DNA of 64,000 nt from Branchiostoma floridae (lineage: Eukaryota > Chordata > Leptocardii > Amphioxiformes > Branchiostomatidae), in assembly GCF_000003815.2 (NCBI RefSeq), contig NC_049983.1:26711278-26775277 (forward strand), given 5' to 3'. A program made the position numbers and the translations under genes. The notes below the pieces were generated by a model. It worked only from the letters and a program-made list of their open reading frames with translations. It ran no database searches and had not been told where the DNA came from. Below, piece by piece: positions 1 to 64,000 of the stretch. Position 1 is the first letter of the stretch; each line of letters begins with the position of its first letter.

Positions 1-195
1 TCCAATGAGGAAAACCGGTTTTGTACCGGTACGCTGTACCGATACCCAGCCCTAGTTGTGAGACTTTGCTCTAATTATTTCCTGTTCCCCCCCGTTATGT
101 CGTGCTTCAGGCCTAGCTTAAAACCTTCTAACGCCGACGGAAACCGTCTTGGAGAACATTATATGAACATTACATCTTACCCATAAGGCCGTCTT

Positions 196-432
196 CCCAC
201 TAGACGGCGGTCGCGTTGCGCTCTCACTGCGACCTAAATAGGATATGTGTAAACTTCACTTTTACACCGGTATATCATGCAACCCGTAAAAGCGTGACTA
301 AGAGGACAACAAAACACACAAAGTGTTAAAAAAAATTAGTTTCTTTTCTGTGCAATTCGTTGAGCAATTCGTTGAGCATCTGTCAAATTTTAGGTCGCAT
401 AGAGAGCGCGGCGAGAGCGCTGTCCTAGTGGA
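196..432. mobile_element. MITE-like inverted-repeat element, family A
   Basis: The left end (from CCACTAGACGGCGG) and the right end (ending CCTAGTGG) are imperfect inverted repeats of about 40 bases; both arms carry CGCTCTC and GCGACCTAAA. The interior, with its GCAATTCGTTGAGC motif, resembles the middle of the family C elements at 50000 and 52535. There is no coding capacity. It is probably a non-autonomous DNA transposon; the superfamily is not determined. Confidence 0.55.
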
Positions 433-766
433 AACCAGCAATAATGGCCATCTTGATCGTCTGTACGGCGGATTTCCTAAACCCCCCCCCCCCCCCGCCC
501 CGGTTTGTCAGCTTTAATGCCCCATTTGTTCGGCTTTACTCGCGGAACCGCCTGCGGATATCGTCTGGGAGAGTCCCGAGTTCTTAGCCGTTACCAACCG
601 TTATGGTACGTTTGGATAATCTATGGGGACATTAGCAGAGATTTAGGTCTAATCATGTCGGTATCTTCTGTGCAGCTTACATCAGGGTAGTTTTGCCGAT
701 TAACGAAATTTATAGGTGCGCACCATGCGAAAAACTGCCTAGAGAACGTTCGATTTTTTCCTCACC

Positions 767-1082
767 GTAAAGGTAGGGTCACACAAGCGTATATATTCAA
801 GTACGTTTGAGGTGCGTTTGAAGCTCTTAGTCTCTACCAGGCTCCACAGGTCGCGGTAAAATAGTACAAATTGGACAAATATAGATGCATAACCTGCCAG
901 ATGAGTAAGCTGACCGAGAATTATGGTTAGCGACCCAGCTAACTCGTCTGACTGTTTACGTTTGTGAATTTGTCCAATTTCTATTATTTTTCCAACGACC
1001 TGTGGGGCCTGGTGGAGGCAGATATTTCTATGCGCGCCTCATACGGACTAAAATATATACGCAGGTGTGACCCCACCGTAAC
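767..1082. mobile_element. Foldback/MITE element with about 115-bp inverted repeats, family J
   Basis: The left arm runs from GGGTCACACAAGCGTATATA through CCACAGGTCG to AAATTGGACAAAT near 880. The reverse complement of 963-1082 gives the same ordered motifs: GGGTCACACCTGCGTATATA, CCACAGGTCG, AAATTGGACAAAT. The arms take up most of the element, leaving a loop of about 80 bases, so it could form a long hairpin. It has no open frame and is probably a non-autonomous transposon. Confidence 0.6.
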
Positions 1083-1529
1083 AAACTTATCTGGTGCGTG
1101 TGGATGGTCACCAGTAGCGACAGAGCTAAGATGCTTCTCTGGTTAGGTCACACTGACATCCGCGCGTTCATCAGTTGTTGTCTGTCTGTTTGTTGCAAAC
1201 AAATTTGCGAAGTTACTAATAATCTTTCAACGAAGCGTCAAAATGAGCAAGTGTATATTGAAAAAATCATCGGAAAGAGGTAGAATATTAAAGAGCGAGG
1301 TCTTCTTAAAGCAAAGAACATTGAGATCATTCAGATTTCATAATGCAAGTACTTTCTTGCCCAACTTTTGTTTCGCACGGTGGCATCGGTTTTGGTGTGC
1401 TTAGGGTGCACCTCGTCCATAGAATCAAACCAGAATGGCCTTACGTCGGATCAGCCAAAGCTCGCGCCAAAGTTTGCTTTAGGGTGAGAAGTTTTAGGCT
1501 TTCCTTGTACGCCCGCGGCAGAAATCAGT
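1083..1529. other. No gene recognised
   Basis: Short open frames here are under 65 codons, show no family resemblance and have no convincing splice context. Confidence 0.4.
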
Positions 1530-2470
1530 CTTAGAAAATATCGAATCCTTTCTCGTCAAAAAACCCTTACGGAAGGTTTGGAACTTTTATAGGGCTCTAC
1601 TCAGATTTTGTTCCCATTTCGTCGGAATACCAAAAACGCAATAGTTAGCTCAAAGGCAGGTCTTGAAAAATATTGAATTTTTTTTGCCGCGCGCGCGTAC
1701 TTACGAGCTCACGGTGCTTTGATATATTTTGATCGCCCATGCTAACATTAGCTAAAATTACGCTATAGTCATGACGAAATGCCCAGAACTCCCGCTATGG
1801 CTTGCTTTAGGGCAGATCTTCCATCCTTTATACGCACAACCGCCAGTTTTCCGGCTTTCTAAGCACAAAAACAGTCTTGAGAAATATTGAATTCTCTGCC
1901 CAAAGGAGAGCTTACATTAGCTGAGATTCTACTATAGGCACGACGAAATACTCAAAAGTCTCGCCATGATTTGCTTAAGGGCAGCATATTTGGTTTTCTG
2001 AGCGCAACCGCTGGCAGAAAATGGTCTTGAAAAATATTGAATTCTCTGCCAAAACACCAGCTTCCGGTGCTTTTGATCGTCCAAGCTAACATTAGCTAAG
2101 CCTCTACTCTTATTATAATGGAATACCCAAAACTAGTAGTACGGTTTGCTCGGGGGCAGGATTTGCGGCCTTTTTTAAGTGCTAGAGATTTGTCTGGAAA
2201 AATAGGGAAATCATTGCCGTAGTTATGGTGTGGTTGGATTATCTGTGGCAAGATTTCAGATTTTCTGAAACTATCTGTAGCTTAAAGTTTTCTCATTCTT
2301 ATGTACCACCGCCGGCGGAAAATCGCACGCCTTGGAGAATATTGACTTCTCCGCCACAGCCGGGGAGCTTGATGCATTCTGGATCCCATACCATGCTGAC
2401 ATTAGCTGGAATTTTACTCTAACGTCCACATCCTAATCTCGCTGATGCACAGCTAGCTTTAGGGTAATGT
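1530..2470. repeat. Diverged tandem array, about 5 units of 150-200 bp
   Basis: Ordered motifs recur near 1540, 1665, 1875, 2030 and 2330. They are CTTGAAAAATATTGAATTC, then GCTAACATTAGCTAA, then a TACTCTA-type block, then TTTGCTTTAGGGCAG. The units differ by substitutions and indels. No coding signal is seen. Confidence 0.6.
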
Positions 2471-2654
2471 AGTCGACTGAGGACATAAATTTATATTCAA
2501 TTTACTCGTCTCCATGCAACTTTAAAACGGCGTCTGTCTTTCCGTACCGCCTAACAGCCAACCGATGATTGATGTGAAAAAAGGGTCCGATCAAAGGACA
2601 CATATTTTAGGTTTACGGTAGCAAATTTCAAGACAAATTATCTGTCTTGTCACA

Positions 2655-3348
2655 CACATCAATAGTCTGTCAGACAAGGTTTTTATTGCACCTATTTCTA
2701 ACAGGATCTTCCCTTCTGTTCACGGCAAGCAATTCTCAAATTGTGCCATTACTGTTGGATGTCCATCGCACATTGTTCAGGCATTAATTGTGCCATATGT
2801 TTAGACATTTCTGACAGATCCCAAACACTCCAAAATTGTGTAAAAAAAAAAGACATAAGTCTTGATGTTGATAGATTTATTAGGACTCGATCTCTGTTAT
2901 ATAACTTCAAGTTTATTGCAAATTCTTGCCCGTGGGCTAATTCCAGGTAACATAGATTCAAACAGTGTAAAATACAATATCACAAGTGTTTAATCTAGTC
3001 TTAAACTAGTAAAAGCTACCTCTAGGTCCTGGGTTATTGGGTTTGACTCCTTTTTCGAAGACAGTGGAAGACGAAAGATCCGACTTTTTCTATTATGTGT
3101 GGGTTTAGTGATGTTAAAAGGTGAACTGTTTTCTTTTTGTCAGAGAATGTGAGGAAGTTTGGATGGAATTTGATGGCCTCTTTTCTTTCTTGGTTATAGA
3201 AAGAGCAGTTTGACATAAAATGTGTTTCGACTTCCACCACGTTTGACGTGCATTGTTTGCACGTTCTTTCACACACGGGTAGCCTCTTGTACCGCCCTCT
3301 CTCAATTTCGAGAGGGTGGGCACTAATTCTGACCGTTACCTCCCTCAT
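2655..3348 (-). mobile_element. 3' fragment of a non-LTR retrotransposon (LINE)
   Basis: The coding remnant at 3034-3348 is followed on the minus strand by non-coding DNA with an AATAAA-like signal (GCAATAAAAACC near 2680) and then CTTGTCTGACAGAC. This is the arrangement expected of a LINE C-terminal end plus 3' UTR. The left boundary is approximate. No target duplication was found. Confidence 0.5.
3034..3348 (-). pseudogene. C-terminal fragment of LINE reverse transcriptase ORF (zinc-knuckle-like tail)
   Basis: This open frame of about 104 codons reads RISAHPLEIERGRYKRLPVC and then CxxC...H...C, with Cys pairs around CERTCKQC and then ETHFMSNCSFYNQERKE. That spacing, followed by a C-terminal LLTS and an FVF...R block, matches the short Cys/His tail found after the reverse transcriptase in many invertebrate LINE ORF2 proteins. 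The endonuclease and polymerase domains are absent upstream, where the sequence changes character beyond 3348. The fragment is therefore dead. I did not identify its clade. A host zinc-binding protein is possible but less likely, because there is no start or splice context. Confidence 0.6.
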
Positions 3349-3774
3349 GACCTGAATGAGAAGCGGCCTTCAGGCCGATTGGAGCTTCTCATGAATAGAT
3401 AACGGTTCAAACATTCGCGCAGCTGCGGTTTGGTTGCCGACCTCAAGTCAAGAATCCGAATCTGAAATTCCAAATCTCCCACGCCACGAAACACCATTGT
3501 GTTGATAGGGCGTGCTGACATACTTACAGCGTGCCGTGCTGCGATAGGGAATCGACCGTTTAAAACGGCAAAACCGTTAACAAGGCGGAAATTAGCACCG
3601 CCGAGCGATATGTGCATACACGCGCCGTACGTTCGGCATCGGCGGGAACATCCGTGCAGCTGCCGTTTTGTTACCGCCCAGTCAGCCTTGAAACAAATCG
3701 ATCGGGAAGCGGGAAGTAGAGAAAGATCGATTACGTCAAGTTTCTCCCCGGTGTTTAGGCAGATGTTGGCTTAA

Positions 3775-3906
3775 CCAGCCGTGACCCTGCACTCTGGTGA
3801 CATATGCACGCCGGGAGGAGTCAATGTTTCACTGTAACATTACAAGTAGCAGCGCTGGAGACATTGGGGGAGGGGGGCATCATACAGACACACGGACAGA
3901 CAGACA

Positions 3907-3961
<55 letters not shown>

Positions 3962-5405
3962 ACACACACAAGCCGTGAACCTGACCTCCGGTGACATATG
4001 CACGCCGGGAGGATTCAATGTTTCACTGTAACATTACAAGTAGCAGCGCTGGAGACATTGGGGGAAGGGGGGGGTGACAGACAGGCACACACACACACAA
4101 GTCGTGAGCTGAACTCTGGTGACATATGCACGCCGGGAGGAGTCAATGTCTCACTGTAACATTACAAGTAGCAGCGCTGGGGACATTTGGGGAGGGGCGC
4201 GTCTGACAGACACACGGACAGACCGGCACACACACAAGCCGTGAACATGAACTCTGGTGACATATGCACGCCGGGAGGAGGCAATGTCTCACTGTAACAT
4301 TACAAGTAGCAGCGCTGGGGACATTTGGGGAGGGGGGCATTAGAAAGACACACGGACAGACAGACACACACACACACACACACACACAAGCCGTGACCCT
4401 GAACCCTGGTGACATATGCACGCCGGGAGGAGGCAATGTCTCACTGTAACATTACAAGTAGCAGCGCTGGGGACATTTGGGGAGGGGGGCATTAGAAAGA
4501 CACACGGACAGACAGACAGACACACACACACACACAAGCCGTGACCCTGAACCCTGGTGACATATGCACGCCGGGAGGAGGCAATGTCTCACTGTAACAT
4601 TACAAGTAGCAGCGCTGGAGACATTGGGGAGGGGCGCGTCTGACAGACACACGGACAGACCGGCACACACACAAGCCGTGAACATGAACTCTGGTGACAT
4701 ATGCACGCCGGGAGGAGGCAATGTCTCACTGTAACATTACAAGTAGCAGCGCTGGGGACATTTGGGGAGGGGGGCATTAGAAAGACACACGGACAGACAG
4801 ACACACACACACACACACACAAGCCGTGACCCTGCACTCTGGTGACATATGCACGCCCGGGCAGGTCAATGTCTCACTGTAACAAGTAGTAACATTTGGG
4901 AGGGGGGTCGCTGCACTGGGAATAGTCGTGAAGACACAGACAGACTCACAGACAGACAGGCACACACACACACACACAAACTCTGCCCTTCTTGACACAT
5001 GCATGCCTGGATGCATTACTGTAACAAGTAGCAGCACTGGATGCAGCTAAGCACATTAACCAGTGAAGACACAGGCAGACACACGGACAGACAAACTGAC
5101 AGACCCTGTCTCCTGTTGACACATGCACGTCTAGAGGAATCAATCTCACTGTAACAAGTAGCGATACTGGGGAAGGGGAGCATTGCTGCACTGGCTATAG
5201 TTGAATACATTAATATCCGTGAAGGCACAGACAGACACATGGATAGACACGTGGACAGACACACGGACAGACAGACAGACACACACACAGATAGACAGAC
5301 ACACGGACAAACAGACACACGGATAGACCCTGTCACCTGTTAATGCATGCCCGCCTGGAGAAATCAAACTCACTGTACAAGTAGCAGACACGCGGATAGG
5401 CCAAA
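3775..5405. repeat. Compound satellite: about 11 units of 130-220 bp with embedded (CA)n
   Basis: A core containing GTGACATATGCACGCCGGGA, a CACTGTAACA(TTACA)AGTAGCAGCGCTGG block and a G-rich run is repeated from 3795. Further units start near 3990, 4120, 4255, 4410, 4555, 4695 and 4840. Diverged units follow near 4995, 5115 and 5335. Each unit ends in a CA or CAGA microsatellite of different length, so unit size varies. All open frames across the array are readings of the repeat. Confidence 0.9.
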
Positions 5406-6317
5406 TGCAATACTTTTGTCTTTTGGGCTGAAGTAAATTTAATTTTTACTAGTACTATCAATACATACAAACCCAGCATTACCAGTGCGCTAGCCCCTTG
5501 CTGTAGTACCAAGGTGTTCCAAGGCCTAACAGCCAGAGAAACGGTCACCGCCCCTACACACCGTAAGGCGCGGGAAGAATTATCCTGTCACTAGATCGAT
5601 TTTCGGTGAAACAAAGTCTTGACGACATTAGGTCTGTTTCTAGTTCATTAGATCGATGTGAGGTCACGACCCCTGACCTGAAGGGCCCTGTAGGTCAATG
5701 ACCCGTGACCCGGATCTCTGTAGGTTTTAACTCTAACTGTGAGTCCATTTGGAAAAGTGCTTCAGAGGAAAAATGAATTTTGTTTTGCAGCGCATGAGAG
5801 TCCGTAGATAATTCCATATGTCACCAAATGAAGAAACTCTCACAACCACAGCTTAATGTCTACCGACAAACCAGTTCCTTGAGAATTTTACAAAAACTCA
5901 CCACACTTAAAAGCGAGTGGATCAAACCTGTCACTCTTAACGTACACAGCCAATACTCACTAACGCGTTACGCCTGGAAGGGGAAGTACGATTAAGATCA
6001 TTGAAGAGATACCCGACAACTTGAAAAGTTCCTTGTACTTTATCTAAGTGTGTAAGTAACCTCAGGTATGATCAGTGTGACGTCACCGCAAGACGTCTTG
6101 GCACACCTGGAGCCGCCCAGTCTGCTCCGCCTGGCGGAGAGTCTTTAAGGAGGAGGAACTCATCAATCACGTCACGTCTTGAGCCGGAGTCTTATTAGGA
6201 GACTTAAGGCTGATAAGACGTAAAGCTTCCCTTAGAGACTCCTTTAAGAAGGCGGAGATCCGATCTCGTCTTGTCCATCAGGACCCCGCGTGGAGAGAGT
6301 TCTGGCAGCGGCAGCCA
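5406..6317. other. No gene recognised; inverted and GC-rich motifs near 6070-6300
   Basis: A TGACGTCA site lies near 6079, followed by short inverted motifs (CTCCGCCTGGCGGAG near 6126). Several GGAGTCTTA/TAAGACG-type blocks are scattered to 6300. No open frame or splice model stands out. Confidence 0.35.
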
Positions 6318-6420
6318 GGGCCGTAATGATTGGATTCTGTGGATGCCATCTTCTGGAGGTTCCAAAACTGATGCGAGCGTGCGGAAAAGTTAATTTCTTT
6401 ATGAAACTTAACTGGTTACA
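6318..6420 (+). mobile_element. Degraded fragment of inverted-repeat family D
   Basis: From GGCCGTAATGATTGGATTCT through CCAAAACTGATGCGAGCGTG to TTTCTTTATGAAAC this follows the left end of the family D copy at 36771 with substitutions. The opposite inverted end was not found. Confidence 0.5.
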
Positions 6421-6677
6421 AAGATTGTACCCTGACTAAAATCGCGCTCCTAGCGGCAGGCCTTACAGTTGCCACCACCTAGGGGAGGGGGCCATTAACC
6501 CCAGTCAGGGATAGATTGTGTTAACACAGGCTGCATAGATTGCAGGATCCGGAACACACACAAAAAATTATGTAGCAGACGATGAATTATTTATTTTTGT
6601 CTTTTGATATCTTCTCTAGCTTTGAAAAATGTCGCTCATCAGAAAACCTACATACTAAGTTTATTAGTTTTTGTTTC

Positions 6678-8462
6678 ACTCACTCACTCACTCAGGTCCG
6701 CATGCTCCGGGATGGAGCGTAGCGCCTGCACACACGGATCTCCACATAGGTCTGTTGAGGGCCAGCACCCAGGCGGTGGTATGGTCGAGGCCGGCAGCCC
6801 TCAGGTCGTCCTTCAGTTGTTCTTGCCAGGTATGCCTGGGACGGCCCCTGGGGCGGGACCAGTTGGGTGGGGTCGGTTCCCTCAGAAGGGCAGCTGTTTC
6901 CAGAGGTGGCTCCGTCCTGGCAATGTGGCCAAACAGGCGTAGACGGGCCTGGCGCACCTTGTTGGACAGTTGGGGTTGACTGGTGGTCTCGCGCAGGGTG
7001 ACATTGGATACGTAGTCGTGCCACCTGATCCCCAGGATTCTCCGTTGGCACTTAGTGTCAAAGGCGTCGAGTCGGCGCTCCTGGGCAGCAGTGAGAGTCC
7101 AAGTCTCTGCCCCGTAGAGAAGAATGGACAGCACGAGGCTGTTGTAGAGCCTTATCTTTGTCTGCGCAGAGATCTTGCTGCTGGTCCAAACCCTGTCCAG
7201 GCTGGCCATTGCCGAGGCGGCCCGGCCGATGCGGAGTTGGATGTCTGTGTCGCTCTTGCAGTCTGATGTTATGGTGCCTCCAAGGTAACAGAACCTGTCA
7301 ACAGCTTCAACCGGGTTGGAGTCGATCACCAGTCCTTGTGGAGGAGGCTCGTAGTCACTGAGGCTCTGGACCTTGGTCTTTCCCCAGCTGACCTGCAGGC
7401 CCAGCGGATGGGTTTCCGTGTCCATGGCCTGGAGGGCAAGTTGGAGGGCTTCCATGGCTTCAGCTAGGATAGCCACGTCATCCGCATAGTCCAAGTCAGT
7501 GACAGTGACATTCCCAAAGCTTACACCACAGGCACACTGAGCCACAGTTCTGCTCATGACATAGTCAATGGCTGTATTGAACACAGATGGTGCTAAGACG
7601 CAACCCTGGCGGACACCACTGTTGATATGGAAGGAGTCAGACATCTGTCCATTTACTCTGACAGAGGATGTAGTGTCGGAGTAAAGGAGAGCAAGGAGAG
7701 TCAGAAGCTTAGCTGGGACACCAAGAGTCTTGAGGATCTTCCACAGGGCCTGTCTGTCGACGGAGTCAAAAGCCTGCTTCAGATCAACGTAGGCCGCGTA
7801 GAGGGGTCTCCTGAATTCTCTTCTCTTCTCGGCCAGCAGTCGCAGAGTTAAGATCCTGTCCACAGTCGAGCGACCCGGTGGAAGCCGCTCTGCTCCTTTC
7901 TCTGTTTGCGGAGGAGGAGTGGGCGCAGTCTTCCAAGGATGACGTTGGCAAACACCTTCCCGGGAACACTCAGTAGGGTAATCCCTCTGTAGTTGCTGCA
8001 GAGATCCTTTGACCCTTTCTTCCAAAAGGGAAGGATGACACCTTGCAGCCAGTCTTCCGGGATGGTCTCACTGCTCCAGATGGCAGTGAACAGCTGTAAG
8101 AGCTGATCTGCTAGTGCAGGGCCTCCGTGGAGCAGCAGCTCAGGGGTGATGCCGTCAGCTCCTGCAGCCCGGCCAGGCTTCAGCTTCTGTATGGCTTTGA
8201 CCACTTCCTCTCGCGAGGGGGGGCCAGTAGGAACAGAGTCGTCCTCGCTGGCTGCGGCGGCTAGTGCATCGAGCTGGGGGGAGGGGGGTGGTGCTGGTCG
8301 ATTGAGCAGGTTCTCGAAATGCTCCCTCCATCTTGCCAGCTGTTGGTCTGGGGTGTCTGGGACTGTTCCATCCATGGCTTTCACACAAGCAGTAGGTGGA
8401 GTTGTCTTCCCTGCGAGGGTCCTTAGAGTCCTATAGAGGGACCCTTGATCTCCTCTGCGGGC
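6678..8462 (-). mobile_element. 5'-truncated RTE-type LINE with 12-bp target-site duplication
   Basis: The perfect direct repeat AGTTTTTGTTTC lies at 6666-6677 and again at 8463-8474, bracketing the element exactly. The 3' end (minus strand) runs from the stop codon straight into a (TGAG)n tail, with almost no 3' UTR, as in RTE/BovB-type elements. The 5' end is cut inside the reverse transcriptase region, so the endonuclease half is missing. The insertion looks fairly young: the target duplication is intact and the ORF has only one clear frameshift. Confidence 0.9.
6688..8462 (-). pseudogene. LINE (RTE-like) reverse transcriptase, frameshifted
   Basis: The frame is open from the truncation point at 8462. 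It first encodes the fingers region (SREEVVKAIQKLKPGRAAGADG, then an NYRGITLLSVPGKV block). The second part carries motif A (YVDLKQAFDSV), motif B (SGVRQGCVLAPSVFN) and motif C (LDYADDVAIL), so the catalytic aspartates are present. A C-terminal region with FCYLGGTI, LLYGAETWTL, RRILGIRW and RPRGRPRHTW blocks follows, which is typical of these retrotransposon proteins. A single-base loss at about 7877-7884 shifts the frame between the two parts. Without the shift and the missing 5' half it would be an endonuclease-reverse transcriptase copying its own RNA at target nicks. Clade placement as RTE comes from domain flavour and 3' structure, not from alignment. Confidence 0.88.
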
Positions 8463-8474
8463 AGTTTTTGTTTC

Positions 8475-9229
8475 GGCACGTATATTTGCTCATCTTCAGC
8501 TGTGTCTTCCTTTCTATTTTCAGAATGGGATACAGAAATGGACAAAACCATATAGTCAAAATAGTTCGGCCTAACGGAGCCAGCACCAGACCCGACTCAC
8601 AACAACTGATTTTAGTTCACAAAAGACGGGAACGTTTTTGGCACGGGGCCTATCTGGTGAGAAATAATGATGCCGACGTGTGAAAGGTCCTTTCATCGGG
8701 GAAAACTCGGCAAGTTTTAATGGAATCATAATCATACACGGAGTGTACTGGAGGTATTTGTAACGGAACGACCAGTACAATGGCCAAGTGAGTTTGGGCG
8801 AGTTAGCAGCACATCAGTCTGACGTAACACCATTTAAACGAAAACTTATGAGGGCTGCATACAACAGATTTAGTACCATCTACTGTATCCATCTTCTGTA
8901 CCTGCTGTGGTTGCAGTTCTTGCCTAGCATCAATATTGCGCTAGTTTTTCGCACGCTTTTTTATTTATTTTGTGCCATTGTACCATGATTCTGCCTGATG
9001 TTAGTTAGGACTGTATATTTTGATAATGTTCTTATGATGCTACTACTGTATATATTGTGTCTATGTTGTACCATGTACGTGTTTTTATGTGCGGGAGGGA
9101 TGACAGACCTCAAAGGTGCATTTTGCACTTGTTTTGCACCCCCCCCCCCTTCACTCTGTCATAAATCTAAATAAAGAAATAAAGAGTGAGTAGAGTGTAC
9201 GCCTTGCAGTTGGTAGTAACGAAAAATAA
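8475..9229 (+). other. No host gene seen; possible retroelement 3' end with AATAAA and A-rich tail
   Basis: The stretch ending at about 9185 has GCGGGAGGGATGACAGACC, a GGTGCATTTTGCACTTG hairpin-like motif, a poly-C run and then AAATCTAAATAAAGAAATAA. This resembles the 3' terminus of a polyadenylated retroelement. No recognisable protein precedes it. Confidence 0.35.
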
Positions 9230-11180
9230 GGCTTGTAGGGAGTTTAAAAAGTTGCATCTATCCGCAAGGCAAGAGCGACTTGTAACGACTATGGTGACGG
9301 TAGTGATCACGAGATAAGGAAAATACCAAAAGCAAGTTTAGATGGAATTATAATCAGAACCAAAGTTTGGTCGACCTTTTCAAAGAAAAGTAAGGCTGGG
9401 ATGAAATGAAGGAAAGTTCTTCCATCAGACAGTTGTTAGATTCCCACAGGGCGCCGATCCACACCCGGTAAGACTAGTAACAATTCGGAACTTCAGGCAA
9501 CAGCTTGTAATGGAAAATGGAATCCCGTCCGATGGTGTTGCTTCTAACGTACAGACAGTAATGTATCCGTAAGTAGTTTCATCAAGTTGTAAATCACTGT
9601 ATAACGCAGATTTTGGTACACAGCTAAGTGTTTTGCATAGCCGCCGTTTTGGTGGCCGCCCGCAGGGCAGTACTAACTGATTCGAAAGGCAGCTGTCTAG
9701 ACAAAGAGTGATCCCCAAACGTGAACATGTTTATTAATCAAAAGCAACTTAGGAACTTAGCAACAACATGTACATGTAATGGAAAAATATCCTGTCCACT
9801 GGTGCTACTTTAAACTCACAGATAGTTAGGATTACTTACTAGATAGTTTCTTCAAGTTTGTAAATCACGGAGTTATGTTTACAATAAGTGTTTCACCGTT
9901 TTGGTGGTCGCCCGCAGGGCAATACTAACTACTTCTACTTCGAAAGGCAGTTAGACGTAGTCTAGACACATAAAATTCCATTAATCAAAAGCAACTTTTT
10001 ACTGGAAGTCCAATCAGACCCGGCTTACTGTTGCTAGTCTTAAGGGAAAGTAATGCTGGGATAGAGTGAAAGAAATGTGAACCTTAAGACTAGCGCGATT
10101 CAACTTTTAATGAAACTGTAATCATATCCGGTTTACAGTTGCCATACTTAACGGAGAGTTAAGTATAGAGTTGCTGAGATAGAGTGAAAGAAATGTGAAA
10201 CTTAAGACTAGCGCGAGGCAACTTTTAATGGAACTGTAATCATGCCCCATTTTAAAAGAAAGTAATGCTGAGATAGAGTGGGAGAAAGGTGACAGCTTAG
10301 ACTGACCTGAGGGGTCCACAGCGCAGGGTAAGAGCGACTAGTTACAATCCTAAAGGAACTTCAGGCAACAACATATAATTGAAACCAGAATCCTGTCTGC
10401 TGGTACTACTTTTGTAACGCACAGATAGTAAAGTATCTATGAATGACTTCATCAAGTTTGTTAATAACGGGATAACACAGGCTTTGGTACACCACTAAAG
10501 CTAAGGGCACAACCCACCGTACGTGCAAATACGTGCTGTCTACGTGCCGAAACGTTAGCAATCTTTTCGGATCCGTAAGTGGTAAGTACCGCCTCCGTAC
10601 GAACTCGTAGGGAATACGACGGATTTTGGAGCACGCAGACATGCAAGCCGCAACTTTACGTTCTGGCGAAACTTTTTGTGTCATCGGGCTAGCCGGCTGT
10701 GGATACGTGCCAGTACGGGCAACGCGCCTGCCCTGCACAGCTGGAACGTTTTCAGAAATACGTTGCGGACGTAGCCTTCCAATAAAACGTACCGACAAAT
10801 TGCACGTACGGCGGGTTGTGCCTTAGCTTAAGTGTTTTGCATACTCGCCGTTTTGTTGTCCTCAGGGCTGGCTCTTCTTCTAAATGCGGCGTGATTTCAT
10901 TGATCAGAAGCAGGTTAATGGAACTGCAATCAGACCCGGTGTACTGTTGCTATTCTTAACGGAAAGTAATGCTGAGATAGGTGGCACTTCAGACTAGAGC
11001 GAAGCAACTTTTAATGGAACTGCGATCAGACCCGGTGCAGATAGATTTAACAGAAAGTAATGCCGTGAGAGAGTGAAAGAAAAAGGGACACCTCAAAATG
11101 ACCTGAGATGTCCGCAGCGACTAGTAACAATCCTAAAGGAACTTCAGGCAACAACATGTATACGTAATGAAAACCGGAAT
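9230..11180. repeat. Diverged tandem/interspersed array
   Basis: Two blocks alternate many times. One is AATCCTAAAGGAACTTCAGG, followed by CAACA and a CCTGTC(C/T)(G/A)CTGG block. The other is ACTTTTAATGGAACTGTAAT, followed by AGACCCGG and a (GGAAAG)TAATGCTG block. Copies of the first start near 9478, 10345 and 11131. Copies of the second lie near 10109, 10210, 10912 and 11010. One unit carries the family I insertion. Confidence 0.65.
10501..10826. mobile_element. Inverted-repeat element, family I, inside the array
   Basis: The ends are CTAAGGGCACAACCCACCGT at 10501 and its near-perfect inverse (ACGGCGGGTTGTGCCTTAG) ending at 10826; both arms continue through GTACGTGCAA. A neighbouring array unit near 9610 keeps the uninterrupted version (TTTGGTACACAGCTAAGTG), which marks the insertion point. 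The interior is non-coding. Confidence 0.7.
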
Positions 11181-11384
11181 CCTGTCCGCTGGCGCTACCT
11201 CTAACTCACACATATCAAGAGTAAATGGTTTTATTAGGTTGGTTGGACGACTCTGGATAACGAAGTACTTTGAACATAACCAAGTCTTAGCCGAAGTTTC
11301 CATGACCGTCTGTCACATTCCTCATGGCAATACTGACCGCTTCTACTTTGCACAGGAAGGTGTTGCTAATAAAATATGAGCAAC

Positions 11385-11560
11385 GTGACTAAGTATATAC
11401 ATGTATATCCATATATATATAGATATATATAGATATATAGATTGATAGATAGATAGGGAGAGAGAGAGTGGGAGAGAACGGTCGACAAAGAAAGAAAGAA
11501 AGGGAGAGAGAGAGAGGGGGGGAGAGAGAGAAAGAAACAGAAAGAGAGAGATTGGGTAAA
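11385..11560. repeat. Low-complexity ATATAG and GAGA tracts
   Basis: An AT-rich ATATATAG run at 11395-11450 passes into GATAGATA and then a purine-rich GAGAGA/GAAAGAAA tract. Confidence 0.9.
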
Positions 11561-11908
11561 CGTTGGCCTGTATAAACATAGAACTTTTATAGAAAGAAAT
11601 TGATTTTATGCCACAGCTCTGTGAGGCAGACTGATCCATTCTAAAGTCGATATTTATGAACCTGCAGGAAGCGAGTCGATACCCGAATCCCGCCCACGGT
11701 ACTTATATCTCACTCTTGTGTTGTTTCTGTTACAGCCTGATAGTTTAGTATGCGGTCCGTGTGGAGGCGAGCTGAATGTGATATATAAAAGATTGATTCA
11801 TCAGGTAACAATAACGTTTCATGGAGCAGAGACCAGGATCAAGTCCACAGAAACTGATTGTAACTCGCAGAACACAGGAAAGCTTTCTGAGTAACCGTCA
11901 AGCTCAGG

Positions 11909-12005
11909 CCTCCATTCACCAGGCGGCGATCGGGTTGCGACCTCCCTGCGATTTACATTGGATTTGTGTCACTCTTGACTTCCTGTCTGGAATATAATGC
12001 AAACA
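11909..12005 (+). mobile_element. Fragment related to the left end of family A
   Basis: This runs from CCATTCACCAGGCGGCGATC through GTTGCGACCTCC to a GGAATATAATGCAAAC block. It follows 190-290 of the window motif by motif. The right arm was not found. Confidence 0.45.
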
Positions 12006-12026
12006 AGCATTATTAATTTTTGTCGA

Positions 12027-12333
12027 TGAAGGCTAGACATCCAGGTAATAAGGTACGCAAAATACTCTGACAAGCAACTGGTCATAATCTAAAAATCGAT
12101 ATGCAAATGAGATGAAGACAATTTGATGCAAGTGAGATAATTAGTTCCTGTTTGAAATACAGGACGTAACGTTTTGTCATGGGAGGGGGCAGTTAAATCC
12201 CATTTGCCGAAAAGTTTCATACTCGTACGTAGGCCTCCTTTCCAATCTCTCCAGTGTCACTTATAACGGATGTTATCTAAAACGTCTGACCGTTCCAAAA
12301 CCAAATCCACTTGCTTGAGTAAAATACAACTTG
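12027..12333. mobile_element. Family B inverted-repeat element, diverged copy
   Basis: The left end has CTAGACATCCAGGTAATA and a CAAGCAACTGG block. The right end has CGTCTGACCGTTCC and CCACTTGCTTGAGTAAAATA, which is the inverse of the left motif. The same parts occur at 15204-15330 and 55445-55595. Confidence 0.5.
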
Positions 12334-14111
12334 ATCATATGAAATACGTTAAGAAATTTTCATACACAGCCCAGCCGTAGCGACATAGCCGTAGTAATGG
12401 ACGGTGGATGATATAATGATATAATAAACATGATAAAAGAAATGTTCATTCATCAGGCTCGTGTTAGCTGTCCTCCGGGTACAATTACAGACCGGAACAT
12501 CTCCAGCCTGCTCCGATGTCAGGGATGTTTGGCAGGCCTTCAAATCGGCCTTGACTTTCCTTGGGATGGTTGGTCGTATATTTCCCCTCTATAAGTAGCG
12601 GTAAGCATTTATTTTCTTTTATTCAGTGCTTTTATTGATGCTCGCACAAAAACGCAGCGCTTATGACTGCAACGCGCTACTAAAAACATCAATATAAGTA
12701 TAAGTATAAAACATACAGAAATACAATATGGATAACGGAAAAGTTATCACAAGCAATGCAAGTTGATCTCTCATGAAAATCTGTACCATCAATTAAAGAG
12801 TTTTGCCGGCTTGGAACTCACACCTGCAACTGCCGTCTGGAATTCGAAGAAAATTATTTCAAATTGCAAGGAAATGTACATCACATAACTCATAATTCGT
12901 CAGGTTTATACATTTCAGGCTTGGCACTGTGTACTCATTTATTTTGGCAGCAGTGTTTGCAGTTCGGGGATAAAACAATTTTGCAGACTGAGTATAATAG
13001 AAATGTAAAACAGATACTTGCGATGTTATGATTTCATTGCCGTGAAAACCCCGACTTCAAAATAGAATTACAGTGAGCATTCATTTTAATACTCATTATT
13101 ACGAATCTCCATCTAAGAACTAGTAACAGCGTATCTAATGGCGTAGTAATCAGTAACATCACCACAGTAGAGCTTCGCTCGCTCATGGAGGACAAGGCTG
13201 AGTGGAGCAGAAGGAATAATTGCGCCCCGTGAAGGCATCTCTGAAGATGTCCACGTTCAAGGTTCAAGGTTCAATGGCGTAGTTGAAGATAGAAGTTGTG
13301 GATGGTGAGCCGGCCCTGATGTGTACGGACCAATTTCTTCTTCTTCTTCAAATAAAAGCCCCAATTTACCCCACGCTCATTTTCTTAGTAACACGGCAGT
13401 TGAATTGTGCGAAACACATACACGACAATCTCAAGATTGCCAACTGTGTAACCTTTGTAATTGTGACCGCGCTATTATCCCGTATTGCGGCAACCAATCG
13501 CCGCTGTCATTTCAAAAAGTTTCTCCAAATCGCGAGTGACGTTTGTGACAGGTGTCCCCAGGTAACCCGCTACGTTTGACGTTCCTCAAAGTTTTACCGC
13601 AGGTGTCACACAGTCGAGGTCACCGCCGATCGATCGAGAAGACTGAATCATTAACGACATGAGCTTAGATGCAGCAGAGTGTCCCCCTTTTGATTTAATG
13701 TGCATTTATATGCACAGTGATGATCCGTGAAGGTGACGAGAGCGATAGATTTCATCACACCTTTTCCAAAGCAGGCTGACACCGATGGCGAACTATGACT
13801 CGACAGTTTGCTCAACGAAACGTGATAAAAACGATTTTCATTACGCATTGCTGTCTTGTCAATCATAATAACACATCTTCAATCCTATGTAAACCATAAC
13901 TCGAGATATCAAACCCGGAAGTTCCGCTGCAGTACCGTAACAAGCGGCTATGGGGCCCAAAATTTAATCGCTTTCAGGTCTCATCAAGACCTACCCACAT
14001 ACCGAATATCAATACAATTCACGCAGGCGTTCTAGAGTTATGCTGGTGTTCAACACACAAACAAACAATCACACAAACGTTACCCAAAATATGACCTTCT
14101 TGGCGTAGGTA
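12334..14111. other. No gene recognised
   Basis: Open frames are under 100 codons and lack family resemblance or paired splice sites. A short TTCAAGG duplication sits near 13256. No RNA gene was seen. Confidence 0.35.
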
Positions 14112-14585
14112 AGGCCACGTTGATTTGATTATATGGATGACATCCGCGCTCGCACCAATTTTCGGCCATTTCCAAAAAAAAAAGTTTTCGACCACACAAT
14201 AAATTGTGCAAAGCAGCTGTAAAATGAGCACATTTATTCCGTAGATTGAAAAAAAAGTATCGGAAAACAGATAACTAATTCCATATATAGAATGCCAAAA
14301 TGAATCTAAAGTCAAAGAATAAGATGTGAAAGGACGGAAAGAAAAAAAATATATATTGTTGGTTGGGGGAGGTACCAGTACAGAAAATTCACGTCCAGAG
14401 GATCATGGTATACCATACTATGTGTGTTTAGTCCTATGTTCAACCTTCCTGGCCACTTTGATTTCATACTGAAGGCAATTTTTTTTTTTTTTTTTTTGGC
14501 CAAACTTTTTTTTTTTATTCGCTCGCTCGCATCAGTTTTGGAGTTCCCGTAGGATGTCATCCATATAATCAAATCAACATGGCCT
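14112..14585. mobile_element. Family D inverted-repeat element (about 474 bp)
   Basis: The left end reads AGGCCACGTTGATTTGATTA followed by TATGGATGACATCC. The right end is its inverse (GGATGTCATCCATATAATCA ... CATGGCCT). Homopolymer T runs lie inside. A second copy with the same ends is at 36771-37147. Subterminal GCTCGC motifs occur on both sides. There is no coding capacity. Confidence 0.75.
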
Positions 14586-15038
14586 AATGATAAAATCAAG
14601 GTCCACACAGGTCGCTGTACAGTCTCTCAGCGACTGCCGTGAAGTGGAAAAAGGGACCATTAGATAGTCAAAGCTGGCGTCAAATGTATTCCGGCAGTGT
14701 CATGGAGTCGACTACTCCATAACGGTATTATGGCAGTTTTGACGGCACACCTGGCCGATGAATGAAAGTTTATTCATAAGTTCGTTCCCAGAGGCTAATT
14801 GCGAGTACCTGGTAGACGCATAGGGGACAAACAGGTGACAATTGACAGTGATAAGTACTATTGAATACTATTGTTCGCTAAATCTATTCAAGTTAAGTTT
14901 GGTCGATGGCTTCTTTCTTTGAAGGAGGGGAAGCCCGACGGAAATTTTTGACTCTTCGCCGCTTAATTTTGTCACCACGAATAATCACCCATATGCATGG
15001 GGTTGGAGTGATTACTGTTGGGTTGGCCGTGGACTTTT

Positions 15039-15455
15039 TAATCTCCAGGCAGATTTACCAGTGTCATAAGATAGTATCAAAGATGACCAATGAGTGCAGC
15101 CGGCCACTGGGAATCTGCCCCCAGTCGGCTTGAAGAAAGGCTATTACTGGTAACATCCAATTGTTGCCTAATCAAAATGTGCTTGCTGAGTAGATGTACA
15201 TATTACGCCAAAAAGTAGTTACTCAAGCAACTGGATATGGTTTTCCAAAATATGGTTTTCCAAAACCATATCCAGTTGCTTGAGTAACTACTTTATGGCG
15301 TATCTTATTACCTGGATGTCTAACCTACATTGAGTAGATGTTAATTGTCTGGCGCGAATTTCCTATCAGCTCCGGACTGACTCCCTTTGGCCAGCTATAC
15401 GTCTTGGTCAGCTTTGATACTCTCTTATACCACTGGGACATCTGTCTGGAGATTA
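15039..15455. mobile_element. Family E inverted-repeat element carrying a nested family B foldback
   Basis: The left end is TAATCTCCAGGCAGATTTAC, followed by AGATAGTATCAAAG. The right end is the inverse (CTTTGATACTCTCTTATACC ... CTGGAGATTA). Other family E copies are about 172 bp, and the excess here is explained by the foldback at 15204-15330. Confidence 0.6.
15204..15330. mobile_element. Family B foldback: near-perfect arms of about 40 bp
   Basis: AGTAGTTACTCAAGCAACTG plus GATATGGTTTT is followed after a few bases by its inverse, ending in AGTAACTACTTTATGGCGTA. The copy then continues into TTATTACCTGGATGTCTAAC, the same terminal motif as at 12030 (inverted) and 55570. Confidence 0.7.
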
Positions 15456-15578
15456 CGGGATTCAGTCAGGCTACTCGACTATCAGGTTTTTCGTACCACA
15501 TTCGCGCCCAAATCTTGCCCACATGTCCCAAAACGGACGTCTGTACAAGCCTTCGTCAGCTCTTCCCATTGATTCCCC

Positions 15579-15750
15579 TAATCTCCAAGCAGATCCTACG
15601 GTAGCATATATAGTATCAAAAGCTGGCAGAGGAGTGGTGCCGGCTTAGGAGTGTGTTTCGCTGCCGTTCAAATGGACACCTCTTGGATGACTACACTTCT
15701 CGGCCAGTCTGGTACTATCTTATGCCATTGTAGGATATGCTTGAAGATTA
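15579..15750. mobile_element. Family E inverted-repeat element
   Basis: The left end TAATCTCCAAGCAGATCCTA and the right end (inverse, ending CTTGAAGATTA) form inverted repeats of about 48 bp that include AGTATCAAAAGCTGGC. It is 172 bp with no coding capacity. Confidence 0.65.
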
Positions 15751-16042
15751 CGATTCCCCGCCAGCCCTTCCCATCGATTCCCCGCGCGGACGCCGCGTCA
15801 GCGCCGCCGCGGGTTGATCTGCTGTCGGTCGGATCGGCTCGATCAGCGATAATTGGCGCGACGGATGGTCCGGGGGGTAGAGCAAAGCGTGCCGACGTGG
15901 CCAGATTGTCGGCGAGCAGGGATAGACGTATGGCCTGCCTGTATCTGACAGTGTGTGGTAGAGTAGGCCGCGTGACACATCAGCTTCGCAGGTCCGGGGG
16001 GGTGGGACACAAAGCGTGCCGACGCGCCGAGACTGACGGGTG
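15751..16042. repeat. Spacer repeat linked to family E copies
   Basis: GACGGATGGTC, GACAAAGCGTGCCG(A/G)C, GGATTGTCGGCG and CGTGACACA(T/C)CAGCTTCGCAGG recur in this order after the family E copies, at 15855, 16180 and 16484. Element plus spacer therefore behaves as a composite unit. Confidence 0.5.
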
Positions 16043-16180
16043 TAATCTCCAAGAAGATACTCCTACGGTAGCATGAGATAGTAGCAAAAGCTGGCAGAGG
16101 AATGAAGCCGACCTTGGAGTGTGTTTGGCTACATGGTAAATGGACACCTTCTGGCTGACCATAGGATCTGCTTGGAGATT
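16043..16180. mobile_element. Family E inverted-repeat element
   Basis: Inverted ends TAATCTCCAAGAAGATACTC and GGATCTGCTTGGAGATT. The interior keeps AGCAAAAGCTGGCAGAGGAA. Confidence 0.55.
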
Positions 16181-16311
16181 GTGACGGATGGTCGGGGGGT
16201 GGGACAAAGCGTGCCGGCATGGTCGGATTGTTGGCGGCTGGGAGTGACGTATGTATGGCCTGACTGTGATGTACAGTATCTGTGGTGTAGAGCGGGCGAC
16301 GTGATGTACCT

Positions 16312-16483
16312 TTTCTCCAAGCAGATCCTACGATAGCATACGCAAGTATCAAAAGCTGACAGGAGTGAAGTAGCTCTAGGAAAGAGTATGCTACCGGTGG
16401 CCGTCTGACCCCCTTTAGTCGGCCATACTCTTCGGTCAGGTTCAATACCATCTTATGGCACCGTAGGTTCTGCTTGGAGATTA
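16312..16483. mobile_element. Family E inverted-repeat element
   Basis: TTCTCCAAGCAGATCCTACG at the left and GTAGGTTCTGCTTGGAGATT at the right are inverted repeats; the 172-bp length matches the copy at 15579. Confidence 0.6.
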
Positions 16484-16544
16484 TGACGGATGGTGCAGTG
16501 GGTAGAACAAAGCGTGCCGACATGGCCGGATTATCGGCGCGCAG

Positions 16545-16675
16545 AGTGACGTATGACCTGCCTGCGTGACGTATGACCTGCCTGTGTGACGTATGACCTG
16601 CCTGTGTGACGTATGACCTGACTGTGTGACGTATGACCTGAGTGTGATGTATGAACTGCCTGTGTGATGTACTGT
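16545..16675. repeat. 20-bp minisatellite, about 6 units
   Basis: GTGACGTATGACCTGCCTGT repeats with a 20-base period (16546, 16566, 16586, 16606, 16626) and then decays. It lies inside the spacer repeat that follows a family E copy. Confidence 0.9.
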
Positions 16676-16857
16676 CTCTGACAGTGTGTTGTAGATAGGG
16701 CGGCGTGACACACCAGCTTCGCAGGCAAGCCTTGTGCACCAATGAACCAACTGCGCCGCCTGGCGGTTTTACCGTCCGTTACCGATTGTTCATGAAATCC
16801 GTAGTCAGCAACGTTACTATGGCTACGAACGACCAATAATCTATGTCTTGTGTTCCA

Positions 16858-17529
16858 CGTGTGGCTGTGCCTAGACTAACACTTACCTACCATCCTTCCA
16901 GGTGTGGCTGTCTCTAGACTAACCCGTACCTACCACCCTTACAGGTGTGGCTGTCTCTAGACTAACCCTTACCTACCGCCCTTACAGGTGTGGCTGTCTC
17001 TAGACTAACCCGTACCTACCGCCCTTACAGGTGTGGCTGTCTCTAGACTAACCCTTACCTGCCGCCCTTCCAGGTGTGGCTGTCTCTAGACTAACCCGTA
17101 CCTACCGCCCTTCCAGGTGTGGCTGTCTCTAGACTAACCCTTACCTACCGCCCTTACAGGTGTGGCTGTCTCTAGACTAACCCTTACCTACCACCCTTAC
17201 AGGTGTGGCTGTCTCTAGACTAACCCTTACCTACCGCCCTTACAGGTGTGGCTGTCTCTAGACTAACCCTCACCTACCACCCTTGCAGGTGTGGCTGTCT
17301 CTAGACTACGTGGCGAGCACGGCCTCCATCTTTAACCCTTACCTACCGCCCTTACAGGTGTGCCTGTCTCTAGACTAACCCTTACCTACCACCCTTCCAG
17401 GTGTGGCTGTCTCTAGACTAACCCGTTCCTACCGCCCTTACAGGTGTGGCTGTCTCTAGACTAACCCGTTCCTACCACCCTTCCAGGTGTGTCTGTCTCT
17501 AGACTAACCCGTTCCTACCACCCTTACAG
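16858..17529 (+). repeat. 43-bp minisatellite made of copies of the receptor exon's 3' splice site
   Basis: Fifteen units precede the real junction. Unit starts are about 16858, 16901, 16944, 16987, 17030, 17073, 17116, 17159, 17202, 17245, 17288, 17357, 17400, 17443 and 17486, and the true exon begins at 17530. Each unit holds a branch-point-like GACTAAC, a pyrimidine-rich stretch, CAG and the first 20 exon bases (GTGTGGCTGTCTCTAGACTA). The period is exactly 43 except at 17288, where the unit is 69 bases and carries 26 more exon bases. In the receptor frame each ordinary unit reads V-W-L-S-L-D and then TAA. Confidence 0.95.
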
Positions 17530-17802
17530 GTGTGGCTGTCTCTAGACTACGTGGCGAGCACGGCGTCCATCTTTAACCTGTTCGTGCTGAACCTTGACCG
17601 CTACTGGAGCGTGACGGACCCGCTGAAGTACCTGCGGAAGCGCACCAAGCGGCGCGCATCGGTACTGATCTCCATCGTGTGGTTCGCGTCTGCGCTCTGG
17701 ATCGTGCCCATCGTGGGCTGGCACCTCTTCGCCTCGGGCGGCGTCAGGACCGTTCCCAGCAACCAGTGCGACACAGAGTTCCACAGCGATTGGCTCTTCA
17801 AG
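17530..17802 (+). CDS. HRH1-like: H1-like receptor exon: TM3, loop 2, TM4, extracellular loop 2
   Basis: 91 codons in phase 0, from CTTACAG|GTGTGG to TTCAAG|GTAGTG. It covers Asp6, DRY at 23-25, the basic second intracellular loop, Trp57 and GW63-64 of TM4, Cys80, and the FK before TM5. Both exon edges are tandemly copied in the adjoining introns (16858-17529 and 17793-18060). Confidence 0.9.
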
Positions 17803-20800
17803 GTAGTGTCATCACATATCGACCGTCATAGACATGTAAAAGCATGTCTGCTCTTAAATGATGTCTTCTCTTAGATTCTGTTATCGTTTTGCTTCTATAA
17901 TAGTAGAATCTGAAAAATTTTAGCTCTTCAAGGTAGTGACTTCACATAGAAAGACATCGACATAGAAATACCATGCATACATTTTCTCATACGTTGTCTT
18001 TCTAGATTCTGTTATCGTTTTGCTTCTATAATCGTGGTAGAATCTAAAAAAATGTAAGCTACCAACAGAAACGTGGCTAACAAACACCTACATTAGTGCA
18101 GGTCAATCGCAGACTGTTGTTCTTGCATGTTACAGTTGATGCATTCTCTGTTACCAAGTTGTTTTCACCCACGTGACTGTGATGTCAGCACAGTCCGCCA
18201 TGTTGGATGATTTTACCTGGAAGTTGCTAGATGAATTTTCTGTACCCGTCCAGGTGGTGACGTCACTGCCAAACTTCTACATTCCCATGGTGCTGATGGT
18301 GTTCCTGTACGCACGGATCTATGACGAGGTTAGCAAGCGGCACAAAAACCTGACCGCGCACGTGGCCAGACCAAGCGGGACCGAAGAGGATATCAGGTAA
18401 CGTTTACTTAGCGGCCCCAAGCGGTCAGAGTAGAACTGCAGGGGTTTGTTGGTTGGTAAGTGTGTGTTTTTGACGAGGTCAGCAAGCGGCACAAGAACCT
18501 GACCAAGCACGTGGCCCGGCCTAGCGGCACCGAGGACGAAATCGGGTAACGTTTGCTTACCGCCCCCTCGCAGCTAGGGTAAAACTGCAGTGGTTTGTGT
18601 GTTGTTATGCGTGTGTCTATGACGAGCTCAGCAAGTGGCACAAAAACTTGACCGAGCACGTGGCCCGACCTAGCGGCACCAAGGACGAGATCAGGTAATG
18701 TTTACCTACCGCCCCTAGCAGGCAGGGTAGAACTGCAGGGGTTTGTTTGTTGCTACGCATGTGTCCATTATGAGTAATTTGACTTCAAGAATTCTTAAGT
18801 GTATTTGAGGCGTGTGTAGACTACCTGTAGTTTTTCTCCGCCTTCAAATGTCAATGATGCCCTAAACACAGTGGATAACAACCCATGCACTACCCCTACG
18901 GCCCCAAGAATGCGATGCAACTATCTTAACCTTTTTCTTACTTTGACCCAGGATGAACTCCACCGGCGTGCGTCGCTCCTCCTCCTCCTCCTCTCCTCTG
19001 CATCGCATCAAGATCGTCTTCAACGGGCCAACGGGCCTGGCCGAGTCCCCCGACCTCCTGCCGAAGTTTCCCGACGACAGGGAGAGGCTTCCGAAGTTTT
19101 CCGACGACATGTCGAAGTTTGCCGACGACGGGGAGGTACTGCCGACGTTTCCCGACGATAGGGAGAGATACAGCCGGCGATCTTCGAACCTGCTGACGGT
19201 GGACTGGACACCTTCCGACCCGTCCTTCCCTCCCACCGGATCCCGCAGGTTTGGTTTATTACCTCCGTGAAATGTCATGGAGGTTATGATCTACCCTGCG
19301 TTTGTGTGTGTGTCTGTCTGTGTGTCTGTCAACAAGATAACTCAAGAACGGCTAAGTGGATTGATTTCATACTTGGTGTGTTGGTAGGGTGTGATAAAAG
19401 CTAAAATTTTTTAGATTTTGGGCCCCCTAGCGGCTTTCCTTGATGCTACAGCGCAACTTCTAGTTTTGGTATCTTGTGTTCTGAACAAGCCATGGTCACG
19501 ATTTTGGGTGTTAGATAGCTCCTGTTTCGATCTCCATCAGCGATACATCACTACTCCTCCTGGAGTCCAGATTTAAATAATACAAAATATAACAACAGAA
19601 ATTTACAACAAAAGTATGACTTTGAATTAACAGAAAGCAAACATAGGATAAACTCGAAATCAGTAATAGACATACATCAAGGTAACGTAATATAAATCAA
19701 TTGTGTTCCGATTTATATGACCATATATCTATTGGAGTCAACAAAAAACTTGATAACATTAACTCAAAGTGGGATAGGTCGAATGTTAAGCAAAATGAAA
19801 CGTAATAGTAAATCAAAATACAATTTGTTCTGAAGTAATGAAACAGAGTGGTATTTGATAACAATTAAAGCAAAAATAGCAAAAAAGTACATGATAATAA
19901 TCATCTGATACAATCGAAATCTGTATATATTGCACACCACAGCAGAAGTCTTCCCTCTCCGTCTCGGGAGGAGCTCTACATCTTACGTCACAGCTGGCCG
20001 GAGTCTAAGATTGGGAACTCCTTGAGAAGAGACTCCGTCAGCAGCGGCGACTTTGAGGCGGACGCGGGGACCGACCAGCGCCGGAAGAGCCGGCGGGCCT
20101 CCAGCTGCACCCCCAGCGGGAAGAGTCTCGCCATCCTCCGCAAACTCAAGTTCCACTCACGGTGAGCTGCGATGCTGGGTTTTAGGGCTTTGTGCAATCT
20201 GAGATGATGTAAATTTCCCATTGATTTGTTTACTTCCGCTGCATATAACATAACTCTACATCAGAATGCTAAATTACCATGAAGGACGCTTTCAGTAAAG
20301 ACAATCTATTCTGCAACTTTTTAGATTTAGACAACTTTTCGATCCTACATCATATCTAAAAAATGTCATTTTACGTTCTTTCCTTCCGTCGTTCTTTCCT
20401 TCCTTCCTTCTTTCCCGCCTTCCTCCTTGCTTCCTTCCTTTTTCCCTTCTGTCCTCCCTTTCACATTTTTTTCCTCCTTCCGCCCTTTCTTTTTCCCCTT
20501 CTTCCATCTTTCCATCCTTTTGCAGGATCCACTCGGACCGAAAAGCCGCCAAGCAGCTTGGGATGCTGATCGGCTGTTTCCTGGTCTGCTGGCTGCCCTA
20601 CTCCATACTCTTCATGGTGGGTGAAAAGCAGCATATGTCTAATCGTCCAAAGTAGGATAAACTAATGTCAGACTGTATTGTCTTGTCATTCGTGTGTTGC
20701 CAAACCCTTTTGTATAACTAAACTCACACAACAACTACAGAACGACTTCTTGATATCTGTATCTATATAGCCTTCGGCACAAACACCAGTTTAACAGGCG

Positions 20801-21263
20801 CGTGGCGCAGCTGGTTATATTACACTAAACGATCCGTCACGCCTAACTTTTGCACATCAATATGCAAGTGTTCTTTAAAACTATCCAGTGAAGATGCCCA
20901 AAAATATTCCCAACACGTTCTTAAATCTGGTCCATAGAATTAAAGTAACCCTCGATACGATTGTCGCTCTCAACGACCTGCACTACATGCGAATTATGTA
21001 ACACTTCACTTCCGCTGCAGGTGGTGTCCTTCTGCGAGAAGTGCATTGACCCGAACGTGTTCATGGGAACCATCTGGCTAGGTTACGTCAACTCCACGCT
21101 CAACCCCTTCCTGTACCCGCTGTGCAACGGCAACTTCCGCCGGGCCTTCCGCAACATGCTGCGGTGCCAGAGCCAGCACACGCCCGCCGGCAGCAGGGAG
21201 TGGGGGTACGCTCCCAACGGCAGGCTGCCGAGGACTGGGTCCGCCATGGACCTGCCTGTATGA
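17530..21263 (+). CDS. HRH1-like: Histamine H1 receptor-like GPCR, TM3 to C-terminus, six exons
   Basis: Exons 17530-17802, 18254-18396, 18952-19248, 19943-20161, 20526-20616 and 21021-21263 join in phase to 421 codons plus TGA. The product is a class A aminergic receptor of the plasma membrane. TM3 has the amine-binding Asp6 (SLDYVAST) and DRY at 23-25. The second loop keeps Cys80. TM5 has Asn98 in NFYIP. TM6 has CWLPY at 332-336, and TM7 has WLGYVNSTLNP with NPFLY at 369-373. LDYVASTAS, the KAAKQLG start of TM6 and YPLCN..F after TM7 are the closest match to vertebrate H1; muscarinic receptors differ at these blocks. Intracellular loop 3 (about 118-312) is long, as in H1, and rich in basic-Ser motifs (RRDS, RKSRRAS). 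Loss of TM1-TM2 is only apparent: their exon was not found and may lie upstream. The gene would normally signal through Gq, by family analogy. Confidence 0.88.
17793..18060 (+). repeat. Two 130-bp units carrying the exon donor junction
   Basis: GCTCTTCAAGGTAGTG starts at 17793 (the real exon end plus donor) and again at 17923. Both copies continue to a shared GATTCTGTTATCGTTTTGCT block and a TAGAATCT(G/A)AAAAA tail. In the second unit TTTTAG lies directly before CTCTTCAAG, so nine exon-like bases are flanked by AG and GT. Confidence 0.85.
18254..18396 (+). CDS. HRH1-like: H1-like receptor exon: TM5 and start of intracellular loop 3
   Basis: 143 bases from CCGTCCAG|GTGGTG to ATCAG|GTAACG (phase 0 in, phase 2 out). 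It encodes residues 92-138 and part of 139: VVTSLPNFYIP, a hydrophobic TM5, then YDEVSKRHKN and a polar stretch. Asn98 corresponds to the ligand-contacting Asn of H1 TM5. The 3' 74 bases and donor are repeated twice downstream. Confidence 0.9.
18323..18770 (+). repeat. Three 149-bp units copying the exon end and its donor
   Basis: GACGAG(G/C) starts units at 18323, 18472 and 18621. The coding part ends at 18396, 18545 and 18694, each followed by GTAA. Units 2 and 3 keep the receptor reading (for example DEVSKRHKNLTKHVARPSG in unit 2) with mostly silent changes against unit 1, although no acceptor is evident in front of them. Reading through the first donor meets a TAA within two codons. Confidence 0.9.
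18952..19248 (+). CDS. HRH1-like: H1-like receptor exon: intracellular loop 3, part 1
   Basis: 297 bases from TTTGACCCAG|G to CCCGCAG|GTTTGG, completing residue 139 and encoding 140-237. It is hydrophilic: a serine run (RRSSSSSS), then four diverged KFPDDRE-type repeats, then polar residues. Neither a membrane segment nor a known domain is expected here. The exon call rests on the exact phase match with both neighbours, the open frame, and flanking splice consensus. Confidence 0.8.
19065..19167 (+). repeat. In-frame coding repeat in loop 3 (4 diverged units)
   Basis: CCGAAGTTTCCCGACGACAG and three relatives follow one another (24-33 bases each, all multiples of three). They read LPKFPDDRER, LPKFSDDM, SKFADDGEV and LPTFPDDRER. 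Copy number could vary without breaking the frame. Confidence 0.8.
19249..19942 (+). other. Receptor intron, AT-rich, no gene
   Basis: 694 bases. A TGTGTGTCTGTC tract lies near 19305 and the rest is AT-rich without open frames. The acceptor is CACCACAG at 19942; a second AG at 19945 would remove one codon and keep the frame. Confidence 0.6.
19943..20161 (+). CDS. HRH1-like: H1-like receptor exon: intracellular loop 3, part 2
   Basis: 219 bases from CACCACAG|C to CACTCACG|GTGAGC (phase 2 in and out), completing residue 238 and encoding 239-310. It is Ser/Arg-rich, with LRRDSVSSGDF and QRRKSRRASS, which are basophilic kinase-type sites. It ends in the amphipathic LAILRKLKFHSR leading to TM6. 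No stop occurs in this frame, while the other two frames are interrupted or shifted against the neighbouring exons. Confidence 0.82.
20375..20525 (+). repeat. CCTT/CTTT-rich pyrimidine tract at the TM6 exon acceptor
   Basis: An almost pure pyrimidine stretch with TTCC/TTCT microsatellite character leads to TTTTGCAG|G. It serves as an unusually long polypyrimidine tract. Confidence 0.85.
20526..20616 (+). CDS. HRH1-like: H1-like receptor exon: TM6
   Basis: 91 bases from TTTTGCAG|G to TTCATG|GTGGGT, encoding residues 312-341. DRKAAKQLG precedes the membrane segment with CWLPYSILFM. Trp333 and Tyr336 match the conserved aminergic TM6 residues. Ser337 stands where vertebrate H1 has a ligand-facing Phe (position 6.52). 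Confidence 0.93.
20753..20920 (+). mobile_element. Interspersed repeat family F, copy in receptor intron
   Basis: TGTATCTATATAGCC, CTGGTTATATTACAC, CGTCACGCCTAACTTTTGCA and TTCTTTAAAACTA occur in the same order as at 57593-57920. No terminal repeats were recognised. Confidence 0.6.
21021..21263 (+). CDS. HRH1-like: H1-like receptor terminal exon: TM7 and C-tail
   Basis: 81 codons including TGA, from CCGCTGCAG|GTGGTG. VVSFCEKCIDPN completes the end of TM6 and the third extracellular loop with two Cys. TM7 is WLGYVNSTLNPFLYPLCN, followed by helix 8 (NFRRAFRNMLRC, with a possible palmitoylated Cys) and a Gly/Pro-rich tail of about 35 residues ending DLPV. Human H1 ends soon after helix 8, so the tail is longer than usual. 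Confidence 0.93.
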   Translation: MVSFCEKCIDPNVFMGTIWLGYVNSTLNPFLYPLCNGNFRRAFRNMLRCQSQHTPAGSREWGYAPNGRLPRTGSAMDLPV

Positions 21264-21710
21264 TCAGACGGCAGGGAATGGGAGGAGGGGGTACCCTCCC
21301 AATGTCAGACTTCCGAGGACTGGGTGGCAATTGACCTACCTGTATGAGATGTTGACTGCCCCATTCCTGGAATCTTTCATGGATAAGGCGGCATATCTAC
21401 ACGAACACTTACAGTAGACCCCCAATTTTAAGACACACACCCCCCCCCCCATTACCTGGAACTTTTAACAGACAACCTTCTGTACCAGCTCTACTGATAA
21501 GTGCGACAGAAACATCAAGAAGATGATTGAGGCCACCTCAAAGAAAAAGAAGAGTCAAGCAGCAGGGTCTGTGGGTGGGGGTGGGGGGTAGTACCGTCCT
21601 AACGACAGGTTACAGTGGATTCCATCGGCAGTATCAGCCTCCACCAGGCATTTGAACAGTGGGAAAAGGGTTGTATATAGAATTTGGCAATGAGCAAAGA
21701 GAGAAATAAA
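21264..21710 (+). other. Receptor 3' region with extra copies of the C-terminal coding end
   Basis: 21269-21347 repeats the last 75 coding bases with changes: GGGAATGGGAGGAGGGGGTA, then CGAGGACTGGGT and CCTACCTGTATGA. A more decayed copy lies at about 21568-21630. The second TGA is 84 bases after the first and in frame with it. AATAAA at 21705 is a possible polyadenylation signal. Confidence 0.7.
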
Positions 21711-23330
21711 TGGCCAGAAAAATCAGTCCGCTACAAGGCTACAAGGTTACAGGGTTTCAAGGCTACAGTCTACACAACAAAATCCTCCTTTCAGGATTCG
21801 TTTCCAAAAAAGTTACACTACAAGGTGCTCCAATGTCTACAGAGAACAGCCCTGGAAATGGACAAGCCTATGTGAGTCCGGCTACACTTCAATGCCCGAT
21901 GATGTCTACAGAAAACTGCGTCTACGTCAACCGTGTCTGGACTGTTGGTGTCTACACAGGATTCCTTCAAGTCTATACTTGTCCATGTGAGAAAGAAAAA
22001 TACTATGTTATTGAAAATAATCACCTCACCTACGACTCAATGACCAGAAACTACCAAATCGAGCCACGACTGGCCAGAGTTCTTTCGATGCCAGCCATTC
22101 CCGTGTGAACTTTCAGCCTATCACTTCCAAGGCAAAAGACCGGGATTCTCGATCATAACACAGAAATCAATACACTTAAGTAAGGATACTTAGTTACTTA
22201 GTTGCCACGAGAACGTAAATGGAGAAGGGAACTGGTTGCAGCTGTAAATGGGTATGTTTCTAAAACGTGACAGCATATGGTGATGATAAGAAGGGTATTG
22301 GAGGTAGGGTGAGAGTTCAGAGGTCTAATGCTATTGACGAGAAGTCTGGCAAAATATGACTGACACTACGGTTCAAAGGCCATATATTCATTTATCTGTA
22401 CAGATCTCTACTGACCTCACGTGGAAATAAAAATGTTGTTTCCAACTGTCGGTGCTTTAGTAGGTTATAGTGGTGAAAAAACATAAGAAAAGTAAGCATA
22501 TTCACCTAGACCTGTGACTATTTAGCTAACCGGAAACGTTGTCATTCAGATAACATGCTTTGGTTTGTAGATTCCAAACAAAAGAATCGGAATTGAAGTC
22601 GATATAGTCTAATATACGTCACTGACGTGCTATAATTTAGATACAACACTGACTGGTATTTTCTATATGCCGGAAATAAGAAGTAGTCTCTGGCCATAGT
22701 GCAGTAAACTTGTACCTCAAAACTCAAGGATTGAATCTAAATAGATGATACTTAAGTGTAATATATGTTTACATGTATATAAACCATAGATATCTATTGT
22801 TTATTAATAGTTATTTTTGTATCAGTATGTACTACGTGGAATTCATTTCAACAAGGTGCTCACAGTAGGTCGTAAAGTTGAATTGTCACGAAAGAATCAG
22901 TGGATGGTGCTCATTGCGCAAATGTAGGTTAAAGCAAGTAGAGTGTATGTACACATGGTAGACTTGATGTGGGTGAGGGTTGTTGTGAAGTACGTTGTCA
23001 TGGCAATCACTGAGACTAATTAAGAAAACCAGGCTTATATCTGCCAACAGCTTATATTAAAAGCATACCAAATATACGTTTTGTGCGTGTTAGGTTGTCA
23101 GTTCATAACAGTTATCCATATCTGTTAGTCACCCTGTTTGTTTTGTAAGAAACAGCTCGTTGAACAGCGTGGTCATCTATGATAAGTAATAAAGTCTGAA
23201 CAATAACTGATACGTTGGTCGAAAGTTATTCTCCTGTATTAGTGAAATCTGCACAATGTTTGGTTCGTCTGTGAATGATTAAACGACTCTGGCAACTGTC
23301 TACAATATCTGATGCTTCAATGTTTGCGAT
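21711..23330. other. No gene recognised downstream of the receptor
   Basis: A 132-codon frame at 21710-22108 lacks family resemblance and may lie in 3' UTR. AT-rich DNA follows, with scattered AATAAA. Confidence 0.35.
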
Positions 23331-23339
23331 TCAGATTGG

Positions 23340-23450
23340 AATGTGTATGTGTGTGTGGGGGGGGTATGTGTGTGTATTTATGTGTGTTTGTGTTTGTGTG
23401 TGTGTGTCTATGTGTATGTATGTGTGTGTGCGTGTGTACAACTGTGTCAA
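23340..23450. repeat. (TG)n microsatellite
   Basis: Imperfect TGTGTG with TATG interruptions and a G8 run near the start. Confidence 0.95.
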
Positions 23451-26400
23451 CAAAACCAAGACGTAAGCAATACGTAAAGCAAGTTTAGAAAATTGGCGGG
23501 CAATCTATGAGCGTAGTTCTTATGTTTATTCTTACCTTGTAACTCCTATATTTATCTACAGCAACTATGGTGGTGTGTGCACCACACTGTAATGACAGGA
23601 CTGACTGCTACACTACCTTTATCAACAACTGACTCTCCGGGCATGTTTATAATGTTACATGCAGCAATAAATGTTTCGCCTGATGGCGCTTCTGACTGGT
23701 TAATCTTCAGCACTTCTATTGAATATGTGCAGCACTAACAGGTTCCGCATGGTGACGCTGTAGACTGGTTACTTTACAGTGCCGCTTTACAGCACATACT
23801 TCATAGGTTTGGTTTCCAACAGAGAGCGACCTTCTACCCGATAACCTCACATATCTTACACAACGGAAATAGCAGCACACACACACAGTCCTGCTACTGC
23901 AAGCATGACACAGACACAAAGTGAAAAGTCTGGACATATTTTATTTATTTTCGGTACAGAACCTGATGCAAATGTACACCTCCAGTCGTATCGTAGGACT
24001 CCGTCCAATCATTAAATATGGTTCATACTTATAATCTGTTAGTATGTATATTATAAACGGGGCTCAAATCGGCCCGTATAGCCAGAAAATATGCCATAAC
24101 ATACGACAGTAACTCCCAGCGCGCACTAGCCAATATCACCTAGCCACCATTATTACCCATAAACCCCAGCGGTTATGCTACTAAGTGGTCTCCCCCAGAT
24201 CTAAAGATACTGCCAGGCGACCTGAATTGTAGACCAAGATTTTATCAGTCATTTGTGATAATCAAATTTTCTTTCCGTGGCCAAAAGTCGTCTTCAAATC
24301 ACAGCCATGCTCCTCCTCATAGGGAGTACTGAAAAACCCTGGAGAGCCACCCGTCACGTGATTGTCACGGTTGTGTTTATTTTTTGTGTACTGATCTGCA
24401 AATCTGATGATAAAGAATGAACAACGGCAACAATAACAAATATAGCGACGCAGTCGGAATTCCCGACAAGTACATGATCCGGAAACGTGGCTATTCCGGG
24501 GGTAAAAGCTTTGGTGTTGCAGTCATCTTCCAGTCTACTGAGTTGAACTGAAAGAAACAACTGTGATAACAAGAAAATAAACTTGGCCACCTTCAAATGC
24601 TTCCATGAGTGAAGAATGGGAAACTAACTGAAACCACTTTGAACTGTTTCTAATGTTCAAATATATCCACATAGAAAATATCCTTCGATGCCGCAGTGAT
24701 GACCATCCATTCCTCCGCGCGACTGTGTAAACAACGGACAGATCGGTCGTCCCTCCGGCCTGTCAATCAACCGGGCTAAAAACGGCGCGAAACAGGTGAC
24801 ATATGACACGGCTAGTATGCAAGACCCCTACTGCAGCGGGTGACAAGTAACCTACATAGTGAGCTAATGTCTAAACACTGATGACACGCTAACTCCTATT
24901 ACTAAACATTGATTATCTACATATATGTAGTGAATACATACAATAACATGGTCTATAGTCCGATTGGATGTCCAATGATGAAGTATTCGAGGGTCTGAAG
25001 CAACATGTTCCTCGTAATTCGAGAGTAGCGAACATTATGGCTTGAGGAATCTGAAGAATGTGAAGTCGTGTCGAAGCAGCCCCTGCAAGATTGTCGATAA
25101 ATATCCAGATGTCCTTGAAACATTCGAGCATCTACTCCTGGCAGTTACGATCAGTTTTGAGACAGTCGTTTTAGTACATCAATATCACCGAGTTAAAACT
25201 CTACGTCTCGGTATGACGTGTGAAAATGTCATTAAAATCTCTAAAGTTCCTCTCCCTTCTAATTTTACACCTCGGCTGTATGTTGAAGTTGGAGAATCTA
25301 AAAGTGAATGTCCTGAGGACACCAGTGATAAAAAGAGAGTTCATAGACTTAGAGGTATTCTGAGTCACAACCAGGGTAAGTGAGGACGCCATGTTTGTGG
25401 GTTTGTCGGAAGCCTGTACTATAATATTGAGTCTTGTACAAATACTAGCTGTCGAGCTGGAGCAGTGTAGATATTACAGTGGTGACCGAAAGCCCCCCTC
25501 CCACGGTGATTTGTGCTGAGGAGTGCATGGAGTACATCAGATGCAGTATGAACCTGTCTGGTTTGCATGTTTCCTCCTTAAATGTTTATTTCTTCACGTG
25601 TGCCCATGTATGTTATCCTGCTCAGGATAGCGCCGTACCGTAAATCAGGGACATTCCTGTGGGATAAACAGATTGTCGCTGTCCGATATCCGGTTACTCC
25701 TGGTGCTTCGGCTGATCACACAGCGCTGTAGATTTAGACTAGACATTCTTTCAAATCGTTGTTCCCACAGAACGTAGAAGCGATTCATAAAGTCATTGTA
25801 CACATTTTAGCCTTTACCCGTTCATTCTTTGAACATCATCAAGGCCCATCGTCCGTCTGTGAGACGGGGGACGACACAGACTTCTAGTCACCTTTGACCC
25901 TCTTTTGAAGTCACGTGTCTATAAGGTCACGTGTTTAAATGGTGAAACTAAGGTCGACCAAAAATGTTATATATGAAGGAGATGTCAGCTTCTTGATAAA
26001 ATTTACATACGTTTAGTTTTGCCTTTCAAGATATTACATTTAGCTCTAACCTTCGTCGTGGATTGCATCATTATCGAAGGTTTGTTTTATGATGTTGTTT
26101 CTACGAATGTCTTGGTGTCAAGATCTCAGACACTCAGTGACTCCGGGGAGGGTAGGACGGTGGTGTGGACGTGAGGTCTATGATGGGGAGAGGACTGGGC
26201 CTTGGGTTGGAAAAGGTTAGAGTTGAACTGTAAGGACCGCGTTACTGTCGCGTTTGTCATCACCTGTCTATATACATGCTCCTAGGCTGAAATGTAGCCA
26301 AACAAACAAACAAACAAACAAACAAAAATGTAGCCAAGGTTAATGTTTTGTATAAATAATGGGTTTTCTGACGAATCCATGTATTCAAAGATCACAGAAA

Positions 26401-26603
26401 CCCGGTGGCTATCTATGGTAGAGTCGGACCATTCTTTTTCATCACAGTCCAAAAATTTGTTTGAAGGACAAGATAGCAGCTTCATCTATCATGAGAGAAC
26501 ACCTCCCTTTTTCCGCAACCTGACACACACCCCTTCCCCGTCGGAGGACCCCCTTTCCTGGCAGCACGATCAGAACGACCCCCTAGACTGCAATGATGAG
26601 TCA
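23451..26603. other. No gene recognised
   Basis: Open frames are short. The minus frame at 24354-24596 begins hydrophobic but starts with TTG and has no splice support. An AAAC microsatellite is at 26305-26328. Confidence 0.3.
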
Positions 26604-26798
26604 TCAGAATTCGTCCTTATCGCGCTTGGGCTTCATGAGGTTGACGAACTCGTCGTAGCATAGCTGCCCGTCTCCGTCCACATCTGCCAGGCGGATCATC
26701 TCGTCCACCTCCCCCTCCGATAGCTTCTCCCCAAGGTGTGTCATCACGTGCCGCAGCTCGCCTGAGTCGATGTAGCCGTTACCGTCCTTGTCAAACAC
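26604..26798 (-). CDS. Calmodulin-like last exon: EF-hands 3 and 4
   Basis: 64 codons plus TGA, entered through CGTCTCCTCCAG|GTGTTTGAC on the minus strand. Residues 102-165: [42 protein letters not shown] and [14 protein letters not shown]. Both calcium loops are complete. The residue after the EF4 glycine pair is Cys148, where calmodulin has Asn. Confidence 0.92.
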
Positions 26799-29700
26799 CT
26801 GGAGGAGACGACAAGTACAGGTTAAGCACATCAAGACACTTACCAAATAAAAGGTGGTGAAGGGTAACAGTCCTGAGGGCAACATGTAAAGACGCGTTAT
26901 AGAATATGCCAAGATCAGGTAAAAGTATCTGAACTACTACAAACATAAGAATCTATGAGGAAGATATTTGAGGTATCGAAACGTCAGCGGGTAATACTAA
27001 CTTCTTGTGAAACTCATTTATGACCCACCGACCTGATGAAATTATCTTTGGTAATCAGAACTACTCCTGAGAATAGAAAATACATCTAAGATCCGTTGAT
27101 CCGTTGTTTTTGCGAATGTGGATCGACGAAATATAAAATATCATTACATCTTGCTCCTAATGACAAGAAAAGATCAACGTAAACCATTACAAAGACAATC
27201 ACGCTGCCGGTTAGCGCAGACATACGACCTTCAAACTCCTGCCAAGTTGGAAAGCTTTAGAGGTGTGCTTTGAAACTTCGGGAAACTCAAGGTCAGTCAA
27301 GGTGAGTAATGTCTACCGTCTTCAGACAGATCAAGTTCCTGTAATCACAAACCCCCCTCTCCATCACGGACTATCCGGGCTCACGGTGTGTATCGAGCCG
27401 CGCCATGCCTCAGCGCTCAACACCCGACTCAAGGGTGAAATTATTTCTGCATGGATGAACACTGATTATGGTCTTCAGTTCTCTGTACTTATTTCATTGG
27501 CTTTATAGGTCCTCTGTAAATGATTACACTCGTACATTATAATCTCAGAGACATCTACACGCATATTTTACTATCGAAACCACAAACCTATTCCATCAGA
27601 TCTATTGGAAAACCTAAGACCGGTAGGACACTCCAGATAAATAAAGGTGATCAATTGGTTGATTGATTTGTTGATTGATAAAATGATCGATTGATTGCTT
27701 AATTGATTGGATACTTGATTGATACTGTTACACATCAACCTACCGAGCCCCTTTTTCCATCACGGAGTACCAGGAAGTGGTATTGAGCCACGGCATGTCA
27801 CGGGACTCCTACTTAAGGGTGGATACTGTTTCATCTTAAGGAGAAATCTCGACCTTTGATCGCTGATTGACGGTGTTTCTCAAACACTAACTTAGCAACT
27901 AAGGACGCACTTTGCATACTTCAGGATAAAAGGCAATGGAAACTGTACATGACGAGAGGAAAACCCCATACTCGTGGATAGGAACCATAACTGTAAGATA
28001 CAAATCGTGGTAAAAAGCAATGTGTGTAAACTTGGAATACGTGTTGGGTGTTGAGTGTTATTGAAAACATCTGCCCTCTATAATGTAGGAGAAAATGACC
28101 GCTACCTTGTAAAAAGGCTTTGGCGCCTCAAGGTTAACTTAAGTGCTTTATAACTTAAATGTCATTACTGCTACACCTGGTGATGATCATTTGTTATCTA
28201 AGAACACCTGGTGCATGATCTTTAAGACTGGCGTGCATACTAGGATCGACCCGGTGCCACTCCGCCGGCCCATATGTCCACTCCTAATTCACGGCCTGCA
28301 CTTAACGCCATCCCTGCTGACCCCGCGACACGGGTCAATATGGTACATGCCAGGCTTTTATGTAAGACCGAACTGGATCGATAAACATGTCAGCACATAG
28401 GGGAAGGGCTCGGGGTACACACGATTTCCACGTCAGGAAAGAGTTGGGAGGATGTAACAGTGCTAGAAAAAGTAGAGAAGAATAGATGTAGCCTTCAAAA
28501 TGCAGATAAAGCTTTGTCATACACACAGACTGTGAACGAAAAAGCCAAGCAGTTATTTTCCGACTGACTGGAGGAAAATTTTCCCCACCAAAACTGTGTG
28601 AAGAAGGCTTTGTCCCTTACTCATACCGCTTTGCGACCCCCCAGTTGGACAGACACTGAATTGGGGAGTTACAGATGTCACTGACACACAGGCAGACACA
28701 CACACACACACACACCTGAACATAAGAATACATACACAGATTCACACACGCACATGCACACACACTACACACACACGCGCACACACACACACGCGCGCGC
28801 GCACACACACACGGGCAATAAAGCCCCAAACAGCCCTCTCCTTCCCCAGGGCAAAAGTAACCGTATATCTACCTCCGAAGCAGGTCACAGTCCATAACAG
28901 CGCACAGCCTGACGCCGACCTGACGTCAAAACCAATATCGAGTCATGAAAATTTTACAAGTCGCCAATTAGGAGCGGCGCGGATAATGGAGCCTGCGGGT
29001 GGCGTTAATGGCAGGCCTTGGCGGTGGGGATGGTATCATGTACACATGCCTGCCGGACACACCGGACCATTACATGGTCTTTTAGGTCAAGTCCGCGTAA
29101 CAGTGTGTGTGTCTGTGCATATTTGTATTTGTGTGTGTGTGTGTGTCTGTGTGTGTGTGCATATTTGTGTTTGTGTGTGTTTGTGTGTGTGTGTGTCTGT
29201 GTGTATGTGTGTGTGTGTGTGTGTATGGTGTATGTTTAGGTGTGTGCGCGTGTGTCTGTCTGCGGACAGCTGACCTGACATGGAATCCAGTCTTTTAGCC
29301 AGGGCAGGTAGAGAATCTGGTTTACCAAGGACCTTAGATGAGCACGCCGGTGAGGAGTCATGCAGGAAGACGGCAACCTCTCTCCCTCCATACGACTGAC
29401 CTCCCTGGAGTGCTTGTCTAAAGTCCTCGGGAAAACCTGCCTTGGCTGCCGAACAGATTCTCTGCCGACCCTGGCTAAAAGTCTGCTTCCCAAGGTACGG
29501 CCCTGACGGGATGATATCTCAGCTGATGTACGACTTTGGTTTGTTCGTGAATGGCTTTTCCATCGTTTCAAACGACTTCCGAGTCTTGTGGTTTAACTTA
29601 GTACACGTACCAGTCGCCTGGGGGCACGCAGGATCTGAGCACACAGAAACGTCCAATCGTTCAAATATAGCGGCACAAATATGTAATAAACTCAGTTTAA

Positions 29701-32700
29701 AACAATGATAACTTACTGGGACAGTGACGCAAAATTACATGTATGGTACTTAAAATGTTGCGTAAAGGACTGCAACAACGTGCCCTTTACGGACGGACGA
29801 AAGGGTAGCGTGATTGTAATAGACATACGTGGATGGCCTTTAAGGAATATTCCCTAGTCGCTTTATCTGCAGTACAAAATGGCATGACATTGACTCTCTG
29901 TTTGCTTAGATAACATAAGTGCCGCTACGTAGGCTTTACGGACGGAGGTTGCGTAGATATTTGTCATATTTAAGGACCCGTAAAGACGGAACCTTTGCGA
30001 ATATTTAGAGTGCCCAAAGGGTGTATTTCATAGAAAGTGTGCCCAGTAACCCTGTGACCATGTTTCAGTACGGCACTTCTTTAGACTCTGTTTAAAATTT
30101 CTCTAAGTTGTTGTAGATTGTCAGGAATGCCTGAATAACAACCATGGGGTAGATTAACGTCACATTTCCATACAGGGGCCCGGTCGGGAAACTAATGATG
30201 CCCACGACTATTCCTTTTACATCTTGTGTGCTTTGGTGTCTTTTATACACCCGACCATGAGACCTTCATGTTTTGTGAGTATTTCGACACCCTGTGCCTA
30301 ACCCGATGGGGCACGAAGACACACGTTGCTCATTCACATCAACGTTCATCTTCACAGTCGGAGGCTATAGAGTATTTGTTTTCCATCATGTAAGCATTAA
30401 CCTCTATTATGGGTTGTTAAACCTAGAACTTGCCAGATGATGGTGTAAATACCATCTAAATGTTTTATACATTTTTACATATCAACGTTCATCTTTACAG
30501 CAGTATGTTATAGGATGTTTGTTTTACATGAGATAAAAATTACACGACATTTTGGTAGTTAAACCTAGATGAATCTGTATTTCATAGGTGTAAATACCAT
30601 CTAAATGTTTCATCCATTTGTTCACATCAACATTCATCTCCACAGCAGTGGGCCATAGGGTGTTTACTTTCCATCACGTAAGCATTACCCGCTATTTTGG
30701 CTTGTTAAGCCTCGATGTTGCCAGATCAATCTGTATTTTCATAGGTGTAAATACCATCTAAATGTTTCATCCATTTTTTCATATCAGCGTTGATCTTTAC
30801 ATCAGCAGGCAGCCATTATATCATACTCGCAGTTTGACGTTTTCTGCGTACGGGCCACGTTCGGAATCAATATCGGTCCATCAAACAGCGCCGCTGGAAG
30901 ACCACGCGGTTTATAATGGAAGAACCGAGTAATCAAAGTGCACAGGTCAATGCCAGAACCTTGACCCCAGCCCCGGACTGTCAGCCGCTTGACTTACGTG
31001 TAAGGGGTTTTCTCTTCAACAAACGCGATATAATCTCTAACCAGAACGTTCCTTCCACGCTTAAAGAACTCAGGTTTGCCCTGGGCAAAGCACTAAGGAA
31101 GTACTTTCTACTGTGACCATGACCCCTATAAATACATAAACTAATAAAAATCCCAGACTGTCTATACGCTGGAAACAAAGGCAGGGACACATTAGCATGA
31201 AATACTGGTCAAAAATTCAATTTTTTTTTTCTATAATGGAATAACTCTACAACAACGCGCGATACAATCTCCAACCCGTTCCATCTACATCCGCGCACTC
31301 TTTTCATCAACCAGATAAAGAAATTTAAAGCGCACAAATATGTATGTTTTGGATAACAAGGATAGAATATAAAGGATTCCCCAGCAGAGTTTTCTCTGAT
31401 TCAAAAGCTTGGTGACGATATTTTTTGCCAGAGCTGTATATATTCTGTCATCAGCAACTTCAAATCGGTATGCCATAATTCCCAGACTACAGAAGATCCA
31501 ACAATGAAATGGAAGGGCAATACCTGGCAATGCAACTAACCAACTAAGCTAAACACAATCCATCGAGGCATTTTTAGTTATCATGTTCCCAGAAAGACAC
31601 ACACGCACACTAACGCTACCGAAAACATACCATTCTGGGCGAATATTTAAACAAGAAAGCTTTTAAAAAAAGCTGGCCGGGGCGCATTTGGAAGGACTAC
31701 CTCAAAATTTCATGTTGTGTTCCAGTAAAATGTGCATCATTATTAAACTAGAAGTTTATATCTAAAATCTATGGGAAGTTGGCTGGAAACCTTTGTTCAC
31801 TGGTATAATTGGATTTTCCGGCGTACTTTTGTGGGCGGAATTGTATCCCTTGTGTGCGCTGTGTGCCGGATATAAAAATCGTAAAAGAAACTCCGGTGCG
31901 AGACCACAGCCAAAGGCGGGAAGAGGTCCCGGATGTGCATTGTCGTTCTTTCTTCGTGACAGAAATTTCACTGTGGAGAACCTCTTAATTGGAATTCCAC
32001 ACGAATCCAGTGATCTTTGATTCTACCAATGGGATGTTGTGGACTCTTCAGTATGAAGCGTAGAAGTGCATCAGTGCGTCTATTAAAGTGTATCGCACAC
32101 ATGACAGGGTCTGATCTCATTAGGTTCCATTTGTCTTGTTGTGGTAATGCTTTAGCTTCTTCATAGGTCAGGTCAGGATTCAGGGTCATGAACAATTCTG
32201 GCCAGTTTAAATCATTAGCAGACACAGTGACAAACCATGTTGGTGGTCCAATAGTGTTTATTTTTGCTAGCAAGTTTAGCAGTTGGTCCTTGAAGTAAGC
32301 TGCTGTTCCACGTATATTCTTCATAAAAGTGTATGATGTGCTTTCAACATGTTGATCAATTTCATGATGCAGATCGCCTGCTGTTAGTGGCTGTGCTATG
32401 GATTGTGATCTAACATTACTCTGCTTTTGCATTCTACATACAATGGATATCTGACTGTACAATTTCTTGATTTCATACGAGTTCAAGGCAAAGAAGAGCC
32501 ATGGGATGTTTTTTCTCCAGCAATCATTGATATTGAGCAAACGTGATTGGAAGTACTGTAAGTCTGTTAGTTGTACATCACGCGTCTGTTTGAAGCCATT
32601 TTTACCATATGGGTATAACTGTGGAAAACAGTGTTCCTCAAGATCAGTCTCTTTAAATATGCTTTGTGGTGGTGATGTTTCACGTGGTAGTGATATCACT

Positions 32701-35700
32701 GGGACATTGTCTGTTACATTCTGCAACAGAGATTGTAACTGGACATTTGGATTAATGTAGTTACAGGGAAAAGCTGAGAGTTCTTGGACAGTAGAAGGTG
32801 CACTTGAGAAGTCTGGTTCATTGGCGTCTGTGATCATTGGATTGAATTCACTTGACTTTTTTACCCAGTTTTCAAAGGTAGCTATGTTCACATGTGAATA
32901 TAGATGATTATGCGTTACCAGCCATGTAAGAGCTTCATGCATTTTGGAAAATCGTACAATGTGTTGTGGGTCTGTTCTTTGTGTTTTACTTTCATTTGTC
33001 TGACAAGGGTGTACTATTACTAGCCCAGCTGTATCTGGCTATNNNNNNNNNNNNNNNNNNNNNNNNNNNNNNNNNNNNNNNNNNNNNNNNNNNNNNNNNN
33101 NNNNNNNNNNNNNNNNNNNNNNNNNNNNNNNNNNNNNNNNNNGTCTCATTTGCTCGTTTTGCTCTTTCCTGTGCAAGTCTATCTGCTTTTTGCTCAGTTG
33201 TCTCATCTGCCTGTTTTGCTTTGTATGAAGCTCTTCGTTTTGCAAGTCTTTCATCTTTTTGCTCACGGGTCTCATTTGCTTGTTTTGCTTTGTATGATGT
33301 TCTTCGTTTTGCAAGTCTTTCATCTTTTTCCTCAGGGGTCTCATTTGCTCGTTTTGCTTTATATGATGCTCTTTGCTGTGCTGCTTTTTGCTCACAGGTC
33401 TCATTTGCTTTCTTTGCTTTGTATGATGTTCTTTGTTCTGCAAGACTCTCTGTCTTCTGTTGATAGGTTTGTTTTTCTTGTTTGTCCTTGCATATTGCGC
33501 TTTGGATTGCAAGACCTTGCACTTTTTTATCATTTAAATTTGATGCTGCATTTGGTGACATTACTAATTGATTCAAGAGGCCTTCATTCCTGTTCTCTGG
33601 CATAGCACTTGGATGTTTGCTTGTGGTGCATGGCACAATGTTTTTCCCAGTACTTTGGTTACAATGTGGTGCAAATGGAAATGCTGTGTTTGGTTGTTGT
33701 AGGTTCTCTTTCGTAGATACAAACTCTGGTTTAACCAAGGTGTATGTGTGTTGTTGTTGAACTTGAAAGCAGTTTTCTGACTCAATCATAGAAGAAACAT
33801 TGCTAGTCAGATTGATAATGTGTATACCAGTAGGTTCAACTGATAAGAAAACATTTTCTGCTTGTACTGGGACAACCTCAAAATTGCATGTTGTGTTCCA
33901 GTTAAGTTGTTGCAAGAATGAAACTAGATTGCTGTTTGAACTGTGCATGCTTAAAGTAGAAGTGCCATGGCTATCTGGCAATGCTGTTATGGGACTTCTG
34001 GCATGTGAGTCATAAACAAAATACTTGTTATCAGCGTGCAACAATGCTACTGTTGAACCAGTTATTCCATGTGCTGTTATGAAAAGACAAGTGTTGGATT
34101 CAGCAAATGCTGCTTCTAGGGCTTTCTTTAAGGTGTAATAAGGATAGACTGCTTCTGTGGCAAATATGTCTCCAGTGTAAGACTCTTTTATTGATACACG
34201 TACAGTATTGTTGTAAAGTTGCAAATAGTCTGGAATATCATCAACGGAGAGGAACTCCACACCAGATCTTAGTGATGGTTTTATGTAGGTGTATAGTGCA
34301 TCTCCTTGAAAAAGTACACCATCAAGGTCTGTACTTGTCCAGGTAATTGCTTGTCTGCAAGTACTGTGGTTAACAACTGCCATTAAAGCATTTGCAGTGC
34401 ATTGTTTGCCTCTATTATCTCCACTGAAAATGATGTCACCTTGGTGGTATTTTCCCGATAAAATAGATTCACACATTGTTCACAATATATGTGTTCTTTG
34501 CTTGACTTTATTTGCACAATGCACAGTGCTCAGTGGCACGATTGAGTCTGGTGTGTGCAAAATGCACAGTGCTCAATGGCACGATTGGTCTGGTGTGTGC
34601 AAAATGCACAGTGCTCAATGGCACGATTGGTCTGGTGTGTGCAAAATGCACAGTGCTCAATGGCACGATAGGTCTGGTGTGTGCAAAATGCACAGTGCTC
34701 AATGGCACGATAGGTCTGGTGTGTGCAAAATGCACAGTGCTCAGTGGCACAATTGGTCTGGTGTGTGCAAAATGCAGTGCTCAGTGGCACGATTGAGTCT
34801 GGTATGTGCAAAATGCACAGTGATCAATGATCTGTTAATAGGTCTCAAGGTCTAATTTGGTTGGATCAAGGACTCTCTTTCAAACCTCTTTGGTTGGATG
34901 CAAAATGTAATGCGTAGATTTCAGCAGAAGAAGTATAAATGTGTACTGTGTAAAATCTTATTGAGTACAGACTTTTGCTAGCTGTAAGTTTCTGTATATT
35001 ACTGTGTCACTTGTATATATAGCAGAGAACAGTCTAAGGCGTCACTGAAACAGAAAGAAAATATTGTCTTGATCACATAACATCTTACTAGTACCAACAA
35101 AAAGCAAAAATCTACAAAAGTTCAGGTGTGACATCTTGCCAACTGCTTTGCTGATTGTTTAACAGTTAGCTACAATCCGTTGTTTTCTACTATTCTTTGG
35201 AAATGTATGTTTTAATGTATTAGAATCCGATCCATCTTTTCAACTTGTACGATATTTTTACAATCAAAAATGCCCTGCATAATGCCTCGCATCGGCTCAA
35301 GCACAGTGCACCATTAAACTATCTAAATTCTCGTCAATCCCCACACACTGGTTTTACTAAAAAAACTATATACCGTTCCTTGGAAATATGTTTCAATGTG
35401 TCCGAATTCATGATCACTATCTTTTCAAATTGTACGTTACTCTTACGATCGAAAATGTCCTGCAGGACCTCCTGCAGCTGCATATATAGACGCACGCCCC
35501 CCTCCCACCCGCACGTAAACTGTTCCAATCGTTGCACAATAAACTTGACTGTATACCCTCCACAAAATCTTTCGTCAAATGTCGTGCTCATTTTACTCAC
35601 ATGACACTACGCCTTAGAATGTAATGTTATATTTTAATACATCCGAATTCCAGAAAGATAACTTTACAAACTGTACCAATTTCTGTACGATAAAAATCTC

Positions 35701-38700
35701 ACCTCCTCCGCACCGTCAACGCCCGTGAGGGTATTTACCGGAATAACCCGAAATGACCCGGAATAACCCGGAATAACCGTAATATTTCTTGTTCCCATGG
35801 CCATATATACATTATTTTATGCCAAAATATTGCATTCTGCGATCTTAACTTATCAAAGCACACTGTATTTCGGTAGCTTTCATCCTTTATTAAGGTTATT
35901 CCGGGTTATTCCGGGTTATTCCGGGTTATTCCGCTAAATACCCGGACCCGTCAACGCTATCGCAAAATGAACCGTGCGATTTAACGACAACTCCTCAAAT
36001 GTTACATGACCAGTGTTTTACTGCAAATCAAGAAACATTTTCCTTTCCTAGACTTTGCTAATGAGCGCTGCAATGTTTTCTGTACGAGTAGAGGTCATGG
36101 ATAAACAGTATTCTTACAACGTTTATTTGAAGGGCTAAGAAGGGCTGAGAATTGTCGTAAAAACGCACGGTACATTGCGTTTATTTGAAGGGCTGAGAAG
36201 GGCTGAGAATTGTCGTAAAAACGCACGGTACATTTTGCGACCATAGCAGACCCATCCAAGGACGAACCATTAAACCGGGGACAAAGCCGGGCGCCTGCGG
36301 CGCCCCGGCAAAAAATACTGAATTGTTCTTCACGGAAGAAACGGTAGCTAGTAAGGCGTGAGGAAGCCATAACACCCACCCACCCCAGATAGTTCTGACA
36401 GAGAGCTGCCGAACTCCGCCCAGCTACCCACGGTCGGACGGGCAATCGCGTAATTGAACGCAGAAAAGCCACTTAGAATGTTGGTTGCCTCCATAATTTA
36501 ATTTTCCTGTCCGCCCGGCTTGCGTATGGATCGGGGCACTCTGCGATATTAGCCTTCAGTGGTGTGGACAGATGGTGTTGTGTAACGTCCGCTCTGCCAG
36601 GATCAAGAGTAATGCACTATTAAAACTTTCGGGTTAGGCGGGGAAAAACACGTCGTTAATGAAGCATCGGAGGACAGGATGTATTAAGGTGGTGGAGCAG
36701 ACAAGGTCAGAAGGAAACGGTCTCTCGGACATGTTATTTTTTAAACCATCAAAGTTTTCTACGAATTTTAAGCCATGTTGATTTGATTATTAGGATGGCA
36801 TCCTCTGGGGACCAGAAACTGATGAGAGTGTGCGAATAAAAAAGTTTGACCCAAAAAGTTGCCTTTATTATGAAACCAAGACAAGTAGTCACGAAGGTTG
36901 AACACACGGAGTATAGTTTACCGAACAATAGATTCTTCATTTCTGTTCTTTCACATCTTCTGTGACCTTGGAGTATTCTATGACACTATATATATATTGC
37001 TATCAATTTTTCGATGTTTGTTTTTGCAATCCTTGGCCTACATTTCCTTATTTTGAAGCTGCTTTGTACGATGTACAGTATGGTTGAAAACCTGATTGGA
37101 AACAGCCGAAAATTGATGTCATCCATATAATCAAATCAACAAGGCCTTCCTTTTCCCAGGGGATTTCAGATCTATCAAGAATATTACTGGCTGTTTGTCC
37201 TGGGGTTTGAGAGGATCATCATCTTCTTGTTGTCACTCGAGGGTCCAACAGCTCTTGGAACAACGGGAAAGACTGTAGTGTCATAAGGGGCTAGAAAAGA
37301 GTTTACGCATGAAATACCTTGCAATTTCATCTGGTTTAACGCAGCAGTCCCGTTCCAACGTGAAAGTTGGCGTCACAGTCAGACATTGAGAGCCACTGAT
37401 ACCGTGTGGCCTTGTAAACAAGCTCCAAACAGCGTAACAGAACCTTACCCGGGGCTGCAGCCTTGATCCGGCGTGCCGACTCGTTATTCTATCCCAGATC
37501 TCCATAGCAATAGATATACACATCACGCCATGGATGGAAGTAATGGTGTACTTCAGTGCAAACAGAAGAGTTACAAAGTTAGATAACAGTCAGTCTCATT
37601 GGCTGGTTACAGTGGCAGCGACACATGGGGACATGGAGGAAGACCCCCCCCCCCCCCCAATCAAACTGAAACGTGAAACTTCACTTGGAAATTTCATGAA
37701 ACCTAGCGAAATTTACCAATGAAATGCAGGAAATGGCTTTTAAAGGGTCCAGATTTCCAAATTTCTTCGGACCTCTCTGTCGTTATACAGCCATTGCCGT
37801 ATGTGTACCATATCCCATAGATGAACAGATTTCTGCCTGATGCCGTCACTGGTAAGGACAGCTATGTGAAGGTAACACAAACAGCATTCTGTAAATACAA
37901 TAGCCAATTTCTTTGCAACACGCGTGAGAATACAAGGTAAATACAAGTACGAATACAATTCCCCAATGTCAAACTCTCTTGATAGATACCAATCGCTTCA
38001 AGGACGACTAAGCACCATCCCTGCCAGTCTTAAGGGACTAAGTTAATATCATATCCTCAGTTCTTGTATCTTTTAATCTAAGAGAGGCCAACGATGCACC
38101 TCGCTGCTGGATTAGGAGATGGAGCGATAAGATGGAATTATAATATCTTTTATTATATATTTTCATTTCGATTTTTGATTTGCTTATTTTTTTTAATTAT
38201 CTGTTGTTTTGTTTTGTTTTATTATATTCAGTAACCGTGTGCTTCTATTTGTTTTCGGTAGCGGCACTAATTTAAGTTGCGACTTGAGTGTGTCGCCACC
38301 CTGTCTTTTAGCTATATGCTGCAATAAAAAAATACAAGCCGTACAAAAAAAGTTGATTCAGAAACACTACATCTGCACAGAGAGATATCGTAGCGAAACT
38401 TTCCGCCAGCTTTGGTGCACGTGAGCTCTCTAACTCCCTTTGGCGACTGTCTGTCGGCTATTACGAGAGAAACTACTGTGCCCGGCTCTTCCGTGCCAGC
38501 CCTGACTGAACTTGGCGGCGCTAATATAACATAATAATTACGACTTGAGTGTGGCCACCATGCCTTGTAGATATATGTTGCAATGAAAAAAAAAATACTA
38601 GGCTTACAAAAAAGTTGAAACGCTACATCTGCACAGGGATAGCAAGGCGAAACTTCCTGGCCGATTCGGTGTACGTGATATGAGTAGCCTAACTCCCTTA

Positions 38701-41700
38701 GGCGACTGTCTGCCGGTTATTACCAAAGAAGCTACTGTGCCCGGTTCTTCCGTGCCAGCCCTGACTGAACTTGGCGGCGCTAATATAACATAATAATTAC
38801 GACTTGAGTGTGGCCACCATGCCTTGTAGATATATGTTGCAATGAAAAAAAAAATACTAGGCTTACAAAAAAGTTGAAACGCTACATCTGCACAGGGATA
38901 GCAAGGCGAAACTTCCTGGCCGATTCGGTGTACGTGATATGAGTAGCCTAACTCCCTTAGGCGACTGTCTGCCGGTTATTACCAAAGAAGCTACTGTGCC
39001 CGGTTCTTCCGTGCCAGCCCTGACTGAACTTGGCGGCGCTAATATAACATAATAATTACGACTTGAGTGTGGCCACCATGTCTTGTAGATATATGTTGCA
39101 ATAAAAAATACTAGGCTTACAAAAAAGTTGAAACGTTACATCTGCACAGGGATAGCAAGGCGAAACTTCCTGCCATTGCCGGTGCACGTGAGCGGTCCAA
39201 CTAACTCCCATAGGCGACTGTCTGTCGGCTATTGCCATGGAAACTACTGTGCCCGGCTCTTCCGTGCCAGCCCTGACTAAACTTGGCGGCGCTAATATAA
39301 CGTAATAATTACGACTTGAGTGTGTCGCCACCATGTCATGTAGATATATGTTGCAATAAAAAAAATACAAGGCGTACAAAAAAAGTTGAAACGCTCCATC
39401 TGCACAGGGATAGCGAGGCGAAACTTCCCGCCAGCTTTGGTGCACGTGAGCGGTTCAACTAACTCCCTTAGGCGACTGTCTGCCGGCTATTACCAGAGAA
39501 ACTACTGTGCCCGGCTCTTCCTTGCCAGTCCTGACTGAACTTGGCGGCGCTAATATAACATAATAATTACGACTTGAGTGTGTCATGCCTTGTAGATATA
39601 TGTTGCAACAACAAAAATACAAGGCGTACAAAAAAGTTGGAACGCTACATCTGCAGAGAGATACCGAAGCGAAACTTCCCGCAAGCATTAGTGCACGTGA
39701 GCGGTCCAACTAACTCCCTTAGGCGACTGTACATGTCTGCCGGCTATTACCAAAGAAGCTACTGTGCCCGTTCCTTCCGTGCCAGCCCTGACTGAACCTG
39801 ACAGGGACAAGGTAATGATCATGTTTCCCGCCAACTTCACAAGAAAGCTCATCCTTCTTCTGACCTTGTGGGGAGATCTAAGGCTTGGCAACAGTTCAGG
39901 AACGAGCAAGGAATGATTACACTCCAAACTGGGGAAGCCAGACGCCTTAGGGGCTGCGTGTGGAACAATTGCTGGGCAAACTGGCAAGTCAATGTGGTTT
40001 ATTGTAAGGAATTGGTATCCGCTATACACGAGTCAGGGGTAGGAGGAACCCCTTGCATCCTTGGTCGGACGTCCTCATAGGAGACGGAAACTCTAAATAA
40101 CAAAGCTGCATCTACTTGTGCCGTCTTACACGTTGCATGCAATTCTTATCCCTGTGGACGAGAGGGTGGAGAAGGACGTGCACATCCCTCCTTCACCTTA
40201 AAAAGTCACGTGCAGGCCAGGCAGACGGCAAGGAACTGTCTGCCTACCATTGTCTTCAGAGACAGACGGATGCCAGCAACAACAATTAGGACAAGGAAAA
40301 AATTCGAAGTTGAGATGCTTTAGGGATGCAGTGAGGCATTATTGCATGGAGAATGAAGGAGCCAGACAGCGTCTTGGATCTGCTGTAAGGAACTGTAACC
40401 AGGCATGACGGAGTCTACATGTCTGGAGAGTGTCTGTATGGACAGAATTGATCCAGGTGATAGGAAGCTTTCACCAACCGGACAGCTTGATACTTCTGAC
40501 ACTGTAACTTCTGAAACTATGATCATTTAAATCCATCTCTATAACTACTTCAGGGTTACGTAGAAAGGTAGGTCAGTAAGGGGAGGAATGATTGTTGGCC
40601 CTATGCTTCCAACATACTTCAGCGTGGCCGTTAGAGATTATGTTGCTTATACTCCAGCATGCCTGTAACGGCTACTGTTACCTGTTTACTACTACATAAC
40701 AGCTGGATATCGCGTTACACATGGCCGATACTGTAGTCGACTTCGGAAATCGGCTGACCTGTGACCCAACATGGCCGACCGGTGTAAGATAACCTCATCT
40801 CAAACAGACGGTGATCGTAAAGCATTATGGGTCACCTGAGGACAGACGAAAACACGCGCAGTTCAACCGAGCAGAAATTGGAGCCAGGAAACATCGCATC
40901 TGGGTGATAAACTATTCTTATGGAAACAATTTAGATGTTATCGCCTGACGTAACATCCTGAAAGCCTCAGGGCATCATCATGAATACTTCATACGTTATT
41001 GCTGTTATTGTGGAGGAATGTGAAGAGCACTTCGGCGGGAGATTATAGTTCCTATGCCACCGTACATGACGTATGGCGGTATCGTATGTCATGAACATCC
41101 TTTGAACTTATTGTCCAGACTTTGATCTCACCGCCCCGAATGGTTTCACGTAATAACTAGTCAGCTCTGAGCTACGTTGTTGTGCAAGGGAAATGTGTCG
41201 TAAGGGCTGTAAAAAAAAGATTTAAGAATTTTTCAAAGCACTATCTTAAATGAGTGGCATAAAGCAAATTATTCTGAAAAAATGCTTCTTTTATCACATA
41301 AAATTTAAACACCTGATGGCTGGACTGCCGAAACCAGATTCTCCAAACCCTCCCCTTTTGAGAGATTTTGGTACCGTCCACATACCAATACCGCCCTACC
41401 CGCACCCTCCGTGATGTTATTCCCAGCATGAATAATGCAACGTCACATTAGCAGAAAAATCGTCATGGGCATAAGTTTTTACGAGCACCTTTTACTTTAC
41501 TGTGAAACGTTAGAACGAAGCGGACATATCATACGGCATTTATGTGATAGAGGACCCTATCTGCGCGCAGTGAAAGCCTTGATCCCAAACGTTATGGCAT
41601 AACGACTCTTGTGTCTGCCCGAGTAAAGTATGAGATCAGTCGGCCCGTAAACCCACAGGAGCGTCGCCGCTTCTGTACACATGTTGTTTTAACACGCGGT

Positions 41701-44700
41701 AAAACGCGCAGAGCGGTTTGAAGGCATTTTATAGAGGACGTGATGTGATCTACAAGCAGATGTGGGGAGGTGCAATTGTAACATTTTTTAAATCTTGTCT
41801 TCAAGGGGCCGCTTCTGTGCACATGTTGTTTTAACACGAGGTAAAATGCTCCGAGCGGTTGAAGGCATTTTAGAGGACGTGATGTGATCTACAAGCAGAT
41901 ATGGGGAGGTCCAATAGTAACATGTTTCTACACTTGTTTTCTAAGGGTTGCGTGTGTAACAAACGTGGACGGTTCTTTCTCATTTTCTGTACAGATGACT
42001 GTCTTAAAAAAAAAACACATCGAGTCCATCCTCTTGAGCGACATTCTACTTTTCTTACTTTTTACAATTAACCGGAAATTTAGCAAAGACATTTCCCTTA
42101 TCTGGATACAAAGTCTAAGTACCATCTTCCGTAGTTACCGCTGGCTCAGAAAAGTTAGGTGTCCCTGTGCAGCAACAATCCTCTAAAATTGACAACTAAA
42201 CTAATCGAGTTTCTTGTATGAGTTTCTTTTTTGTCGTGTCAATAAAGATTTCTATGTCTTCATTTGTCTTGTAGTCACCGTGTAGTACAGCCAGTGGTAC
42301 CCGTATGAGTAGTGAGGCTGTTATAAAGTGCTGGAGGCACCTCCTCGAATACGACCCCCATTTTACATACCTACTGAAAGATTGGTGCACAATACCCTTC
42401 ACCGGATTCGAACCGGTTTCTTCCAATTACCAAATTGGAAGCTGGAGCTTAACTATGAACCCCCAACCGACTGAGCTTATAAGGGACCAACTGAGCGTTA
42501 TGTTCTGGTTAAACAAATGAATCTTAAATTGAAGGTGACCTCCTGTTTCCAACTTTTTTCATCACATTCAAAGTTCGCATATCTACAGCACTTCATTTCT
42601 GAGTGCCTATGTACCAAGATGACGTCATATCTCCACATACATTTCCCCGCAGCTGACGACACTTCCCTGCCTTTCCTCGCAAATTTGCAGCTTCTATCTA
42701 CACCACATTCATAATTCTCATATCCAAGGACGTTATGTAAGGTCCTAGGCATATATGTAGCACTTCATTTCCGAGTGCCTAGATATCGAGATGACGTCAT
42801 ATTTCCACTTACAGACGATATCAGCTCGCGCAGCTGACGACACTTCCCTGCCTTTCCACAAATTTACCGCTCCTATCTGCACCACATTCATAATTCTCAT
42901 ACCTAAGGAAGTTATATCATATAGGGTCCTTGGCATATCTATAGTACTTCATTTCTGAGTACCTATATACGAAGATGACGTCATATCTCCACATACATGC
43001 GATATCTTCCCCCGCAGCTGACGACACTTCCCTGCCTTCTCGGCAAATTTACAGCCTCTATCTACACCACATTCATAATTCTCATATTCAAGGACGTTAT
43101 ATAAGGTCCATGGCATATCTATAGCACTTCATTTCTGAGTACCTATATACAAAGATGACGTTGTCGGGCGTGGTGTAAATGGTAGAGCGTTCGGCTTGGA
43201 ACCTATAGGTCCTGAGTTCGATACCCACCGCGCCCCCGACGTTGTGCCCTTGGGAAATGTACTTTACACGACCTTCCTCACTTCACCCAGGTGTAAAAAT
43301 GGGTACCTGACTTCGGTCGGAGAGGTAAAAGACTACCTTTACTTTCTGTCTGCACCGTGTATGTGGCACTGTTGAATATAAGTTACAAAACCTTGAGTAC
43401 AGTGCCACATTGTCCTCGGCTGTCCAAAAGCAAATAGGGAAAATATTACGTCATATGTCCACATACAGACGATATCTTCCCGCGCAGCTGACGACACGGC
43501 CCCGGCTTCCCGCGCTAATTTACAGCCCCTATAACCCACCGTGCCGCGGCGGCGTGTCGCTCAGCAGTTATCACGGAAACACTCAAAGTTCAGCCTCAAT
43601 CCGCGGTTTTACGACTCTCCTCGTGCAGCTGCGGCAGGAGCAGGTCAGAGTCTGGTTTACGGCAACCGGGCAGGGTTTTCTGGCTGGCTACAGATCTGCA
43701 AACTGAGCCCAGTCTGCACCAACATCGACCTTCGACAGGCCAACATTGCTGCCATTGGATCCAGTGTTGGAGTGGAAAGATATGACGATGACCAGGTGGA
43801 TAAATGGTCCTTGCGTCTAAACGCAGACAAGCCGGGGTCATTACAAAAGCAATAATGTATCCCAATCGTGAGTGGTTGGTCAAGGAGGGAGAAAAAGAAG
43901 GAGCAGTAACAAAGTCCTGTATTCACAACCACGTGCACATCTTTTTAAGAGCCTTCGTTTTGATGACCGTCTGCCATCTTCAGGGCAATGACAACCAGGT
44001 TCACTTTACACTATTCCAAACCCGTTAACGTTTCAGCTCACTGGTTTACCTGCTCTGCAAGTACTAACGTATTGATCATCAGTACATACAGGTTGATTGT
44101 ACGGGGAAATGTCCGTGCGGTTTTTAACAAGTACGATGAACCACAATTAAAGGTCCGAACACCACGTCTTAAGGATTGCACTACCTTTTAAAGCAGCGTG
44201 CAAGCTAGGTGAGTAACACCGCCGGAATTCGATCTTTTAACCCCCTGGTCCGTAACAACAGAAACCAGAAATCATTTGTATGAACCCTCTGGGAGAGTTC
44301 AGGGCCACAGATATAAAATATCCCCAATAGTCCCGTCAACTTTTCCAGATTTCAATTCACCACGGTCACAAGCATGGCTGATATAGTGTCGGGTGTTGCG
44401 TCATACTTTTGGGGTCATGCTCAACTTGTACAGGGCACGCCTGGAAAGCAGTGCGTAAAGCACTGAGTGTGTCAACCCTGTATAAAGAAAACAGAAATAA
44501 ACAAATAAACTCAGGGTGTGCATGAATCTGGAGAAAGGGATGTGGAAATTTCCGTTCACCTAGCATTCGGTAGGGGGTGAGTTTGATCCCCGGCCGGGCC
44601 GTACAGCGTTGTACTTAGAGGACGGGAGCTATCACGGTGGCAGTAAAAACCAGGCCTCTCTACGGGAGTGCGGGGATCGTAGAATTCCAGCAAAAAAAAC

Positions 44701-47700
44701 GGCAAATTGGCCAGAGGAGTCAGTCCACGCTTAGGTTCAGGCCGACTATATCATCTGGTAGCAAAACTCCCCTGGCAAATTATTCCCCTTATAATAGCCA
44801 GCCTAGTCAGTCTGGTAGAGACTAACCCTCTGACAGCTTCGGAAGTCTGACATGGTTTGGCACCTCGCTATAGCCGCTAATATCGCCGGTCGGTGTTTTA
44901 CATAGAAGACGGGAACTATCAGCACACGGTGGCAATAAAACCTATCCCGTAATCAGCAGAAACAACCCAACCCTCTGACAGTTTCGGAAGCCGGTGTGAT
45001 CTCTCCTGACGAATTATTCTCCCTATACAATAATGGCCAGCATAGCCAGTCTGGTAGGGACTATTGGCCAAAACATCCCAGCCCTTTCACAGCTTCGGAA
45101 GCTGGTATGATCTCTACTGACAAATTGTTCTTCCTATAACAGACAGCGTAGTCAGTCTGGTAGAGACTATCGGCCGGCCAACTCCTCTGGTAGCAAAACT
45201 CCCCTGGCAATTTATTCTTCCTATAATAACCATCATAGTCAGTCTGGTAGTGACTAGCTCTTTGACAGCTTCGGAAGCCTGACAGCGCTATCGCCACTAT
45301 CGCCAGTAGGTGTTGTACATAGAGAAGTCAAGCTATCAGCACACGTTGGCAATAATACCTATCCAGTATTCAGCAGAAACATCCCAGCCCTTTGATAGCC
45401 TCCACCAGACCTTCCTACGGGGGTGCGGGGATCGCAGAATTCGGAGGGAAAAAATCGGAAATTGGCAATGGGAGTAAATCCACGCTTCGGTTGATGTTCC
45501 CCATCTGGCAAAACTCCCCTGGCAAATTACCCCCCCCCCCCCTACGAGGAGACCGTAGGCAGTCTGGTAGAGACTAGCTCTACCTAGAAGACGGGAGCTA
45601 TCGGCACAAGGTGGCAATAAAACCTATTCCGAAACATCCCAGCCCTTTGATAGCCTCCACCAGGCCTTCCTACGGGGGTGCGGGGATCGCAGAACTCGGT
45701 TCAACTCCTATGGCAAATTAATCTCCCTATGAGGAGACCGTAGTCTGTCTGGTAGAGACTAACTCTACATAGAAGACGGGAGCTATCAGCACACGGCGGC
45801 AATAAAACCTATTCCGTCATCAGCAGTAGCACCTCGTGACAAATTATTCTCCCGATAAAATAATAGCTAGCAAAGTCAGTCTCTCCTATTTCATGTCTGC
45901 CTTGTCCCCCAACGCCCAGGAGGTCAATGGACTACGTAGGTAATCAGTCTGGTAGAGACTAGCCCCCTGACAGCCGGTGTGAACTCTATTGGCAAACCAT
46001 TCTTCCTACAGTAGCCAGCGTAGTCAGCCTGGTAGGGGCTAGCCCTCTGACAGCTTCGGAAGCCGGTGTGAGTTGGGAAGCCGTGGCCTGATGAGGATGA
46101 ACGTGGTTATAGAAGGTTTTACGAGACAGCCGGGCTGCAGCCGATCCTGATTTATGTCGGAGATGAACCCATTCTGTGAACAACGGGACGGGCAGGAGAC
46201 AAACGGGGCTCGCACGCGGGGGGTGTGACGTAGGGCACACATATAACGTCTAACAAGACATGTCCAACCGTCCGCTGCTTCTGTAAAGAATGGAATCTTT
46301 TAAACGGAAGAGTTTTTTTTCAAGTGGCTGAACATTACATGGCAGCTGCATGTGGCAACAACGAACGCTTCTAACAAACATGTTGGCAGCTATATTTACC
46401 CCGACCCTGGTCAGCGTTTTGCCTGTAGGGTCGCGGGTGGAACATTGTTGTTAGTGGCTGCGGGCCAACCGGAGAGACACAGCCACGGGGCAATCTCGCA
46501 GTCAGTCTGCTGCAAAACACGCTAACTCGCTGGATAAATGTTGTTCTTCTGATATTTTTACAGGCAGCAGGGGATGTGAAGAAAGCCAATCGGTATCTTT
46601 AGAGACTTTGACGGTAGATCCTAAAACTAACTCACAGCTTAGGGGAGTTACGGAACCAGACAGAAGGGAAACAACGCAACACAGACGTGCACTATTGCAA
46701 GGATGTGCGGCGTTTCTGTGATCCTTTTAACGGTGATTTCAGCATTATTATATAAAGACTTCTAGTTACTGTCGATAACTACTACATAAAGGTCTGCACT
46801 AAAATCGACATGACGAACAGCCCGCCATACCAAGTCGTACAGGGAGCACAAAAGTAGACAAACTTGCCCCTGCCTAATACCTGTGTTTCTGTAGTAGAAA
46901 GTACGACGACCATAGCTCGTTCTATTTTGTATCATAAACCCCATGTCTTCGTGTATTATCTTTTTTTGGTCCATGGGTCATACTAACAAATAACCACACT
47001 AAAAACTGACACGGAAGTTAGGCACATACCACGACGTGCTCTAGGCACAGAAATGGATCGACGTTTTCGTTCCTATTTAGACGATAGTTAGACAGTTGTA
47101 GGACGACAGTAGGATGATAATAGGTCTTGCAGCTTACAAATGTACCCGGAAAGCTACGATGAGAATCTAGAAGTACACGTACATAGCACTTAAGTTAATA
47201 AAACAAAATACTATGCTCTTCTGGTACGCTGGTAAGGACAAAAATGAAACAGGGCGTGCGTTCTTCTCTTTTACTCTTCCAAAAAACTATGGCAGTGGAT
47301 CGACAAAATCAGGACGATAAAAGATCGTCCTGTTCTCGTACCATCTCGGAGGGTACATACATCTCTGCGTACATACCTTTTCCCAGACCCACTCTAAAAA
47401 TTGACACGAACGCTATGCCCTGCCGTGGGGACAAAAATGGAATGACACTAGCCCCCCTCCCCCTCGTGCCCCAACATACTACGATAATAGCACGGTAGTA
47501 GAGCGATAACAGGACGAGTTTAGCAACCGTACGTACCCGAAAAGCGACCCTCAGCATCTCTGCGTGGTCTGTCTCCAGCAGCTTGTGCGCCATGACGGAC
47601 ATGAACTCGTTGAAGTCGATGGTGCCCGACTGGTCGAGGTCCACCTCGTTGACCATGTCCTGTACCTCCTGCTCGGTGGGGTTCTGCCCCATGGCCCGCA

Positions 47701-47839
47701 TGATGTAGCCCAGGTCCCCGGTGTCGATCATGCCCGTGCCCTTGTCGAACTCGCTGAACGCCTGCTTCAGTTCCGCGATCTCCTCCTGCGAGAGTTCCTT
47801 CTCCCAGGCCGCGGGACCTGTCGCCTTGCCGCTCGCCAT
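26604..47839 (-). CDS. Calmodulin-like EF-hand protein, two exons with an intron of about 20.7 kb
   Basis: Exons 47537-47839 and 26604-26798 join in phase 0 to 165 codons plus TGA. The protein has an N-terminal extension of about 12 residues before [13 protein letters not shown] and then four EF-hands. EF1 (from Asp32) has an 11-residue loop, one short, and lacks acidic ligands, so it probably does not bind calcium. EF2 (67-78), EF3 (104-115) and EF4 (140-151) have canonical D-x-D-x-[DNS]-G...E loops. MGQNPTE and [13 protein letters not shown] at the exon junction are calmodulin signatures, which argues strongly that the two distant exons belong together. The tail KPKRDKDEF is longer and more charged than in calmodulin. 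It is probably a cytosolic calcium sensor; a troponin-C-like role is an alternative because EF1 is degenerate. ATG at 47839 is chosen because similarity begins just after it and its context is good (AAC before, G after). An extra small exon in the intron cannot be excluded. Confidence 0.83.
28683..28812. repeat. (CA)n microsatellite
   Basis: CACACA runs with CACGCG interruptions. On the opposite strand this gives spurious Cys/Val-rich open frames. Confidence 0.95.
29100..29260. repeat. (TG)n microsatellite
   Basis: TGTGTG with TATTTG interruptions. Confidence 0.95.
30155..30255 (+). mobile_element. Interspersed repeat family H fragment
   Basis: CACATTTCC, GGGGCCCGGTCGGG, GACTATT and TCTTGTGTGCTTTGGTGTCT occur in the same order as at 54280-54430. 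A shorter relative is at 60622-60690. Confidence 0.5.
30335..30810. repeat. Tandem array, about 3 units of 120-150 bp
   Basis: CATCAACGTTCATCTTCACA, GTAAGCATTA, GTTAAACCTAGA and GTGTAAATACCATCTAAATG recur in order at about 30337, 30480 and 30625. The last unit is partial. Confidence 0.8.
30811..31967 (-). other. Intron of the EF-hand gene: no gene recognised
   Basis: Short frames only. The part at 31760-31967 adjoins the truncated end of the Helitron-type coding region but shows no continuation of it. Confidence 0.4.
31968..33038 (-). pseudogene. Helitron-like N-terminal domain protein, C-terminally truncated
   Basis: The frame is open from the gap edge ([13 protein letters not shown]) through an ATG at 32942 to TGA at 31968. 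Diagnostic blocks are [11 protein letters not shown], a [20 protein letters not shown] region, [43 protein letters not shown] and [16 protein letters not shown]. This order is that of the Helitron_like_N domain, which precedes the Rep nuclease in these rolling-circle transposases. Active relatives continue with RGSPH and a His-rich segment. Here Gln replaces the expected His and a stop follows at once, so strand-nicking activity is lost. No frameshift is visible before that point. Confidence 0.85.
33043..33142. other. Assembly gap (100 N)
   Basis: The run of exactly 100 N is probably a placeholder of unknown true length. It lies within the Lys/Arg-rich coding repeat of the Helitron protein, where tandem repeats would hinder assembly. 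Confidence 1.
33143..34476 (-). pseudogene. Helitron-associated protein: cysteine-protease-like domain plus basic repeats
   Basis: ATG at 34476, 444 codons open up to the gap. The first 200 residues carry [15 protein letters not shown] (candidate nucleophile Cys), [17 protein letters not shown] and later [11 protein letters not shown] with GTSTLSMH (candidate Asp/His). These are features of USP-like (C76-type) cysteine proteases found fused to large transposon proteins. This is a family-level guess without alignment. After a Ser/Asn-rich linker, about four repeats of the form [22 protein letters not shown] follow; similar arginine/lysine repeats precede the Helitron domain in animal Helitrons. 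Called pseudogene because the downstream part is truncated, although this segment itself is intact. Confidence 0.65.
34500..34830. repeat. 42-bp minisatellite, about 7.5 units
   Basis: GTGTGTGCAAAATGCACAGT followed by GCTCA(A/G)TGGCACGAT(T/A)GGTCTG repeats from about 34510. Because 42 is divisible by three it reads open in several frames on both strands. It begins only about 25 bases upstream of the Helitron ORF start, and in Helitrons such arrays can sit near an element end. Confidence 0.95.
35195..35710. repeat. Diverged tandem array, 3 units of about 200 bp
   Basis: TGTATTAGAATCCGATCCAT, TGTGTCCGAATTCATGATCA and AATACATCCGAATTCCAGAA start comparable blocks near 35215, 35397 and 35637. Each is followed by a TT(C/A)AA(A/C)TTGTAC-type and an ACGAT(C/A)(G/A)AAAAT motif. 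Confidence 0.55.
35729..35943. mobile_element. Short inverted-repeat element with GGAATAACCC decamer arms
   Basis: The left end GGGTATTTACCGGAATAACC and the right end (inverse, ending CCGCTAAATACCC) are inverted. Both arms consist of 3-4 head-to-tail GGAATAACCC decamers. CCGTCAACGC occurs just outside both ends (35713 and 35947), although not directly abutting. The interior is 115 non-coding bases. Confidence 0.75.
36119..36240. repeat. Tandem duplication, about 59 bp
   Basis: CGTTTATTTGAAGGGCT(A/G)AG through AACGCACGGTACATT occurs twice in direct succession (36120 and 36178). It is followed at about 36285-36312 by a GC-rich hairpin (GCCGGGCGCC...GGCGCCCCGGC). Confidence 0.85.
36771..37147. 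mobile_element. Family D inverted-repeat element, second copy
   Basis: The left end AGCCATGTTGATTTGATTAT and the right end ATCCATATAATCAAATCAAC then AAGGCCT are inverted. The left interior (CAGAAACTGATGAGAGTGTG) matches the fragment at 6318, and the right interior (GCCGAAAATTG) matches 14152 inverted. Confidence 0.75.
37148..38279 (-). other. Intron of the EF-hand gene: no gene recognised
   Basis: Only short open frames without resemblance. A poly-C run is at 37646-37659. Confidence 0.4.
38280..39805. repeat. 258-bp satellite, 6 units
   Basis: Units begin with GACTTGAGTGTG at 38281, 38542, 38801, 39060, 39313 and 39571. Each continues with CCTTGTAGATATATGTTGCA, an A-rich tract, ACATCTGCACAGGGATAGC, GGCGACTGTCTG and CGTGCCAGCCCTGACTGAAC. 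Units 2 and 3 are almost identical, so duplication is recent. Unit length is close to 86 codons, which creates long minus-strand frames that are not genes. Confidence 0.95.
39806..41660 (-). other. Intron of the EF-hand gene: no gene recognised
   Basis: GC content is moderate and open frames are short. No terminal repeats or RNA gene were recognised. Confidence 0.35.
41665..41950. repeat. Tandem duplication, about 147 bp
   Basis: GCCGCTTCTGT(A/G)CACATGTTG, a GAAGGCATTTTA block, and GACGTGATGTGATCTACAAG plus CAGAT(G/A)TGGGGAGGT occur twice in succession. Confidence 0.85.
42235..42485 (-). mobile_element. tRNA-derived SINE-like element, second family
   Basis: The minus strand begins with AAGCTCAGTCGGTTGGGGGT and has ACCGGTTCGAATCCGGT, a perfect B box in a 5-bp T stem (42401-42417). 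Then comes a unique body (GTAGGTATGTAAAATGGGGG, CTCCAGCACTTTATAACAGC) ending with TCTTTATTGACACGAC. The acceptor stem pairs only partly and the D arm is irregular, so a functional tRNA is unlikely. Confidence 0.5.
42575..43500. repeat. 172-184-bp tandem array, each unit with a TGACGTCA palindrome
   Basis: Units contain GCACTTCATTTC(T/C)GAGTGCC, GATGACGTCATAT, a GCAGCTGACGACACTTCCCT block and CACATTCATAATTCTCATA. TGACGTCA occurs at 42620, 42792 and 42976. The fourth unit breaks at 43156, where a SINE is inserted, and resumes near 43447. Confidence 0.9.
43162..43418 (+). mobile_element. tRNA-derived SINE, family 1
   Basis: The 5' head (43163-43240) is tRNA-like. GTCGGGCG pairs with CGCCCCCGAC, an A-box-like GTAAATGGTAGAGCG follows, and the B box is GAGTTCGATACC. 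The body has GCCCTTGGGAAATGTACTTT, CACCCAGGTGTAAAAATGGG, GACTTCGGTCGGAGAGGTAA and CCGTGTATGTGGCACTG, ending GTGCCACATTGTCCTCG. The copy at 59946-60180 shares both ends and the whole order. It is probably transcribed by Pol III and mobilised by a LINE. Confidence 0.85.
43500..44590. other. No gene recognised
   Basis: A frame of 104 codons at 43541-43855 has no recognised domain and no paired splice sites. Confidence 0.35.
44595..46075. repeat. Complex array of family G motifs
   Basis: CAGTCTGGTAGAGACTA occurs about eight times (from 44808 to 46025). A longer block AGACGGGAGCTATCAGCACA followed by CGGTGGCAATAAAACC occurs five times (44617, 44907, 45322, 45587, 45771). AACTCCCCTGGCAAATTA and CTACGGGGGTGCGGGGATCG also recur. 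Copies vary in completeness and order, as if one element had been duplicated in pieces. An inverted single copy is at 60835-61085. Confidence 0.7.
46076..47003 (-). other. Intron of the EF-hand gene: no gene recognised
   Basis: Short frames only. A T8 run is near 46313. Confidence 0.35.
47004..47536 (-). repeat. First intron start with a possible diverged copy of the donor junction
   Basis: CTAAAAACTGACACG (47000) and CTAAAAATTGACACG (47391) begin two comparable stretches. These end in TGTACCCGGAAAGC (47141) and CGTACCCGAAAAGC (47533), the latter being the real exon edge plus donor on the minus strand. The middle parts are poorly conserved. Confidence 0.4.
47537..47839 (-). CDS. Calmodulin-like first coding exon: EF-hands 1 and 2
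   Basis: 101 codons from ATG to CGG|GTACGT, a strong donor. Residues 13-30 form the entering helix. The EF1 loop is D32[10 protein letters not shown], missing one position and the chelating Asp residues. The EF2 loop is D67[11 protein letters not shown], complete. The exon is GC-rich compared with its AT-rich surroundings. TTTCCTGCAG|GG eleven bases before the ATG looks like an acceptor, suggesting a separate 5' UTR exon upstream. Confidence 0.93.
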
Positions 47840-48200
47840 GTTGGCCTGCCCTGCAGGAAACCTGACACGCGGCTGTGTCCCTGGTGAAGCCCGCGGGGTA
47901 AGCTGAGCCGCGCGCGGGGAAGCCGAGACCGCCGGGGGTAACCCGATATCTGGCCCGGCGCTGGTGCGTGAAGTCTGCGGGCGGAGTGCTCGGTAGGCCC
48001 GAGAACGGGTTTGAGGCAGTCCGATACACGCTCTCTCGGGATGAACGTTACGTCGAACCGCAAGGGTGACCACGTACAGACGCTGCGACTTCCTTCAAGA
48101 ACTACAGAACGTCTTCAAGACGACGACGTGTTCTTACACACCCGTATTACGTAAGAGTGTATAGAAACGTGTTTCCAGCCAGTTCCCCACGCGAACAGTA
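47840..48200 (-). promoter_or_regulatory. GC-rich 5' flank/5' UTR of the EF-hand gene
   Basis: The frame upstream of the ATG stays open for 78 codons but has no ATG and no EF-hand similarity. It has GC-rich, 5'-UTR-like or promoter-like composition. No TATA box was recognised. Confidence 0.35.
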
Positions 48201-48332
48201 CCGACTGAAACAGATGTTCCCCACGCCGTGCTACACTACAGACTGAAATAGAGATGAGTGGAGCAATGTTCTCCTCACAGCCACAGTCACAGCGCGTGCC
48301 CTCTACACACACGATTAATCCGCGGCTGTTTA

Positions 48333-48635
48333 CCCACAGTGGGGACGAACCACACGCTTACCCACACCGGGGACGAACCACACGCTTACCCACACTAGGG
48401 ATGAACCGCACGCTTACTCACAGTGGGGACGAACCACGTGCTTACCCACACTGGGGATGAACCACACCGTTATCCACATTGGGGCTGAACTACACGCTTG
48501 CCCACACTGGGGATGAGCCACACGCTTACCCGAAGTGGGGACTAACCACACCGTTACTCACACTGGAGATGAACCACACGGTAACCTACACTGGGGATGT
48601 ACCACACGCTTACCCACACTGGAGATGAACCCTTC
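48333..48635. repeat. 28-bp minisatellite, about 11 units
   Basis: GGGGACGAACCACACGCTTA followed by CCCACA(C/G)(T/C) repeats with substitutions (GATGAACC, CCGTTA variants). Confidence 0.95.
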
Positions 48636-48767
48636 GCGCGCAGATTAAACCCCGTGCACGGTGGGCGTGCCGGGAGGCGGGCCGAACCACTCAGAGTTAA
48701 TCTCCGATGAGAAATCCAATCGAAGCGCCGCCCGCCAATCGTCCTTACGGTTTATCGGAGGACGAAA

Positions 48768-48816
48768 CGGAGTAAAGGTCTGAGGAAGCCATAGCCTCCT
48801 TCGCAGACCTTTACGG
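48768..48816. repeat. Palindrome, possible hairpin
   Basis: GTAAAGGTCTG and CAGACCTTTAC are perfect inverted arms around AGGAAGCCATAGCCTCCTTC, which itself has AGGA/TCCT pairing. Confidence 0.75.
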
Positions 48817-49740
48817 GCGTCGGCTTTTGTTTTTTTGTGGATTGGGGAGCGCTGATCCTAATTTGCAAAATCGCAAATCCTAAAAGACTGCAAACAAGGA
48901 TTGCGGTAACCAGGATATACGCGATACATGAACAACACCGAAAGAGACCGCGTGGTTTCACAGGGGTTCCAACGCAAATAGCTCTAAGTCCCCGGACCTA
49001 CATTGCGCAATGGATATGGATGACACCATCGAAGGGGAATGGTTAGGGTTGGAACGATGCATGACTACGGGGATTCTACTTTCTCGGAAGACCCAGAAAA
49101 TGCCGCACTGTGGTATAAATTTAGATGTGATTCTGATATCAAATTCCGCTAGTTTAGTTTATGGGGGTCTCCTTGAGCACAATTAAAAACATAAACAAAA
49201 CAGAAATTATTCATATCTTTCGAGCACAACGCATGAGAGAGCCGTTGCTTACAGTTATTGATTAATGTTATTTTATTAATAGAAAGTTAACGAGGCAGCC
49301 CGCTGCTGTTCTAGGCGATGGAGCGAATAAGATATGATGATGATGAATAGAAAGTTTATTGATTAACCGTATTATTGATAGCAATATATATATTATTGAT
49401 AGCAATACCTCGAATGCCTGCCTAATTGTTTATATATCTCTGTTTTTCAACAAGTCAGGAAGTTTTTACTGCTACTGCTTTATACTTGACATCTATGCTT
49501 CGAAATCCGAGTTGTGCTTATTATTTCTGGGTGGGGCCGAGAACTTATTGATCACCCCTCGTATTTTGATTGATGTCTCTGATGTTTATTTCTCGCGGGT
49601 GCTGAACTCGTGCCATTGATGATGCAGATATGAAGTCACGGACTCAGCAAAACGCCAGACCGCACCACGGCAGTGAACAAACGTAGCGATGGACGCGTGG
49701 GTGAAGTTTGACGGCGTTAGTGATCAGTGCTGACAGGCAC
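48817..49740. other. No gene recognised
   Basis: An AT-rich part at 49200-49450 includes GATGGAGCGAATAAGAT, resembling GATGGAGCGATAAGATGG at 38116, so both may be remnants of one repeat. Confidence 0.35.
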
Positions 49741-49744
49741 AACT

Positions 49745-51990
49745 GGCGGGAAAGGGTAGCTAGCTCTGGCGTGTGGAGACGTTTGTAAAACACTGATCGT
49801 TCGTGACGGCGCGAAATCTTTGTACAGACATCTGTAAAGGACTGTTCTTGGCAATCCGAGAAGGTACAGACCAAATTTTAGACCTGCAACGCTTGAAATC
49901 ATTGATGATCATTTTGGCAAGCGAATCACAAAAAATGGTACCTAGCTCTGGCGTGTGGAGATGTTTGTAAAACACTGATCGTCCTTGACAACCCGAAACT
50001 CGTTGCACTTGCGTCAAGATTGCGTCACTGCAGGGTTCGTTCAATGCGTCACTGTTAAGTTATTTTCTCAGATTTTTTTATAATCAACATATTGCGTAAA
50101 AGAATGGCTTAGAAGACGACAAAATACACAAAAAGTAAGGAAATTCGTTTTTTACCTCTGAAATTCGTTGAGTATCTTTCGAACCCCGTGGTGAAAGTGC
50201 ACCTTTACACAGACAAAAAGTAATGTTTCTACTGGGGGGTTGCAAGTCTAGAAATCATCAATCAGTTTTGACAATGAAGGCTCGAGGAAAAGAGTACCTA
50301 GCTCTGGTGTGTTGAGACATATGTAAAAGACTGATCATTTTTGACAGCCCGAAATCTTTGTACAGACCGAATGTAATGTTTCCACTGAGGAGTTTTAATC
50401 TACAAATAATCAATCAATTCTGACAAGTACGATTCGCGGAAAAGGGTACATAGCTCCAGTGTGTGAAGACATTTGTAAAACACTGATCATTCGTGACAAT
50501 CCCAGAAGGTGATACTTCTATGGAGGATTTGCAAATCATCAATCAGTTATGACAAGAGAAACTTGCGTAATAGGCGATTTAGCTCTAACATCTATCTGTA
50601 GGTTCTTAATAAGTCTAATAAAATCCGATACGATACAGACAAAATTACTGTAGAGATGCGATTCTTGCAATCATTCATGACTAGTTCTGACAAGCACAAC
50701 TTGCGGGAAAGGGTACCTGACTATAGTCTGTGGAGACATTTGTAAAACACTGATCATACGTGACAACCCAAGAAGGTACATACCAAATTTAAGAGCCACA
50801 GCCCTTGAAATCAATGATGATCATTTAATTTTGACAAGCGAATAATGAAAAAGGGTACCTATAGCTCTACTGTGTGAAGGCATTTGTTAAGGACTGGTCA
50901 TTCTTGTCAACCCGAAGTCTTTGTACAGACCGAATGTAATGTTTCCACTGAGGAGTTTTAATCTACAAATCATCAATCAATTCTGACAAGCAAGATTCGT
51001 GGAAAAGGGTACCTAGCTCCAGTGTTTGGAGACATCTGTAAGAAAACTGGTCATACGTGACAATCCGAATTTAATGTTGAAAGGAGGGAGTTGCAAGTCT
51101 AGTAATCATTGAGGATCATTTTGACAAGCGAATCAAGGGAAAGGGTACGGATTTCTAGTGTGTGCGGACATCTATAAAGAGCTGATTATTTCTGACAATT
51201 CGAAAAGGTACAGCCCAAAAGCATGTCATTGAGGTGTCGCAACTCCAGAAGGCATTCATCAGTCCTGACTCTAGTGTATGTAAACATTTGTACACTCTTA
51301 ATTGGTCTTGACAATCTGGTAGAATACAGAGCAAAGGCAATGCTGTTGCTGGAGAGCTGGAAGCCCTGAAATCATATCATTCGGGATCAGTTTTGACAAG
51401 AAAAAAAAATCGCGGAAAAGGGCAAGGTTCCAGTGTGCAGACATCCACGATAATGTGTAATTACTTCTGACAACACAAGAAGGTAAGACCAAAGGCAATA
51501 TTTCTACTGAGGAGTTGAACGCTTTATGATCAATTATGATTGCATTTGACAAGTGAATCACGGAAAAGGTATGTAATTCCAGTTTGTGCGGCCATCCGTG
51601 TTGTTTTTTTTGCTGACAGACCCTAAAAAGTATAAATGCAGTGTTTCTACTGTGGAACTGAAAGTCTTCTTCTGAAATTCATGACCAATTTTGACAAGCG
51701 TATCATGATAAAGAGTACGTACACATGTAGTTATAGTGTGTGAAGACTTTAATAAAGTGCTAATTACTTTTCAGTGCTGACAAAGCCGTAAAGTACAGAG
51801 CAACTGCAATGTTGTCACAGAGGGGCCACGACTCTTGAAATCAGTCATGATCAATTCTGACAGGCGAACGAATCACGGAAAAGGGTACGGTAACCTTAGA
51901 GTGTGAAAGCATGTGCAAAGCGCCGGTTATTCTTGACGTTTCGGGAAGATTCTTGGCACTTTATTGGGGCAGTGCTAGTCGCGAAGGCAC
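49745..51990. repeat. Strongly diverged satellite, about 12-14 units of 140-190 bp
   Basis: The recurring order is AAAAGGGTACCTAGCTC(T/C), (A/C)GTGTG(T/G)(A/G)GA, CATTTGTAAAACACTGATCA, GACAACCC, TACAGACC, TTGAAATCAT and GACAAGCGAATCACGG. Clear starts are near 49755, 49938, 50298, 50445, 50715, 50860, 51006, 51145, 51415 and 51885. A family C element sits between the second and third units. Confidence 0.8.
50000..50208 (-). mobile_element. Family C element nested in the satellite, one end deleted
   Basis: The reverse complement matches 52535-52783 throughout: GCACTTGCGTCAAGATTGCG, AGAAGACGACAAAATACA and CTCTGAAATTCGTTGAGTAT. The end carrying the second GTCACTGC terminal motif is shortened to CCCGTGGTGAAAGTGCACCT. 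Confidence 0.75.
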
Positions 51991-52530
51991 CCATGATCGG
52001 TTTCGACAAGCAAGCGTTTTAAAAGGGCACAAACCGCTAAAACATGAAGGGCATGTGCCTGTAAATTACTGTACATGGTTTGGACTAAAACCGTTTTATG
52101 CTGTGTGTCAAACTGAGCATTGATAAACCACCTGGATATTCTGGTATGTTTTGGGCAGCGTTCGATTGTGTGTGTGTCCTTCTGTCTGTCAACACAACAA
52201 CTCGAGAAGTGGATCGTCTTGATACATGTATGTAGTATGCCCCCCCCCCCCCCTCCAGGCTTGTTGTGGAAAAACTGACAGCTCTGATTCCCCTTATTTT
52301 GGAAAAGCTATAATCACGATTTTTGACTGTGTTTTGTCCACACACACCACCAAAATGATCCAACGAAGACGGCACAGAAATGCCTTCAAATTAATTGAAA
52401 GCAATCGGCCACCGCCGAGGAAATTATCTCCGTCAATTATTTATCACCTCATTAACAGCATCAGTGGCAACGCTCTATAGCATCACATCCGGCTGGCTGA
52501 TCAAGTGTGAGAACTTCATTATAGTATAAA
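51991..52530. other. No gene recognised
   Basis: A poly-C run is at 52240-52252. Open frames under 100 codons have no resemblance. Confidence 0.35.
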
Positions 52531-52534
52531 TTAA

Positions 52535-52783
52535 AGGCGCACTCTCACTGAACGTGCTTGAAGCTTGCGTCACTGCGGGCTTCGAAAGATACTTAACGAA
52601 TTTCAGAGATAAAAAAACGAATTTTCTTACCTTTTTTTGTATTTTGTCGTCTTCTAAGTCATACTTGTACGTATTAAGCAATATCTAGTTTATAAAACAA
52701 ATTGGAGAAAATAACAAAGCAGTGATGCGATAAACGAATCCCGCAGTGACGCAAGCTTAACGCAAGTGCAGTGAGATTACACC
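52535..52783 (+). mobile_element. Family C inverted-repeat element flanked by TTAA
   Basis: The left part CTCTCACTG...AAGCTTGCGTCACTGCGGG has its inverse CCCGCAGTGACGCAAGCTTA...CAGTGAGA at the right, about 40 bp in all. TTAA lies immediately outside both ends (52531-52534 and 52784-52787), the target preferred by piggyBac-type transposases. It is 249 bp with no coding capacity. Confidence 0.8.
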
Positions 52784-53284
52784 TTAACGCTGTGTTTACA
52801 TATTCTTCATTTCATTCAAGATGTGTGAAGTAATCAGCTGTTTGTAATAGAGATTGGCTAGTTGGTAGCTTTAGCCGCAATGGCGATGGTAATGGTAACT
52901 TCCAACAATGACTTTATACTTCTATACAATACCCTTGCTTCCAGTAAGACCAGAGGGTAGTTTTTCAACTCTCGCCCATACATTCATGTGTTGCTAATGT
53001 ATTTCATCATGCCAATAAACCCAAAATTTACCGTTTATGGCATTTCCAGTTAGCGATCTTGTAGAGTGGGATTTGCCCCGCTGGTCACCACGGACGTGGT
53101 CCGGCTTGTGGGCCATGGGCACAGCGTCAAGGCCACGGGCAATGGTACCGGCACGGTCCGTGACTCCGCAATATCAGCGGGATTTATACCCGTCACTTCT
53201 GCGGCCAACACCGTTAGTCATCGGGAATATAAAACGTACGGAAGTCGGTGGCTTTGGTTGCTACATTTTTATACTTTTGTTAAT
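52784..53284. other. No gene recognised
   Basis: Short frames only; those at 53037-53324 have no domain resemblance. Confidence 0.35.
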
Positions 53285-53440
53285 GTTTAACACCTGGCAT
53301 CACGTGGCTATGTGGTTAGGGTAGTTCGAAGCCCTGTATTGCCCTGTCTGTATCCATTGAAAGGCACTTGACACGAATTTTATCACTTCATTCAGGTGAA
53401 AATGATCGAGATTAAGTACATAGCTGGCAGGCGTGCTCGG
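53285..53440 (+). mobile_element. Diverged SINE fragment (family 1-like)
   Basis: GAAAGGCACTTGACACGAAT followed by TCACTTCATTCAGGTGAAAA matches the SINE family 1 body. The head (GTGGTTAGGGTAGTTCGAAG) is weakly tRNA-like. Confidence 0.4.
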
Positions 53441-53789
53441 TCAGTTGTTTCCTTCCTTATAAACTTAAACACATTTGACCAAAACATAATACCAAATGCT
53501 AGTCAGTAGTCACTCCTCAGTACCAATTTTCACCATGAACCACTTTTACAAACCTTTAACCTTGCTCTTTAAAAAAAAAATTCTAGGAATTCTTTTTTAA
53601 TTGAGTAGTTCGGCGTTTTCATTAGCTCTGCACATTTCGCCACCTCACTACAACGTTCTATGACGTCAACTCCCGTCATGCTGCTAAGGTTACTGTCGAC
53701 ATTGCAGGGTTTGACCCCCAAAATGTTGACCTCCAAATTCAAGATGGCGGTAGGTTAATGAGAATGGTCGCGTCGCGCCCACGCGAGTT

Positions 53790-54150
53790 AACGGGTCCTG
53801 ATTGCTCGCTTTGATGTAAATAACGGGGGGCGGGGGGGGGGGGTGCGACGGGACCTGCGTGGCAATATCGTGTGTTAACCTTCACAGACACATGCTGACG
53901 CACACGGTGACATCATAGGGAACTGGGGAAAACAAAACGGACACTTCAGCAATAGCTACACCTACAGTACTAGTACAAACATGTGCCCCTCATAGGCTAT
54001 AACGCCACATTTCCAAACCGTGTCCTGATTGCGCACTTTCAAATTGATGTAATAACGGGGGGCTACGCGACGGGACCTGCGTGGCAATATCGTGTGGTAA
54101 CCTTTTCAGGTGAAAAGCACAAGGTGACATCATGATCATAGGTGACTGTG
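53790..54150. repeat. Tandem duplication, about 225 bp
   Basis: GTCCTGATTGC(T/G)C(G/A)CTTT, AATAACGGGGGGC, CGACGGGACCTGCGTGGCAA plus TATCGTGTG, and GGTGACATCAT occur twice in order. G runs are near 53826-53842. Confidence 0.75.
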
Positions 54151-54179
54151 AAAAACATATAACAAGACGGGCTCCTCAG

Positions 54180-54181
54180 TT

Positions 54182-54230
<49 letters not shown>

Positions 54231-54236
54231 GAGAGA
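54180..54236. repeat. (GA)n/(CAGA)n microsatellite
   Basis: GAGAGAGAGAGA passes into CAGACAGACAGA. Confidence 0.98.
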
Positions 54237-54279
54237 TTTCAGACTTAGTGATAGCTATGCGCACCCCCCTCCCCCCATA

Positions 54280-54430
54280 TGCTAAAGTCACATTTCCGAA
54301 CCGGGGCCCGGCCAGGCTGTTTGTGGAAACGAAAAATTGAAATGCATACGTAAAAATACACACAATGTTAGATAATGCCCCGACTATTGTCTTTACGTCT
54401 TGTGTAGTTTGGCGTCTTTTATATCATACT
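54280..54430 (+). mobile_element. Interspersed repeat family H
   Basis: CACATTTCCGAACCGGGGCC, GTTTGTGGAAACGAAAA, GACTATTGTCTTTACG and TCTTGTGTAGTTTGGCGTCT follow the order at 30158. The first two also appear at 60630-60675. Confidence 0.5.
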
Positions 54431-54843
54431 TTTTGTTCCCGAAAGCTGTCCGTTCGGACGGTCCAGAGTGAATTGACGCAAAGTTACAGCCCAGTTTTTT
54501 TTGGTCATTCAAGAATAAATGACATATATAACAAGGACAAACATATGTACAATCAAAGTGTAAATACCAATTTTAACAGCGCTACATAACAAAATACAAT
54601 TGATAAATAAACACAGCTAATTAAGATACCAGTGCTCCAAAGTCCCACCACCCCAAGACATGTAAAAAATGTGATAAGACCAATGCTAATCTGATTCTAA
54701 GTAGATAACATCAAAAGATGGCTACTTTCATATCTAATTGATCAGAGACATGTCGCCGTCAATCAGACATGGTCAAATGTTGTTGGATGTTTCCCCATTG
54801 GTAAAATCCCTCCTTTGTACAGGTCCCCGATTAACTTTCAAAG

Positions 54844-54863
54844 TGACGTCAAACGTGACGTCA
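54844..54863. promoter_or_regulatory. Two TGACGTCA (CRE-type) palindromes 12 bp apart
   Basis: Perfect 8-bp sites lie at 54844-54851 and 54856-54863, close to one helical turn apart. No gene start was recognised nearby, so function is unknown. Confidence 0.4.
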
Positions 54864-55444
54864 TTGATTTATGCTGTGATAAGCATGTGATTTACGTTAA
54901 GCTAGAGTGAAATGGAACGGATGAACGGGTGTAAGGGTAAACTAACAATAGTAGCACAAGCTACAAACAGTGAGCAGTGCTACTATTGATAGTGTTGTGT
55001 ATACGTAAGTGCAATATTCTTGTAAATCCAACAGTGCAATACAAGACAAGATTAATATATTGTTATATAACGTTGTGCAATACTGTATGTATCAATTTTA
55101 CTATTCTGATTAAGGGGTCGGCCTAGGTCTCTTTTCGTCTTTTAAACTCATCTTGTATGTTGATTTTAAATGTGTTGCGTTTATATGTCAATAAAGATGA
55201 TGTCAACCCCCTTCATAGCATGACACAGAGGTCTGATAAGACCCATGAGATTTGCTTCTTAAGCTTAAGAATATTGATCCGTCATTTTCACAGATACAAA
55301 CTGCGTATCAAGGCGATGTCATAAGTTACTACTGTTGAAAACCATGTACAGAGATGAACTCCTCACTTGGTAATGATTTAAAGTGAAAAGTGTAATAAAA
55401 CGATCAGAACGTATGTAAACTTTAAAGTAGAATAACAGTACAAT
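54864..55444. other. No gene recognised; possible retroelement 3' end near 55190
   Basis: GTGTTGCGTTTATATGTCAA followed by TAAAGATGATG resembles a polyadenylated 3' terminus. No coding part was found. Confidence 0.3.
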
Positions 55445-55595
55445 AGCAATTGCTCAAGTAACTGGATATGCTTTTGGAAACGGTCAGACGTTTCAGATAA
55501 CATCTGTTATCTTTCGTCAGAGACAAAGTGACATTTATGTTGCTTGAGTAATTGCTATTTGGCGTCTCGTATTACCTGGATGTCTAAACTAACAG
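55445..55595. mobile_element. Family B inverted-repeat element
   Basis: AGCAATTGCTCAAGTAACTG and GTTGCTTGAGTAATTGCT are inverted. Between them lies GGTCAGACGTTTCAGATAAC, shared (inverted) with 12260-12300. The end motif TATTACCTGGATGTCTAAAC is shared with 15305. Confidence 0.65.
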
Positions 55596-56880
55596 TACTA
55601 GTATACAAAGCTATGTTGCTGTTCCCGGAATTGTAGTCAGGATTTGCCCTTAGTCGTAGGTCACCCAGGTGCTGCATTTGCTCGGCTGGAAAGTATGAAT
55701 AGAAGGTCAGTTAATTGACATTCGAAATTAGTAAGTTGACTGACCGAACATAACAGTACACTGTAACAGTACAAACGGTTCACAGTCTGGACTAATGATG
55801 AATTCATTCTCTATTCAGGCTTATCCTACAAAACAGAACGAAGGTTTACGACGGCTACTTGAGGGCATTTCTGTGACTGTCGTGGCGAAAATGTTACATC
55901 TTTGTCGATGAGGGTTTCTGTCATTTGACTGAAAGATGAAAAAACGTGCGAAGCTTACTACTGTGACGTATTACTGCCCTTATTTTGACACAGTTTAGCA
56001 TCCAGTCGAAGGCCTTAAACTGCCTTGGCGTGAAACCGCTGTGAGGTGAACTGTGTAAATGTTACAATTACGTACCGCTGCTTCTACAAGGTCGTATGCG
56101 CAGGGCGTCTCTCCCTGCCTGATCCCTTTAACCCGCCTGTACGCGCGCATCAGAACACCCGCCGTGCCTCGCGGTCTTAGATCTCGGATCCGCGTCACAA
56201 TTTCAAGATTTTCACATGAAGCACCATGTAAGATACAAATTCATTCTGTGACTTGTACTACTTAAAGTTCTGATATTCTAGAACACATTCAGGACCTTGT
56301 CGCAACAGACCTCTGTGGCACTGAGCTAACTACTCCGTCGCTCTTCGTCCCTGTGTCCTCGTTGTACTTTAACACACAAAAAATGCCACTGCATTTCCAC
56401 AGCAAGCTGCTAGGGGGCTCAAATCTACACCACTTTTACCTCACAGCACAAGCTATCTGTCCCTAAAAACAAACCATAGGTGTGATGGCCTGTAACGATT
56501 TGACAAACGCTCAAAAAAAGACATTTAAATTTGGCCCAGGGTGTAGCTACACGTAAATTGTGCCCAGAATTTACAGTTTTTAATCTTGGCGTTACAGCCA
56601 CCTTAAACTATATCTACATAACTTACCAACTTAATAGGAGCTTACTGTAAACAAGGCAGTTTTGTAGAGATTATATCCAGTATATCGTTTGCGCTGTCCC
56701 AGCAAAATTCAGCCAGCCATATACATCCCTAAAGGTTGTACATAATCTCCGTAATTTTACTAAAAGAGCTGATATAAAGCGACGGAGCCACCCTTACTCC
56801 AACTACGGCACACGTCAGAAGGGTGTGCACATACGTCATCAGTGGCTCATGGTTACCACAGGAACCGGTTATGACGTCAG
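55596..56880. other. No gene recognised
   Basis: Frames at 55995-56265 on both strands overlap and have no family resemblance. Confidence 0.3.
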
Positions 56881-56894
56881 GAGAGTTTATGGAC

Positions 56895-57190
56895 CTTGAC
56901 CGTTAGATAAGTTCCAGCGAGGCGGATGGAATAGAATGTGTCACTCTGCAGATCTGGTCTAAGCTACTGGAACGTTATTGCTCTCTACTGAAGAGGACGC
57001 GTACGTGTTAGAACAAGTTATAAACAGTGAGCAGTCAAACCATGTGAAATAGTTAGATAAGCTCCAGCGAGGCGGACGGAATAAAATGTGCCACTCTGCA
57101 GATCTGGTCTAGGCTAGTATGAAATCATTTTCTCTAGTGACGAAGATGGGTAAGTATTAGAACATGCATAGTCAAACCATGACTGTCGCA
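56895..57190. repeat. Tandem duplication, about 150 bp
   Basis: GTTAGATAAG(T/C)TCCAGCGAG followed by GCGGA(T/C)GGAATA, then CACTCTGCAGATCTGGTCTA, and later AGTCAAACCATG occur twice. Confidence 0.85.
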
Positions 57191-57592
57191 GTCCCGGTGT
57201 TTAACTATGACAATTCTTCAATCCGTCTACTGAACCTGCTCAGACTGCCTAGCCTGGATGCCAGACTGTTTCCAGAGCCTATACAACCTAACGGCTCAAG
57301 GGCCAACATGCCCTACGGACGTTAGACCCTGATAAACACGATAGATATTATTGAAATCGGGCTGGAGTCTGGTATCCAGTCTACGGTCGGCCTACCGCAC
57401 ATTGCGTTTGTCTGTGATACTTTACCCAGACTATATTATGACATACAGTCAAACTTAAGACTACTCAAGCAGTAGATAGGTTGTCTTTATAGGCAGCATT
57501 TGTAATGCTTGTGGCAATGAGAAGAAATGTCCACAGTTGCCAGAACGTCCGCGTAGTCATCATGCAGAGGATTGAGAATCAGCTATCTGCTA

Positions 57593-57920
57593 CCTGTATC
57601 TATATAGCCGGTATAACCGCCATTCGGCGTAACACACCAGCTTCTGTATCTGTATCTATATAGCCGGTATAACCGCCATTCGGCGTAACAGACCAGCTTC
57701 TGTATCTGTATCTATATAGCCGGTATAACCGCACTTCGGCGTAACACACCAGCTTCGCAGGCACGCGGCGCGGCAGCAACTGGTTATATTACACCGAACG
57801 ACCCGTCACACCTAGCTTTTGCACATCTATCTGCAAACGTTCTTTAAAACTACCGAGATAAGATGCCCCTACTGTACTTGGTGATAACAAATTCCACTCT
57901 GCGATAGTTCTAGTCTGGTC
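57593..57920 (+). mobile_element. Interspersed repeat family F with a 61-bp triplication
   Basis: CTGTATCTATATAGCCGGTA followed by TAACCGC(C/A)(A/C)TTCGGCGTAAC is present three times at the left, then the body shared with 20753-20920 follows. The right end abuts the target duplication of the next element. Confidence 0.65.
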
Positions 57921-57922
57921 AA

Positions 57923-59080
57923 GTACTGTAAGTTCATTTAAGTTCGCGAGATTTTTAAGTTCGCGTATTTCGCTGAGACCTCTTCTTCGCGAAGTCATCT
58001 ACTCGCGAACATGCATGTTCGATATCGTCCCCCTCCCCACACCTTCCGTCCAAATGATCCAGTCTCTGCAACTACGTGTTTACTATGATAGCAACTTATA
58101 CCAATGACAAGACTCAATTGATAACAGACTATTTATTCTTTTCAAACCGAAATAAAAGTTTATTCAACACATATACGATACATGGAGTCATTATTGTATA
58201 GGAATGTGCCACTGGCGACCGGAGGAAAATTAAAGAAACATGTCGGCTTTGTTTACTAACAAAACGTTAACGTACACGCCGTGACATGGCTGCGATAACA
58301 ATTTACTTAGTACATTATCCTAGTTTAACTAGATTTCTATAAGTTACAAACAAAACAAAAAATAAAACTGAATAGTACTGGTTTTTACAAATACAAGTAA
58401 TGGCTATGGAATTACAGCAACTAAGATTTACAACAATAATAGCGGGGAAATTTTCACGACTAGAAACGTGGCAACAAAACTCCGCTTACATGTCGAAAAA
58501 AAAGACATTTCGTTTCATAATTCTGAGTTAGAACTGCTGTAAATATAGGAGGGATAAACTCTTCACCTTCTTGTGTACAATTTGTGTCCACAAATTACGC
58601 TGAAAGTTTAAAACTTAGCGTCGTCTTTCACGCCGAAAATATTTCAAAATGGCGCCCGCGTCGCTTGTGTTTGGCGTGGGTATCCCGTCAGCCTGTGCGG
58701 CAAATGTGATTGCGACATATCAGAGGTCATTGGCCCTGTTGCGTTCCGTGCGCTATCGTCAAATCACGGCCCAAACAGGCCGAAATGAGCCAACAATGAG
58801 ACAGTGGCTTGGTAGAAACACATTTTTTATTTGAGTACACTAACTTTAGACATTGTTTGAAGGGTAACTATGAACTCTAAGGCGTAAATGGCACCTTTGA
58901 CGGCATGACTGGTGTCGCGGTGTGGGTGGGAGGGGGGCACTCGCTACCGTCATAGTACCGGAAGGTAACTTTTGAAAAATAATTGAAACACCCGCTCGCG
59001 AACTCAAAGATCTCGCGAACTCCCGATTTGCTCAAACTCGCGAAATTAAGTGCTCGCGAACATAAATGAACTTACAGTAC
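57923..59080. mobile_element. Terminal-inverted-repeat transposon, non-autonomous, 1158 bp
   Basis: The ends are GTACTGTAAGTTCATTTAAG then TTCGCGAG, and the inverse CTCGCGAACATAAATGAACT then TACAGTAC. GTCAA is directly repeated outside both ends (57918-57922 and 59081-59085), giving a 5-bp target duplication. CTCGCGAA/TTCGCGAG motifs recur several times just inside each end. The longest internal frame is about 60 codons, so no transposase is encoded. The superfamily is not assigned; a 5-bp duplication is unusual among common animal families. Confidence 0.88.
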
Positions 59081-59085
59081 GTCAA

Positions 59086-59945
59086 TCCTAGGTTGGTTAC
59101 TCTGGTACTTGAAGGTTGCATAGCTGACAGGGATGGATAGGCACCGTATTGCTGCGTTGCAATTTGAAATTTCAATAATGTATAAATGAGAATATCGGCC
59201 GAGTGTGTGCGTGCACTTCATCCCCCACTACGCGTTTGTTCCACGCAATAAAGTTTACAGGGAATATTAAAGGCATCCGGGCTGCTGACCTCTGCCCTCT
59301 GCTGCCTCTGGGAAACAAATAATCGATACCGGAAATGAACCCGGGCAGAAAACACGCGCCGACCGCGGAGAAAACAACCCAATCAATATCGAATTTCATT
59401 CTTCATTGACCCGCTCCTTTTTCTCTCCGGATTAAAACTGGAAGTAGAATTGTTGTTCCCGGAACACGCACACGTTTTGGTTCTAGGTTTGCGGAATCAT
59501 TTTCCTTAAAAGCATACAATGTGTGTTTTATATCAACGACGAAATATGTTAATGGAATTTTTGAATATAATCATATAATTCCTACGCACTGCAAAGCAAG
59601 TGTGAAGATTCTGTATTCATAGCTGCCGATAGGTAGCTGGTAAAGTATAACAATGACAATGTGATTTTTGAATGATAATGATATAATAGTAATTAGTATA
59701 CTTCTCCATTGTATGAGCTGAATCAAGTAATCTATTACGTATTCAGGTTAACCAGGCAGTTGGAATCATCACCTCGCACATCAGGTGAGTAATAATAGCC
59801 TTTAGACATTAAACTGGGTCAGCTTCCTGATGGAGACGGATGGACACGGTTACAACATTGATGAGTCACTCCCTCGGGTTGGGTAACTGGGAAAACTTTG
59901 CGTAAGTGGCATGTGTAGCTTACTTTTAATTTGCTTTTGAACAGA
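59086..59945. other. No gene recognised
   Basis: The minus frame at 59172-59399 (75 codons) has no domain resemblance. Confidence 0.35.
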
Positions 59946-60180
59946 CGAGGACAATGTGGCACTGCACTCTATATTAACAGTGCCACATACACGGTACAGA
60001 CAAAAGGTAAAGGTAGTTTTACCTTTCCGACCGAAGTTACGTATCATTTTTACACCTGGATGAAGTGGGGAAGGACGTGTAAAGTGCCTTTCTCAAGGGC
60101 ACAACGTCGGGGGCACGGCGAGTATTGAACTCGGGACCTCTAGATTCAGAGCCGAAGGCTCTATCTGCCAGTTACTCCAC
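59946..60180 (-). mobile_element. tRNA-derived SINE, family 1, inverted copy
   Basis: The reverse complement starts with a tRNA-like head (GGCAGATAGAGCC, CCGAGTTCAATACTCG). It continues with CCCCCGACGTTGTGCCCTTG, CACTTCATCCAGGTGTAAAA, CTTCGGTCGGAAAGGTAA and GTGCCACATTGTCCTCG, collinear with 43162-43418. Confidence 0.85.
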
Positions 60181-60355
60181 AAATGACGTCTTTCTTTCTC
60201 TCTTCTAAAGGGTAATTATCTCCAAGCGAGTTGCCAGTCATTGTGCCACAAATAATCACAGCCTTTATAGACTCTTTATAATCCCCGTGCATTGAGTTTG
60301 GTCCAATTGTAGTAATTTTCCTTCAGTCAATTTCTTTCCCCTTCCCTTCTAAAAG

Positions 60356-60511
60356 CGTCCCCGTGTTGGGTTTGATGTGGTGTTGGACAGAATTGATGAA
60401 CTGGTTGGCCCCATTGTGTCAGAGCGAGAGTGTTCCCCCAATCCCCTGGGGACATCTGAGAGGACCTGGTCCAGCTGGGGTTCGGTTACTCCATCTGACC
60501 TCCCGGACAAG
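60356..60511 (+). CDS. Candidate internal exon of an unknown gene
   Basis: A strong pyrimidine tract and AG (TTCCCTTCTAAAAG) precede 52 open codons in phase 0, followed by GACAAG|GTCAGT, a good donor. The translation reads RPRVGFDVVLDRIDELVGPI, then a polar segment with SERECSPNPLG and TWSSWGSVTPSDLPDK. No domain is recognised. The composition (acidic helix, then Ser/Pro/Trp) is protein-like. No partner exon was found within the window on this strand, so it is a prediction from splice signals and open frame only. Confidence 0.3.
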
Positions 60512-60621
60512 GTCAGTGCACCCGGAACAGTTGCCATGGCGACAGGCAGCTTGTATAACTAGTAAACCGCCTGTGAGGCATGACACATCAGTTGTGCACA
60601 GTAAATACACGCTGCGTAGTG

Positions 60622-60690
60622 TCAGGGTCACAATTCCGAACCATCGCCCGGCCGGGCAGTTTACGGAAACGAAAAGTCTGATGTAAAAGT
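60622..60690 (+). mobile_element. Interspersed repeat family H fragment
   Basis: GGGTCACAATTCCGAACCAT, then CGCCCGGCCGGGCAGTTTAC and GGAAACGAAAAG, as at 54280. Confidence 0.45.
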
Positions 60691-60834
60691 CAGCAAAACA
60701 CTCACATGTTTTTCTTCATATACTTTTTTTTCGTTTCGGTTTGGAAATATGACCGTATGATAGGGTTGATCCTCTCGCACTGAAACGTTATGTAACCTTA
60801 CCGTTATCGATACGCGTGATGGGTTCTTTAACGT

Positions 60835-61085
60835 GCGCGTGCTCGAGGTGCGACTCTACCCAAACATAGTCTCTACCAGGCTGACTACGCTGGTTATTGT
60901 AGGGAGAATAATTTGCCAGGTCAGTTTTTCTACCAGAGGGTTCAGCCGGCCGCACGGTATTATCCTTTAATAGCGTGGACTGACTCCACTTGCCACTTCG
61001 CCGATTTTTGCCGAATCCTACTATCCTCGTACCCCTATTGGAAGGCCTGGTGGGGGCTATACCAAGCACGGGACCTCCACCTTTC
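60835..61085 (-). mobile_element. Family G element, inverted single copy
   Basis: The reverse complement carries CAGCGTAGTCAGCCTGGTAG plus AGACTA, ATTATTCTCCCTACAATAAC, GGAGTCAGTCCACGC and ATCGGCGAA/GGCAA motifs. These are in the orientation and order of the array at 44595-46075, which helps define the element. Confidence 0.55.
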
Positions 61086-61304
61086 GCCAACCAGTGATGT
61101 CACCACCAGTTACCGGCATACCTCAGGATCTTGAGTGTTAGACCACACACGTACACCACCTACACTAACCTTCAGATGGGAACACCGTGAACCACCATGA
61201 CACCAATCACACATCTAAGATGCGGCATTTGCTCAAGATCCCTGATAAGGCCCAATAATCTCCTCTAAGTTATCTACTGCGAAGGAGCCTTACTGAGGTC
61301 AGGC

Positions 61305-61990
61305 CACCGCGGCATCTTAGCGAATCTTTAAGAAGGTCAATGACGTCAAAGGCGACCATCTCAAAGGTCTTCTTTGACGAGAACGCTGAACAGAATATGC
61401 TTCAATACGGGCCATATTCAGACCAGAGGGCATCGGGTTGATTACAATAGTTAAGCCTCAGCCCTTTCCATCATCTTAGAAAATCTTACAGAAGTTCAAG
61501 GACGTAAAATGCGACCATCTCAAAGGACCTGTGGAGCCTTGAGCTGATGAGCGCATTCTACTCCAATGCGGGCTACATATTAAAAACAAAGGTTATATCT
61601 TTCATGAAAAGAATCTCAGCCCTTTCCAGCATCTAAGGAAATCGAAGTTTAACGACGTAAAAGGCGACCATGTCAAAGATCCTCTGTAGCTTTGAGCGGA
61701 TTTTGCTCCAATACTGGCTACATCAAAAACAAAGGCTAAAGGGTTCATAACAACAACCTCAGCCCTTTCCAGCATCTTAGAAAATCTTAAATGAGGTCAA
61801 CGACGTAAAAGGCGAGCATCGCAAAGGTTCTCTTTAATCAGTACGATGAGCAGAATCTGCTTCAATTCAGAACAGACGCTATCACAATAACCTCAACCCT
61901 TTCCAGAAACTTCTCCAGGCCAATGACGTCAGAGGCGAGCATCTCAAAGGCCATCTTTGACCAGAACGCTGAAGAGATTCTGCCGAGCGG
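61305..61990. repeat. Tandem array, 5 units of about 140-165 bp
   Basis: CAGCCCTTTCCAGCATCTTA, then GAAAATCTTA, (C)AACGACGTAAAAGGCGA(C/G)C, ATCTCAAAGG and a TTTGA(C/G)-(C/G)AG block recur from about 61310, 61457, 61613, 61760 and 61893. Confidence 0.85.
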
Positions 61991-62070
61991 ATTACCAAGG
62001 AGAGACTATCACTGCCTGATACGGGCCGCCCTCAGAACAATCGTTATCAGACTATTGATGCGCCTGCAAG

Positions 62071-62150
62071 GTGCAATGGCATAAGGAGTAGAGCGTTTGC
62101 CTTGCAGTCGGTAGGTCTTGAGTTCGATCCCCGACTTTAAAAAAGTCTGT
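62071..62150 (+). mobile_element. tRNA-like SINE head
   Basis: GGCATAAGGAGTAGAGCGTT (A-box-like) and TCTTGAGTTCGATCCCC (B box) are spaced as in the head of SINE family 1. The body is not the same, so it is a fragment or another family. Confidence 0.5.
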
Positions 62151-63235
62151 GTATAATGGGGAGAACTTTGACTTTTATTGGTCAATAGCCTCAGTCGTTT
62201 CAGCTGTTTAAACGTGGACTGTATATTCATACTTCCGAACCGTCGAAGATTCGTCTTGGCTACAGTCGTTATCAACGTATCTAAGAGGAAGAGTTTGGGA
62301 CTTTTATCATCATAAGAGTTGTACAAATCTTGTAGTTTTTGTGACTTTTAAAGTATAAAGCTACCAACTAAGATACATTCATGTTCCTAAAAGTTGCACA
62401 ACGTCTTCAAAGTTGTACAATACACATTCTTGATACACATTTCGTGACTTGAAACGTTTGCAACAGTCAGACCGTTCAAAATAAGCACTAGTAAAAATCC
62501 TCAGAGAGAACTGTTCAGACGTAGGTAGCACGTTCGCTTGGGTTCCATAGCCTTCAATTAACTCCACTTTCCAAGACTCCTTTCAACTTGTCTCCAGCAC
62601 TTTGCAATGAACTGAAAGCCACGGATCCCCTGCGTTACGAATCAGTGATTCCGTCCACGCCCCTGCCCCCGCCGTGCGTAAGTGGAGTTTATCTCCCAGC
62701 CTTTCATCTCCGTCTCGGAGCGTGCTCTTCGCAGTTCTGAGTTTATAAAATGAAACCTCCTGCCGTGACCATCACTTTGGTGGGTGAGAAAACTTCATAA
62801 AGCCGCTGCCAGCCTCACACCCTTCCACTTACCGCGGTGGCGGCAATGCATTAATCAATTTCACAGCCCTTTCATCAACCTTTCAATCCAAACCGCGCAA
62901 TCTCGCTGCTCTGTCATCGAGCTTTGCCGCACTGATGATCAGATCCGGCGGAGGGATAACTCCGTTCCGCCCCGGTCTACAATGAACCCGATCAGATCCG
63001 CATGCAGTTCCCATCACAGGCAACAGAGAGACTCAAATGATAAGTTTAAGGCAAATTCATGCCCAGAAGTGTTTAGATAATTAGAAGCAAGTTGCCAACA
63101 TTTTTAGGTGAGATGCCATCTCTAACAAAAGAGAGACTCAACGGTATGTTTAAGGCGAATTCATGCCCAGAGCCTAAATGCGAGTAATATGAAAATGATA
63201 GGCCGTTTGAACTTTGAAGACATCAAGCACAGTGT
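62151..63235. other. No gene recognised
   Basis: Short frames only. GCAAATTCATGCCCAGA occurs at 63050 and again, slightly changed, at 63154, a small duplication. Confidence 0.35.
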
Positions 63236-63244
63236 TTCAGAAGC

Positions 63245-63500
63245 AAGTTGTCGATGAATGAATAAATGAATGAATGAATGGTTTATTAGCGCCAAAGAAG
63301 TGAGCATATACATGTACATATCATTGCAGACATACAAGGCTGAATTGGTGTATGATATAACATACATTTTTTTTAAACTTCATTAAGACGCATTCAACAA
63401 TAATGCAATATAAGGTAGTGTGCTATTTTTGAATCTGGATGATCTGCATTTAACCTGTGTGAAGTTGTCCTTTGTACGTAGTTCCCTGCCGTGAACACTT
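63245..63500 (-). mobile_element. LINE 3' UTR fragment with (ATTC)n tail
   Basis: On the minus strand TTGGCGCTAATAAACCATTC passes into ATTCATTCATTC, the usual end of a non-LTR retroelement with a short-repeat tail. About 200 bases of AT-rich non-coding DNA precede it. Confidence 0.5.
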
Positions 63501-63610
63501 CCCCATTTCGGGGGTAACCAGCCAGAGAATAGTGTTATGAGAAGCAACTTGCCGATGATTTAGCTGAAATGCCATTACAGACAGAACAGAGAGTCAAATG
63601 ATAAGTTTAA

Positions 63611-64000
63611 CCCTCATCCGACCGTTACATTTTTACGACGAATCTGACAGTATGGGGTCAATTTTGACCCCATTTTGTTTTGCTCATAGTCATATTTCTG
63701 CTGGCTTATTTTGTCATTTCTATGTATTTACTGTTTCACTAATGTATGAAAAGTATTTTGACAAGTTTTGGTGTCAGTAGTTATTACTCATTATCATAAT
63801 TTATGCAGAAAATGAGGAGAAACCACATTTGCTCCGAAAATCTACTATACTCAACTTACTTAAACAATGTTCTGTCTTATCAATTTCTAAACAATAATTG
63901 TGATGATAGAATAATACTGATAGCATAATAATGTTATTTAACAAGAAAAAAGACAATATCTATGAAAAGTAACGAATTTATTACTTAATTATGCACGATA
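63611..64000 (+). mobile_element. Possible piggyBac-like element end, running off the window
   Basis: TTAA at 63607 is followed by CCCTCATCCGACCG, and 40 bases further in by the perfect palindrome ATGGGGTCAATTTTGACCCC plus AT. TTAA plus CCC start and a subterminal GGGGTCA...TGACCCC palindrome are typical of piggyBac-type elements. The other end lies outside. Confidence 0.5.

Follow-up and report, generated by a model that had tools for sequence, protein, structure and literature searches.

Both ends of the 22.3-kb intron that precedes the TM3-TM4 exon of an amphioxus histamine-H1-receptor-like gene are arrays of splice sites. Judged from its sequence and set beside the published descriptions of mirages, the receptor array is a large and unusually complete lancelet mirage, present at both ends of one intron. 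With near-identical tandem splice sites at both of its ends, the intron lets the spliceosome's choice between equivalent sites be studied in a natural setting: if the first site to appear were taken, the 5'-most decoy should be used, and under exon definition the exon-proximal copy should be. The features discussed below are given in coordinates of the window, by which we mean the whole 64,000-nucleotide stretch of DNA that was analysed.

16829..16858, +: left flank of the array, ending ...TTCCAC, recognised by local alignment to the end of the paralogue's intron
16859..17529, +: acceptor array of 14 decoys and the live acceptor, with the first 20 exon bases, a CTAAC junction, a pyrimidine tract and CAG
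17289..17357, +: unit 11 (69 bp), a putative fossil exon edge whose 26 extra bases match the exon
17502..17508, +: GACTAAC, the branch point of the live acceptor as predicted from sequence
17527..17529, +: CAG of the live acceptor; the reading frame joins ALCQ/VWLSLDY, and the paralogue shares this intron position
17530..17802, +: exon with TM3-TM4 of a histamine-H1-receptor-like protein (frame, Pfam and structure matches)
17803..18253, +: 451-bp intron absent from the paralogue, whose start AGGTAGTGTCATCAC resembles the start of the next exon, AGGTGGTGACGTCAC
17920..17948, +: second copy of the exon-3 donor boundary (90% over 29 nt; 25/30)
18254..18396, +: exon with TM5 and the start of the third intracellular loop (frames and comparison with receptor loci)
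18322..18768, +: a 149-bp sequence in three copies across the donor boundary of the TM5 exon, ATCAG/GTAACG (Tandem Repeats Finder, alignment)

The acceptor array consists of 15 head-to-tail units over 671 bp and ends directly before the exon at 17530. Unit length is 43 bp in 14 of 15 cases and 69 bp in unit 11, and each unit combines 23 intron bases with 20 exon bases, abutting the live exon. We found CAG at the end of all 15 units, followed each time by GT, and every 43-bp unit holds CTAAC, a pyrimidine tract, CAG and the exon edge, as the initial annotation had proposed in calling the units complete acceptor modules. That annotation counted 15 copies in front of the real site; there are indeed 15 complete units, but the CAG of the last one serves as the live acceptor, which leaves 14 decoys. 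The first copy of the exon edge (16859) is preceded by CAC, not CAG. Tandem Repeats Finder reported 43-bp arrays with 94% and 93% matches, and chance is excluded as the source of a 671-bp array at such identity. When the entire 513-Mb genome was searched with an 86-base piece of the array, at least seven matches were obtained, and all those listed lay inside the array.

In the 43-bp unit, CTAAC is formed where exon GACTA meets intron ACC. Thus, the best branch-point candidate of the live acceptor (17502-17508) would itself be partly former exon; its candidate branch A sits 22 nt before the last G of CAG, a distance found in 15/15 units. When the left flank was compared to the end of the paralogue's intron, 31 of 10315 intron windows scored equal or higher, which is suggestive only of a remnant of the ancestral acceptor in which AG has changed to AC. 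The idea that the 23 intron bases stem from exon 3 was rejected (score 15, compared to a shuffle mean of 14.96).

The exon adjoining the array, which encodes VWLSLDYVASTASIFNLFVLNLDRYW..., does carry TM3 (with TM4), as initially annotated. The 223-aa protein piece from the joined exons belongs to the rhodopsin-family receptors by its Pfam match (7tm_1, E 2.6e-47), and among solved structures the histamine H1 receptor is nearest (best E 7e-57), with the first five of the best 60 of 826 matches being H1, followed by muscarinic M3; by these matches the gene is histamine-H1-receptor-like. A motif scan of the window for the upstream exon gave no recognisable TM1-TM2-like frame; this exon, which we represented by its last 252 bases, is located ~4.7 kb before the window begins; its coding sequence closes with ...FGLALCQ at -4728, next to the donor CAG/GTACGT at -4727. 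The intron between it and the TM3-TM4 exon measures 22,257 bp and is in phase 0. A paralogue on the same contig has 68 of 91 identical residues in the TM3-TM4 exon and an intron at the identical position, and its differences by codon position (20, 14 and 38) indicate a coding pattern in this exon.

At the donor end of the same intron, from -4727 to -4033 (C5:26706550-26707244), outside the window and so out of view of the initial annotation, we found 29 sites of the form AG/GTRNG[TC], 22 of them exactly AG/GTACGT and many lying in 11-bp units like TTAG/GTACGTG. (The region holds 37 GTRNG[TC] sites in all, and the 8 without a preceding AG were left out of the pair count below.) In a nested arrangement with these sites, the final 75 bases of the exon are present four times, as the live copy and three extra ones. 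Compared to the live tail, the extra tails have 4 and 0, 3 and 4, and 6 and 1 synonymous and other changes, respectively; since the changes in two of the three are mostly synonymous, these two look like captured coding alleles. A genome search with 89 bases of the donor array gave at least five matches, with all those listed inside the array. We then paired each donor with each acceptor (29 x 15 = 435), and just one pair joins both exons in frame without a stop, the other 434 being unproductive. Joining the upstream exon (phase 0) to a decoy leads to an in-frame stop after six codons at 13 of 14 decoys. Thus, the in-frame TAA predicted by the initial annotation after six codons is general except at the decoy at the unit 11 edge, where 29 codons are read before the stop.

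The decoys could not be told from the live site by any feature that we measured. The tracts contain 12-14 pyrimidines of 17 across units, compared to 13 in the live unit, and two decoys match the live boundary at 30/30 bases. CAG is predicted to be paired in every unit, including the live one (unpaired probability 0.01-0.03), and the predicted openness of the branch site is 0.05-0.22 everywhere except in unit 11 (0.77). On the measures used, then, decoys are indistinguishable from the live site by sequence, branch distance, pyrimidine count and predicted folding. A rule of position or distance, which had been put forward as one explanation from the start, fits because these features do not separate live from decoy, which leaves position as the distinguishing feature. 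The exon that each acceptor would define measures 273 nt from the exon-proximal acceptor and 316 to 901 nt from the decoys, as calculated from coordinates.

Two ideas on RNA structure were considered and rejected. Local structure, as predicted, does not hide the decoys, since folding separates live from decoy at no unit; the array as a whole (60 shuffles in each comparison) is predicted to be more stable (-179.4) than mononucleotide shuffles (-159.2, sd 6.6), but not beyond what is seen with tandem arrays of shuffled units (-146.6, sd 30.1; 645 nt). Base-pairing between donor and acceptor arrays (TAGGTACG / CGTACCTA, an 8-nt match) fares no better in duplex energy than with shuffled arrays, of which fractions of 0.375 and 0.34 did as well; among shuffled units, 14% likewise yield a match of 8 nt. 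We also note that CTTACCT occurs at 8 places in array units and resembles what we take to be the 5' end of U1 snRNA.

Unit 11 bears on how the array has grown. Without its 26 extra bases it is exactly the 43-bp consensus unit; a single synonymous base separates it from the live exon; and it has TTTAAC where 43-bp units have GACTAAC. The simplest reading is that unit 11 would be a former live exon edge, joined at TAACC to another array copy by unequal exchange. Homogenisation between array and exon, raised as a possibility in the initial annotation, is thus strongly suggested by the exon bases that this unit carries. Among the 11 variable columns of the units, two pairs (25/34 and 27/34) contain every one of the four combinations, a further sign of exchange. 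Unit 1, at the left edge, has 5-8 differences to every other unit, compared to 0-6 for the remaining pairs, and unit 15, at the right edge, is not divergent, a pattern of concerted evolution with the left cluster edge excluded. Similarity between adjacent units exceeds that between other units only marginally (permutation P = 0.059). Units to the left and right of unit 11 differ if unit 1 is omitted (4/1001 subsets as extreme), a difference that vanishes with unit 1 kept (123/1365). Counted by bases, the exon part is less variable than the intron part (4/300 compared to 26/345, P = 1.2e-4, with units that are not independent); counted by columns, there is no significant difference (3/20 compared to 8/23, P = 0.18).

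Mirages are known in lancelets as tandem repeats of globin genes at 5' and 3' intron/exon boundaries, many with AG/GT signals, which show length instability and concerted evolution among units with the cluster edge excluded, and which leave regular splicing undisturbed as judged by RT-PCR (PMC3087553). The initial annotation did not name this phenomenon. Normal splicing despite lancelet boundary repeats is likewise stated in PMC3902484, and the original report (Canestro 2002 NAR) is known to us through citation. With the mirages of BflGb6, BflGb9 and Adh3, the receptor array shares a boundary-spanning minisatellite, AG/GT signals and concerted evolution (PMC3087553). It differs in that BflGb6 and BflGb9 are described in the available part of that source at one intron end each, whereas the receptor intron is arrayed at both, and in its size, having 15 acceptor units of mostly 43 bp where the two BflGb6 haplotypes have 6 and 3, each of 150-160 bp (PMC3087553). 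Short units as such are not new, since those of the Adh3 mirage measure 10-72 bp (PMC3087553). A branch-point-like sequence made from exon, as in the receptor array, is not mentioned for globin mirages in the available part of PMC3087553. PGBD5 also has tandem repeats over splice sites (60 and 108 bp, overlapping 5' and 3' sites), as does troponin C, which is cited together with Adh as a further lancelet case (PMC3902484); unlike the receptor array, the PGBD5 repeats are not described as a self-contained acceptor module in the available text of PMC3902484.

Similar arrays occur elsewhere in the genome. Three AGGTRAGT sites in steps of 2-32 nt were found 350 times, compared to 120 for the reversed pattern (occurrences, not independent arrays), with single sites numbering 38,147 compared to 39,566 reversed. 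Read by eye, 17 of the 19 forward donor arrays among those listed on C1 to C3:33.8 Mb were not simple microsatellites, compared to 0 of the 9 control arrays listed on C1-C3; on C4-C14, ~7 of the listed control arrays are likewise not simple microsatellites. The acceptor excess is modest genome-wide (TTTGCAG triples, 133 compared to 109; CTAAC-CAGGT-CTAAC, 802 compared to 544). A further pattern, GACTAAC-12 bases-CAG (590 compared to 1138 reversed), was discarded as badly chosen, the spacing in the array being 18 bases.

We examined six tandem-array loci (L058-L063), picked for their splice-like units and not at random, and by eye an exon adjoins four of them (L058, L060, L062, L063); next to the arrays of L059 and L061 no coding exon was recognisable by eye. 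L058 (C5:21,158,677-21,159,357) has 20 TTTGCAG/GT edges, spaced 34 bp apart in 18 of 19 steps and 68 in one, the last of which opens an exon (region C5:21158677-21159459; 478-1260 of L058), so that 19 decoys precede a live acceptor. The best match of this exon is putative adenosylhomocysteinase 2 (E 1e-11). Its start contains TACTAAT, and thus the units of L058 too carry a branch-point-like sequence supplied by the exon; assuming phase 0, a stop would follow after eight codons at all 19 decoys. At L063, L062 and L060, donor arrays (35 bp x 10.1, 29 bp x 13.9 and 51 bp x 13.7) adjoin exons that match CHD1 (E 5.3e-20), the Na/Ca exchanger family (above the cut-off) and HSD3 (below the cut-off), respectively.

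We think it likely that the receptor array is a mirage grown by duplication and exchange, that exon definition favours the donor and acceptor nearest to the exons, and that the array is nearly neutral. A minisatellite made of the 3' intron end and the first 20 exon bases would have grown by tandem duplication and unequal exchange, the latter taking in more of the live exon edge at least once (unit 11). Duplication would have joined exon GACTA to intron ACC..., making the branch-point-like CTAAC of the 43-bp units, and through this newly created CTAAC the array may have replaced the old intron end as acceptor. At each intron end the spliceosome would use the exon-proximal copy, and so recognise the shortest exon (273 nt), because a 22-kb intron is presumably removed by exon definition; this choice would leave the decoys mostly silent and the array close to neutral, its sequence being kept by exchange rather than by selection for decoys. 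One observation counts against neutrality: all 11 variable columns lie outside the ten of CTAAC, CAG and GT (P = 0.034), and this invariance, together with the finding that 0 of 14 decoy AGs are dead, could reflect weak constraint. The intact AGs (14/14) would also suit a regulatory role, in which some transcripts use decoys, hit the TAA after six codons and decay, such that array length tunes the amount of receptor. Also in its favour are the early stop at 13 of 14 decoys, the 434 unproductive pairs of 435, and the equality of decoys and live site on the measures used. We nevertheless consider this role unlikely, since chance alone expects stops in intron-derived sequence, the paralogue has no array, and other mirages reportedly do not disturb splicing (PMC3087553, PMC3902484). 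Moreover, comparable arrays lie at boundaries of unrelated genes (adenosylhomocysteinase-like, CHD1-like and Na/Ca-exchanger-like), and thus nothing about them is specific to the receptor. A regulatory decoy function, which the initial annotation had offered as an alternative in which the array tunes receptor output, is not supported.

Recursive splicing sites, or zero-length exons, have an acceptor directly before GT. The receptor array has this arrangement, differing from recursive sites in that its acceptors are in tandem, 43 bp apart, and candidates for such use only. If decoy junctions were spliced again as donors to later acceptors until the live one was reached, errors in the choice of acceptor would correct themselves. 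As the units contain CAG/GT and the upstream exon ends in CAG (CTCTGTCAG), use of a decoy would rebuild CAG/GTGTGG, a potential donor. The units start with GTGTG (GTGTGG in 13 of 15), and CAGGTGTGG matches 7 of 9 positions of what we take to be the donor consensus, compared to 8 for the live donor and 6 for that of the next intron. However, GTGTGG is without the A at +4, and one 43-nt unit is probably shorter than the minimum intron size, so that each step would have to span at least two units; we regard such re-splicing as distinctly improbable. Lower still do we rate an assembly artefact, in which the copy number was inflated or the units mis-joined. There are precedents, since one lancelet globin mirage was apparently misassembled in a genome draft (PMC3087553) and PGBD5 repeats number 2-7 copies depending on the assembly (PMC3902484), but other sequence data bear out the PGBD5 repeats (PMC3902484), and in the receptor gene the units hold private variants (11 variable columns) and one odd length, and a second array bounds the same intron. 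We put forward a wider proposal tentatively and with more doubt than confidence: that self-contained acceptor minisatellites, with short units that are each a full 3' splice module and an exon-supplied branch point, form a class and took over the acceptors of at least two unrelated genes (H1-receptor-like and adenosylhomocysteinase-like), and that in the H1-receptor-like gene, where the donor array leaves one productive pair in 435, correct splicing is almost wholly positional, perhaps with CAG/GT re-splicing.

Duplication of exon boundaries is not confined to the arrayed intron. Copies matching at least 23/30 bases were found at 4 of 6 tested boundaries in the receptor gene (best matches at the other two, 19 and 15) and at 0 of 4 in the paralogue (best match 18), in a test that had the TM5 exon donor centred one base off and left out the TM1-TM2 exon start, the TM6 donor and the TM7 acceptor. 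We compared 15 receptor loci (L017-L031) at the position of the 451-bp intron (17803-18253); in 12 others (L018, L019, L021-L030) the frames run through uninterrupted, while L020 stops short of this position and no frame was obtained from L031. Of the 473 AG/GT sites in 124 kb, the one most like the start of the next exon, itself aside, is a distant site (10/13); the two donor copies of this intron rank next, with 9/13 and 8/13, and a further distant site equals the lower of these two scores. That introns can be gained when an AG/GT sequence is duplicated in tandem has been proposed (Rogers 1989, cited in PMC3087553), and a case is described for potato RdRp (PMC4974935). Such a duplication would explain the 451-bp intron, which probably was born in this way, a fit that falls short of proof; in contrast, the 15-unit array sits in an intron whose position the paralogue shares. 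The receptor gene seems to show the mirage process becoming a new intron.

Several minor observations can be added. The 149-bp copies at 18322-18768, in the third intracellular loop, retain recognisable coding sequence. L020 (reverse complement 1350-1550), from an aminergic-type receptor gene, has a two-copy acceptor with ~60 exon bases at its TM3 exon; the copies are alike at 55 of 75 bases and lie 126 bp apart. Further minisatellites in the window lie at 34513-34829 (42 bp x 7.5), 38280-39797 (259 bp x 5.9) and 48330-48631 (28 bp x 10.8). Inside the long intron, around 7512 on the minus strand, there is a reading frame with a YADD motif, which we take to mark it as reverse-transcriptase-like.
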